The notes beneath the pieces were generated by a model. The model was given only the letters and a program-made list of their open reading frames with translations, was not told where the DNA came from and made no database searches. Positions 1 through 35,578 of a stretch of DNA of 35,578 nucleotides are shown piece by piece. The DNA is taken from positions 1 through 35,578 of the forward strand of contig JADZGF010000014.1 of NCBI GenBank assembly GCA_020854065.1. The letters are read 5' to 3'. Numbering within the stretch: position 1 is the stretch's first letter; each line of letters starts with the position of its first letter. Made by a program: the position numbers and the translations under genes. Source of the stretch: Candidatus Nomurabacteria bacterium (GTDB taxonomy: Bacteria > Patescibacteriota > Minisyncoccia > Phycocordibacterales > SBAW01).

Positions 1-56
1 AAAGAGCATGCAGTCACAACACTTTGAATTTTCGCGGAGACATGAACCGCGGAAAT

Positions 57-87
57 AAAAAGTCCCACCAATTGGTGGGACTTTTAC
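57..87 (-). terminator. Intrinsic terminator downstream of the DksA/TraR-like gene
   Basis: AAAAGTCCCACCAATTGGTGGGACTTTT perfect inverted repeat with A/T flanks. Confidence 0.75.
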
Positions 88-88
88 T

Positions 89-445
89 TTACATGTGTGT
101 AGTACAGGTCCGAGCGGCAGGGTTTGCTTCAAGTCGTTCTCGTTCGATTTCTCCCCCGTCGACTTCGCAGGTGCCGTATGTCCCGCGTTCAATTTTTTCA
201 AGTGCGTGTCGGATCTCCTTCCACCGCGTTTCTAACTTTTCGGTAATGTTGCGATTGTTTTCAAACTCTTCTATCTTGTCTGCCGCCTCGGTCCATTCTG
301 CTTGTGGCGGCATCGTGTCCATCTCCGGGGCGGCTCCTTCCCAATCCCCCGTTTCTTTGTTTACTAATCTTCCTGCTGTTTTTAAATCACCCTCTATTTG
401 TAAAAGCTCTGCTTCGAGTACTTCTTTAAAATGCTGCGTATCCAT
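89..445 (-). CDS. DksA/TraR-type zinc-finger-like protein (partly degenerate Cys set)
   Basis: C-terminal GTYGTCEVDGGEIERERLEANPAARTCTTH matches the DksA/TraR C-terminal pattern; -10 TATACT 6 nt before ATG. Confidence 0.75.
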   Translation of the reverse strand: MDTQHFKEVLEAELLQIEGDLKTAGRLVNKETGDWEGAAPEMDTMPPQAEWTEAADKIEEFENNRNITEKLETRWKEIRHALEKIERGTYGTCEVDGGEIERERLEANPAARTCTTHM

Positions 446-459
446 GGTGGCAGTATACC

Positions 460-1707
460 CTATTGCGATTGCGGTTGGTATTGAATTGGGGTTGCGGCGA
501 CCCGGGTAATAATCTCACGCAAGGTCGCTTCGTTTGTGGTTATGAGTATGGTCTCTCGGTTGAGGAAGGTCCACAACAACAAAATATTTCCCTGTTGATC
601 GACAATTGCGCGCGTGTCGCGATTCTCAACAATTCGGTCAATAAATGGTGTCGCGATAATAACGGATTCTTCGGGAGTCTCTGGAGTAGTGGACGCGCTG
701 CTTGTTGCAACGGTAGTGGTTGCAGCAGCGGTGGTGGTTGCTGTTGAGGTGGCAGTGGATGTTGCGCTTCCTCCAACGGGAGGAAGTATCGATGGAGGTG
801 TGGGTGAAAGTTGTGGTGAGATAGTTCGGTTAAAAAGTGGAATAAGATCTGCGCGCATGCTTCTCTCCCATTCAAGCATCGCGCGGTACGTAACATCGTA
901 TGAATCAGCTTGCACGATCAAGAATGGCTGATTGCGATCATAACTATGAACGCCGAGTATGTACTCAGGTTTGAGCGTACGGAGGAGATCTGTCGGAATT
1001 GCAGGGGCAAACAAAAGTAAAAGATCGGTAATAGGATATGGCAATGGTTGCTCAACTTTTGCGTCAGCAGTCACCCAGATCTGTTCGATAAGTCCGAGTG
1101 GAATATTTACGTCGTCTCGTGCAGCAACGAGTGCACCCATAGTTCCTTGGCGTTGCGGCAACACCTCCACTGCAACTATTTCATCAACATAAATAATTCC
1201 CGTGTGAGTACCTTGTGGTGTGGGAACTGGTGACGTGCGCAACACGACAGGAATGATGAGAATAACCGAAGCTATAAGGAGTACACTTCCGGCGCCAACA
1301 TATACCCACTTTTTCCACCAACCGGCTTCCCTTTCCGGAGTGGGCTCTGCAGGAACCTCTTCTTTCTTTTCTTTACGCATCGCTTCAGCAGCAGCAATGC
1401 TTACTTCTGAGACTCCGCCTTTTTGTACCAAGCTTTCGATATCGCTGTGATAGGTTTGTAGCGGCCGAACCTCGTCCTCGTTTACAGGAGGTTTTGCAGG
1501 CTCCTCAACAGGAGTTTCTTTCGGCGTTGATACTTGTGGGGTCGGACCGTCTGTAGCTGCCTTCTCCTCTTGTGCCACAAGTAACCCTGCGCTCACGCGC
1601 TGGGCACTCTGGGGTGTAGTGCCAGGTGTTTCTTTTTTAGGCAGGAGTATCTTGTCTAAATCGATACTACTCCCTGGATTCTGGTTTTCTTTCTCGTTGT
1701 CCGCCAT
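460..1707 (-). CDS. Hypothetical membrane-anchored protein with disordered acidic/proline-rich N-terminus and one TM helix
   Basis: 415-aa ORF; TM segment WVYVGAGSVLLIASVILIIPVVL; Ser/Thr/Ala low-complexity stretch. Confidence 0.7.
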   Translation of the reverse strand: MADNEKENQNPGSSIDLDKILLPKKETPGTTPQSAQRVSAGLLVAQEEKAATDGPTPQVSTPKETPVEEPAKPPVNEDEVRPLQTYHSDIESLVQKGGVSEVSIAAAEAMRKEKKEEVPAEPTPEREAGWWKKWVYVGAGSVLLIASVILIIPVVLRTSPVPTPQGTHTGIIYVDEIVAVEVLPQRQGTMGALVAARDDVNIPLGLIEQIWVTADAKVEQPLPYPITDLLLLFAPAIPTDLLRTLKPEYILGVHSYDRNQPFLIVQADSYDVTYRAMLEWERSMRADLIPLFNRTISPQLSPTPPSILPPVGGSATSTATSTATTTAAATTTVATSSASTTPETPEESVIIATPFIDRIVENRDTRAIVDQQGNILLLWTFLNRETILITTNEATLREIITRVAATPIQYQPQSQ

Positions 1708-3853
1708 TAGGGTTGGTAGACGGGGTGAGTCCTTTCTTTACTGCCCACTCAGGATCCGCCATCTTGATCGACAAGTTAATGCGGCCCTTTTCGTCTATCT
1801 CCTTTATCATAACGCGGACTTTATCCCCTATTTTGAGTGCATCACCAACTTTATCGATACGGAACGGTGCCACTTCAGAAACATGAACCAATCCTTCGGC
1901 GTCTTTACCTGCACCGATGCGTACAAATGCGCCAAAATCCATCATCCGGGTTACTTCTCCTTCATAGAGTTCGCCTGCTTTGTATTCTTTGACGATTCCT
2001 TCGATCATCTCTTTGGCTTTTTGTGCAGCACCATTTTTGCCGGTGATAAAGATTGAACCGTCATCTTCAATAGTGATGTCATTTACCCCAGAGGCATCCT
2101 TAATCCCGTTTATCGTCTTGCCGCCACCGCCGATCACCAAACCAATCTGATCCGGCTTAACGCGCATGGTGAGAATTTCAGGAGCGCGTGGGTTGATAGT
2201 GTTGCGAGGTGTGGCAATAGCACTCTCAATAGTATCGAGTATATGTGCGCGAGCTACTTTTGCTCCCTGTAGGGCTTCAACCAAAACAGGTACCGGAATT
2301 CCATCGAGTTTGATATCGAGCTGAATTGCGGTAATACCGTTGCGTGTGCCAGCCACCTTAAAGTCCATGCCGCCAAATTCATCCTCAGGACCTTGGATAT
2401 CAGTCATTACTTTATGGACACCACCATGTGTCATCACACCCATTGCGATACCAGCGACTGGTGCTTTGATCGGTACACCACCATCCATAAGGGCGAGTGT
2501 TGAGGCGCATGCGGAACCCATAGAAGTTGAACCGTTGCTGGCGAGGCACTCTGATACCAGACGGATAGTGTACGGAAATTCTTCTGCTGATGGGATAACA
2601 GCGGCAAGTGCTTTCTCTGCGAGAAAACCGTGACCGGTGGCGCGACGATTAATGCCGCCCATACGGCCGGTCTCCCCCGCCGAGTATGGAGGAAAGTTGT
2701 AATGATGCATGAAACGCTTCTTTACATCATGCTCTTCCATCGTATCGATGACTTGTGAGTCACCAGGGCCACCAAGTGTAAGTGCGGTAAAGACGTGTGT
2801 GCCGCCACGATAAAAAATACCGGAGCCGTGTAGCATGGTTGAGATATCCCCTGCTTGTGCAAAGAGAGGGCGGACTTCATCCATGCGGCGACTGTCAGCA
2901 CGTTTATTATCTTCCACTGCACCACGATGAATTTCTTCATCGACGCGATCTTCCATAAAGCGTTTAATTGTGCCTTTTGAAAGTGAAGTAAGTGTTGGTT
3001 CTTGCGAAGCAGCTTCTTCGATACGTGCCTTCCATGCATCGATAAGTGCGTGAATTGCGTCTTTGCCCGGTTTTCCGCAAAAGACTGCCTCTGTTACTTT
3101 TGTTTTAAACTCGTTCTCGTACAGTGCGCGAAGTGCTTCGGGAAGTTCAGGTGCAGCTACTTCACGTTTGGTCCGACCCATTTCTTTGATGATTTCATTC
3201 TGCCACGCAAGGATTTTGTTGTGTTCTTCGATTGCGAGACCAAATGCACTCGCGACGGTTTCTTCGTCGGCTTGCTGTGCTTCGACTTCAACCATGTTAA
3301 TGGTTCCGTCTTTACCACATGCAAGAACGTCCATCATTGCGGCCTCGCGCTCAGTGTATGTCGGGTTTACGATCGTTTGTCCTTCTTTGTGTCCAATGCG
3401 TACTGCGGCAACAGGTCCTGCCCATGGAATGTCTGATGTGGCGAGTGCAAGCGATGCAGCATTTACCGCAAGTTGACTTGGGTCTTCTTCATCGAGTGCG
3501 AGCACGGTGACGACCACCTGCACTTCGTTGCGGATATGCTGCGGAAAAAGTGGACGGATAGTGCGGTCCACAATGCGACCCGTGAGTATTGCTGCATCAG
3601 AAGGTCTGCCTTCACGACGCATGAAGCGGCTGCCTAAAATAGCGCCGGTTGCGTAATAGCGTTCTTCGTAATCAACGGTGAGTGGAAAATAATCGATGTC
3701 ATCGCGTGTACGCTCGGAGATAACTGCAGTGGCGAGCACTGCGGTGTTTCCGTAGCGAAGGATCACGGAACCGTTCGCCTGTTCTGCGAGGTCGGTAAAC
3801 TCGGCAACCATAGGTTTGCCGCCGATTGTGGTCTCAAACTTTTTGCTTTGCAT
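1667..3853 (-). CDS. pnp: Polyribonucleotide nucleotidyltransferase (PNPase)
   Basis: RNase PH duplicated domains (RREGRPSDAAILTGRIVDRTIRPLFP; GSTSMGSACASTLALMDGGVPIKAPVAGIAMG), KH (IGLVIGGGGKTINGI) and S1 (GEVTRMMDFGAFVRIG). Start placed at internal MQSKKFETT. Confidence 0.97.
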   Translation of the reverse strand: MQSKKFETTIGGKPMVAEFTDLAEQANGSVILRYGNTAVLATAVISERTRDDIDYFPLTVDYEERYYATGAILGSRFMRREGRPSDAAILTGRIVDRTIRPLFPQHIRNEVQVVVTVLALDEEDPSQLAVNAASLALATSDIPWAGPVAAVRIGHKEGQTIVNPTYTEREAAMMDVLACGKDGTINMVEVEAQQADEETVASAFGLAIEEHNKILAWQNEIIKEMGRTKREVAAPELPEALRALYENEFKTKVTEAVFCGKPGKDAIHALIDAWKARIEEAASQEPTLTSLSKGTIKRFMEDRVDEEIHRGAVEDNKRADSRRMDEVRPLFAQAGDISTMLHGSGIFYRGGTHVFTALTLGGPGDSQVIDTMEEHDVKKRFMHHYNFPPYSAGETGRMGGINRRATGHGFLAEKALAAVIPSAEEFPYTIRLVSECLASNGSTSMGSACASTLALMDGGVPIKAPVAGIAMGVMTHGGVHKVMTDIQGPEDEFGGMDFKVAGTRNGITAIQLDIKLDGIPVPVLVEALQGAKVARAHILDTIESAIATPRNTINPRAPEILTMRVKPDQIGLVIGGGGKTINGIKDASGVNDITIEDDGSIFITGKNGAAQKAKEMIEGIVKEYKAGELYEGEVTRMMDFGAFVRIGAGKDAEGLVHVSEVAPFRIDKVGDALKIGDKVRVMIKEIDEKGRINLSIKMADPEWAVKKGLTPSTNPNGGQRERKPESRE

Positions 3854-3981
3854 ACAAAGTGTGTGTATGCGAGGTTCGCGAATTTTAGGCTCCAAGCGAT
3901 TCTTGGAAACTACCTATCCGCGCGCCTCGCTCTATATAATAATTGCCCATCTCACTGTAGCAGGTGCGATACAAAAGAAAA

Positions 3982-4010
3982 AGGCCTTACGTGAGGTACA
4001 TAAGGCCATG
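3982..4010 (-). terminator. Intrinsic terminator downstream of NYN-domain gene
   Basis: Minus strand GGCCTTA-loop-TAAGGCC followed by TTTTTC. Confidence 0.65.
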
Positions 4011-4029
4011 TTTCTTTCGATGGAATGTA

Positions 4030-4683
4030 TTACGCTTCCCCCGACATTTTTATTGCAGGATCTTCGTCACCTCCCTCTTCGGGCTCTTCGGCGACAACGT
4101 CTACTTCTTCATTTGGCTTGCCAGCAGCGGCAGTGGCGCCAAAGCCTGGTATCCAGCTGCCCCCTTTGCCACCGCGGTATCCAATGAGGTAGTTTTTAGG
4201 ATCTTCGCAAATATCGATAAAGTCATCGACTGCTTCGCGCAATTGTCCGGATGAGGATTTACCAAACGCAATAACCTCTACTTGTACGCCATGCGTGTAT
4301 TTGAGGTACTCCACGAGCGGGACAAAATCTCCGTCGCCGGTTGCGAGAATAATTGCATCGAGTTTTTGAGCCTGGGCAATAGCGTCTATCGCCATACCAA
4401 TGTCCCAGTCAGCTTTTTTAGCGCCACCGGCAAATACACGGATATCTTTGACGCGCGTTTCAATGCCGAGCTTGTTGAGGGCGTCAAAAAAGCCCTTCTC
4501 TTCCTCGCTTTCAGTACGAATAACGTATGCAATGGCGCGAATGAGGATACGTCCAGCGACTGCCTCTTTCACTACCTGACCAAAATTTACCTTTGCTTTG
4601 TATAGATTCTTTGCAGAATGATACAGATTTTGCGTGTCTATAAAAATGCCGACACGCTGGCTTTTATGCTTGATGATTGCCAT
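4030..4683 (-). CDS. NYN domain (LabA/DUF88-type) putative nuclease
   Basis: VGIFIDTQNLYHSAKN ... DWDIGMAIDAI ... DAIILATGDGDFVPLVEYLK typical NYN/PIN-like acidic motifs. Confidence 0.85.
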   Translation of the reverse strand: MAIIKHKSQRVGIFIDTQNLYHSAKNLYKAKVNFGQVVKEAVAGRILIRAIAYVIRTESEEEKGFFDALNKLGIETRVKDIRVFAGGAKKADWDIGMAIDAIAQAQKLDAIILATGDGDFVPLVEYLKYTHGVQVEVIAFGKSSSGQLREAVDDFIDICEDPKNYLIGYRGGKGGSWIPGFGATAAAGKPNEEVDVVAEEPEEGGDEDPAIKMSGEA

Positions 4684-4804
4684 AAAAATTAGGAACACAC
4701 ACAGAATATGAATAAAAGGAACTGCCGACCTACAGCACAAAAAAGTATCCTACTTCAGTATACACGAAGAAGGGATGAATTTCTTTCAAAAAAGAGTGAA
4801 GACC

Positions 4805-5071
4805 CTACTTTTTAAGGCCGAGTTTCTTCACAATAGCGTCGTGGCGCTTTTTGCTTTTACCCTCTAAGTACTTAAGATGTGTGCGGCGATCCGCAACCAT
4901 CTGCAAAAGTCCGCGGCGGCTGTGCTTATCTTTAAGATGTTTCTTGAGATGCGAAGCAAGTTCGTCGATCTTCTTCGAAAGCAGCGCAATCTGCACCTCG
5001 GCCGAGCCGGTGTCAGTGTCGTGAATTGCGGTTTCTTTGACCGTTTTTGCTTTCTTCTGCTTCGTCAGCAT
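4805..5071 (-). CDS. rpsO: 30S ribosomal protein S15
   Basis: DTGSAEVQIALLSKKIDELASHLKKHLKDKHSRRGLLQMVADRRTHLKYL. Confidence 0.97.
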   Translation of the reverse strand: MLTKQKKAKTVKETAIHDTDTGSAEVQIALLSKKIDELASHLKKHLKDKHSRRGLLQMVADRRTHLKYLEGKSKKRHDAIVKKLGLKK

Positions 5072-5077
5072 GGCCCT

Positions 5078-5106
5078 ACTGTATCACAGCTCATTAAAAT
5101 GCGCAA
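5078..5106 (-). promoter_or_regulatory. Promoter of rpsO, leaderless configuration
   Basis: Minus strand TTGCGC-N17-TACAGT-N6-ATG. Confidence 0.6.
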
Positions 5107-5214
5107 GGGGTGCATTAGGTAGACCATTTAGCGTGCAATTTGGCAAAATCTACTATATGTTTGCGAATGTTTCTTCATACAGTATACAGATGAAGGGCAC
5201 AGTATATTGAGAGT

Positions 5215-7320
5215 ATGCCGATACACAAGGGACGCGGAGGTGCCCGAAAAATAACATTTAGGTTTTTGGTCGTGCTCTCTACTTTTTTGTTCGTAGCCGC
5301 AACATTTATTTTCTGCATTTCTCTCCTTGTGCCCTCTCCGCGCGAAGCGATTTCAGCAAATGCGGCCTATGAGTCGTATCATTACTACCAACTTCCTGAT
5401 CATCAAAAGAAAATTGCCCTTAGTTTTGACGATGGCCCTGATCCGGAGGCCACCAAAAAGATCGTGGACACCCTCACTGCTGCTGGTGTACCCGCCACCT
5501 TCTTCTTAATTGGTCAGCATGTGCTCGCGTACCCTGATCTTGCTCGCTATATTGTCGATAAAGGCTTCACGATTGGGAACCACACCTTTACGCACTCTCT
5601 ACGGGTACATGACTCGCCACAGCGACTTGCTGCTGAGTTGGCGGCAACTGATCGCATTATCGAGCGCGCCACAGGCGTGCGTACACGCTACTATCGCCCA
5701 CCCTACCTGCTCACCATTGGTATAGATCCCGCGCCTAATCCGTGGACATCGGAAGAGCCAGCAAACCTGTGGGCACTTCAGATGGGGTATGTACCCGTTG
5801 GTATCGATATTGACTCACATGATTGGGATGCAACGACGGCAGAAGGAATTATTCAGCGGTTTGAGCAAGAGATAAATGACAGTCGGCACATTGCACTCTT
5901 TCATGACGTGCCTCACACCGCAGAAGCGCTGCCAGAAATACTTTCCTGGCTTAAAGCAGAGGGGTATCAAATAGTGCCGCTTGAAGAGCTTTTGGTACCG
6001 ACTGCAGGTGTGCCACCTCTCTCCGAGGCATCTCTTTTTGTACCGGTCGAAACTGCATATCTCTACTTTCTCTCTCATGCGAACGTGGGTCTTGGTGCCA
6101 TTGGGGTACTTTTGTTAGGACTCCTTCTGTTGCGCATCTTTGTACTCATGAGTCTGCTCGCGCGAAAAAATCACGAAGCACCACCTCCACCGCTGAGTCG
6201 CTACCCTCTTATTTCGGTATTGATCCCTGCGTACAACGAGGAAGAAAACATTGAGTCAACGGTGCGGTCAGTCTTGCAGAGTGATTATCCTCGTCGGGAA
6301 ATTATTGTTATAGATGATGGCTCGACTGACTCAACTGCAGAGCGAGTACGTGCGTTGTGTAAACGGTATCCAAAAGTAGTTCGATTGCTTGAAGTGCAAA
6401 ATGGTGGAAAAGCTCGGGCACTCACCATTGCAACAGAAGATGCGCGAGGAGAACTTTTAGTGGTGCTCGATGCTGATGCGGTGCTTGAGTCCCATGCGCT
6501 CCACGCGTTTGCACGGCACTTTATCGATCCGCGTGTGGGTGCGGTGGCGGGCAAGGTATATACCACCGGCACTAGTGGATTGCTCGGTAAATTCCAAGCG
6601 CTTGAATATTGTGTTGGTCAAAACATTGAGAAGCGCGCGTTCTCTGCACTGGGGTTAGTGGGTGTCGTGCCTGGACCTGCAGGCGCGTGGCGTACTTCTG
6701 CAGTACGTGAGGCGGGGGGTTTTCCAACCGACACATTGGTTGAAGATCAGGACATGACACTTACACTCTTGCGACGGGGGTGGCGTATTAACTACGAGCC
6801 AACTGCAATTGCCTATACCGAAACACCCGCGACACTCAGTGCATTCTTAGCGCAGCGGTTTCGTTGGGTGTATGGCGGGATCGAATGCTTTTGGAAACAT
6901 GCGGCCGTTATTGCGGAGCAGCCGCGTACTGTGCTCGCGTTCCTCTTGATGCCACACAATTTTATATTTGGCATCGTACTTCCCGTTATGTACCCGCTCA
7001 TCGATCTCGTGCTCATCGTGAGTCTCTTTATGGGTTTCTGGAGCGAAGCGCTCATACCGATACTGATCTTTACGATAGTGGATATGTTGTACGTGGCGTG
7101 GGCACTGAATGGAGAACCGCGTCATCTGCAACGACTTGTCTTTGTGGTGCCGCTTCTACGTATCGTGTATCGACAGCTGCTCTACTACACCGTATTGCGT
7201 GGACTAGTCCGTGCCATCGAGGGAACCGGTTCTGCGTGGAATAAAGTGGCGCGACTTGGAGAGACGAAACGTTTCTTCGAGGAGCGTCTCGCAAAGGAGC
7301 ATCTTGCTATCTCCAAGTAA
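5215..7320 (+). CDS. Fused polysaccharide deacetylase (NodB) / membrane glycosyltransferase family 2
   Basis: N-terminal SFDDGPDPEATKKI...GNHTFTHS...RPPY (NodB) then PLISVLIPAYNEEENIESTVRSVLQSDYP...DDGSTD...EDQDMTLTLLRRGWRI...QRFRWVYGG (GT2 with QxxRW) and C-terminal TM helices. Confidence 0.93.
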   Translation: MPIHKGRGGARKITFRFLVVLSTFLFVAATFIFCISLLVPSPREAISANAAYESYHYYQLPDHQKKIALSFDDGPDPEATKKIVDTLTAAGVPATFFLIGQHVLAYPDLARYIVDKGFTIGNHTFTHSLRVHDSPQRLAAELAATDRIIERATGVRTRYYRPPYLLTIGIDPAPNPWTSEEPANLWALQMGYVPVGIDIDSHDWDATTAEGIIQRFEQEINDSRHIALFHDVPHTAEALPEILSWLKAEGYQIVPLEELLVPTAGVPPLSEASLFVPVETAYLYFLSHANVGLGAIGVLLLGLLLLRIFVLMSLLARKNHEAPPPPLSRYPLISVLIPAYNEEENIESTVRSVLQSDYPRREIIVIDDGSTDSTAERVRALCKRYPKVVRLLEVQNGGKARALTIATEDARGELLVVLDADAVLESHALHAFARHFIDPRVGAVAGKVYTTGTSGLLGKFQALEYCVGQNIEKRAFSALGLVGVVPGPAGAWRTSAVREAGGFPTDTLVEDQDMTLTLLRRGWRINYEPTAIAYTETPATLSAFLAQRFRWVYGGIECFWKHAAVIAEQPRTVLAFLLMPHNFIFGIVLPVMYPLIDLVLIVSLFMGFWSEALIPILIFTIVDMLYVAWALNGEPRHLQRLVFVVPLLRIVYRQLLYYTVLRGLVRAIEGTGSAWNKVARLGETKRFFEERLAKEHLAISK

Positions 7321-7981
7321 TATCAGAGGTCGTTACAATTTCCTTCCACGGCCCTTCCGGCACATCACGCTCATCTACAAACCGCCAGCTTGTGGTTGCG
7401 TTTGTTTCAAGTCCTAGACAGGTCCAGAGTGCAGGAGATATATCGAGCCCCGCGCGTACTCCGAAGGTATTTTTTGGTGTTGCGCTTTCACCAAATACAT
7501 ACACAAAGTCATCACTCTCGCCCGGTCCCACGTCTTGCCACTGTCCGTAGCATGTCTGAGTGCCAAAGCGTACCTCTATCCATCGATTCTTCAGCAAAGG
7601 TCGTCCATTATTAAGGACAGACGCCCAGGGTATCTTGGCGGCCGACTCTTTATATTGAGGAGCGCTGCCTTGGACAAACTCTCCATATGGCAGTGCGAAA
7701 TAGAACGGATTTTCTTTTGGAGTAAATGTGCAGGGGTGGTATCCGCAGCGGTACAGTGGGTCGTCAATTCCGCCAAAGTGCTCTTGCCAGTTGTTGTCCC
7801 AATAGCTTTCGTCGTTGGCAATATAGTCATTTGATGCGTCTGCTTCCTCCCCCACCCAAAAAAGGGTCGTTGTGGTAGATTTATATTCCCCTCGGGGCGC
7901 GGCGAATACCACCGCAGAGAGGTACACCAAAAGTGCAAGTGCAATGAGGGAGGTCCACAGGTATACAGGGCGGATGGTCAT
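7307..7981 (-). CDS. Hypothetical secreted/anchored protein, possibly double-psi beta-barrel-like
   Basis: N-terminal signal/TM (LWTSLIALALLVYLSAVVFA); DVGPGESDDFVYVFGE...GVRAGLDISPALWTCLGL resembles RlpA-type barrels weakly. Confidence 0.55.
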   Translation of the reverse strand: MTIRPVYLWTSLIALALLVYLSAVVFAAPRGEYKSTTTTLFWVGEEADASNDYIANDESYWDNNWQEHFGGIDDPLYRCGYHPCTFTPKENPFYFALPYGEFVQGSAPQYKESAAKIPWASVLNNGRPLLKNRWIEVRFGTQTCYGQWQDVGPGESDDFVYVFGESATPKNTFGVRAGLDISPALWTCLGLETNATTSWRFVDERDVPEGPWKEIVTTSDITWR

Positions 7982-8015
7982 ACAGTCAACAATTACCTAG
8001 CGATTATAAACTACC

Positions 8016-8228
8016 ATGAAGACGGATCAGAAAGATAGATTTTGGCGATGGTTTGGATTCTTTTTTGCAGCAAGCATAGCAGCATGTTTTGTGGTGGTAT
8101 TTGTGTTGATCGAATTTCGCACGTTTGAGCTTGAGGTAGTGGCTGCTGAAGCACTGCCCACAGAGCAACCATCCAGCGAAGCGTGGTGGGTCACACCACC
8201 CTACTACCCTGCCTTTCAACCGTGGTGA
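8016..8228 (+). CDS. Small single-TM protein
   Basis: 70 aa, TM FFFAASIAACFVVVFVLIEF; -10-like TATAAA 5 nt upstream of ATG. Confidence 0.55.
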   Translation: MKTDQKDRFWRWFGFFFAASIAACFVVVFVLIEFRTFELEVVAAEALPTEQPSSEAWWVTPPYYPAFQPW

Positions 8229-8259
8229 TTGTTAATAAAAGGGGAGCGTCGCACAATAT

Positions 8260-9174
8260 ATGTGCCACACTGAGAGAGTGGCCGCAAATGAACTGCAAAA
8301 GTTAAAGACTCAGTTTTTAGAATATTTGGAAATTGAGAAAGGTCGTGGCGTGAAGACCATTGAAAACTATGACCGCTACCTTTCGCGCTTTTTAGCACAC
8401 AGCAACCTCTCCTCCCCTGCTCGGATCACTGAGGCTTCCGTGCGTGAATTTCGCGTTCATCTCAATCGCTCGGGGCTTAAGCACAAAACGCAGAATTTCT
8501 ATATGATCGCCTTGCGCGCGTTCTTAAAGTTTTTGCGCAAGCGTGAATATGATTCCCTTAATCCTGAAAAGATTGAATTGGCAAAGATTGGTCAGCGCGA
8601 TCTTGATCTCATTTCTCATGACGAGCTCGACCGTTTAATGAAAGGACCGAAAGGCAATACGCTGAGTGATTTGCGCGATAAAGCGATACTCGAGCTTTTC
8701 TTCAGCACCGGTTTGCGTGTTTCGGAATTATGCTCGCTTAACCGGGACCTCGATCTCTCTCGCGATGAGTTTAGCGTACGCGGCAAGGGAGAGAAAGTGC
8801 GGGTGGTGTTTCTCTCGCCTGAAGCCAAAGCGGCCATTAAAGCATACGAAGCAAAGCGTGGTGATGTTGATGATGCGCTGTTTGTCCAAATGGGCAAGAA
8901 TGCAAAAAATACAAAAGATCTCCGCATCACACCACGCTCAATCGAACGATTGGTGAAGCGCTATGCCATTAAAGCAGGTATTACGCGTAAAGTGACACCG
9001 CACGTTATTCGTCACTCCTTTGCCACCGATCTTCTAGAAAATGGTGCAGACCTACGCTCTGTGCAAGCAATGCTTGGCCACGCGCATATTGCCACGACAC
9101 AGGTATACACCCACGTCACCGACAAACATTTACGCGATGTGCATAAAAAGTTCCATGGGCAGCGGAGAAAGTAG
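8260..9174 (+). CDS. Tyrosine recombinase XerC/XerD-like
   Basis: SAM-like N-terminal domain; GLRVSELCSL...HVIRHSFATDLLENGADLRSVQAMLGHAHIATTQVYTHV (R-HxxR-H-Y). Confidence 0.93.
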   Translation: MCHTERVAANELQKLKTQFLEYLEIEKGRGVKTIENYDRYLSRFLAHSNLSSPARITEASVREFRVHLNRSGLKHKTQNFYMIALRAFLKFLRKREYDSLNPEKIELAKIGQRDLDLISHDELDRLMKGPKGNTLSDLRDKAILELFFSTGLRVSELCSLNRDLDLSRDEFSVRGKGEKVRVVFLSPEAKAAIKAYEAKRGDVDDALFVQMGKNAKNTKDLRITPRSIERLVKRYAIKAGITRKVTPHVIRHSFATDLLENGADLRSVQAMLGHAHIATTQVYTHVTDKHLRDVHKKFHGQRRK

Positions 9175-9199
9175 ACCCCGCACTATGTATGCGGGGTCT
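9174..9199. terminator. Bidirectional intrinsic terminator between xer-like gene and convergent ORF
   Basis: GACCCCGCA-ctatg-TGCGGGGTC. Confidence 0.65.
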
Positions 9200-9497
9200 T
9201 CGTGGTGTACTCGTTGGTAACGAGCTCTTTTTTATGCTCAGTCTTGAGCAGTGTTTCGGCTTTCTCAAGCACTTCCTTCGGACATTCTGAAACATGGTGT
9301 AAGAAGTGTAGAAGCTCCCGAGAGACATCATCTTCGAACACATAGACGCTCTTAAAGAGCTCGTATTCTCGGATACCTGCGCGCTCTGCGAGCGCATCCA
9401 GAAGATCGTTTGCTTCTTTGGCGCGTTCACACGCAGCTTCACTGAGTGGTGCGGTTGGTATAACCCCAAAGAGTCGAGCCGCCTCTTCTTTCGTCAT
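9183..9497 (-). CDS. Hypothetical protein
   Basis: Start MTKEEAARLFGV preceded by AGGAGGT SD on minus strand. Confidence 0.6.
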   Translation of the reverse strand: MTKEEAARLFGVIPTAPLSEAACERAKEANDLLDALAERAGIREYELFKSVYVFEDDVSRELLHFLHHVSECPKEVLEKAETLLKTEHKKELVTNEYTTKTPHT

Positions 9498-9573
9498 TGT
9501 GTACCTCCTATACGGATAACTACCAAAAAAAGGAAGAAGATTCAATAAAATGCCTCTATGCTATCCTACTCTC

Positions 9574-10377
9574 ATGAAGTTGGTTTCCTGGAATGTAAAC
9601 GGCATACGGGCAGTCGTGCGGAAGGGCGATTTTCAGGAGTTTGTGCAAAAACACAAACCTGATGTGCTGTGCCTGCAAGAAACAAAAGCGGAGCGTGGCC
9701 AGGCACAGATAGACCTACCCGAGTATGAAGAGTTTTGGCATAGTGCCGAAAAAAAGGGCTATAGCGGCACGGCTATTTTTGTAAAGAAAGGTATTGAGGT
9801 TGTTGATGAGATGCATGGTCTGCCAGAGGATTTGTGTAAAAAGTACAAACTGCATCAAGATGAGTATGGGGACCCGAACAAAGAGGGTCGCGTTATTGCA
9901 CTCGAACTTGAAGACTTTTTTGTCGTTACCGTCTACACTCCAAACGCCAAGGATGATCTTTCACGCATTCCTTTGCGTCATAAGCAGTGGGATCCGGCGT
10001 TTCTCGAATACATGAAGCGTCTCGAGAAGGAAAAACCAGTAGTATTTTGTGGTGACCTCAATGTGGCGCACCAAGAGCAAGATCTTGCGAACCCTAAACC
10101 GAATATGGGCAAGAAAGGCTTTACCCAGGAAGAGCGCCAAGGTATCGACCATATGATTAGTGCAGGATTTGTAGACTCCTTTAGGCACTTTACCCCTACG
10201 GGTAATGGCCACTACACCTGGTGGAGCCATTTTGCTCTCTCCCGCGAACGCAATGTTGGCTGGCGTATCGACTATTGGTTTGTGTCTAAAAAACTTCTCC
10301 CCCACCTCAAGAAGGCCGCTATTCTTGCAGACGTCATGGGTTCTGACCACTGTCCTGTTGTTATAGAGCTAAAATAG
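9574..10377 (+). CDS. xth: Exodeoxyribonuclease III
   Basis: MKLVSWNVNGIRAVVRKG, LCLQETKAE, CGDLNVAHQEQDLANPKPN, GWRIDYWFVSKKL, GSDHCPVVIELK. Confidence 0.96.
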   Translation: MKLVSWNVNGIRAVVRKGDFQEFVQKHKPDVLCLQETKAERGQAQIDLPEYEEFWHSAEKKGYSGTAIFVKKGIEVVDEMHGLPEDLCKKYKLHQDEYGDPNKEGRVIALELEDFFVVTVYTPNAKDDLSRIPLRHKQWDPAFLEYMKRLEKEKPVVFCGDLNVAHQEQDLANPKPNMGKKGFTQEERQGIDHMISAGFVDSFRHFTPTGNGHYTWWSHFALSRERNVGWRIDYWFVSKKLLPHLKKAAILADVMGSDHCPVVIELK

Positions 10378-10392
10378 CTTGTAAAATAGGTA

Positions 10393-10460
10393 CTTTACAA
10401 CTAGTTTACAACTAAAATTATGTACATTGACAACTAATAATTAGGTAGTTTACAATACTA
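10393..10460 (+). promoter_or_regulatory. Phased direct repeats (TTTACAACTA-type) overlapping a sigma70-like promoter
   Basis: TTTACAACTA at 10394 and 10405, TTGACAACTA at 10427, TTTACAATACTA at 10449; -35 TTGACA 10427-10432, -10 TACAAT 10451-10456 (18-nt spacer), ATG 7 nt later. Confidence 0.65.
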
Positions 10461-10463
10461 GGT

Positions 10464-11489
10464 ATGGACAAATCTGATGTCCTCAAGATTGCTCGCATAA
10501 AGAAAAAAATGAAGACCAAAGACTTGGTCTTAGCTTTTGGCGTGTCACGCCAATATGCGAGTGTAGTAACAAATATGCTTGTACAAGAGGGCCGACTCTT
10601 AAAAGTTGGTTCCACTGCAGGTGCTTACTATGTTCTTCCTGAGCTCGCAAAAAGTTCAGGCATGTTCCCTATTAAGATAGTCCGTCGACTAAAAAATAAA
10701 AACCTTGCCGAACATGAAATATTGCCAGAACTCGAGAGTCAATATCCTCCAATTGGTCGTTTGCCTGAGAATGTAAAAAGCATCCTTGTGTATGCATTTT
10801 CAGAAATGCTCAATAATGCTATTGACCACTCTGGATCAAAGGATATCGAAGTCGAGATATCGGTACATAATCGTAAGCTGCAATTCGTGGTCAACGACTT
10901 CGGTGTCGGCGTGTTCCGTAATGTCATGAATAAACGACACTTAAAGGATGAGACAGAAGCTATGCAGGACTTACTAAAAGGCAAGACGACTACCGCACCG
11001 CATGCGCATTCTGGAGAAGGTATCTTTTTTACGTCAAAGACGGCTGATGTCTTTACTCTGCAGAGCTTCGGGCATGTTTTGGTAGTTAATAACAAGGTCC
11101 ACGATGTTTTCTTTCGCAGAGTGCCTGCTCGTAAGCGTGGCACGAGGGTTAAATTCACTGTGGACTTGCGGTCCACAAGGCACCTTAATGATGTGTTTAA
11201 GGCGTTTACAAGCGATAGTGAGCCCGATTTTAGTAAGACTGAGATACAGGTCCGCCTTTACACTATGGGCGGTGTCCATGTGTCACGATCGCAGGCGCGA
11301 CGTATATTGGCCGGATTGGAGAAATTTAAAGTTGTCATACTCGATTTTGATAAGGTCCCGATGATCGGTCAAGCGTTTGCTGATGAGATATTTCGGGTTT
11401 TTAAAAACAGATACCCGGATATAGATATACGACCCATCAACATGTCTGAAGGGGTCAAATTTATGGTAGATCGTGTGGCAAGAGTATAA
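10464..11489 (+). CDS. wHTH - GHKL ATPase (HATPase_c) - STAS-like DUF4325-type protein
   Basis: N-terminal wHTH (KTKDLVLAFGVSRQYASVVTNMLVQEGRLLKVG), N-box/G1 (FSEMLNNAIDHSG...NDFGVG), C-terminal VVILDFDKVPMIGQAFADEIFRVFKNRYPDIDIRPINMSEGVKFMVDRV. Confidence 0.8.
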   Translation: MDKSDVLKIARIKKKMKTKDLVLAFGVSRQYASVVTNMLVQEGRLLKVGSTAGAYYVLPELAKSSGMFPIKIVRRLKNKNLAEHEILPELESQYPPIGRLPENVKSILVYAFSEMLNNAIDHSGSKDIEVEISVHNRKLQFVVNDFGVGVFRNVMNKRHLKDETEAMQDLLKGKTTTAPHAHSGEGIFFTSKTADVFTLQSFGHVLVVNNKVHDVFFRRVPARKRGTRVKFTVDLRSTRHLNDVFKAFTSDSEPDFSKTEIQVRLYTMGGVHVSRSQARRILAGLEKFKVVILDFDKVPMIGQAFADEIFRVFKNRYPDIDIRPINMSEGVKFMVDRVARV

Positions 11490-11513
11490 GATTCTTTTCC
11501 AATATATTTGGTG

Positions 11514-11549
11514 TTCGGACCACTGTCCTGTTGTTATTGAGTTGAAATA
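11514..11549 (+). pseudogene. Duplicated 3'-terminal remnant of xth
   Basis: TCG GAC CAC TGT CCT GTT GTT ATT GAG TTG AAA TAA = SDHCPVVIELK*, identical in protein to the xth C-terminus. Confidence 0.8.
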
Positions 11550-11552
11550 AAG

Positions 11553-11655
11553 AAAGGGCGGCCATGGGCCGCCCTCGGAGACATACAGAGCTGTGCATTG
11601 AGCCCTTCTTGGGAGCCGCACAGGATGTAGGTCTCTATTTTGTATATAACACAAA
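11553..11655 (-). ncRNA. Candidate structured small RNA with intrinsic terminator (minus strand)
   Basis: Nested GAGAC/GTCTC, TACA/TGTA, TGTGC/GCACA pairings followed by GGGCGGCC-catg-GGCCGCCC-TTTCTTT. Confidence 0.4.
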
Positions 11656-11683
11656 ATTTGACGTTTCGTTTCCACAAATACAA

Positions 11684-11708
11684 ACCCCCGCCTAGGAGTA
11701 GCGGGGGT
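11684..11708 (-). terminator. Intrinsic terminator-like hairpin
   Basis: Minus strand CCCCCGC-tactccta-GCGGGGG-TTTGT. Confidence 0.5.
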
Positions 11709-12008
11709 GGGCGGGTTGGGATTACATGAATGCGTGACCTTTTTCCTCGGTTCTAGGTCGGCGGCTTGCGATCGTGTCGCGATCCACTTTAGATTGACTA
11801 TGTTTGAGAATGCACACAGTCGTAAACCTGGAACGGCACTCGTGTAATGACCCGCATGCTCGAGCAGAGCACACGTAAAGAACTGGGTGTCTGGTGCTAC
11901 CTTTGTGTTTTAGCGATTTAAATAGATTAAGTAACAGGGCAGTACCTAATGCATTTCTTAAACCAACACGTTTCGCCCAAACGATAATCTGATATTGATA
12001 ATACTGTC

Positions 12009-12031
12009 CTTTAGATTTATGTAAAGGACAT
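12009..12031. terminator. Hairpin downstream of cca
   Basis: TGTCCTTTA-gatttatg-TAAAGGACA perfect 9-bp stem. Confidence 0.45.
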
Positions 12032-12053
12032 TAAAGACAAATAGTGTGGATAG

Positions 12054-13529
12054 CTAATCTACAAAATGTTTTTTGTGGATGTCTTTTATCTCTGCCTCCT
12101 CTACCTCAGCTTGTTTTTCCTTCCCTGCTTCTCCTAAGGGACGCAGCTCCTCGTCTGTGAGTTTTGCCATCTCCTGAGATCGTCCGCTTAGATACTCAAC
12201 AGTGTTTTTTTCTGGGTCATCAAGTACTTCTTCGAGGAGCGCATGGAGCATCCAACCCAAACGGGGCCCCGGTTTCTCTCCGGTTGTTTCCATAAGTCCT
12301 TTGCCGTCGAGCTTAAGCATGCCCACGGTGATCGGGTCGCGCAGCGCCTCATCTATCATGGCCTGATATTTGCGGAGTCTAAATGGCTGTTCCTTGGGCC
12401 TTCCGGTACCAATACGGTCGCATATACGCAGCTGTATCAGCTCATCGATGTGCTCCCGCCCGACGTTCACGATTATTCGGCGCACCGCAGAAAGGGTTAC
12501 TTGGTCCGGATCGCTGAAAAACATGTGCCAGCGTACTAAGGTAGATACGATGTCGACTATCTCTTTTGGAAATTTGAGTTCTTTGAGGCGTTTTTTGGTC
12601 ATTTTTGCCCCAACTACATCGTGGCCATGGAAGGTCCAGTCCCCTTTTGTGTTGTCTCGGCGGCGCGTGGCAGGTTTGCCAATGTCGTGCAGAAGGGCTG
12701 CTAACCGTACGGTAAAGGGCCATTTTTTGTCAGCTGCGTGTTGGGCTGAGCGAATATTGTGCTCCCATACGTCATAGCTATGGGCTTGATTTTGCTCCAC
12801 CCCTACCCCATCGAGTAATTCGGGGATGATGTAGCCTAGTATGCCTAAATTTTTGGCAGTTATTAGTGCCTGCATGGGGCTATCCGACTCTATAATTCGC
12901 ACAAACTCGTCTCGTATGCGCTCTTCCGAGATCTTTTCTAGCTGAGGGGCTGCGTTAGTGATTGCCTTACCAGTTCTCTCTTCGATTTCAAAACCTAACT
13001 GTGCGCTGAGTCGTACTGCACGTAGTATGCGCAACGCGTCCTCATCAAATCTAAGGCGTGCATCCCCCACTGCACGTACTACCCCACTACTGATGTCCTT
13101 TACGCCGTCGTAAAGGTCAATTAGGCGCCCTTGAGAGGCATTGTATGCAAGAGCATTGATTGTAAAGTCACGTCTTTTAAGATCGTCCTCAATGTTTTGA
13201 CTAAAAGTGACGTTGTCAGGACGTCGCGCATCGCTGTATGAACCCTCCAGACGATACGGAGTCACTTCAACAATCTTTAATGCTTCATTTTCAGCGTCGT
13301 CATTAACTACACCTACGGTGCCAAACTCATTCGTGTAGTAGGTATGCTCAAAAAGCCTCTGAATGTCATCAGGAGTAGCATTTGTGGTCACGTCCCAGTC
13401 CTTAGGTTTGCGTCCCAGGAGTAAGTCACGGACACACCCCCCTACTACGTAGGCTTCATACCCAGCCTCTTCAAGGGTTTTCGTTACACGCGAAACCTCA
13501 GAGGGTATTTGGCTCGGTTTAAGTTCCAT
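12054..13529 (-). CDS. cca: CCA-adding enzyme / tRNA nucleotidyltransferase with HD domain
   Basis: YEAYVVGGCVRDLLLGRKPKDWDVTTNATPDDIQ; RRDFTINALAYN; RFDEDALRILRAVRLSAQLGFEIE; HD motif RLAALLHDIGKPATRR. Start at MELKPSQ; the longer ORF runs into the tRNA. Confidence 0.95.
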   Translation of the reverse strand: MELKPSQIPSEVSRVTKTLEEAGYEAYVVGGCVRDLLLGRKPKDWDVTTNATPDDIQRLFEHTYYTNEFGTVGVVNDDAENEALKIVEVTPYRLEGSYSDARRPDNVTFSQNIEDDLKRRDFTINALAYNASQGRLIDLYDGVKDISSGVVRAVGDARLRFDEDALRILRAVRLSAQLGFEIEERTGKAITNAAPQLEKISEERIRDEFVRIIESDSPMQALITAKNLGILGYIIPELLDGVGVEQNQAHSYDVWEHNIRSAQHAADKKWPFTVRLAALLHDIGKPATRRRDNTKGDWTFHGHDVVGAKMTKKRLKELKFPKEIVDIVSTLVRWHMFFSDPDQVTLSAVRRIIVNVGREHIDELIQLRICDRIGTGRPKEQPFRLRKYQAMIDEALRDPITVGMLKLDGKGLMETTGEKPGPRLGWMLHALLEEVLDDPEKNTVEYLSGRSQEMAKLTDEELRPLGEAGKEKQAEVEEAEIKDIHKKHFVD

Positions 13530-13553
13530 GTAATTATGATAGCGCCCATTTGT

Positions 13554-13625
13554 GCGCCCGGAGGGAATCGAACCCCCAACCCCTTGGTTCGAAGCCAAGT
13601 ACTCTATCCGTTGAGCTACGGGCGC
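13554..13625 (-). tRNA. tRNA-Arg(TCG)
   Basis: Cloverleaf GCGCCCG...CTTGG-CTTCGAA-CCAAG...GGGGGTTCGATTCCCTC-CGGGCGC; no encoded CCA. Confidence 0.95.
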
Positions 13626-13678
13626 ACTGTTATCTTATCAGGGAAAAGGTGCTATAGTCTTGTGTGTTAGCAATATAC

Positions 13679-13749
13679 GCGGATATGGTTTAGTGGTAGA
13701 ACGCGTCCTTGCCAAGGACGAGATCGGGGTTCGATTCCCCGTATCCGCA
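13679..13749 (+). tRNA. tRNA-Gly(GCC)
   Basis: GCGGATA...GTCC-TTGCCAA-GGAC...GGGGTTCGATTCCCC-TATCCGC; no encoded CCA. Confidence 0.95.
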
Positions 13750-14287
13750 CAAAAACAACAGAACCTATCAGACATCTAGGGTGGGGATAGTAGATTCGTT
13801 GGAAATTAAGGGAAATCCCCTATTTCTGTGGATAAGGTTGGGGACATGTGCATTAAAGACACCCTAAAAGCCTGTCCTTCAGGATTTCTTCAGGTAAAAA
13901 GTAGCACGTGAAACGTTGCACGTGAACCGGGGGTATAAAGGGTAAAAATACAGTATTTAGAGGTGTCGTATAGGTAAAATCCTGAAAAACCCTTATAAAT
14001 AAAGGTTTTTCGGTCGCTGTAGGGATAAAAACCTGTGTTTTAGGGTCAAAATGGGCAAAAGAGGGCGGAATGACTATGTTTTATGGATGGTAAGGTAGCG
14101 TTACACGTGAACCAGCAGGATTAAAGGCTCTATAGCTAAGTCGGAATGTTTCGGGTGAAACGGTGTGGCATATTGGTCTGGTATATATACACAGACCATG
14201 ATATCCGTAAGATTCAGGTCCGAATGTTCGAAAACATGATATTATAGGCTTGTTTTAGGGCGGAAAGCATAAAGGACATAAAAGACA

Positions 14288-14358
14288 CGGGGCGTAGTAT
14301 ACCGGTAGTACACCTGCTTTGGGAGCAGGTAGACTGGGTCCGATTCCCAGCGCCCCGA
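14288..14358 (+). tRNA. tRNA-Pro(TGG)
   Basis: CGGGGCG...CCTGC-TTTGGGA-GCAGG...CTGGGTCCGATTCCCAG-CGCCCCG; no encoded CCA. Confidence 0.94.
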
Positions 14359-14359
14359 C

Positions 14360-15217
14360 ATGAATAGAGTTACGTTAACTGCTAAACCTACAGAAGGGTA
14401 TTCTTTGTTAGATTCTGGACAGGAGGAAAAGCTCGAGCGCTTTGGAGATGTACTTTTAGCACGTCCAGATCCTCAAGCTCTATGGCCAAAGCATCTTGAA
14501 GAGGGGGAGTGGACCAAAGCCCAAGGTCGCTATGAGCGTAAAAACAAAGAGGGGGTGTGGCATGCGCAGAATTTGCCTGAAGAATGGCAGATACAATATG
14601 GCGGCTTCACTTTTCTCATTAAACCGACATCGTTTAAACATACGGGGCTATTTCCCGAGCAAATCTCCAATTGGGAGTGGATTCAGGAAAATATTACACT
14701 TGGAGCAAAAGTATTAAATCTTTTTGGATACACCGGAGGTGCGAGTCTTGCTGCCGCTGCTGCAGGAGCAGAGGTAACTCACGTTGATGCATCGAAGACT
14801 GCCGTATCCTGGGCAAGCGAAAACGCAAAGTTAAGCGGGTTAGGGGAGAAGCCTATCCGTTGGATAGTCGAAGATGCTATTTCATACTTAGAGCGCGAGG
14901 TTAAGCGTGGCAACAAATACGATGCGGTCATTATGGATCCGCCGGCATTTGGTCATGGTCCCAAGGACGAATTGTGGAAATTTGAGGAACACTTCCTTAC
15001 GCTTATGCGTTTAGTGGAGGAATTATTGAGCGACAAACCACTGTTTGTGCTTATTAACGGCTACGCAGCAGGCTACTCGCCACTTGCGTTTGCGTATAAC
15101 CTAGAGTCGCTTACAAAAAAATATGGCGGAAATGTCGAATATGGCGACTTGGCTATAGCAGAGGAGGGAAGTGAACGCGTTCTACCCTGTGGAATCTTTG
15201 CGCGGTGGAGTGTTTAG
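14360..15217 (+). CDS. Class I SAM-dependent methyltransferase, RlmI/RlmK-like
   Basis: GAKVLNLFGYTGGASLAAAAAGAEVTHVDASKTAVSWASENAKLSGL...YDAVIMDPPAFGHG. Confidence 0.9.
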   Translation: MNRVTLTAKPTEGYSLLDSGQEEKLERFGDVLLARPDPQALWPKHLEEGEWTKAQGRYERKNKEGVWHAQNLPEEWQIQYGGFTFLIKPTSFKHTGLFPEQISNWEWIQENITLGAKVLNLFGYTGGASLAAAAAGAEVTHVDASKTAVSWASENAKLSGLGEKPIRWIVEDAISYLEREVKRGNKYDAVIMDPPAFGHGPKDELWKFEEHFLTLMRLVEELLSDKPLFVLINGYAAGYSPLAFAYNLESLTKKYGGNVEYGDLAIAEEGSERVLPCGIFARWSV

Positions 15218-15948
15218 ATCTTCTGCCAAACCATTTCAAAAATTTCTTTTACTGTTTTAGCAACTTCAGCATTTTCGAGCACTATTCCCTGTAGATTTTT
15301 ATAATCGTGGATACGGACGCAATTTCCTATCACGTCCATAGCGATTTGGGAGGAAAATTGCTGGTGGGGGACTGTTTTAAATTTCGCTCCTATCTGCGCA
15401 TCACGCTTGCGGTATTCTTCAAGTGATGCATGTTCGGGTGCTATGCCACGCATGGTTATGTTTATCTTGTGCCGTTTTTCGTTCCACTCTGTAAAATAAT
15501 CGGTCAGCTCTTTCGGCAAATGCTCACTCGTCGCATAAAATCCGACTACCTCTTTGTTTTTGTTTTCTGCAAATCCGTATTCCATAGCCTGCTCCAGACC
15601 GGCTATTCCTTCGAAATGCGTCGTTTTGACTCGAGACGTGTTGTTGGCGAACTCTCTCATGAGTTCGGGCAGTAAATTTTCCGCCTCAGCGATTCCTCGT
15701 TTGACTTCGTGTACGAAATCGTCAGGAGATTGAGCGCGGAACATTTGTTTCTTAGACCCGGGCATCTTTAATACCAACCCGCGTTTACGGAGATCCTCCA
15801 AAACCACGTAGGTAGTAGGTCGTTTAAGGCCTGCGGCACGGGCTACAGCGTTTGCTGACCCTTGCCCAAGGGTGAGTAGACCTAAGTAAACTCGGCTTTC
15901 TTTGTCGCTTAACCCTAGTTTTTGGAGGGTATTGGCTTGGTTTGGCAT
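15214..15948 (-). CDS. TrmB-family transcriptional regulator
   Basis: N-terminal wHTH LGLSDKESRVYLGLLTLGQGSANAVARAAGLKRPTTYVVLEDLRKRGLV; effector-like C-terminal domain. Confidence 0.88.
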   Translation of the reverse strand: MPNQANTLQKLGLSDKESRVYLGLLTLGQGSANAVARAAGLKRPTTYVVLEDLRKRGLVLKMPGSKKQMFRAQSPDDFVHEVKRGIAEAENLLPELMREFANNTSRVKTTHFEGIAGLEQAMEYGFAENKNKEVVGFYATSEHLPKELTDYFTEWNEKRHKINITMRGIAPEHASLEEYRKRDAQIGAKFKTVPHQQFSSQIAMDVIGNCVRIHDYKNLQGIVLENAEVAKTVKEIFEMVWQKI

Positions 15949-15954
15949 GGCTCT

Positions 15955-15983
15955 AGTATAGAGCCAGTCTCTATTTCTGTCAA
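15955..15983 (-). promoter_or_regulatory. Promoter of TrmB-like gene, leaderless configuration, with inverted repeats
   Basis: TTGACA (15983-15978) N17 TATACT (15960-15955) N6 ATG; ATAGAG-ccagt-CTCTAT and TGTCA-ataaaaa-TGACA overlap it. Confidence 0.65.
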
Positions 15984-16060
15984 TAAAAATGACAACAATC
16001 TATATATGTCTTTAATATATTGATAAATAAGGCTAATTTGGACACTGTCTAGGCAGTATT

Positions 16061-16090
16061 TTGGACTACTCTTGCTAAATCACTCATAAT
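16061..16090 (+). promoter_or_regulatory. Candidate promoter of the radical SAM/micropeptide island
   Basis: TTGGAC (16061-16066) N18 CATAAT (16085-16090), about 50-nt leader with AGGAGG before ATG. Confidence 0.5.
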
Positions 16091-16146
16091 ATTGCGCAGT
16101 AATTCTGTACTTTGTAACCCCCCTCAACCAGCCCCAGGAGGCCACC

Positions 16147-17310
16147 ATGACCTATTCCTCGAGACTGCTGGCCGATCCCGCCTTTATGGCGATCGATGCC
16201 TGGCGCCGGGCCACGATCCTGGGAGAGAGTCGCGAGGAACTTATCCAGGCGCTCCTGCGCCGGGAAGTCCCTCCCCTCATTTCCTGGATCGTACGCGGAG
16301 GTTGCGCGGTGCAGTGTGAACACTGCATCTTCCCGTTCGAGGGACCGAAAGGTCACTCAGACAGGATCAGCACGGAGATAATGCTCTCCTTGTTGGCGCA
16401 GCTTTCGGGACGAGGGAATCTGGTACACGAAGGGAGGCAACTCCTGCCGTGGCAGATACCCGTCCTCGCAGCGGCGAAGCGTGCAGGCCATGGCGTGTCG
16501 GTCATTAACAATGGCCAATACGCTACGCCGAGCATGCTCGCGCTTTGTGACCACCATGGTCTGAAAGTCGACGCACTCGATGTGTCGATCGACGGGCCGG
16601 AAGCGGTACACAATCTGCAGCGCAACCATGCGAACGCATGGCGTTGGGCGATGAATGGTCTGGCAGAGGGTCGGCGCATTGCCGACAAGCTCACCAGTCT
16701 CTTCACCCTAACGGCCCTTAACTCGGAGCATGTGGCGGAAACCGGCAAGATTGCCGGCGACCTCGTCGATGAATGGCACCTGACAACCATGTCAGTGCGG
16801 CCAGGCATCGAACACATGCTGCCGACGCGTTCACAATTGAGCGCGGCATTGGACCAACTTGCGGGCCTGCGGCTTGGGATTCCGGTATATCTCCGGAGTT
16901 ACTCGCTGCAAGGCTTCGTTGCACTTTGCGAGGTAATTGGGAAAGAGGCAGTGCGTAAGGCGCTGCGGGAGGCACAAGTCATTGATATGACACCCAGCAA
17001 TGGGATTGTGCTGAACGTAGAGGGTATCAACCTCTATTTCTACCCCAAGAGCCTCCAGTGCAACGAGACGCTGGTTGTTGATGCTGATGGGTGGTGGCGA
17101 CTTCCTTTTAGTGTGGCGCACACTTTGGATGAACTCCAATGTGGGCAAAGCACCGAAGGGGACGACCTGTCTCACTTCAGTATCGCACCAGTGTCCGAGA
17201 AGTTGGATGTGGCTGAAGTCTATGCGCGCTCCACCGTAGGGTGGTGGCAGGCGGTAGGCCGAAAGTCCTTCAATGAGGAACGGGTTGCTGTGGAGCGACT
17301 CCTGGCATGA
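16147..17310 (+). CDS. Radical SAM protein
   Basis: CX3CX2C motif GGCAVQCEHCIFPFEG, followed by a TIM-barrel-compatible sequence (VINNGQYATPSML; ALDVSIDGPEAVH); AGGAGG SD at about 16136. Confidence 0.88.
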   Translation: MTYSSRLLADPAFMAIDAWRRATILGESREELIQALLRREVPPLISWIVRGGCAVQCEHCIFPFEGPKGHSDRISTEIMLSLLAQLSGRGNLVHEGRQLLPWQIPVLAAAKRAGHGVSVINNGQYATPSMLALCDHHGLKVDALDVSIDGPEAVHNLQRNHANAWRWAMNGLAEGRRIADKLTSLFTLTALNSEHVAETGKIAGDLVDEWHLTTMSVRPGIEHMLPTRSQLSAALDQLAGLRLGIPVYLRSYSLQGFVALCEVIGKEAVRKALREAQVIDMTPSNGIVLNVEGINLYFYPKSLQCNETLVVDADGWWRLPFSVAHTLDELQCGQSTEGDDLSHFSIAPVSEKLDVAEVYARSTVGWWQAVGRKSFNEERVAVERLLA

Positions 17311-17365
17311 AAACCAGGCGGAGCCGACTGACACTCAACGAACGTTGCGAAACGTGCGTTGGATT

Positions 17366-17398
17366 CGGAGCGGGTTGATATCCCGCTTGGCACCAGAA
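17366..17398 (+). repeat. Island hairpin repeat, copy A
   Basis: CGGAGCGGGTTGATATCCCGCTTGGCACCAGAA; stem AGCGGG/CCCGCT; extended structured region continues to about 17530. Confidence 0.85.
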
Positions 17399-17593
17399 GC
17401 TCTGAGTACTCGCAAGAGGCAGTAGGAGCAAAACTATCAACCGACTGGGGGGAAGCAATTTCTCCCCTCTGTTGAGAATTTGATTCGCCAGCCGGCGGAG
17501 TTCGAATTTTCATCGAGACAAGTTCTTTTACAGCATGAACACGGCTTGGCAATCCCGCTAAGCTGCCCTCTAACCAAAGAAAGGAGGTGAAAC

Positions 17594-17650
17594 ATGGCAG
17601 CTGCGAACACTGGCTCGACCGGTGTGGGCAAGCCTCGTCCTCCCAAGTAG
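17594..17650 (+). CDS. Micropeptide 1: MAAANTGSTGVGKPRPPK
   Basis: AAAGGAGGTGA SD at about 17580-17590; 14/18 aa identical to the peptide at 17754; conserved codons that differ do so synonymously. Confidence 0.82.
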   Translation: MAAANTGSTGVGKPRPPK

Positions 17651-17680
17651 GGGGCGGAGTGAGCCATCCTGAGTAAGACT

Positions 17681-17709
17681 CGGAGCTTGGGTAGAGCTTG
17701 GCAACAGAA
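17681..17709 (+). repeat. Island hairpin repeat, divergent copy D
   Basis: CGGAGCttgggtagaGCTTGGCAACAGAA: same flanks, replaced hairpin interior. Confidence 0.7.
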
Positions 17710-17753
17710 TCTGCCCACTGTTCTTGCAACAAATCTGAAAGGAGGTGATTGCG

Positions 17754-17810
17754 ATGTCGGGAGCCAATACTGGCTCGACTGGGGTGACACAACCCCGTCC
17801 GCCGAAGTAA
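17754..17810 (+). CDS. Micropeptide 2: MSGANTGSTGVTQPRPPK
   Basis: AAAGGAGGTGA SD at about 17738-17748; paralog of peptide 1; stop codon inside a GCCGAAG-taa-GGGCTTAAGCCCTTCGGC stem-loop. Confidence 0.82.
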   Translation: MSGANTGSTGVTQPRPPK

Positions 17811-17842
17811 GGGCTTAAGCCCTTCGGCACTTGTCTCACAAA

Positions 17843-17875
17843 CGGAGCGGGCTGATATCCCGCTTGGCAACAGAA
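17843..17875 (+). repeat. Island hairpin repeat, copy B
   Basis: CGGAGCGGGCTGATATCCCGCTTGGCAACAGAA; extended structured region to about 17960. Confidence 0.85.
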
Positions 17876-18005
17876 ACAAAACTATCACCACTGGGAGAAA
17901 GTAATTTCTCCCCTCTATTGAGAATCGGATGTATCGGATTCTCATTGAGATTCGTTCTTTCAAACTTAAACAGGCCATACCGGCCAACAGCCTTAGGAGG
18001 GCAGA

Positions 18006-18542
18006 ATGGTCAACTTGATTATCGTCGTTGAGGACAAGCGGGAAGAACAAGAGCGGGCCCTCGAGGCAATCAAGCGCTCCCTTGGCGATGTCGAGGAAAT
18101 AAGCGAAGAGAAAGGCGGGAGAGTAAATCTCTTCCGTGACTGCCCGAGCCCGATGGTGGCACTGAAATCGCCAGACGGTGGTGGCACACTGATACACTTC
18201 GCTGCAACTCTTGAAATAGCGGAGATACGCCTGAACTCTGTGCGCAGTTTCGCCAACTGCCTGCAGAAGGTTGGTGTCATAACCGACCTGATGTTCCCCG
18301 CAAAATGCGGTGGAAAGGAGGAGCCAAATGGGCTTGGCATTATTGCCAAGTGCATTGAGGCAAAGTTGCGCGTAGTGGTCTGTAGCGATATCGACCATCA
18401 CGATGTCGACTGGCTGCGCCCTATCTTCCCAATCTTGGGGAAGGCGCATCCGACTGGCGATGTTCCTGTCATTCTGGACAAGAAAGACTGGGACAAAGCC
18501 GTCGCCCTCCTTGCTGACACACCTGTGTCGGCAGCAGCCTGA
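18006..18542 (+). CDS. Divergent response-regulator receiver-like protein
   Basis: IIVVEDKREEQERALEAI (acidic pocket-like), GVITDLMFP (phospho-Asp-like), RVVVCSDID, VILDKKDWDKAVALL (Lys-like); AGGAGG SD 5 nt before ATG. Confidence 0.6.
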   Translation: MVNLIIVVEDKREEQERALEAIKRSLGDVEEISEEKGGRVNLFRDCPSPMVALKSPDGGGTLIHFAATLEIAEIRLNSVRSFANCLQKVGVITDLMFPAKCGGKEEPNGLGIIAKCIEAKLRVVVCSDIDHHDVDWLRPIFPILGKAHPTGDVPVILDKKDWDKAVALLADTPVSAAA

Positions 18543-18548
18543 CGAGTT

Positions 18549-18581
18549 CGGAGCGGGCTGATATACCGCTTGGCAACAGAA
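18549..18581 (+). repeat. Island hairpin repeat, copy C
   Basis: CGGAGCGGGCTGATATACCGCTTGGCAACAGAA, then ACAAAACTATCACCG shared with copy B. Confidence 0.85.
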
Positions 18582-18600
18582 ACAAAACTATCACCGCACA

Positions 18601-18631
18601 CAACCGTCGCTACCAAGCGGCGGTTTTCTTT
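18601..18631 (+). terminator. Intrinsic terminator closing the radical SAM island
   Basis: ACCGTCGC-taccaa-GCGGCGGT followed by TTTCTTTTT. Confidence 0.75.
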
Positions 18632-19699
18632 TTAATCTTGTAATGCGTCGACGAGTTTTTGAGTAAGTGCAGGAGCAACATCTTCTTCAAACGTTATTGC
18701 TTTGCTTTGTATATTGCCGGTTAAGAGATCAGCAAGTGATCCAAGACCTGCCGCTGCAAGAGAACGCTCGATATGCGCTATTGATATTGCACGCAGATCG
18801 CGTTCACCAGTGGTGCCTTTTAATACCGCTGTACTAATGAGCCCGGCTAGAGTGCCATCCATACGCACTGCAGCGCCGCCTGAAGAGCCTGACTGCGATA
18901 TAATGGATCCTCCGACGGAAAAGAGATCAGTATGCGAGGTGTCGTCATATGTATATTTTTGTAATACCGAAACAAATGCGGAAGTAGGGTAGAGGTTTTC
19001 AGCAATAACTTCTCCTGAGAGAAAGCCTGCAGGATATGCTGCAAGCAGCATTCGTTCGCCACTTTTAGGAGTCGCTGCGCTATAGGGGAGATAGGGCAGG
19101 GTATTGTTTGTTTTTGCTATTAAAAGTGCAAAGTCATTCTCTCCAGTACCTTTTGCGTTATCCGCATCAATTTGATTTGCGTTTTTCTCTACCCACTCAG
19201 GCGATACATACAAAACCTGTATGTCGTAGAGAGGTACTGCAGGTGAGCCGCCGCGGATAGTGCAGCTAATGTTGCCTTTGCGCGGATAATCGCGCAGCAA
19301 AATGTATTGCGCGATATGTGCATTGGTAAGTACAACGCCGCGTGGATCTATGACTACACCGCTACCTGAGAGTGGCTTGAACTCTCCGCCTGCCTTCGTG
19401 GTGCAGAAAATATTAACAAGGGCTGCGCGGGCGCGGGTGTTAAGTTCGGTGTCGATCAAACCATCAGTCTGAGGTTCTGGTTCTTCTTCAGTAGTATCTG
19501 TGGGAGTGGAAAGAGAGACGTCTGCCTCTACAACTGTTTCTTGCTCTTCGGGGGCTGCAGTGGGGAATTGCTCTGTGGCCACGGGAGTGACAGAAGTTTC
19601 TGTGTGGGTTGGGGCTGTAGCGGGGAGTGTTGTTAAAAGCCCAACCGAAAGTGCGGCTGCAGTAAGCACCATAAGTACTAGTGCGTGTAGGAGCGACAT
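18632..19699 (-). CDS. Trypsin-like (S1/HtrA-type) serine protease, membrane anchored
   Basis: Catalytic His (VLTNAHIAQ), Asp (ENDFALLIA), Ser (ISQSGSSGGAAV); N-terminal TM. Confidence 0.88.
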   Translation of the reverse strand: MSLLHALVLMVLTAAALSVGLLTTLPATAPTHTETSVTPVATEQFPTAAPEEQETVVEADVSLSTPTDTTEEEPEPQTDGLIDTELNTRARAALVNIFCTTKAGGEFKPLSGSGVVIDPRGVVLTNAHIAQYILLRDYPRKGNISCTIRGGSPAVPLYDIQVLYVSPEWVEKNANQIDADNAKGTGENDFALLIAKTNNTLPYLPYSAATPKSGERMLLAAYPAGFLSGEVIAENLYPTSAFVSVLQKYTYDDTSHTDLFSVGGSIISQSGSSGGAAVRMDGTLAGLISTAVLKGTTGERDLRAISIAHIERSLAAAGLGSLADLLTGNIQSKAITFEEDVAPALTQKLVDALQD

Positions 19700-19701
19700 G
19701 G

Positions 19702-19772
19702 TGCGGGATGCCGGAATCGAACCGGCGCCATCAGTTTGGAAAACTGATGTTCTACCATTAAACTAATCCCGC
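19702..19772 (-). tRNA. tRNA-Gly(TCC)
   Basis: GCGGGAT...TCAGT-TTTCCAA-ACTGA...GCCGGTTCGATTCCGGC-ATCCCGC. Confidence 0.95.
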
Positions 19773-19839
19773 GATACGAGACTTTCGTAAAAGCTCATTG
19801 CTATTGTGCCTAAAAATGCCCTTATGTACAATGGGCATC

Positions 19840-20586
19840 ATGCAAACAAAACAAATTCTTACCGCACTCGCCCTACTGGTTGCCGGTGTCGCAGTATTCG
19901 GTTTTCTCTCCAGTCGCACCACACCAATTGCACAACAAACTGCCCCTGAGGTAGTTCCTGCCTCTACACACACAGAAGAAGGTCCGTACATGAGCATTAA
20001 GGTCGAGTATCCTGAGGCGCCAACGGGAATTCGTACGCAGATTGAGCGAGGTATGGGTGAAGTTGTGAATACGTTTAAGGCAAATGCTTCAGTTGATACC
20101 CTTACGCCAGAAGACATTGAACTCTTTGGTCTGGGAGATACGCGCAAGTTTGCACTCGGTGCGGAGTACAAACGCTTCGATGCGCCGGGATACACGTCGT
20201 ATGCGTATCTTATATACGAGGATACGTTAGGCGCGCATCCGAACGTGAACTTTAAAACCTTTGTATTCGATGCGGAAGGAAACTTGATTACCCTTAACCA
20301 ACTTCTCTCTTCAAATCCACAATGGCTTGAGGAACTTTCTCTCGAGGTAAGTACGCAAGTGGTCGCAGAAGTGAAGAAGCGTTTTGCAGACTCACTCCCG
20401 CAAGGGGAGGAAGGTCCTGATGTCACAGGAGCTGTCTTCGTTGAAGGTCTCGCTCCTGTTGAAAGTAATTTCCAAAATTTCGTCATTGACGGCGAAGAAT
20501 TGGTCATACTCATCCCTCCATACCAGGTCGCTGCCTATGCGGCCGGCGTGTTCGAGGCGAGGGTACCGCTCGCAGGTTTACAGTAA
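19840..20586 (+). CDS. DUF3298/RsiV-like anchored protein
   Basis: C-terminal NFVIDGEELVILIPPYQVAAYAAGVFEARVPL; N-terminal TM; promoter TTGTGC-N17-TACAAT-N7-ATG. Confidence 0.8.
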   Translation: MQTKQILTALALLVAGVAVFGFLSSRTTPIAQQTAPEVVPASTHTEEGPYMSIKVEYPEAPTGIRTQIERGMGEVVNTFKANASVDTLTPEDIELFGLGDTRKFALGAEYKRFDAPGYTSYAYLIYEDTLGAHPNVNFKTFVFDAEGNLITLNQLLSSNPQWLEELSLEVSTQVVAEVKKRFADSLPQGEEGPDVTGAVFVEGLAPVESNFQNFVIDGEELVILIPPYQVAAYAAGVFEARVPLAGLQ

Positions 20587-20587
20587 A

Positions 20588-20620
20588 CAAAAAGGCTCCG
20601 AGTAATCGGGGCCTTTTTGT
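20588..20620 (+). terminator. Intrinsic terminator
   Basis: AAAAAGGCTCCGAgtaaTCGGGGCCTTTTT. Confidence 0.7.
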
Positions 20621-20640
20621 TCGAGAGGATCCTTTCGAGG

Positions 20641-20913
20641 CTATTTAACAGCCTCTTTAAGGGCTTTTGCGGGCTGGAACTTAGGTACCCGCATAGAGGG
20701 GACCTGTACCGTTGCGCCCGTGCGCGGATTGCGCGCGACACGTGCTGCACGCATTTTGGTCTTGAAGATCCCAAGACCTGCGATCGACACTTCGTCGTTG
20801 CGCTTAAGGCCGCCGACAATTGCCTCGATCATCGCCTCAACGGCGCGCTCGGCATCGGCTTTGGTGCCACCAAGGACACCCTGCACCTTTTCCGCAATAT
20901 CTTGCTTGTTCAT
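20641..20913 (-). CDS. hup: HU-family DNA-binding protein
   Basis: MNKQDIAEKVQGVLGGTKADAERAVEAMIEAI...GIFKTKMRAARVARNPRTGATVQVPSMRVPKFQPAKALKEAV. Confidence 0.93.
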   Translation of the reverse strand: MNKQDIAEKVQGVLGGTKADAERAVEAMIEAIVGGLKRNDEVSIAGLGIFKTKMRAARVARNPRTGATVQVPSMRVPKFQPAKALKEAVK

Positions 20914-21275
20914 AGTGGTAATGTGTGACCTACTAAAGCTCACGTGCCCTGCGCGGATAGTATACCCCCGTCAAAATTCCTTGCAATAGAGCCGAAGTTT
21001 CGGAATAGAGCCATTTTTATGCGGTTATGAGACGGATTGTGGGAAGAAAGATTCTCAAAAAAACAGAGAAAAAGGCTAAAAGCTGAAATAAGCTTGTCGT
21101 TATTAGTGTTTCTGGGGCGCTGTGTAGTTTTAGAGAAGAGGTGGGGTGGCGTTTTCGGGTGCCTCTCAGGCTTATGTATCCAAAAAACGTGCGCCATATG
21201 ACTGTGGAGAAGATCATTACTTTGGTGTGGACACAAAAAGAGAAAGCTCCCTGTGAAGGGAGCCCTCGCTCTTTG

Positions 21276-21734
21276 TTAAACCGCGTCAGCATACTGACCG
21301 GCCATATCAATAAGCGCAAAATTTATCAGGTTATCGAGCAGGTGCGCATGCACTTGCGGGCCTGATGGGTGTCGGTAATGGTCTATGTCGTTGAGTACGA
21401 TGCTTGAATATTTTCCTTGTGGGGACATACCAAGCGCTTCGTCGACTGTTACTTCGTGTCGGACCTTTCTTATGTTGATGTACCCTGCGGTTCGGTATAC
21501 CACCACGCAACATTTGATGTCGAGATGATAATGCGCAAGTATTTTCTTTCCTTGGACGAATGCGCTTCGAAGAGTTTCATCCTTCCACTCAATCTTTCTG
21601 AGAGGAGGGAAGCAGTCACTGCAGATCGGCAAGACTTCATACGAGCCTGCTGGTCGGTGTGTTTCGAGTATGTGCGCTACCTCCTGTGGTCTGATTATGC
21701 TTTGTTCTTCGATGCCGATGAACAGCCGCCTCAT
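21276..21734 (-). CDS. Hypothetical protein
   Basis: 152-aa ORF, AGGAGG SD immediately upstream on minus strand. Confidence 0.55.
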   Translation of the reverse strand: MRRLFIGIEEQSIIRPQEVAHILETHRPAGSYEVLPICSDCFPPLRKIEWKDETLRSAFVQGKKILAHYHLDIKCCVVVYRTAGYINIRKVRHEVTVDEALGMSPQGKYSSIVLNDIDHYRHPSGPQVHAHLLDNLINFALIDMAGQYADAV

Positions 21735-21791
21735 GCGGTCCTCCTACGGTTCTGATGTAACCGTACGCCTGCGTTGTTAAAAATGCAACTA

Positions 21792-21820
21792 AAAACCCGC
21801 CGGTTGGCGGGTTTTTGTTT
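21792..21820 (-). terminator. Terminator downstream of rny
   Basis: AAAACCCGCCggttGGCGGGTTTTT. Confidence 0.7.
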
Positions 21821-23348
21821 AACGAGCGTATTCTATTGCGCGTAGTTCGCGGAAGACAGCTACTTTAATTTCGCCAGGATACTTAAGTTCATTCTCGATA
21901 CGTAGCGCAATACTGCGTGCAAGTTCACGCGCCTGGAAGTCACTCATCTCATCCGGCTTCACAAATACGCGCACTTCGCGACCAGCACTGATTGCATACG
22001 ATTTCTCAACTCCCTCGAAGGAGTTTGCGATGGCTTCAATGTCAGAGAGTCGCTTTATGTACTGCTCAACTGAGTCACGGCGTGCGCCTGGGCGGCCGCC
22101 GGAGATGGCATCGGCAACCTGCACGATCATCGACTCAGGAGTTTCGTATGGATACTCTTCGTGGTGTGCCTGCATCGCTTTTATTACCTCTTCTTGCACG
22201 CCAAACTTCTGCAAGATGCGACGACCAATCTCTACGTGAGTTCCTTGTACTTCATGGTCGAGTGCTTTACCAAGATCGTGCAAGAGAGCGCCTGCGCGTG
22301 CGATTGCGGGGTTTGCACCAACTTCCTCAGCAATCATTCCAGCAATATGGGCCATTTCGACTGAATGTTGGAGTACCGACTGACCATAGCTGGTGCGGAA
22401 GTGGAGTCGGCCGAGAATCATGAGGAGTTTTGGATCAAGGTTGAGCACTCCCACTTCAAAGGCAGCAGCTTCAGCCTTTTCTTTGATGATCTTATTTATT
22501 TCTTGTCTGGACTTTTCAACGATCTCCTCAATTTTTGCCGGCTGTATACGTCCGTCGATAATGAGGTTCTCTAATGCAACACGTGCGACGGCGCGGCGCA
22601 TTGGATCGTATGACGATAGAACGATAGAGCCGGGTGTGTCGTCGATAATTACTTCAACGCCAGTCGCACGTTCGAATGCTTTAATGTTGCGACCTTCTTT
22701 GCCGATGATCTTACCTTTGATGTCGTCGTTCGGAATGGTGATGGCGGTAGCCATAGTGTCGCTTGCAACCGAGTTACCAAGGCGGTGTATGGAAGTCACC
22801 AAGATTTCGCGCGCACGTTTCTCAAGTCGCTCAAGTCCATCGCGCTCAAGTTTGGCGGTGCGCATCATGAGATCGTCTTGTGCTTCCTTTTCGATTTCTC
22901 GGTAGAGCTCCTCAAGGGCTTCAGTTTTGGTCATACCCGCCACGCGAGAGAGTTCAGCTTTGCGCTCATCAAGTACCGCTTCGGCTTTTTCTTTTATGTT
23001 CTTTACTTCCTCGATGCGGTTTTTTACCAATTCAATCTCGCGTTCGAGTTCAGTCTGTTTCTTATCGAGTGCCTCTTCGCGCTTAAAGACACGCTCTTCC
23101 TGCTTGGCGAGCTTCTCTTCTTTTTCAAGCGCAGACGCTTCGATGGTGGCGGCTTTCTCTTTCGACTGGACTTCTGCTTCAGACAGCAAACGCTCCGCCC
23201 GTTCGCGGGCGTCCAGCATTACTTTTTGAACTTGTATTTCGATCGAACCTTTACGAGACAGGACCAAGAGCCACCGGAATACATAGCCGATGACTGCGCC
23301 CATCAGGGCAGCTCCCCCTAAGAGGAGAAAGAGAGTAGTTAGTGACAT
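21819..23348 (-). CDS. rny: Ribonuclease Y
   Basis: N-terminal TM, long coiled coil, KH (GKIIGKEGRNIKAFERATGVEVIIDDTPG), HD domain (ARAGALLHDLGKALDHEVQGTHVEIG). Confidence 0.96.
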   Translation of the reverse strand: MSLTTLFLLLGGAALMGAVIGYVFRWLLVLSRKGSIEIQVQKVMLDARERAERLLSEAEVQSKEKAATIEASALEKEEKLAKQEERVFKREEALDKKQTELEREIELVKNRIEEVKNIKEKAEAVLDERKAELSRVAGMTKTEALEELYREIEKEAQDDLMMRTAKLERDGLERLEKRAREILVTSIHRLGNSVASDTMATAITIPNDDIKGKIIGKEGRNIKAFERATGVEVIIDDTPGSIVLSSYDPMRRAVARVALENLIIDGRIQPAKIEEIVEKSRQEINKIIKEKAEAAAFEVGVLNLDPKLLMILGRLHFRTSYGQSVLQHSVEMAHIAGMIAEEVGANPAIARAGALLHDLGKALDHEVQGTHVEIGRRILQKFGVQEEVIKAMQAHHEEYPYETPESMIVQVADAISGGRPGARRDSVEQYIKRLSDIEAIANSFEGVEKSYAISAGREVRVFVKPDEMSDFQARELARSIALRIENELKYPGEIKVAVFRELRAIEYAR

Positions 23349-23419
23349 ACAGGGAATTCATAGAAAGTTGATATGTGAGGTCGCTTCTTTACAAAAGTGA
23401 CATCTACACAATAGCACCA

Positions 23420-23450
23420 AAAAACCCCGGGGGAAACCGGGGTTTTTGAT
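23420..23450. terminator. Intrinsic terminator downstream of clpP
   Basis: AAAAACCCCGGgggaaaCCGGGGTTTTT. Confidence 0.75.
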
Positions 23451-23451
23451 C

Positions 23452-24075
23452 TTATTTTTTAGAAGGTTTGTCGCCTTTGTGAGTGAAAATATCGTCGATA
23501 ATGCCGTATTTTTTAGCATCATCAGAACTCATAAAGTAGTCGCGTTCGACGTCTTTTTCAATTCGCTCCAATGGCTGGCCAGTCGCTTTGGAGAGTATTT
23601 TGTTGAGTTTGGCGCGGGTAGCAATGATGTGTTTAGCCGTGATCTCGATGTCGGTTGCCTGGCCCTGGGCACCGCCCCATGGCTGATGGATCATGACCTC
23701 AGCATTTGGAAGTGCAAAGCGCTTACCCTTTTGCCCGGCAGCCAAGATAACTGCTGCAGCCGATGCTGCGATGCCGACACACACCGTCGCTACGTCCGGT
23801 TTGATGTGGTTCATGGTGTCGAGGATGGCAAGACCGGAGGTAACTTGGCCGCCAGGGGAGTTGATGTAGAGCTGGATGTCACGCTTTGGGTCTTCGCTCT
23901 CGAGGAAGAGAAGCTGCGCTACCACTAAGTTGGCCATATGATCCTCGATAGGGCCGGCCAAAAAGATAATGCGCTCTTTAAGGAGGCGGGAGAAGATATC
24001 ATATGCACGCTCGCCAAAAGGGGTCTTTTCGACCACCATGGGCACCAACTGATTCATTATTTGCTCTTTAGACAT
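23452..24075 (-). CDS. clpP: ATP-dependent Clp protease proteolytic subunit
   Basis: [50 protein letters not shown]; promoter TTGAAA-N17-TATACT-N6-ATG. Confidence 0.96.
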
Positions 24076-24183
24076 GTGCACAGTATAGCTCTTGACGGCT
24101 CTTATTTCAAGCAGCACAATGATGAAACAGGGCAAATCTCAGTCGCCGCAATAGTGCGCCGACTCATTCTAAAGGAGGATACG

Positions 24184-24369
24184 ATGGGACGTGTTTTCGC
24201 TGGTCTGTTTTTCGCCTTCGGGGCCGTTGTAATGTTCGACGCTGCTACCGCTGTCTCGAGCACTCCGCTCGAGAAGATTGGGTACAGCGGCATCGGCTTG
24301 GTATCTGTTGCTGCAGCTTTGCTGCTGTGGTGCATGCCGAAAAGCAGCCACACTGTTCGGAAGGGCTGA
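24184..24369 (+). CDS. Small two-TM membrane protein
   Basis: AAAGGAGG SD upstream; MGRVFAGLFFAFGAVVMFDAATAV...GLVSVAAALLLWCMPKSS; terminator follows at about 24409-24445. Confidence 0.65.
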   Translation: MGRVFAGLFFAFGAVVMFDAATAVSSTPLEKIGYSGIGLVSVAAALLLWCMPKSSHTVRKG

Positions 24370-24517
24370 GACGTTCTTCGGTCTGTTCGAAAGTTCCTTC
24401 TGGAACTCAAAGGGTCCGCCGCTTCCAGCGTCGGGCCCTTTTTCTTTACTTCAACTTCAGCAAGGGGGATGCATAGTGAAGACTTACTAACAACTAACAG
24501 CTAATCCTTTTATTGCT

Positions 24518-25009
24518 ATGACCGATCAACAAAAATCAACGTATCTCGCCTGGTTAAATGATGCACATGCGCTTGAGGTAGGTCTTGTGCGCACATTAGA
24601 AAAACAAGCAGCAGAGACTAAAGATTCGCATCCCGAGTTATGTGCACGGATCGAGTCACACCTGGCGGAGACAAAAAATCACGCGGAGATGGTAAGAGGA
24701 GTAATTGAACGCCACGGAGGAGATCCATCGGCAGGGAAGGATATCTTAAGTCAGGCAGGAGCGCTTATGGGAGGGTTAGTAAATAGTTTGCCAAGCGACT
24801 CTATTGTAAAAAATGTGCATGCATCCTACGGTACCGAGCAAGTTGAGATAGCAACATATACACTCTTAACAGCAGCAGCGGAGACGGTAGGTGATAAAGT
24901 CAGCGTGCCGGTGTTTCAACGGATACTCCAAGATGAAATCGATATGGGAAACTTTTTACTCACACAACTTCAAGCGGCTACTACCGAACATTTGAAGACG
25001 GTGGGGTAA
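24518..25009 (+). CDS. Ferritin-like DUF892/YciE-type protein
   Basis: LAWLNDAHALEVGLVRTLEKQAAE...HLAETKNHAEMVRGVIERHGG...EQVEIATYTLLTAAAETVG. Confidence 0.85.
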   Translation: MTDQQKSTYLAWLNDAHALEVGLVRTLEKQAAETKDSHPELCARIESHLAETKNHAEMVRGVIERHGGDPSAGKDILSQAGALMGGLVNSLPSDSIVKNVHASYGTEQVEIATYTLLTAAAETVGDKVSVPVFQRILQDEIDMGNFLLTQLQAATTEHLKTVG

Positions 25010-25010
25010 T

Positions 25011-25041
25011 AAAAAACCGACAGCTTATGCTGTCGGTTTTT
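25011..25041. terminator. Bidirectional terminator; tig stop codon lies in its loop
   Basis: AAAAACCGACAGCttatGCTGTCGGTTTTT. Confidence 0.75.
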
Positions 25042-26089
25042 CTTCAGCAGAATCTCCTTCGAGAATCTTTAAGACTTTTTCGTTACGCATGACTGTTTCT
25101 ATATGAATGCGCACCAGTTCTGGCTTCGCGTCAGGGAAGTGCTCGAGTGCGTGTTTCATTTCTTGCTCTACCAGCGCTTGGTCAGCTTCAACTTTCTCCT
25201 CTTCGGCAAGTTTGTTTAAGGTCAGCTGTAATTTTGCGCGCTTTGCTGCCTGCTCACGAAACTCATTGCGCACCGACTCTTCAGTTTTTTGCACGCGCTC
25301 CAAATATTGCTCAAACGTCATACCAAAGCGGGAGACATCTTCGCGCATTTGCGCCATGATTTTTTCGAGCTCGCTTTCGATAAAGAGGCGAGGTACTGCA
25401 ACCGCTACTTTCGTAAGGAGAGCTTCAATCAATTTGCCGCGGCGTACTTCGCGTGTGCGGCGCTCTTTCTCCTCGGTAATACCTTTTCTAATTTGTGTCT
25501 TGAGTGCTTTAGCATTCTCAAACGCACCAATAGACTTTGCGAATTCGTCTGTTAACTCTGGAACTACTTCGCTTCCGTCTTCATTTTTAGTTGCGCGGCT
25601 TTTGCGTACATCCTCAAGAGTTTTATCCACTTCCTCGTCAGTTGCAGGTACTGCGGTTTCTTGCGCAATGGTGGTGTGGAGCTCTTTCCACGCTTTGTCG
25701 ATTGAAACGGTGGGGTAGATGGTAGCGCGTACGGTAAAGCCAACCGGATTTTCTGGTACCAGTTTGGTAATGCGGATATCAGGGCGTCCCACTGCCTCGA
25801 CTTTATGCTCCATCACGAGCTCAGGATAAAAGTCTTTCACAAACAGCTCAGCTGCTTCTTCAAGTACTGCAATTTCGCCAACTTTTTTAAGCACCATATC
25901 TTTTGGTACTTTGCCGGGACGAAAGCCTGGCAACTCTACATGCTCAGAGAGGTGTGCCAATGCAGCCTCACGATAGGGAACAATCTCTTCGTAGGGAACT
26001 TCACCAATAAGTTCAACCTCCGATTCAGGGAGGTTGGAAAGTTTAAAATTCTTCGCAATAGATGCGAATCGCCCGGATGAGTTATCCAT
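25025..26089 (-). CDS. tig: Trigger factor
   Basis: ELIGEVPYEEIVPYREAALAHLSEHVELPGFRPGKVPKDMVLKKVGE N-terminal ribosome-binding signature (GFRPGKxP) and SurA-like C-terminus. Confidence 0.94.
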   Translation of the reverse strand: MDNSSGRFASIAKNFKLSNLPESEVELIGEVPYEEIVPYREAALAHLSEHVELPGFRPGKVPKDMVLKKVGEIAVLEEAAELFVKDFYPELVMEHKVEAVGRPDIRITKLVPENPVGFTVRATIYPTVSIDKAWKELHTTIAQETAVPATDEEVDKTLEDVRKSRATKNEDGSEVVPELTDEFAKSIGAFENAKALKTQIRKGITEEKERRTREVRRGKLIEALLTKVAVAVPRLFIESELEKIMAQMREDVSRFGMTFEQYLERVQKTEESVRNEFREQAAKRAKLQLTLNKLAEEEKVEADQALVEQEMKHALEHFPDAKPELVRIHIETVMRNEKVLKILEGDSAEEKPTA

Positions 26090-26118
26090 CCGGGCGATAC
26101 TAGCAGATTTTTAGTAAT

Positions 26119-26526
26119 TTAGAAAGAGTTTTCCAAATTATCCATCTCAGTGTCGAAGGTCGCATCACTCTCTGCGCCAAGCTCCGTCTCGATGGTACTG
26201 AGCTCATCTTGCGTCAGAGGTTCGTTGGTGGTGAGTGAATTTTGCGATGAAGTGGTCATCGGCACGTAGTACATAAAGTACCCGTACGCTGCTGCAGCTG
26301 CGATCACGATAAGCACGAGAAGACCAATAGTGAGTCCCATGCTCGAGCTACTGCTTTGTGCCGCAGGGGCGCTTGGTTGCTGCGCTATCGGTGCCGGAGC
26401 AGGAGTTGGTGCGGGAGCTGGTGGGGGAGGCACAGGGGTCGGCTCAGGCTGTGTGGGCATGGGCATCGGTGGCGGAGGTTGAGGTGCCGGATTAGGTTGC
26501 GGTGGCTGAGGATTGTTCGGGGGCAT
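26119..26526 (-). CDS. Proline-rich cytoplasmic tail, single-TM protein
   Basis: PQPNPAPQPPPPMPMPTQPEPTPVPPPPAPAPTPAPAP then TM LTIGLLVLIVIAAAAAYGYFMYY. Confidence 0.65.
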   Translation of the reverse strand: MPPNNPQPPQPNPAPQPPPPMPMPTQPEPTPVPPPPAPAPTPAPAPIAQQPSAPAAQSSSSSMGLTIGLLVLIVIAAAAAYGYFMYYVPMTTSSQNSLTTNEPLTQDELSTIETELGAESDATFDTEMDNLENSF

Positions 26527-26544
26527 AGTAGTGATAATTATCTA

Positions 26545-27276
26545 TTAATTAACTGAAGTTTCGGTGGTTGCACTTGCCGATGCGGCTGCGCGTATGGCAG
26601 TGATGACTTCTTTAAGGTCTTGGTGGGCAGTGCGGATAGCAGCCTGGGCTTCTTGAAGCGCAGTGCGAACTTTGGCCATTTCAGTTTTGGGGGAAGTTGC
26701 GGCAAGGGCGGCATCGAGCGCTGCTGATGCGGCTGCTGCTTTTTCGGTTGCCACCGTTATGTTTGCACGTGCCTCGACCATAAGTTCGGTAGCGAGCGTC
26801 ATGTCTTTACCCTCAGACGCGAGTCTATCTATGTGCGTTTCAAGTCGATCAGCGGTGTCGCTCAAGCGGTTGGTTGCAGCGATTAATTTATCAACCAAAG
26901 CATCGACGCTTTGTTGAATACGTTCGTTAAATTTGGCACGTGCGGATGCTTTTGCACCCTCAACACGCAACTCTAAGGTAGCTTTGCGCTCAGCAATTGC
27001 TTGCTTATGCTGCTCGATACGCTCGCCAATTGCACCAACACGGTTTCCTACCGCCTCACGGGTCGTTGAAGCAATATTTTTAATAGCAGGACCAAGTTTA
27101 GGAAGCCCAGGGCGAGTAGTGCTTGCAGTAGCGCTGCTCGAAGCGGTTGCGCCTGCCTGTACAGACACGTCAACGGAAGCACTTTGTCCAAACGCGAACG
27201 AGGGACCAATAATAATGGATGCGGCTACAATGGCCGTGATAACTGCGGGTCTCATACTCCGCAATTTTAGCATCAC
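26545..27276 (-). CDS. Secreted coiled-coil protein
   Basis: Signal peptide AVITAIVAASIIIGPSFAFGQ, Ala/Glu/Arg-rich helical repeats. Confidence 0.65.
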   Translation of the reverse strand: MMLKLRSMRPAVITAIVAASIIIGPSFAFGQSASVDVSVQAGATASSSATASTTRPGLPKLGPAIKNIASTTREAVGNRVGAIGERIEQHKQAIAERKATLELRVEGAKASARAKFNERIQQSVDALVDKLIAATNRLSDTADRLETHIDRLASEGKDMTLATELMVEARANITVATEKAAAASAALDAALAATSPKTEMAKVRTALQEAQAAIRTAHQDLKEVITAIRAAASASATTETSVN

Positions 27277-27284
27277 ATTTTACG

Positions 27285-27443
27285 CTAGGCGTTTATCGTT
27301 TCGTATATAGGGGGAGTTTCGTAGCGCTCTTTGAGATCAAGGAAAAAATAGATAGCACCGCCGGCGAGCAATAGGAGTATCACCAAGATGCCCAACAAGG
27401 GGCCTATTTTGGTTGTCTGTGGCCGATCGGGGGTATGCTCCAT
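27285..27443 (-). CDS. Small single-TM protein (52 aa), absent from the supplied ORF track
   Basis: MEHTPDRPQTTKIGPLLGILVILLLLAGGAIYFFLDLKERYETPPIYETINA. Confidence 0.55.
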   Translation of the reverse strand: MEHTPDRPQTTKIGPLLGILVILLLLAGGAIYFFLDLKERYETPPIYETINA

Positions 27444-27458
27444 GCCGCAAGTATAGAA

Positions 27459-27483
27459 CCACCCCGCTTAGGCGGGGTGTTCT
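27459..27483 (-). terminator. Terminator downstream of ppa
   Basis: ACCCCGCttagGCGGGGT flanked by A/T. Confidence 0.65.
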
Positions 27484-27496
27484 TGTGTGTGGATAG

Positions 27497-28033
27497 TTAT
27501 TTTGAGAACTCAGCCTTGTAGAGGTCAATAGACTTCATGACGGCCTCTTGGGCTTTAGCCTTGTCATAGATCCCTTTGATCTCAACAGGAGCAGGCTTAC
27601 CTTTGAGAGCTTTATAGGTCTCGAAGTAATGCTGGAATTCCTTAAGGCTGTGTTTGTTGAGGTCGCCGATGTCTTGTACATCATCCCAGCGTTTATCCTC
27701 AACGGGTACTGCGATGATTTTATAGTCGCTCTCACCCGAGTCGACCATGTCTATAACTGCAACAGGACGTACGGCAACCAAAATACCTGGGTGAAGTGCG
27801 AAGGTTGAAAGCACAATCACATCAAGTGGATCGCCATCCTCCCAAAGTGTCTGCGGTGCAAAGCCGTAGTCAAACGGGAAAGTTGCGGATGAGTAGTTGG
27901 CGCGGTCGAGCTTGATAAGACCAGTTTCTTTATCGACCTCGTATTTGTTTGCCGAACCACGAGGGATCTCGATAATGACGTTTATTTCTTTCGGCGCATC
28001 GTCGCCCAAGGGTACATCGTGCCAAAGATTCAT
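27497..28033 (-). CDS. ppa: Inorganic pyrophosphatase
   Basis: VIIEIPRGSANKYEVDKETGLIKLDR...FPFDYGFAPQTLWEDGDPLDVIVL. Confidence 0.96.
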   Translation of the reverse strand: MNLWHDVPLGDDAPKEINVIIEIPRGSANKYEVDKETGLIKLDRANYSSATFPFDYGFAPQTLWEDGDPLDVIVLSTFALHPGILVAVRPVAVIDMVDSGESDYKIIAVPVEDKRWDDVQDIGDLNKHSLKEFQHYFETYKALKGKPAPVEIKGIYDKAKAQEAVMKSIDLYKAEFSK

Positions 28034-28048
28034 AGTCGATATTGTAGC

Positions 28049-29266
28049 TTAGTTATTAGTTTCAGACTCGATTGGGGGTGGAGCTTCATCAGCTGCAGTT
28101 GGGGCCTCGGCACCTTCAACTTCGTCGACTGGTTTGCCACCAACGCTCTGGATGTCGATACGCCAGCCAGTCAATTTTGCTGCAAGGCGTACATTCTGTC
28201 CGCCACGACCAATTGCGAGAGATTGCTGATCTTCAGCAACGGATACGGTTGCTTTGTGTTCATCTTCGTCGAGATCAATTGAGAGAACGCGAGCAGGGGA
28301 GAGTGCCTCTTCGATAAAGTTTTTAACGTCTTCGTTCCATTCGATGATGTCGATCTTCTCGCCACCGAGTTCACTTGTTACGGTCGAGACACGTACACCG
28401 CGCTGTCCTACGAGAGAACCAACAGGATCAACGTGTGGGTCGCTTGAAGCAACTGCAACCTTGCTGCGGCTCCCAGCTTCACGGGCAATTGCCTTAAACA
28501 TCACGATGCCGTTCTGTGCCTCAGGAGCCTCCATCTCAAAGAGTTTCTTCAAGAAGTCAGGATGTGCACGGGAGAGGCGGAGGTAGATGCCACGTGGAGA
28601 TTCCTCTACTTGGTAGAGAAGGGCGCGAATGCGCTCACCTTGGCGATAGCGCTCACCAGGGATCTGCTCATCGTAGGGAAGTATGCCAGTTGCGCGACCA
28701 AGATCTACGTACATGTTGCCGCGCTCCATGCGCTGCACGGTGCCCGAGACAATGTCTCCTTGGCGTGCGCCATATTCAGCAACAACCGAGACTTTCTCTG
28801 CTTCGCGGATCTTTTGAATGATGACCTGCTTTGCAGTCTGTGCAGCAATGCGGCCGTAGTCATCCTTTGTCTCAAGAGGGAAGACGAGTTCGTCTCCTAC
28901 CGTTGCGTCACGCTTAATAAACTTGGCATCAGCAAGCAATATATGCTGCTCGGGGTTGTATACCGGCAGTGGCTCTACAGGATTACCCTCAGTGTCAAAT
29001 GTAGGCTCAGGGGCAGGAGTATCCTCAGCATCTTCGTCTACAAAGCGTACAGAGCTTTCATCGACGATGGTTTTAACCTGCTCAAATTCAGTAGTGCCGG
29101 TATTCATGTCGAGGCGTGCACGAATAACTTGGCCTTTCTTTGCGTACTCTTTTTTATATGCAGTCGACAAAGCGGCCTCGATAGCCTCGATTACTTTTTG
29201 TTTGGGTATACCCTTCTCCTCTTCGAGCTCGCTTAAAACCGAGTTCATTACCTTGAGGTCCATCAT
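28049..29266 (-). CDS. nusA: Transcription termination/antitermination protein NusA
   Basis: VIEAIEAALSTAYKKEY; S1 region GDIVSGTVQRMERGNMYVDLGRATGILP; KH EALSPARVLSIDLDEDEHKATVSVAEDQQSLAIGRGGQNVRLAAKLTGWRIDI. Confidence 0.96.
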   Translation of the reverse strand: MMDLKVMNSVLSELEEEKGIPKQKVIEAIEAALSTAYKKEYAKKGQVIRARLDMNTGTTEFEQVKTIVDESSVRFVDEDAEDTPAPEPTFDTEGNPVEPLPVYNPEQHILLADAKFIKRDATVGDELVFPLETKDDYGRIAAQTAKQVIIQKIREAEKVSVVAEYGARQGDIVSGTVQRMERGNMYVDLGRATGILPYDEQIPGERYRQGERIRALLYQVEESPRGIYLRLSRAHPDFLKKLFEMEAPEAQNGIVMFKAIAREAGSRSKVAVASSDPHVDPVGSLVGQRGVRVSTVTSELGGEKIDIIEWNEDVKNFIEEALSPARVLSIDLDEDEHKATVSVAEDQQSLAIGRGGQNVRLAAKLTGWRIDIQSVGGKPVDEVEGAEAPTAADEAPPPIESETNN

Positions 29267-29398
29267 GATGAAAAATCGTTAATAACTAGTGTCTGGAACG
29301 AAAAAACCGCCCACTCGGGGCAGTTACCAGATGCTCAAAGCTTATCGCTCAATGCATATATTGTCAAGCAATATAAAATTTGTACGTATAATAGGTAC

Positions 29399-30757
29399 AT
29401 GCAAACGTGGCTCCGTGCATCTGGGCAGAGCGACGACGAACGCCGACATGCCTTGGCGCATGATCTTGGTGTCCCATTCGTCACTTTTGAGCGGCATGAA
29501 ATAGAGCCGGAGGCTCTCATGTGTATCCCCGAGCCTCTGTGCCGGGCGCACAACATCCTTGCGTTCAAGTCGCGAGATGGAGTGGTCGAGGTGGCAGTGT
29601 TGGATCTTGATGCGCTTGAGTCACTTAAGCCACTACGTGCTCACTTGCCACGCCTTCTTCCACGTCTCACGACCGAAGCGACGATCAAGGGTGGGTTAGT
29701 GCGGTACCAGCAATTATTGAAAGAGAAGTTTGGCCCTATGCTTGCCGAGGTGAAAAACCCGGTGCATTTGTTGCGCGGACTTGTGTCCCACGCACTTCAC
29801 TCTGGCGCTTCTGCTATACACTTGGATCCAACTGCAGATGCATTGCGCGTACGCTACCGTATCGGTGGACGCTTATATGATGGACTCACGCTTCCAAAAG
29901 AAGCGCATGCAGGTATTGCAAACGCATTGCCTGCAAGTGGCAGTGGCACGCTTGAGCTTGGGTTTGCTGATGCGGCAAATATGCGTGTACATACGTCACC
30001 TGGTGTGCACGGGAAAAAAATTGTGGTGCATGCGCATCGACATGGTGGCGCAGGGCGCACTATAGAGTCTCTTGGTTTCCATGGTGAAGCGCTTGAGCGT
30101 GTGTATCGTGCACTTTCACGTCGCGAAGGGTTAATGCTTATAACTGGTGTAGGCAAGACTACACTCCTGGATACGCTCACCGACGCACTCGATTCGCTCC
30201 ATGTGGCACTGGTACGCGCGCATGATGCGCCGGGATTGCGTGCTGCATTTAAAACAGATCCAGATATTGTGGTGATGGATGATGTGCCTGATCGTGAGAG
30301 TGCACGCCTTTTGGTGAATGGTGCAAAGCGTGGGGTATTTGTGGTTGCAAGTGCTTCGGATGATATTGCACAAGAAATTGATGCCGATCTTCTCATTACC
30401 ACTGCAGTCTTGGATCGATTGTGTACGAAACAATTCCATGACACCCGCAAACTTTCTCGCTCCGAAGGGGAGGTATTTGAACAGGTAACAAACTTTGCAC
30501 CCGTATTTAATGCGCTCAAAGAAGAGGGGAAGATTCCTACAGATCGACCCTGGAAGGATGTCGTATTTGCACATCCAGTACCGTGCACAGAGTGCCCTAA
30601 TGGGTACAAAGGCCAGGTTGGTATCTATGAGGTCGCTGATCGGGGTGGGGTAGTGGGGTTAACCTTGGCTGAGGATGCGCTTTTTAAGGCAGCCGAAGGA
30701 ACTACGAGTATTGAACAAGCTCTCTCTTTTGTTGAATCTGGGGAAGAAATGGCTTAA
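29399..30757 (+). CDS. Divergent type II/IV secretion-system ATPase (PilB/GspE-like), non-canonical P-loop
   Basis: SALHLDP-like SASAIHLDPTADALRVRYRIGGRLYD; LITGVGKTTLLDTL; DPDIVVMDDVPDRESARL; CTECPNGYKGQVGIYEV. Confidence 0.82.
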   Translation: MQTWLRASGQSDDERRHALAHDLGVPFVTFERHEIEPEALMCIPEPLCRAHNILAFKSRDGVVEVAVLDLDALESLKPLRAHLPRLLPRLTTEATIKGGLVRYQQLLKEKFGPMLAEVKNPVHLLRGLVSHALHSGASAIHLDPTADALRVRYRIGGRLYDGLTLPKEAHAGIANALPASGSGTLELGFADAANMRVHTSPGVHGKKIVVHAHRHGGAGRTIESLGFHGEALERVYRALSRREGLMLITGVGKTTLLDTLTDALDSLHVALVRAHDAPGLRAAFKTDPDIVVMDDVPDRESARLLVNGAKRGVFVVASASDDIAQEIDADLLITTAVLDRLCTKQFHDTRKLSRSEGEVFEQVTNFAPVFNALKEEGKIPTDRPWKDVVFAHPVPCTECPNGYKGQVGIYEVADRGGVVGLTLAEDALFKAAEGTTSIEQALSFVESGEEMA

Positions 30758-30791
30758 AATATAGCCTTTTTGACTATTTGAAACAATATCT

Positions 30792-30821
30792 CTTGACAAA
30801 TGTCAAGTATGGGTGTATATT
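30792..30821 (+). promoter_or_regulatory. Promoter with operator-like inverted repeat over -35
   Basis: CTTGACA-AA-TGTCAAG (30792-30807) contains -35 TTGACA (30793-30798); -10 TATATT 30816-30821. Confidence 0.65.
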
Positions 30822-30827
30822 AGTATC

Positions 30828-30935
30828 AGTTACGATCAATCAAATAGTGAGCGCCTTAGAGGGGCGATCGCAATTAAGGCGCAGCTACCGAGCTGCTGCC
30901 AGGCGGTCCTCTTCTTATAGAGACCGCCTTTTTGT
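30828..30935 (+). ncRNA. Candidate small RNA or long structured leader
   Basis: TTGACA-N17-TATATT promoter; three hairpins (GCGCCTTA/TAAGGCGC; GCAGCT-ACCG-AGCTGC; GGCGGTC/GACCGCC + TTTTTGTTTT). Confidence 0.55.
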
Positions 30936-31199
30936 TTTGTCGTACCCATCTTTGATAACTACATAGCGATTTAGGAAAAACACATCGCGCAAGCGATATG
31001 TATGTTGTTCCTCGTCGCCGGACTTACTTCTGTAGGTATGGTACGAGGGATCGCAATAGTGCAATCCCACAACCCGAAGGGGGCTTCCATGTACATCATC
31101 GATCGTTCTGGCATCGTGCACTTTATCCGCAGCAAGTCACAGGTTGCCGAGAAGGCAAAGGAGGGGCGTGAAGCCGGCAAGTAAATTTTTCAAGGAAAT

Positions 31200-31228
31200 T
31201 GGCGAGCACTGCGGTGCTCGCCTTCTTT
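31200..31228 (+). terminator. Intrinsic terminator
   Basis: GGCGAGCAC-tgcg-GTGCTCGCC-TTCTTT. Confidence 0.75.
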
Positions 31229-31289
31229 ATCAACCACACGAATCTTTCGTGTGGTCGTAGAGAAATCTTGATTGAAAGAGGAGGTTCCT

Positions 31290-31385
31290 ATGGTACGTGC
31301 AATTGTAAGAGGATGCTTGGCTACCTTGTCTTCCCTAGCGGGAATGGCGGTCCTACTGTCCGTTGTCGCCTACTTTGTCTCCTAG
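31290..31385 (+). CDS. 31-aa single-TM micropeptide MVRAIVRGCLATLSSLAGMAVLLSVVAYFVS
   Basis: AGAGGAGG SD; followed 14 nt later by the next SD-led gene. Confidence 0.6.
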   Translation: MVRAIVRGCLATLSSLAGMAVLLSVVAYFVS

Positions 31386-31398
31386 AAAGGAGGAAGCA

Positions 31399-31698
31399 AT
31401 GAAGAAATCACTGCAGTGGATCATGTATGCCACATTGGCCTGCGTGTGTTTCCTTGTAGCGGTTGCTGCATGGGAGCTGGGCACGAAAGGGGAGGTACAT
31501 TTTCTCTATATACCGCTCTTCGCCGCGCTCGGTGCAGGTTTTACCTCGGCCACATGGTTCAACATATGGCCGCCGGTCCCACACCCGCTCGCGCGAGAAC
31601 ATCGTGTCCGCATCACAGGCGTGGACGCGGTGAAGGAAGTTCTTAGTCCGCGGCGTAGGTCGCGGAGAAGATGGTATAACCTTTGGGGTCTTACATGA
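31399..31698 (+). CDS. Small two-TM membrane protein
   Basis: AAAGGAGG SD; MKKSLQWIMYATLACVCFLVAVAAWELG...FLYIPLFAALGAGFTSATWF. Confidence 0.65.
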   Translation: MKKSLQWIMYATLACVCFLVAVAAWELGTKGEVHFLYIPLFAALGAGFTSATWFNIWPPVPHPLAREHRVRITGVDAVKEVLSPRRRSRRRWYNLWGLT

Positions 31699-31707
31699 CC
31701 CCTGTTT

Positions 31708-31767
31708 TTAAGCCGCTAAGCAGCTGCAAGTGCCTCTAACACTTGTAGCCGTTTGGCGGCTTTTTGC
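31708..31767 (+). terminator. Two-part stem-loop terminator
   Basis: AAGCCGC ... CTGCAAGTG/CACTTGTAG ... GCGGCTTTTTG. Confidence 0.7.
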
Positions 31768-31782
31768 GTTATAGTTCAGGGT

Positions 31783-32517
31783 ATGCGTAAACGCTTGATA
31801 GTTGCCAACTGGAAGATGTACATCGAGACTCCTGATACGGCTAAGCGATTTATTACTGCACTTAAGCGTAAGCTTGCTCGTATGAGTGGTGTGGAAGTAT
31901 GGATAGCCCCTCCATTTACCATTCTCCCTACGCTCCCCAAAGGTTCATACAAATTAGGCGGACAAGCAGTCTCTGCGAAAGAAGGTGCACACACGGGGCA
32001 GGTGAGTGCTGGTATGTTGCGCGCCGCCGGTGCCTCGTTTTGCATTGTGGGGCACTCGGAGCAGCGTGCACAGGGCGCTGATGCTGAAGCGGTACGTGCG
32101 CAGTTTGCATCGGTGCTCAAGCAGGGGATGGTTGGAATTTTGTGTGTAGGCGAAGAAGCGCGCAAAGAAGATGGTTCGCATTTTGCACAGATAGAGGAAG
32201 AGATCCGCAGTGCGTGTACCGGCATGCAGGCGTTTGCAAACAAAATCATCGTTGCGTACGAACCTATCTGGGCAATTGGCGCTTTGCAGGCTATGCAGCC
32301 GCAAGAATTAGAAGAGACCGTTATTTTTATAAAGAAGACGCTTTCGCAAGCACTTGGTCGTGAAGGAGGACTCAAGATTCCGATCCTTTATGGCGGTTCA
32401 GTCGAAGGCGGCAATGCGCACGCGCTCCTTGCAAGCGGAGTCAGCGGATTTTTGGTGGGGCGGGCAAGTGCAGATATTAATTCATTTGGCGAGATACTCA
32501 CTACATGCAAGAAATAA
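31783..32517 (+). CDS. tpiA: Triose-phosphate isomerase
   Basis: MRKRLIVANWKMY; FCIVGHSEQR; VAYEPIWAIG; ILYGGSVEGGNAHALLASGVSGFLVGRAS. Confidence 0.96.
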   Translation: MRKRLIVANWKMYIETPDTAKRFITALKRKLARMSGVEVWIAPPFTILPTLPKGSYKLGGQAVSAKEGAHTGQVSAGMLRAAGASFCIVGHSEQRAQGADAEAVRAQFASVLKQGMVGILCVGEEARKEDGSHFAQIEEEIRSACTGMQAFANKIIVAYEPIWAIGALQAMQPQELEETVIFIKKTLSQALGREGGLKIPILYGGSVEGGNAHALLASGVSGFLVGRASADINSFGEILTTCKK

Positions 32518-33587
32518 AGTTACTCAAGGATGCCGATGTGAAAGGCAAACGCGTATTAGTGCGCGTTGATTTTAATGAACCAGTGAAAGACGGTGTGGTG
32601 GCAGACGATGTGCGCATTAAAGCGGTGCTCCCAACCATTGCGTATCTACGTGAGCACGGTGCGGCATCGATAATTCTTTTGACACATCTTGCTCGTCCCA
32701 CCTCTCCACAAGATCCATCGGGTGACCTTACACCCATCCGTACCGCACTTGGTGCACTTATCGATATGCAGGGAATTGAACTGCATGAAAACCTCCGCTT
32801 TAATCCTGGAGAAGAATCTAATGATCCCGAGTTTGCGAAAGAGTTAGCAGCCCTTGGCGACGTATACGTGAACGATGCATTTGCAGCGTCACATCGCGAA
32901 CACGCTTCAATTGTTGGTGTGCCAAAATTGCTTCCAAGTTATGCAGGTCTTTTGATGGGGCGCGAAATTGCAGGACTTACTCCTGCGCTCACTCCTCCTC
33001 CAGGGGCACTTGCGATCATCGGAGGTGCAAAGTTTGAAACAAAGCTCCATTTGATTCAGAAACTCCTTTCGCAATATAGCGAGTTGTTGCTTGGTGGTGC
33101 GCTGGGTAACGACATCATCAAGGCACGCGGCCTTCCATTTGGTGCATCTATCGTATCGCACGAGCCAGTGCCTATAGATGTTGCAATTAATGATCGACTT
33201 ATGCCGCCCATGGATGCAGTGGTTATGAGTGGTCCTGGTGCAGAACGCGAAGCAATCATTGTCGACATCCGTGCAGAGGAACGCATTATCGATATTGGTC
33301 CTGCGACAAGCACACTGTGGGCCGAAAAAATTGCAGCTGCACCATTCGTATTATGGAATGGGCCTATGGGTATATACGAGGAAGGGTACGTTGATGGTAC
33401 AAATGTACTTGCAGAAGCTCTTTCTAAAAGTCCTGCACGCGCAGTCGTAGGTGGTGGCGACACTATTGCGGCACTTACCAAACATAGCTTTGATGCACAA
33501 AAAGTATTTGTATCGACCGGGGGTGGTGCGATGCTCGACTTCTTAGCACACGGTACCTTGCCGGGGCTAGAGGCTCTGCGGAATTAA
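32505..33587 (+). CDS. pgk: Phosphoglycerate kinase
   Basis: KRVLVRVDFNEPV; AFAASHREHAS; IIGGAKFETKL; VLWNGPMGIYE; VGGGDTIAAL; VSTGGGAMLDFL. Confidence 0.97.
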   Translation: MQEIKLLKDADVKGKRVLVRVDFNEPVKDGVVADDVRIKAVLPTIAYLREHGAASIILLTHLARPTSPQDPSGDLTPIRTALGALIDMQGIELHENLRFNPGEESNDPEFAKELAALGDVYVNDAFAASHREHASIVGVPKLLPSYAGLLMGREIAGLTPALTPPPGALAIIGGAKFETKLHLIQKLLSQYSELLLGGALGNDIIKARGLPFGASIVSHEPVPIDVAINDRLMPPMDAVVMSGPGAEREAIIVDIRAEERIIDIGPATSTLWAEKIAAAPFVLWNGPMGIYEEGYVDGTNVLAEALSKSPARAVVGGGDTIAALTKHSFDAQKVFVSTGGGAMLDFLAHGTLPGLEALRN

Positions 33588-33875
33588 ATGTATATGCGTG
33601 TGGGCAATCTCGTCGCCCATGATGTTAAGCCGGACGTATTCCGTCTTGTGTGTTTGCCCTAACTCCTGGGCCAACTTTTTTGATATACGAAACATGTGGT
33701 CGGAGAGGGGGTCGGGCATTTGATAGAACCAGCGCGAATGTTCTTTCGGGATAAGGAGCGTGTGTCCTGGTGCTTTAGGGTGGATGTCTAAGAATGCGAC
33801 GACCATGTCGTCCTCATACACTTTTTGTGCAGGGATCTCGCCGGCGGCTATTTTGCAGAAAATGCAGTTTTCCAT
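33567..33875 (-). CDS. HIT family hydrolase
   Basis: CIFCKIAAGEIPAQKVYEDD...PGHTLLIPKEH...HTHIHLIPQ. Confidence 0.95.
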   Translation of the reverse strand: MENCIFCKIAAGEIPAQKVYEDDMVVAFLDIHPKAPGHTLLIPKEHSRWFYQMPDPLSDHMFRISKKLAQELGQTHKTEYVRLNIMGDEIAHTHIHLIPQSL

Positions 33876-33896
33876 AGCTCCAGTATACTAAATCGA

Positions 33897-35543
33897 ATGA
33901 AATCGTATCGGGTACGGGAGAGACTCCATGAACAACTACTCCCGCACCTGATGCTCTCGCGCGGTATTGCGCTTGATGCGCACGAGTCTTTTCTTACACC
34001 TAATTTTGAACGAGATAGTCACGATCCTTTTTTGCTTCCTGACATGGGCGTTGCCGTTGAGCGGATCATGGCAGCTAAACAGAGTGGGGAGAAAGTGGCG
34101 GTGTGGAGTGACTATGACTGTGATGGTATTCCAGGTGGTGTCTTGCTCACCGAATTTTTCCGTGCAATCGGCATTGATACCACACACTACATTCCTGATC
34201 GACACGCCGAAGGGTATGGATTAAATAACGAAGGACTCGCAACGCTCGCGCAAGCAGGCGTGACTCTTGTTGTTACGGTTGATCTCGGGACGACTGATGT
34301 TGAACCTATCGCGTTTGCGAAAACAAAAGGCATCGACGTCATTATCACCGACCACCATCTTGAACCTGCGCAGCTTCCCGAAGCGCTCGCGATTATCAAT
34401 CCAAAACTAAAGACGAGTCAGTATCCCTTTGATGGGCTCTGTGGTGCAGGTGTTGCGTGGAAGTTAGCACAAGCAATCCAGCAGAAGCATAAATTACTTG
34501 GTGAAGGTCAAGAAAAATGGATGCTCGACTTGGCAGCACTTGGAACGCTTTCTGACATGGTGCCGTTAGTGGGGGAGAATCGGATGATTGCACACTACGG
34601 ACTTGTGGTGATGCGAAAGATGCGCCGACCGGGGCTCTCATCGCTTTTTAGACTCTTGCGTATTAAGTCCGAACTTTTAACTGAGGACGATATTGGTTTT
34701 ATGATCGCGCCGCGTATTAATGCAGCGTCGCGCATGGGTACACCTCGCACGGCTGCACAGTTGTTAGGAGAGCAGGATAAAACCATTGCAACGGGGCTTG
34801 CGAAAGAACTACAAGCACTGAACGACGAACGTAAAGGGTTGGTTGCGGCAACGGTTAAGGAAGTAAATAAACGGTTGGCGATGGGGGTAGAGAGTTCAGT
34901 CATTGTGATGGGCAGCCCCAGTTGGCGTCCGGGTATTTTAGGATTAGTGGCAAACAATGTTGCAGAAACGTATGGCAAGCCAGTGTTTTTGTGGGGACGC
35001 GAAGGGGGTGAACTTATGCGGGGCAGCGTGCGCGGTGCTCCCGGTATCAACGTGGTTGAACTTATGGCTGGTGCTCGAGATGTGTTTGAAGACTTTGGCG
35101 GACACACCGCGTCAGGTGGTTTTTCTCTTACACAAGAACGAGTGCACGAGTTGCCGATGCGACTTGCTGCAGCGTATGAGTCAATCGCACAGAAAGGGTT
35201 GGCACAAAACGAAGTGCTTATCGATCGTGAATTAGATATGGCAGAGGTTTCTTTTGCACATCGAGAGTTAAAGAAGCTTGCGCCATTCGGTATTGGCAAT
35301 CAAAAGCCCTTGTTTGTGGTGCCGCGTGTCACGATTGGAAATGCAAAGATGTTTGGCAAAGCGCAAGAACATTTAGATTTGCGACTTACCAATGGATCAA
35401 CGAGCGTAAGTGGTATTTCGTTTTTTGCGAAACCGTCGAACTTTACCAAACAGATTTCGGTAGGGGATACGGCAGATGTTGTAGGTCATGTTGAAACTGA
35501 TTGGCGGGGGCAGCCACGCATCCGCGTGGTTGATGTGCTCTAA
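33897..35543 (+). CDS. recJ: Single-stranded-DNA exonuclease RecJ
   Basis: WSDYDCDGIPGG, ITDHHLEPAQLP, ALGTLSDMVPL, APRINAASRMG, GGHTASGGFSL. Confidence 0.94.
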   Translation: MKSYRVRERLHEQLLPHLMLSRGIALDAHESFLTPNFERDSHDPFLLPDMGVAVERIMAAKQSGEKVAVWSDYDCDGIPGGVLLTEFFRAIGIDTTHYIPDRHAEGYGLNNEGLATLAQAGVTLVVTVDLGTTDVEPIAFAKTKGIDVIITDHHLEPAQLPEALAIINPKLKTSQYPFDGLCGAGVAWKLAQAIQQKHKLLGEGQEKWMLDLAALGTLSDMVPLVGENRMIAHYGLVVMRKMRRPGLSSLFRLLRIKSELLTEDDIGFMIAPRINAASRMGTPRTAAQLLGEQDKTIATGLAKELQALNDERKGLVAATVKEVNKRLAMGVESSVIVMGSPSWRPGILGLVANNVAETYGKPVFLWGREGGELMRGSVRGAPGINVVELMAGARDVFEDFGGHTASGGFSLTQERVHELPMRLAAAYESIAQKGLAQNEVLIDRELDMAEVSFAHRELKKLAPFGIGNQKPLFVVPRVTIGNAKMFGKAQEHLDLRLTNGSTSVSGISFFAKPSNFTKQISVGDTADVVGHVETDWRGQPRIRVVDVL

Positions 35544-35569
35544 AGGTTTCAGGGTTGTATACTGGAAGT

Positions 35570-35578
35570 ATGATTTTA
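35570..35578 (+). other. Probable start of a truncated gene at the window edge
   Basis: TATACT (35558-35563) N6 ATG, same leaderless architecture as other genes in the window. Confidence 0.4.

What the first reader, a model, noticed from the sequence alone, without database searches (positions are those of the whole stretch)
17366..18581. Every ORF in the island is followed by one CGGAGC...GCTTGGCAaCAGAA hairpin repeat
Copies: A 17366 (after the radical SAM gene), D 17681 (after peptide 1), B 17843 (after peptide 2), C 18549 (after the receiver-like ORF). Flanks are conserved while the hairpin interior varies: AGCGGG-ttgatat-CCCGCT, AGCGG-gctgatata-CCGCT, and the shorter AGC-ttgggtaga-GCT. 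The one-per-gene spacing suggests an mRNA processing or stabilising element, or a cassette-boundary recombination site. It does not match the integron attC consensus as I know it.
Basis: partly seen in the sequence, partly recalled or inferred. Interest (0 to 1): 0.82.

Follow-up and report, generated by a model that had tools for sequence, protein, structure and literature searches.

The report
Phage-type RNA knot ends each gene
A small RNA pseudoknot, the same kind that sits at the 3' end of the coding piece of split tmRNA and after the stop codons of many phage genes, follows every gene of a peptide-making island in a tiny-genome bacterium, and it probably protects or defines the 3' ends of the messages.

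Summary
Four copies, one 6-55 nt behind each of the island's four genes, all sense strand, and no other copy in the 620-kb genome. They are not simple hairpins. The letters between GGAGC and GCTTGG pair with letters just after GGCAACAGAA, making an H-type pseudoknot. Across 38 copies 99.7% of pairs form and both stems covary. In a second set fetched without fixing stem 1, perfect 4-bp stem 1 occurs in 47 of 57 copies (11.8 when shuffled). It is the same element as the 3'-terminal pseudoknot of alphaproteobacterial two-piece tmRNA (Rfam RF01849). A freestanding mRNA form, with a 5' box UGANUAAGANUCGG, occurs in well over 100 viral contigs. There about 60% of copies lie within 60 nt behind a same-strand ORF (8% for random positions, 3-4% on the opposite strand), often before a terminator. 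A related bacterial locus (L010) repeats the layout and another genome (G230) carries one copy. Most likely it is a structured mRNA 3' end that blocks 3'-exonucleases, giving each cistron its own stable end. This function is inferred, not shown. A cassette recombination site is unlikely. The pseudoknot is known inside tmRNA; I found no description of the freestanding mRNA form.

The parts
17670..17717 (+). Pseudoknot D (canonical form), after peptide 1: 5' box TGAGTAAGACT, S1 GAGC 17683-17686 / GCTT 17696-17699, S2 TGGGTAGA 17688-17695 / TCTGCCCA 17710-17717, loop 3 GGCAACAGAA 17700-17709
   Evidence: 8-bp S2 at offset 0,0; 57.7 bits, E 1e-13
17366..17442 (+). Pseudoknot A (extended S1 GAGCGGG/CCCGCTT), after the rSAM gene; loop TTGATA 17375-17380 pairs with TATCAA 17435-17440; loop 3 carries an inserted hairpin 17399-17429
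   Evidence: Sequence; folds; the same arrangement with different letters in L010 at 7200. The covariance model itself scores A weakly (9.2 bits, E 1.3)
17843..17887 (+). Pseudoknot B (extended S1), after peptide 2; S2 TGATA 17853-17857 / TATCA 17883-17887; loop 3 GGCAACAGAAACAAAAC
   Evidence: 20.5 bits, E 1e-3
18549..18593 (+). Pseudoknot C (extended S1), after the 178-aa ORF; S2 TGATA 18559-18563 / TATCA 18589-18593
   Evidence: 17.6 bits, E 7e-3
18602..18633 (+). Intrinsic terminator just behind pseudoknot C (AACCGTCGC...GCGGCGGTT then T-run)
   Evidence: Sequence and fold
16147..17310 (+). Radical SAM protein, 387 aa (CxxxCxxC at 53-60)
   Evidence: PF04055 E 1.5e-4, below the curated cut-off; weak matches to many rSAM peptide maturases; homologues in eight other genomes or bins, seven of them with a readable neighbouring AN[TA]GS-type peptide
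17594..17650 (+). Peptide 1, MAAANTGSTGVGKPRPPK, with Shine-Dalgarno AAAGGAGGTGA
17754..17810 (+). Peptide 2, MSGANTGSTGVTQPRPPK, with Shine-Dalgarno AAAGGAGGTGA
18006..18542 (+). 178-aa ORF of unknown function (variable cargo; replaced by other small proteins in L010 and L017)
17447..17532 (+). Leader element (R2) before peptide 1: hairpin, long stem with outer TCT/AGA, then boxA-like GTTCTTTTACA 17522-17532
17893..17964 (+). Leader element (R2) before the 178-aa ORF: hairpin GGGAGAAA/TTTCTCCC, stem TCT..GAGAATC/GATTCTC..AGA, then boxA-like GTTCTTTCAAA 17954-17964
   Evidence: the own rRNA leader also has a hairpin followed directly by boxA
15214..15948 (-). Divergent TrmB-family transcriptional regulator; TrmB-type genes also lie divergently next to the system in L009, L010, L016, L018, L022 and upstream of a pseudoknot-tailed gene in L156
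   Evidence: PF01978 E 7e-16; 44% identity to L010, 25% to L156; for the others reading

Best explanation
Each repeat encodes, in the mRNA, an H-type pseudoknot of about 45 nt: box UGANUAAGANU - CG - S1 - (loop 1) - S2 - S1' - GGCAACAGAA - S2'. SHOWN by comparative sequence: both stems; the near-invariant 10-nt loop 3 (the A-rich strand that would lie in the minor groove of S1); sense orientation just behind stop codons; the same structure and letters as the 3'-terminal pseudoknot of the coding piece of alphaproteobacterial two-piece tmRNA. INFERRED: it works as a structured 3' end. Transcripts made or cut downstream are trimmed by 3'-5' exonucleases back to the pseudoknot and stop there, so each cistron, above all the two 18-aa peptide cistrons that presumably must be expressed far above the enzyme, keeps its own stable 3' end. 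The two stop codons in two frames in the 5' box would keep ribosomes from running into the knot and opening it. In the island the knots alternate with 5' hairpin leaders that end in a boxA-like sequence (R2), so the operon reads as gene units with a protected 3' end and a structured, possibly Nus-factor-binding, 5' leader.
For: S2: in 62 non-redundant copies the mean best stem is 6.45 bp, against 3.96 (largest 4.34 of 300) when partners are swapped. Structure finder: 96 hits at score >=22 in 897 kb, 0 in the reversed control. A2 (38 copies): 99.7% of cells paired, covariation 0.767 against 0.185 +/- 0.021; sliding by 1 gives 40-48% paired; all five S2 pairs and two S1 pairs show double changes. 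Second set with S1 not fixed by the search pattern: S1 4 bp perfect in 47 of 57 against 11.8 (largest 20) shuffled; S1>=3 and S2>=5 in 38 of 57 against 6.3. Placement: 58% and 60% of copies within 60 nt behind a same-strand SD-bearing ORF, against 8% at random and 3-4% on the opposite strand. Terminator-like site within 120 nt downstream in 21 of 71 copies against 6.8% at random. One per gene, each followed by a terminator, in L189; three consecutive genes in L132. RF01849 consensus ends GgGGUUCGGAGgcACCuGGCAACAGAAacCucC. Mature coding pieces are 213 nt in C. crescentus (PMC1168896) and 214 nt, end-mapped and very stable, in S. meliloti (PMC2873474), which fits an end just behind this knot. 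PMC3968760 assigns PK2-PK4 of tmRNA to folding and maturation rather than tagging. In the longer-S1 copies loop 3 is longer too (16-17 instead of 10 nt), as a real pseudoknot needs.
Against: No transcript ends, half-lives or structure probing are available. The invariance of loop 3 is stronger than a mere mechanical barrier would need and suggests recognition by a protein or by the ribosome. Copies A, B and C are variants scored only weakly by the covariance model. One L010 gene (first membrane peptide) and most L017 genes lack a clear copy. Most phage copies have no terminator in view; in the first set the excess was small (3 of 36 against 4%). R2/boxA rests on nine leaders and a generic consensus (86 against 72.9, largest of 500 shuffles 80) and does not match the genome's own rRNA boxA variant better than chance (68 of 500 shuffles reach it).
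Confidence: 0.6

Rival explanations
1. A binding site for a specific trans-acting factor (for example ribosomal protein S1, SmpB, a Nus factor or an RNA chaperone), or a transcription/termination helper: the knot would recruit a protein through the invariant GGCAACAGAA strand, and stability would be secondary.
For: Loop 3 is almost invariant across phages, tmRNA and small bacterial genomes; protein S1 is reported to contact tmRNA pseudoknots (PMC3968760); terminators are enriched downstream in the second set.
Against: An A-rich loop 3 packed into the S1 minor groove can by itself explain much of the conservation. No partner is known, and the element occurs across very different genomes.
Confidence: 0.22
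2. A recoding or translation-termination element: the knot just behind the stop codon would cause readthrough or frameshifting, or help ribosome release.
For: Knots close behind stop codons do act this way in some viruses (own knowledge); many copies start 4 or 8 nt after the stop; tmRNA carries the same knot after its tag stop codon.
Against: Distances range from 4 to more than 60 nt. The box itself has stops in two frames (UGANUAAGA, 52 of 71 copies), which would abort extension. No conserved downstream reading frame was noticed.
Confidence: 0.07
3. A cassette-boundary recombination site, or a repeated 3' module through which cargo genes are swapped: constant RNA flanks with variable genes between them.
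For: Cargo genes differ between L010, L017, L156 and the window while flanking elements persist. Copies B and C are 98% identical over 47 nt behind unrelated genes, so a module was duplicated or converted.
Against: RNA-level signature (G-U in 36 of 38 at the base of S1), sense strand, a 3'-UTR position in unrelated phages and in tmRNA, no integron-like consensus. Homologous recombination between repeats would be a by-product, not the function.
Confidence: 0.07
4. A chance or purely local repeat family (for example a REP-like repeat) without function.
For: Only four genomic copies, clustered.
Against: Same structure in well over 100 viral contigs, two other small bacterial genomes and tmRNA, with covariation and placement far above controls.
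Confidence: 0.02

Closest known systems
3'-terminal pseudoknot of the coding piece of alphaproteobacterial two-piece tmRNA (Rfam RF01849 alpha_tmRNA; PMC3985003 counts PK1 and PK2 in the coding piece; PMC1168896 discusses the Caulobacter knots under pk2 and pk3)
   Same: Same topology, loop 3 GGCAACAGAA, same spacing, follows a stop codon, ends the RNA. A permissive Rfam search of phage locus L132 hits RF01849 exactly at two of the mRNA copies (E 0.07 and 0.085).
   Different: Here it follows ordinary protein genes with Shine-Dalgarno and start codon, in several copies per locus. No tRNA-like domain or tag reading frame was found at the island. The mRNA form has the 5' box UGANUAAGANUCG (AGANTCG in 25 of 36 against 1 of 25 in the tmRNA form). 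Several window and L010 copies carry the box or parts of it.
H-type pseudoknots with an A-rich loop 3 (frameshift and readthrough knots, SAM-II class riboswitches)
   Same: General fold with an A-rich strand in the minor groove (own knowledge).
   Different: Position at gene 3' ends, no ligand-linked gene class, different conserved letters.
3'-stabilising stem-loops and REP-type intercistronic hairpins of bacterial operons
   Same: Works like: segmental stability of cistrons in one operon (inferred).
   Different: Pseudoknot rather than hairpin, with an invariant single-stranded core, shared with phages and tmRNA.
boxA-type Nus-factor (rRNA antitermination) leaders (for R2)
   Same: Hairpin followed directly by GTTCTTTNAAA-like letters, as in the rRNA leader of the same genome (TTGTTCCGTTC); NusB is encoded. 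boxA elements upstream of protein genes are known from enterobacteria (PMC5725501).
   Different: Precedes peptide or cargo genes; letters closer to the generic boxA than to the genome's own rRNA boxA; binding untested.

Membership tests
Two-piece tmRNA (RF01849 / RF04321) | tRNA-like acceptor domain with CCA and tag reading frame | tested here: not met
   Rfam search of 15900-19000 finds no tmRNA; ARAGORN reports none in the window or L010; the genome's own tmRNA matches the standard one-piece family on another contig
tmRNA 3'-terminal pseudoknot (structural element) | H-type knot with S1, S2 and loop 3 GGCAACAGAA behind a stop codon | tested here: met
   D and two L010 copies canonical; A, B, C with longer S1 and longer loop 3
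mRNA-type 3' pseudoknot of phages (class described here) | 5' box UGANUAAGANUCG | tested here: inconclusive
   Full box in D (TGAGTAAGACTCGG) and L010 copy 1; partial in A, C, L010 copies 2 and 3; absent in B
mRNA-type 3' pseudoknot of phages (class described here) | Sense strand, just downstream of an ORF stop, not inside coding sequence | tested here: met
   4 of 4 in the window, 4 in L010, 1 in L156; general test
Integron attC site | R/L core sites and an integron integrase | tested here: inconclusive
   No attC-like core seen on reading and no recombinase among the island ORFs tested; the genome was not searched for integron integrases
boxA antitermination leader (R2) | boxA-like letters behind a hairpin; NusB present | tested here: met
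   Generic consensus sum 86 against 72.9 (0 of 500 shuffles reach it); NusB E 8e-32
boxA antitermination leader (R2) | NusB/S10 binding and antitermination activity | not testable with these tools
   Needs binding or reporter assays

The most novel reading that the evidence does not exclude
A widespread, apparently undescribed class of phage and bacterial mRNA 3'-end element: a compact pseudoknot with a double-stop 5' box that gives individual short cistrons a defined, exonuclease-proof 3' end. It is shared with two-piece tmRNA, so the tmRNA coding piece and ordinary mRNAs use the same 3' module, and small-genome bacteria have taken it up as a per-gene tail in a modified-peptide operon.
Probability: 0.5. 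Interest if true: 0.85.

Novelty: new variant of a known kind. Interest (0 to 1): 0.7.

Why it matters
Bacterial mRNAs are thought to end mostly in terminator hairpins. A conserved pseudoknot tail, reused gene by gene and shared between phages and tmRNA, would be a new type of bacterial 3' UTR with a simple, testable job. It would also explain why the coding piece of two-piece tmRNA ends in this knot, and it offers a compact sequence signature for finding short phage genes and peptide operons that gene callers overlook.

Tried and rejected
Plain hairpin model: rejected, the loop pairs downstream in nearly all well-preserved copies. Known Rfam family at the island: none at E up to 5 except an insignificant sRNA match. 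Dispersed repeat of the genus or phylum: the exact pattern is absent from 383 other genomes of the phylum, and the covariance model finds it in 4 of 327, two of them strongly. Own tmRNA as the source: it is one-piece and lacks GGCAACAGAA. DNA or protein relatives of phage loci carrying the knot in GenBank phages: three searches, none found. A short-query search did find the knot in an unannotated permuted tmRNA of Caulobacter phage phiCbK and in Rhizobium phage RHph_I1_18. Further relatives of the rSAM in the family of G734: none; in viral contigs: none. Literature: no paper found for a freestanding form, but most subscription journals are not in the library.

Full report
WHAT WAS CLAIMED AND WHAT IS THERE. 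The four copies are real and correctly placed. They follow the radical SAM gene, two 18-aa peptide genes and a 178-aa ORF, 55, 30, 32 and 6 nt behind the stop codons. The core GCTTGGCANCAGAA occurs four times in the 620-kb genome, always here and always on the coding strand. The island is GC-rich (0.52-0.60 against about 0.44-0.49 in most of the flanks), which suggests recent arrival.

NOT A HAIRPIN BUT A PSEUDOKNOT. An exact-pattern scan of IMG/VR returned 75 viral contigs. Lining up their flanks showed that the letters between GGAGC and GCTTGG are complementary to the letters right after GGCAACAGAA. In 62 non-redundant copies the mean best stem is 6.45 bp against 3.96 when partners are swapped. 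A structure finder gives 96 hits at score 22 or more in 897 kb and none in the reversed sequence. On a 38-sequence alignment 99.7% of the cells of both stems pair, the covariation score is 0.767 against 0.185 +/- 0.021, and sliding the partner by one column destroys it. A second viral set was fetched with only the 5' box and loop 3 fixed. In it stem 1 pairs perfectly over 4 bp in 47 of 57 copies against 11.8 when shuffled, with many different stems (GAGG/CCUU, GCGC/GCGU, GGGC/GCCU, GACU/AGUU). In the window, copy D is the canonical form (8-bp S2). Copies A, B and C have stem 1 lengthened (GAGCGGG/CCCGCUU in A and B, a near-copy in C). In B and C loop 3 is lengthened to GGCAACAGAAACAAAAC, and their loop UGAUA pairs with UAUCA. 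Copy A pairs UUGAUA with UAUCAA across a loop 3 that holds an extra hairpin. The related locus L010 does the same with other letters (GAGUAGU/ACUACUU, UGAUGG/CCAUCA). For A-C the S2 stem rests on sequence reading, and the covariance model itself scores these copies weakly.

SAME KNOT AS IN TWO-PIECE tmRNA. ARAGORN finds tmRNAs in 24 of the 75 loci, 22 of them permuted; in those I read, the knot lies right behind the tag stop codon. The Rfam alpha_tmRNA consensus ends in GgGGUUCGGAGgcACCuGGCAACAGAAacCucC, which can fold in the same way. Cultured examples are an unannotated permuted tmRNA of Caulobacter phage phiCbK and one in Rhizobium phage RHph_I1_18. The mature coding piece is 213 nt in C. 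crescentus (PMC1168896) and 214 nt, end-mapped and highly stable, in S. meliloti (PMC2873474). Counted from the start of the coding piece, the Rfam model ends after about 208 nt, just behind the knot, so the knot is very probably the 3' end of a known stable RNA. No tmRNA was found at the island, and the genome's own tmRNA is a one-piece gene without this loop.

A FREESTANDING mRNA FORM. The other viral copies follow ordinary short genes. Of 36 non-redundant copies, 58% start within 60 nt behind a same-strand ORF with a Shine-Dalgarno sequence, against 8% for random positions and 2.8% for the opposite strand; none lies inside a same-strand ORF of 100 aa or more. (The window and L010 copies are among the 36 and count as misses there, because their peptide genes are below the 30-aa limit.) The second set gives 60%, 8% and 4%. 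Terminator-like sites lie within 120 nt downstream in 21 of 71 copies of that set against 6.8% at random; the first set shows only 3 of 36. This form has its own 5' box: AGANTCG in 25 of 36 copies against 1 of 25 tmRNA copies, and UGANUAAGA in 52 of 71 (only AAGANTCGG was fixed by that search). The box holds stop codons in two frames. In L189 three successive small genes each run gene, box, knot, intrinsic terminator. In L132 three successive short genes each end in a knot.

RELATED BACTERIAL LOCI. The radical SAM gene has relatives in about 1% or less of the genomes sampled from the order, class and phylum. Where the neighbourhood could be read they have short neighbouring peptides with an AN[TA]GS-type motif and usually a divergent TrmB-family regulator. 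Knots occur in the window, in L010 (four copies behind five genes) and, degenerate, in L017; the other loci lack them. One more genome (G230, L156) has a TrmB-family gene, a 187-aa gene with a signal-like start and a knot, but no radical SAM gene beside it. Cargo thus varies while the RNA tail stays. That the group is Patescibacteria is my inference from genome sizes.

THE OTHER REPEAT. Between knots and next genes lies a second element (R2): a strong hairpin, a second stem with outer CUCU/AGAG-type pairs, then letters like boxA (GTTCTTTNAAA). Nine leaders from four loci sum to 86 matches against 72.9 for shuffles (largest 80). The rRNA leader of this genome and its close relatives also has a hairpin directly followed by a boxA (TTGTTCCGTTC), and NusB is encoded. 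R2 does not resemble the genome's own boxA letters better than chance (68 of 500 shuffles reach the observed sum). I take R2 as a possible antitermination leader, not as shown.

MECHANISM. Best reading: the knot is a structured 3' end. Shown by sequence: structure, orientation, place, sharing with the tmRNA 3' end. Inferred: that it stops 3'-5' exonucleases and gives each cistron its own stable end; that the double-stop box keeps ribosomes out of the knot; that this lets the two tiny peptide cistrons outlast the enzyme cistron. The near-invariant loop 3 leaves room for a protein partner, which is the main rival. Readthrough and recombination are disfavoured by the double stops, the variable distance, the G-U pair and the strand rule.

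NOVELTY AND LIMITS. The knot is known inside tmRNA. I found no account of the free mRNA form in Rfam or in the papers held, but that library lacks most subscription journals. No experiment was available. I therefore call it a new variant of a known kind.

Noticed in passing
window 16147-17810; L010, L016, L017, L018, L019, L022, L023: A sporadic radical SAM / short-peptide system in these small genomes: peptides of about 18-44 aa with an AN[TA]GS-type motif and mostly a basic, proline-rich tail, usually with a divergent TrmB-family regulator. The two window peptides, tested as one joined sequence, had no Pfam or NCBIfam match; looks like an unrecognised modified-peptide (RiPP) family.
   Followed up: partly
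window 15978-15997; L009 about 650; L016 about 4790; L156 about 3930: Inverted repeat of the type TGTCA-N6-7-TGACA between the TrmB-family gene and the cargo operon in four loci; likely operator.
   Followed up: no
L152 1159-1526 (NC_019405.1, Caulobacter phage phiCbK): Unannotated permuted tmRNA in phiCbK (RF04321, 71 bits), tag ending in AIAA, followed by the same pseudoknot.
   Followed up: partly
L087 4595-5025; L152 164-650: GOLLD RNA lies within about 1-1.5 kb of the pseudoknot in two phage loci.
   Followed up: no
L010 5540-5602; L017 1842-1929: The first L010 peptide has no ATG, GTG or TTG at its expected start (only ATA), and the second L017 peptide has a changed N-terminus (MICDSISNSGSAG); possibly decaying copies.
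   Followed up: no
L009: A relative of the radical SAM gene sits in a bin labelled Micrarchaeota; more likely a mis-binned contig of the same bacterial group.
   Followed up: no
window 17320-17365; L010 7160-7200: A second conserved hairpin with a GNRA-like loop (AACGAACGTTGCGAAACGTGCGTT) directly before the knot behind the radical SAM gene in both loci.
   Followed up: no

Follow-up and report, generated by a model that had tools for sequence, protein, structure and literature searches.

A conserved two-hairpin RNA with a boxA-like tail lies between small genes of Patescibacteria arrays

The window analysed here is a stretch of 35,578 nucleotides of Candidatus Nomurabacteria DNA (assembly GCA_020854065.1, contig JADZGF010000014.1, positions 1 to 35,578). 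It contains a 3.4 kb island at a site where many genomes of the same genus have a methyltransferase gene and HtrA directly or almost directly adjoining. Most relatives lack the island; in some of them other genes are found there, and the junction is a variable site in the genus (L037, L042, L046, L051). Small Gly-rich peptides (...GANAPLPRGPAAPP...) are encoded at this junction in L042 and L046. In the window, a TrmB-like regulator gene stands divergent from an array of four genes for a radical SAM protein, two peptides and a receiver-like protein (Table 1), and the two peptide genes are located between two copies, A and B, of the RNA motif described below.

Table 1. Features of the island and of a third, separate motif copy in the window
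Feature	Position	Strand	Remarks
Island	15214-18625		Between methyltransferase (15217) and HtrA (18632)
TrmB-like transcriptional regulator	15214-15948	-	PF01978, E 7e-16; divergent from array
Radical SAM protein	16147-17310	+	Array gene 1
3'-of-gene module	17366-17398	+	Behind radical SAM gene; 30-nt insert, then CAAAACTATCA
RNA motif copy A	17429-17530	+	CAAAACTATCA, then hairpin 1 at 17447-17466; 82.5 bits, E 1e-18
Copy A hairpin 2	about 17467-17518	+	boxA-like tail GTTCTTT at 17522-17528
Peptide 1	17594-17650	+	MAAANTGSTGVGKPRPPK; Shine-Dalgarno AAAGGAGG
3'-of-gene module, shortened	17679-17711	+	Between peptides 1 and 2; E 2e-4
Peptide 2	17754-17810	+	MSGANTGSTGVTQPRPPK
3'-of-gene module	17843-17888	+	Behind peptide 2; 46/46 identical to L005
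RNA motif copy B	17877-17962	+	CAAAACTATCA, then hairpin 1 at 17893-17912; 87.2 bits, E 6e-20
Copy B hairpin 2	about 17913-17949	+	boxA-like tail GTTCTTT at 17954-17960
Receiver-like protein	18006-18542	+	Conserved D10, D94, K160
3'-of-gene module	18549-18594	+	Behind last gene; terminator next, no two-hairpin motif
Intrinsic-terminator-like hairpin + T run	18602-18625	+	Array end
Third RNA motif copy	31182-31275	+	37.8 bits, model R3

Both peptides begin with M[AST]GAN[TA]G[ST], a start shared by MAGANTGSAGAQRSPKKLPKTRSKTKKK in L017 and by two tandem peptides in L018; no NCBIfam or Pfam match was obtained for peptides of this kind. Peptides like peptide 1 also adjoin radical SAM homologues (30-37% identity) in L016-L018, which belong to distant Patescibacteria, and L016 has a TrmB-like gene as well. 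We regard these peptides together with the radical SAM protein as a candidate for a new RiPP-like system. The receiver-like protein is found at five loci of the same layout, four with the RNA (G000, G329, G892 and G529) and one without it (G379), and a more distant receiver is present in G852. Members of this family (L007, L008, L109, L143, L163) conserve the phospho-acceptor Asp and the Lys, and in several Patescibacteria their genes adjoin that of a divergent TrmB-like regulator. Pfam Response_reg was reached by a single cargo protein, and no receiver relatives were detected in phage and plasmid collections.

Copies A and B lie where the original prediction had placed them and, as it had proposed, both fold into the same two hairpins, and stably so (copy B, MFE -46.1 kcal/mol, z -4.2; copy A, z -2.6). 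The stems were also correctly said to be kept by wobble or paired changes: all five stem substitutions between the copies preserve pairing, and 16 of 16 pairs are retained. In hairpin 1 these are two changes from A-U to G.U (in the register of B), one more than had been counted; in hairpin 2 a C-G pair has become U-A by compensating changes, and a G-C pair has become G.U. A simple substitution model gives a probability of about 0.001-0.03, depending on the transition bias, that five stem substitutions leave 16 pairs intact, so that the two copies, paralogues with 85% identity across 41 nt, are by themselves suggestive and not decisive.

The hairpins are indeed shared by both copies, but the "extended repeat" of which they were thought to be part is not one unit, since the 33-46 nt upstream of the motif (GGAGCGGG..CTATCA) form a separate module with the layout GGAGCGGG-CUGAUAU-CCCGC-UUGGCAACAG, usually followed by ACAAAACUAUCA. 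The window carries four copies of this module, one behind each of the four plus-strand genes. In L005, from a different Kaiserbacteria MAG, the sole copy lies behind the sole cargo gene and is identical at 46/46 positions, as against 27-37% identity for the nearby proteins. Related copies in G529, G512 and G034 include some compensated stems (GAGCCGG/CCGGCTT, GACCCGG/CCGGGTT) around an unchanged CUGAUAU loop. At array ends (18549 in the window, and L005) the module is followed by a terminator, without hairpins 1 and 2; it is therefore to be assigned to the 3' end of the gene that it follows, whereas hairpins 1 and 2 and the tail form part of the junction. When the 45-nt repeat was searched for, either exactly or with 3 mismatches allowed, it was recovered only from the window genome and L005, three further matches being due to chance. 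We discarded the idea that the repeat is a promoter (13-nt spacer, from reading the sequence). Between the cargo terminator and the tRNA gene of L005, about 19 nt of the tRNA-Gly 3' end (TGCGGGATGGGAGAATCG) are repeated about 165 nt apart (1777-1795 and 1941-1961), an arrangement that resembles what integration at a tRNA would leave behind.

R1, a covariance model trained on just A and B, matched L007, in genome G329 of another family, with 34.4 bits (E 6.5e-6 over 174 kb); the matching site immediately follows a homologue of the receiver-like gene of the window. Across the order, R1 found copies in 10/297 genomes, and many flanks carried extra ones. A second model, R3, built from a 19-copy alignment and applied across the class, found copies in 28/286 genomes (E up to 0.01), about a tenth of those sampled, which brought the total to about 69 distinct copies in about 35 Patescibacteria genomes. 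In the 19-copy alignment 93.1% of cells were paired, two-sided changes occurred at 20/22 pairs, and covariation was 0.601, compared with 0.203 +/- 0.020 in shuffled alignments and at most 0.134 in slid registers. With 52 copies the corresponding figures were 91.9%, 22/22 and 0.667, against 0.224 +/- 0.011 and at most 0.149. Covariation persisted in the 44 copies from stretches outside model building (0.650; shuffled 0.223 +/- 0.012; slid at most 0.146); its absence from an expanded alignment would have refuted the original prediction, which passed this test by a wide margin. These alignments were fitted to the model and are thus biased toward its structure; even so, in view of the slid registers and of how large the effect is, hardly any doubt about the structure remains, and the expanded alignments decide what the two copies alone could not.

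As to specificity, R3 gave only two matches in 49 other loci (184 kb), both close to a TrmB-like gene. Outside the class it was applied to a limited set of loci only; besides, E-values are rough because calibration was short, and the genomes are MAGs sampled by taxonomy. Rfam (release 15), at gathering and permissive thresholds, returned only tRNAs or chance-level matches, and no family fits the motif. Viral contigs contained no match to the repeat, the receiver or the radical SAM protein, and the 12 stretches in them that fitted a degenerate hairpin-2 pattern were not upheld by the RNA model. A and B are thus members of an undescribed, widely conserved sense-strand RNA of about 95 nt, and we consider the structured RNA itself to be established. 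Patescibacteria have few structured RNAs of their own that are known to us; a literature search that lacked most subscription journals found no paper on structured RNAs, TrmB loci or radical SAM loci of this group.

The motif is situated on the sense strand, oriented like the array genes shown, between consecutive small ORFs, with medians of about 7 nt from the previous stop to the motif and about 28 nt from its end to the next start (distances from our own Shine-Dalgarno-based ORF calls). One stretch may hold up to four copies. A TrmB-like gene is present in 25 of the 41 motif stretches and divergent in 23, where it lies 0.24-2.8 kb upstream of the first RNA in all but one case; there were 26 TrmB matches at 3.5 kb or less from the RNAs, as opposed to 2 in 150 kb farther away and 1 in control loci totalling 125 kb. 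The array cargo varies between genomes; most of it is small and unmatched in Pfam, and no function is shared. There are exceptions to the layout: in L163 and L170 the RNA precedes the first clear ORF, and L114 lacks a clear next gene. The third copy of the window, which the original prediction did not include, directly follows one small ORF (about 31088-31184) and precedes another (from about 31291), and no TrmB-like gene was found near it. The proposal of a cis-regulatory RNA is compatible with the inter-ORF site close to the next start, but not in the form of a leader specific to the peptide or receiver gene; the motif is rather a junction element of multi-gene arrays.

Arrays such as L109, L106 and L105 are often found beside exonuclease III-like, RNase Y and poly(A)/CCA polymerase genes, and these recurring housekeeping neighbours suggest recurrent insertion sites. 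A short hairpin just before the Shine-Dalgarno sequence is also frequent (e.g. GGCCATACCGGCC-AACAG and GCGGGAATACCCCGC-ACAACA), as at 17964-17990 in the window, 1270-1300 in L007, about 1830-1860 in L008 and 1120-1150 in L005.

Aligned pair cells include 83 G.U and 21 A.C, and for 48 of 52 copies folding is better on the sense strand than on the complementary one, which indicates that the functional strand is that of the transcript; the model favours G.U by itself, and the G.U/A.C argument is accordingly only supporting evidence. Judged from these sequence features, the motif most likely acts as RNA within the transcript. Its consensus runs CAAA..., hairpin 1, CUCU, hairpin 2, GAGA and the tail AGUUCUUUnAAA. 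Hairpin 2 is closed by CUC/GAG, has conserved UGAG/CUCA ends and contains a small conserved internal loop, and loops in general are variable in length and not conserved in sequence. In one copy, on the minus strand of L090 (genome G499, 1501-1603), the site of hairpin 2 carries CTGATGAGTCCAAAAGGACGAAA, the core sequence of a hammerhead ribozyme; a hammerhead was not upheld there, as Rfam gave no match at the gathering threshold.

The tail is close to the boxA of rRNA antitermination. Exact GYTCTTT occurs in 30 of 69 distinct tails, compared with none in the reversed sequences and 0.1 expected by shuffling; as the tail lies partly within the model, this enrichment is not fully independent, and about half of the tails do not have the exact sequence. 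A-rich positions follow just past the model end. The published E. coli boxA consensus is GYTCTTTAANA, and functional boxA sites outside rRNA can be separated from a start codon by no more than about 50 nt (PMC5725501); the second half of the tail is looser than that consensus. In rRNA leaders, boxA is matched only approximately in a relative (G034), by TGTTATTTGAAAA, and less well still in the window genome, by TTTTGTTTGAGAA, so the rRNA leaders of the clade seem to lend no more than partial support to the boxA form of the tail. Pairing of the tail with the Shine-Dalgarno region was noticed by eye for peptide 1 only.

The mechanism can only be inferred. We favour a cis-acting junction element with boxA/Nus-type control of Rho or of reinitiation, because the tail resembles boxA, but we hold this as a tentative preference that falls short of being probable, with no expression, binding or termination data at hand. 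The array would be a single polycistronic transcript, its promoter under the TrmB-like protein, and each RNA would act in cis on that transcript and tune expression of the next gene. The hairpins may present the boxA-like tail, recruiting NusB-S10 to the elongating polymerase; this would decide whether the polymerase passes a junction that is little translated (an anti-Rho effect), or else would govern how accessible the following start codon, some 28 nt away, is. The 3'-of-gene module may mark or protect gene 3' ends. Counting against a boxA reading, we know of no requirement of boxA elements for two conserved hairpins.

A role in mRNA processing or stability is somewhat doubtful but has points in its favour. 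Cleavage of the hairpins (by enzymes of the RNase III, Y or J type), or a block to exonucleases, would give unequal gene levels, for instance more peptide than enzyme; stable hairpins at gene junctions, the internal loop of hairpin 2 held between sequence-conserved pairs, and the position of the peptide genes between A and B would all fit, whereas the conserved single-stranded tail and the tight distance to the next start codon would remain unexplained. We find a leader-type switch unlikely. Here the pyrimidine-rich 3' arm of hairpin 1 could pair with the ribosome-binding site of the next gene, in translational coupling or ligand sensing, and in 51 of 52 copies purines do make up at least 75% of its 5' arm, which is Shine-Dalgarno-like in 25 of 52; hairpin 2 differs in this. 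The nearby upstream stop and the short median distance to the next start agree with such a switch. However, the unconserved, length-variable loops are unlike typical riboswitch pockets, and a common ligand is unlikely because the cargo genes share no function. A riboswitch would be expected to have conserved ligand-binding loops and to control genes of one pathway, which is not what the motif shows, and there is no indication that the RNA senses a ligand or a peptide. Neither is an intrinsic terminator or attenuator supported, as a terminator-like U run (at least 5 T in 8 nt) follows hairpin 1 in only 11 of 52 copies and hairpin 2 in 6 of 52.

An attC-like recombination site, in which cargo ORF and element form a mobile integron-like unit recognised as folded single-stranded DNA, seems very improbable to us. 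Unrelated small ORFs in arrays with a structured element between them, cargo that changes from genome to genome, and the perfect identity of the 3'-of-gene module in L005 next to strongly diverged proteins speak for it, but the strand asymmetry favours a transcript (with the caveat about G.U given above), the GTTRRRY/RYYYAAC ends are absent (the motif ends in GTTCTTTnA and starts with CAAA...), and of the 81 proteins encoded near 28 array stretches just 2 have integrase-type domains, a count limited to the neighbourhoods, without whole-genome search. A functionless duplicated intergenic sequence, which the similarity of A and B alone might have suggested, is excluded for the motif by covariation in about 35 genomes and is practically ruled out.

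Returning to the junction element that we favour, it is possible, although we put this forward cautiously and do not expect it to be the likelier outcome, that these loci represent a new type of bacterial array, in which fast-changing small genes of unknown function and a TrmB-like regulator are combined with a shared two-hairpin RNA and its boxA-like tail as a general-purpose joint. If so, the joint would let unrelated genes enter one transcript and yet stay expressed; some genomes would have, in addition, another hairpin module at the 3' end of each gene. The motif marks regulated arrays in which small proteins of unknown function abound, together with receiver-like proteins and radical SAM/peptide pairs; it offers a handle on the control of polycistronic expression in these tiny, uncultured bacteria, and the model can be used to find more arrays.

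Among known systems, boxA/nut-type signals (NusB-S10; rRNA leaders and the suhB 5' UTR) resemble the motif in sequence, its conserved GUUCUUUnAAA being close to GYTCTTTAANA, and share with it adjacent hairpins and a start codon no more than about 50 nt away; the motif differs in its two covarying hairpins with a conserved internal loop, in its repetition at small-gene junctions and in a tail that only partly matches the rRNA boxA of its own clade. The EAR and put RNAs, which act in processive antitermination, are likewise structured and lie in untranslated regions of transcripts with several genes, and EAR too is intercistronic; in contrast, our motif has no Rfam match and occurs in much smaller operons, with several copies in each. 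Integron attC arrays likewise consist of tandem small ORFs of unknown function with a structured element between them, but the motif pairs as RNA and not as bottom-strand DNA, has no associated integrase and is headed by a TrmB-like regulator gene. Finally, REP-like intercistronic repeats place hairpins between genes of one transcript, as the motif does, whereas the motif has a fixed orientation and a conserved single-stranded tail, and is found at one or a few loci in diverse genomes instead of being scattered within one genome.

What the first reader, a model, noticed from the sequence alone, without database searches (positions are those of the whole stretch)
17594..17810. Two 18-aa peptide genes missed by ORF calling, with coding-type substitution pattern
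ATG GCA GCT GCG AAC ACT GGC TCG ACC GGT GTG GGC AAG CCT CGT CCT CCC AAG TAG versus ATG TCG GGA GCC AAT ACT GGC TCG ACT GGG GTG ACA CAA CCC CGT CCG CCG AAG TAA. 14 of 18 residues are identical, 7 of those 14 codons differ synonymously, and the stop differs as well (TAG/TAA). The SDs (AAAGGAGGTGA) are near-maximal anti-SD complements. This argues for purifying selection on the peptide rather than on DNA or RNA identity.
Basis: seen in the sequence. Interest (0 to 1): 0.85.

Follow-up and report, generated by a model that had tools for sequence, protein, structure and literature searches.

The report
Tiny peptide genes beside radical-SAM enzyme
The two 18-residue peptide genes are real; they belong to an apparently undescribed family of small peptides, found in ultra-small Patescibacteria genomes and one Hyphomonas, that sit next to a radical-chemistry enzyme which probably modifies them into a small signal or weapon molecule.

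Summary
In detail: two 18-aa ORFs (17594-17650, 17754-17810) with full 11-nt Shine-Dalgarno (SD) sites and a coding-type substitution pattern. They are not orphans. They lie in one operon just downstream of an uncharacterised radical SAM gene (16147-17310), divergent from the genome's only TrmB-type regulator. Searching with the enzyme alone, blind to the peptides, gave 12 further loci in distant Patescibacteria and one Hyphomonas. Each carries short ORFs with an N-x-G-[S/T] motif (20 units: Gly 20/20, Asn 19/20, Ser/Thr 20/20), as tandem genes or fused repeats. In 389 phylum genomes, the four with a strong enzyme homologue are exactly those with the peptide; three other pattern hits are chance. 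A palindrome GTCA-N7-TGAC lies between regulator and operon in 7 of 11 loci (simulated mean 0.007). Best reading: precursors of a new radical-SAM RiPP family, matured by the neighbouring enzyme under TrmB-type control. Chemistry and bioactivity are unknown. No conserved Cys or aromatic residue in the motif, and no auxiliary-cluster cysteines in the enzyme, disfavour thioether and cyclophane classes. A new variant of a known kind, not a categorically new system.

The parts
15214..15948 (-). TrmB-family transcriptional regulator, divergent; orthologous regulator next door in 10 other loci
   Evidence: Pfam PF01978 7.1e-16; orthologues; only homologue in the own genome
15979..15993 (.). candidate operator GTCAATAAAAATGAC (GTCA-N7-TGAC), overlapping the TTGACA of the regulator's promoter-like site
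   Evidence: present in 7 of 11 TrmB/operon intergenic regions, simulated mean 0.007; promoter-like site 15983-15955
16147..17310 (+). radical SAM enzyme (CX3CX2C, C53/C57/C60), no conserved auxiliary-cluster cysteines; presumed peptide maturase
17580..17590 (+). Shine-Dalgarno AAAGGAGGTGA of peptide gene 1
17594..17650 (+). peptide gene 1, MAAANTGSTGVGKPRPPK
17738..17748 (+). Shine-Dalgarno AAAGGAGGTGA of peptide gene 2
17754..17810 (+). peptide gene 2, MSGANTGSTGVTQPRPPK
18006..18542 (+). 178-aa ORF of unknown family, last gene of the operon; no counterpart noticed in the other loci
   Evidence: no match in Pfam, NCBIfam, PHROGs, PADLOC; no significant PDB match
17366..17398 (+). post-gene hairpin element after the rSAM gene (CGGAG-stem-TTGGCACCAGAA)
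17681..17709 (+). post-gene hairpin element after peptide 1
17843..17875 (+). post-gene hairpin element after peptide 2
18549..18581 (+). post-gene hairpin element after the 178-aa ORF
18602..18625 (+). intrinsic terminator closing the operon (10-bp stem, then TTCTTTTTAA)

Best explanation
The two ORFs encode tandem copies of a short precursor peptide that the radical SAM enzyme encoded just upstream modifies: a new family of ribosomally made, post-translationally modified peptides (RiPPs). Shown by sequence: translation signals, selection on the amino-acid sequence, an operon-like arrangement closed by a terminator, and co-occurrence of peptide, enzyme and (mostly) TrmB regulator across distant genomes. 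Inferred: the enzyme makes a 5'-deoxyadenosyl radical and abstracts hydrogen inside the N-x-G-S motif. That motif is the only part conserved and is repeated up to three times in one ORF, so it is the likely modified core, while the variable Lys/Pro/Arg-rich tail serves recognition, cleavage or target binding. The TrmB-type regulator probably binds GTCA-N7-TGAC and switches its own gene and the operon. The product is probably released as a communication or antagonism peptide; this last step is a guess from patchy distribution and tandem duplication.
For: Two full 11-nt SDs, unique among micro-ORFs of the own genome. Third-position-biased changes. rSAM homologues found without reference to the peptides each have an adjacent micro-ORF with the motif: L052, L053; L055, L057, L059; L085, L086, L087; L107, L108, L109, L111. 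In 389 phylum genomes the four with a strong rSAM homologue are exactly those with the peptide; the three other pattern hits have no SD and two lie inside longer open frames. Of 20 weaker rSAM hits none has an SD-led N-x-G-S peptide except one chance frame over a tRNA-Gln gene. TrmB neighbour in 11 of 15 loci, unique in the own genome. Shared palindrome in 7 of 11. In L085, L086 and L108 a terminator-like hairpin separates peptide gene from enzyme gene, which would make more precursor than enzyme. Best solved-structure profile match is the RiPP maturase SkfB, E = 4e-10; the model (pLDDT 86.5) resembles DesII, SkfB, BlsE, SuiB and ChlB.
Against: No expression, proteomic or chemical evidence. 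No dedicated exporter or leader peptidase recognised in the Patescibacteria loci. No recognised RRE and no auxiliary-cluster cysteines, unlike most SPASM RiPP maturases. L110 (82 bits) has neither peptide nor TrmB. The L086 and L109 peptides lack a clear SD. One L055 copy has ATA instead of ATG. Fold matches are modest (TM about 0.5) and include non-peptide enzymes (DesII, BlsE, viperin).
Confidence: 0.8

Rival explanations
1. The peptides are translated and functionally tied to the rSAM enzyme but are not its substrate: for example a small regulator, inhibitor or partner subunit, while the enzyme acts on a small molecule as its nearest folds DesII and BlsE do.
For: Top Foldseek matches include the small-molecule enzymes DesII and BlsE; no SPASM cluster ligands; basic Pro-rich tails could bind nucleic acid or membrane.
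Against: Tandem copies, multi-motif fusions (L057, L087, L107) and variable tails fit a substrate better than a subunit; the best profile match in the PDB is the peptide maturase SkfB.
Confidence: 0.1
2. The peptide is the precursor of a cofactor, as PqqA is for PQQ or MftA for mycofactocin (a special case of a modified peptide).
For: Very short precursor plus one rSAM enzyme; PqqA-like size (from memory).
Against: No conserved Tyr, Glu or other oxidisable side-chain pair; tandem and fused copies; in about 1% of genomes sampled; no cognate dehydrogenase recognised next door.
Confidence: 0.05
3. The ORFs are regulatory leader peptides whose translation controls a downstream gene (attenuation or ribosome arrest; the PRPPK end recalls proline-rich peptides that bind the ribosome tunnel, from memory).
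For: Short ORF, strong SD, Pro-rich C-terminus; in L085, L086 and L108 a terminator-like hairpin lies between peptide gene and enzyme gene.
Against: In L052, L107 and L111 the peptide gene is downstream of the enzyme gene and is followed at once by a terminator-like hairpin, so there is nothing to control; the C-terminus is the variable part and L107 lacks the Pro/Lys tail; the conserved part is N-terminal or internal.
Confidence: 0.03
4. The similarity is a conserved DNA or RNA repeat, not a coding sequence.
For: Post-gene hairpin elements are repeated in the same region.
Against: Changes fall at third codon positions, stop codons vary, and the protein motif persists where DNA similarity is gone.
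Confidence: 0.02

Closest known systems
Radical-SAM RiPPs (SkfB/sactipeptides, SuiB/streptide, daropeptides, triceptides; reviewed in PMC9055067 and PMC9062424)
   Same: Small cluster of a short peptide gene plus one radical SAM gene; profile and fold of the enzyme closest to SkfB, SuiB and ChlB among peptide maturases
   Different: No auxiliary-cluster cysteines, no RRE recognised, motif without Cys or aromatic residues, precursor 18-64 aa with the conserved part mostly N-terminal; no NCBIfam model reaches its cut-off
TVG peptides / TvgB (poly-cyclopropylglycine; PMC9062424)
   Same: Radical SAM enzyme with a precursor built on short repeats around Gly (TVGG there, N-x-G-S here)
   Different: The residue modified in TVG (Val) sits where the residue varies here (T/A/S/I/C); no dioxygenase or transporter genes in the Patescibacteria loci
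Graspetides of Candidate Phyla Radiation bacteria (PMC8939145)
   Same: Predicted RiPP clusters in the same kind of reduced, host-dependent bacteria
   Different: Matured by ATP-grasp ligases, not by a radical SAM enzyme; unrelated precursors
RiPP loci with ABC-transporter genes (e.g. darobactin, PMC9055067)
   Same: In Hyphomonas (L059) rSAM and peptide lie among ABC-transporter genes
   Different: The Hyphomonas transporter is of the oligopeptide-importer type (SBP_bac_5 + BPD_transp_1); no transporter recognised in the Patescibacteria loci

Membership tests
Radical-SAM RiPP (general) | Gene-encoded short precursor adjacent to its maturase, recurring together across genomes | tested here: met
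   13 loci; exact co-occurrence in 389 genomes
Radical-SAM RiPP (general) | CX3CX2C radical SAM enzyme with the rSAM fold | tested here: met
   C53, C57, C60 kept in every row that reaches this region; fold matches to rSAM enzymes
Radical-SAM RiPP (general) | Peptide is chemically modified by the enzyme | not testable with these tools
   needs co-expression and mass spectrometry
SPASM-domain maturases | C-terminal cysteines binding auxiliary Fe-S clusters | tested here: not met
   no conserved C-terminal Cys in 10 homologues; no NCBIfam SPASM model at its cut-off
Sactipeptides / ranthipeptides | Conserved Cys in the core peptide for thioether bridges | tested here: not met
   no conserved Cys in 20 motif units
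Cyclophane peptides (triceptides, streptide, daropeptides) | Conserved aromatic residue in the core | tested here: not met
   no conserved Trp, Tyr, Phe or His in 20 motif units
TVG / cyclopropylglycine peptides | Repeated Val at the modified position before Gly | tested here: not met
   that position is T, A, S, I or C
Graspetides | ATP-grasp ligase in the cluster | tested here: inconclusive
   none among the window neighbours searched in Pfam; neighbours in the other loci were read as ORFs, not all searched
TrmB-family regulators | TrmB winged-helix DNA-binding domain | tested here: met
   PF01978 above its gathering score in five of six, just below in L053

The most novel reading that the evidence does not exclude
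A new class of radical-SAM RiPP with a modification not yet described, centred on an N-x-G-S motif, made by an enzyme without auxiliary clusters, and used by host-dependent Patescibacteria as a peptide signal or weapon under a dedicated TrmB-type switch.
Probability: 0.45. Interest if true: 0.8.

Novelty: new variant of a known kind. Interest (0 to 1): 0.62.

Why it matters
Patescibacteria are thought to live on other bacteria, and how they communicate or compete with so few genes is open. A compact set of regulator, enzyme and 18-aa peptide, recurring over many families, is a directly testable candidate. Annotation pipelines usually skip ORFs this short, so the precursors are easily missed. 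The motif lacks the residues used in thioether and cyclophane RiPPs, so the enzyme may do chemistry not yet described on peptides.

Tried and rejected
Leader-peptide/attenuator reading: rejected for the family because peptide genes are last before a terminator in L052, L107 and L111. Phage origin: no match of the operon in 50,697 phage records, no rSAM relative in IMG/VR, no hit for the hairpin-element pattern there. Defence system: PADLOC gives only weak viperin-like rSAM scores. Integron-like cassette array, suggested by the repeated post-gene elements: not pursued further; the elements occur only in this cluster in the window's genome and in that of L055. Plasmids: no match for the window protein; the weak matches of the Hyphomonas protein are generic rSAM. 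Hyphomonas order: no further member among 200 genomes. Literature: no paper in the held library combines TrmB, radical SAM and precursor peptide; a text search for the motif letters was uninformative. MAFFT misplaces the variable stems of the hairpin elements, so pair counting was not done.

Full report
Observation. Random placement of the same number of changes preserves as many residues in 14 of 100,000 trials. The SD AAAGGAGGTGA occurs three times in 610 kb of the genome, twice here, and no other ATG micro-ORF of 12-40 aa in the genome has the full 11-nt match. Chance is excluded.

Surroundings. The window is a contig of a 620-kb genome whose order also contains MAGs titled Candidatus Taylorbacteria (the genomes of L052/L056 and L053/L058), so it is a Patescibacterium. 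The peptides follow a gene for a 387-aa radical SAM protein (16147-17310; CX3CX2C at C53/C57/C60; Pfam PF04055 below its cut-off; no NCBIfam model near its cut-off). Divergently upstream lies a TrmB-family regulator (15214-15948). A 178-aa ORF of no recognised family follows the peptides, then an intrinsic terminator at 18602-18625. The operon is G+C-rich (about 51-61%) against 49.7% for the genome and about 45% just upstream, and no comparable enzyme was found in 34 other genomes of the genus, which fits horizontal acquisition (inference).

Relatives. Homologues of the radical SAM protein were sought without reference to the peptides, then their flanks were read. L055 (pond MAG, 69% identity): MAAANTGSTGVTRPRPVR plus a second copy whose start codon reads ATA. 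L052 (39%): MAGANTGSAGVGKPRRPKKGKK behind AAAGGAGGTGA. L053 (31%): MAAANAGSAGKGRKATPVVPPVTGK and MICDSISNSGSAGKGRKATPVVPPVTGK. L057: one 62-aa ORF with three units, GANSGS, TNIGS and SNIGS. L085: MAGANAGSTFRGKPQAPTKIKPPPKPRHPSK; L086: MAGANTGSAGAQRSPKKLPKTRSKTKKK, without a clear SD; L087: 44 aa with GANTGS and GANTGT. L107: MSGANTGSKGSRNGGANTGSVGS; L108: MINNSQKVKNNASNCGSKGGELENRKK; L109: a 37-aa ORF with LANAGTSG and no clear SD. L111, a second paralogue in the genome of L087: MASVAGSKGGVKKPPKKPKKEK behind AAAGGAGG. L059, Hyphomonas (23% identity): MAAANSGSVGRGKPFVVDS..., 64 aa, its ATG overlapping the stop of the radical SAM gene, among ABC oligopeptide-transporter genes. L054 is cut by its contig end. 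L110 (82 bits) has no peptide and no TrmB.

Association. In an even draw of 389 genomes of the phylum, four have a strong homologue (E <= 6e-85). A degenerate pattern for M[AST][GA]AN.G[ST] hits those four and three others; the three others have no SD and two lie inside longer open frames, in line with three hits of the reversed control pattern. Exact coincidence of four with four among 389 has a probability of 1e-9. Of 20 lower-scoring radical SAM hits none has an SD-led N-x-G-S peptide within the 1.5 kb of flank read, except one chance frame over a tRNA gene; the motif search would miss diverged forms, as it did at first for L082/L111. In the class draw (392 genomes) four genomes besides the window's own have homologues at 179 bits or more, all with a candidate peptide.

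Gene order. In L052, L107 and L111 the peptide gene is last, followed by a terminator-like hairpin. In L085, L086 and L108 it comes first, with such a hairpin between it and the enzyme gene, an arrangement that would yield more precursor than enzyme. The varying order rules out a fixed leader-peptide role.

Regulator. A TrmB-family gene lies beside the enzyme in 11 of 15 loci (window, L052-L055, L057, L085, L107-L109, L111), and it is the only such gene in the window genome. In 7 of 11 of the intergenic regions there is an exact GTCA-N7-TGAC palindrome (simulated mean 0.007, maximum 1 in 2,000 rounds); in the window it overlaps the -35 element of the regulator's own promoter-like site. This is a candidate operator; binding is inferred.

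Mechanism. Over 20 motif units the Gly is invariant, Asn is present in 19, Ser or Thr in 20 (18 Ser), and Gly two after Ser in 16; the residue between Asn and Gly varies among T, A, S, I and C. There is no conserved Cys or aromatic residue, and across ten enzyme homologues no cysteine outside CX3CX2C is conserved. Thioether and cyclophane chemistry, and side-chain chemistry on the varying residue such as cyclopropylglycine (PMC9062424), are therefore unlikely as the shared reaction. What is left includes chemistry on Asn, Gly or Ser (epimerisation, oxidation, an O- or N-linked crosslink, a backbone change); the data do not choose. The AlphaFold model is good (pLDDT 86.5) and closest to DesII, SkfB, BlsE, SuiB and ChlB; by profile the best solved match is the RiPP maturase SkfB. 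Multi-motif fusions argue that the motif, not the tail, is the modified core. The Hyphomonas operon, with an importer-type ABC system around the peptide, hints at uptake of an outside peptide (signal or chelator), but it is a single case.

Comparison. As a working arrangement this is a radical-SAM RiPP cluster. It fails the defining features of SPASM maturases with auxiliary clusters, sactipeptides/ranthipeptides, cyclophane classes and TVG peptides. RiPP clusters in Candidate Phyla Radiation bacteria have been predicted before, for graspetides (PMC8939145). Very small precursors are known too (biarylitides, said to have the smallest reported precursor; abstract of PMC12951456). No paper found in the held library describes this family, but subscription journals are not covered.

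Limits. Everything about product, activity and export is inference. Many of the 20 motif units come from tandem or fused copies, so they are not independent. Search depth was about 1,900 genomes plus one scan of GTDB contigs.

Noticed in passing
window 17366-17398, 17681-17709, 17843-17875, 18549-18581; L055 5633-5660, 5818-5845, 7200-7228, 8059-8090: A hairpin element CGGAG-stem-loop-stem-TTGGCAACAGAA follows genes of the operon within about 60 nt (it overlaps the end of the last L055 ORF); stem sequences differ while pairing is kept in several copies, and among eight genomes searched it is found only in this cluster of two. Function unknown; perhaps mRNA processing or stability.
   Followed up: partly
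window 17440-17520 and 17888-17960; L055 5855-5930; L053 2490-2590: Two successive strong hairpins (e.g. GGGAGAAAGTAATTTCTCCC, then a second helix between CTCTATTGAG and CTCATTGAG) precede a GTTCTTTCAA-like stretch before several genes: a shared leader architecture.
   Followed up: partly
window 15979-15993 and six related intergenic regions: Palindrome GTCA-N7-TGAC with fixed 7-nt spacer, candidate operator of the TrmB-type regulator.
   Followed up: yes
L055 5543-5602: Second peptide copy with an SD-like site but ATA in place of the start codon (IRAISNTGSVGVTRPRPVR); a decayed copy, a rare start or an assembly error.
   Followed up: partly
L059 4296-10757: Hyphomonas: rSAM and peptide genes embedded among oligopeptide ABC importer genes (fused ATPases, SBP_bac_5, two permeases); no relative elsewhere in 200 genomes of its order.
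   Followed up: partly
window 18632-19699 (-): Trypsin-like serine protease gene (Pfam PF13365) convergent with the operon; such a gene was not noticed at the other loci, so probably unrelated.
   Followed up: no
window 13780-14290: About 500 nt between tRNA-Gly and tRNA-Pro without an obvious gene and with recurrent short motifs (e.g. CACGTGAA, GGGTAAAA).
   Followed up: no
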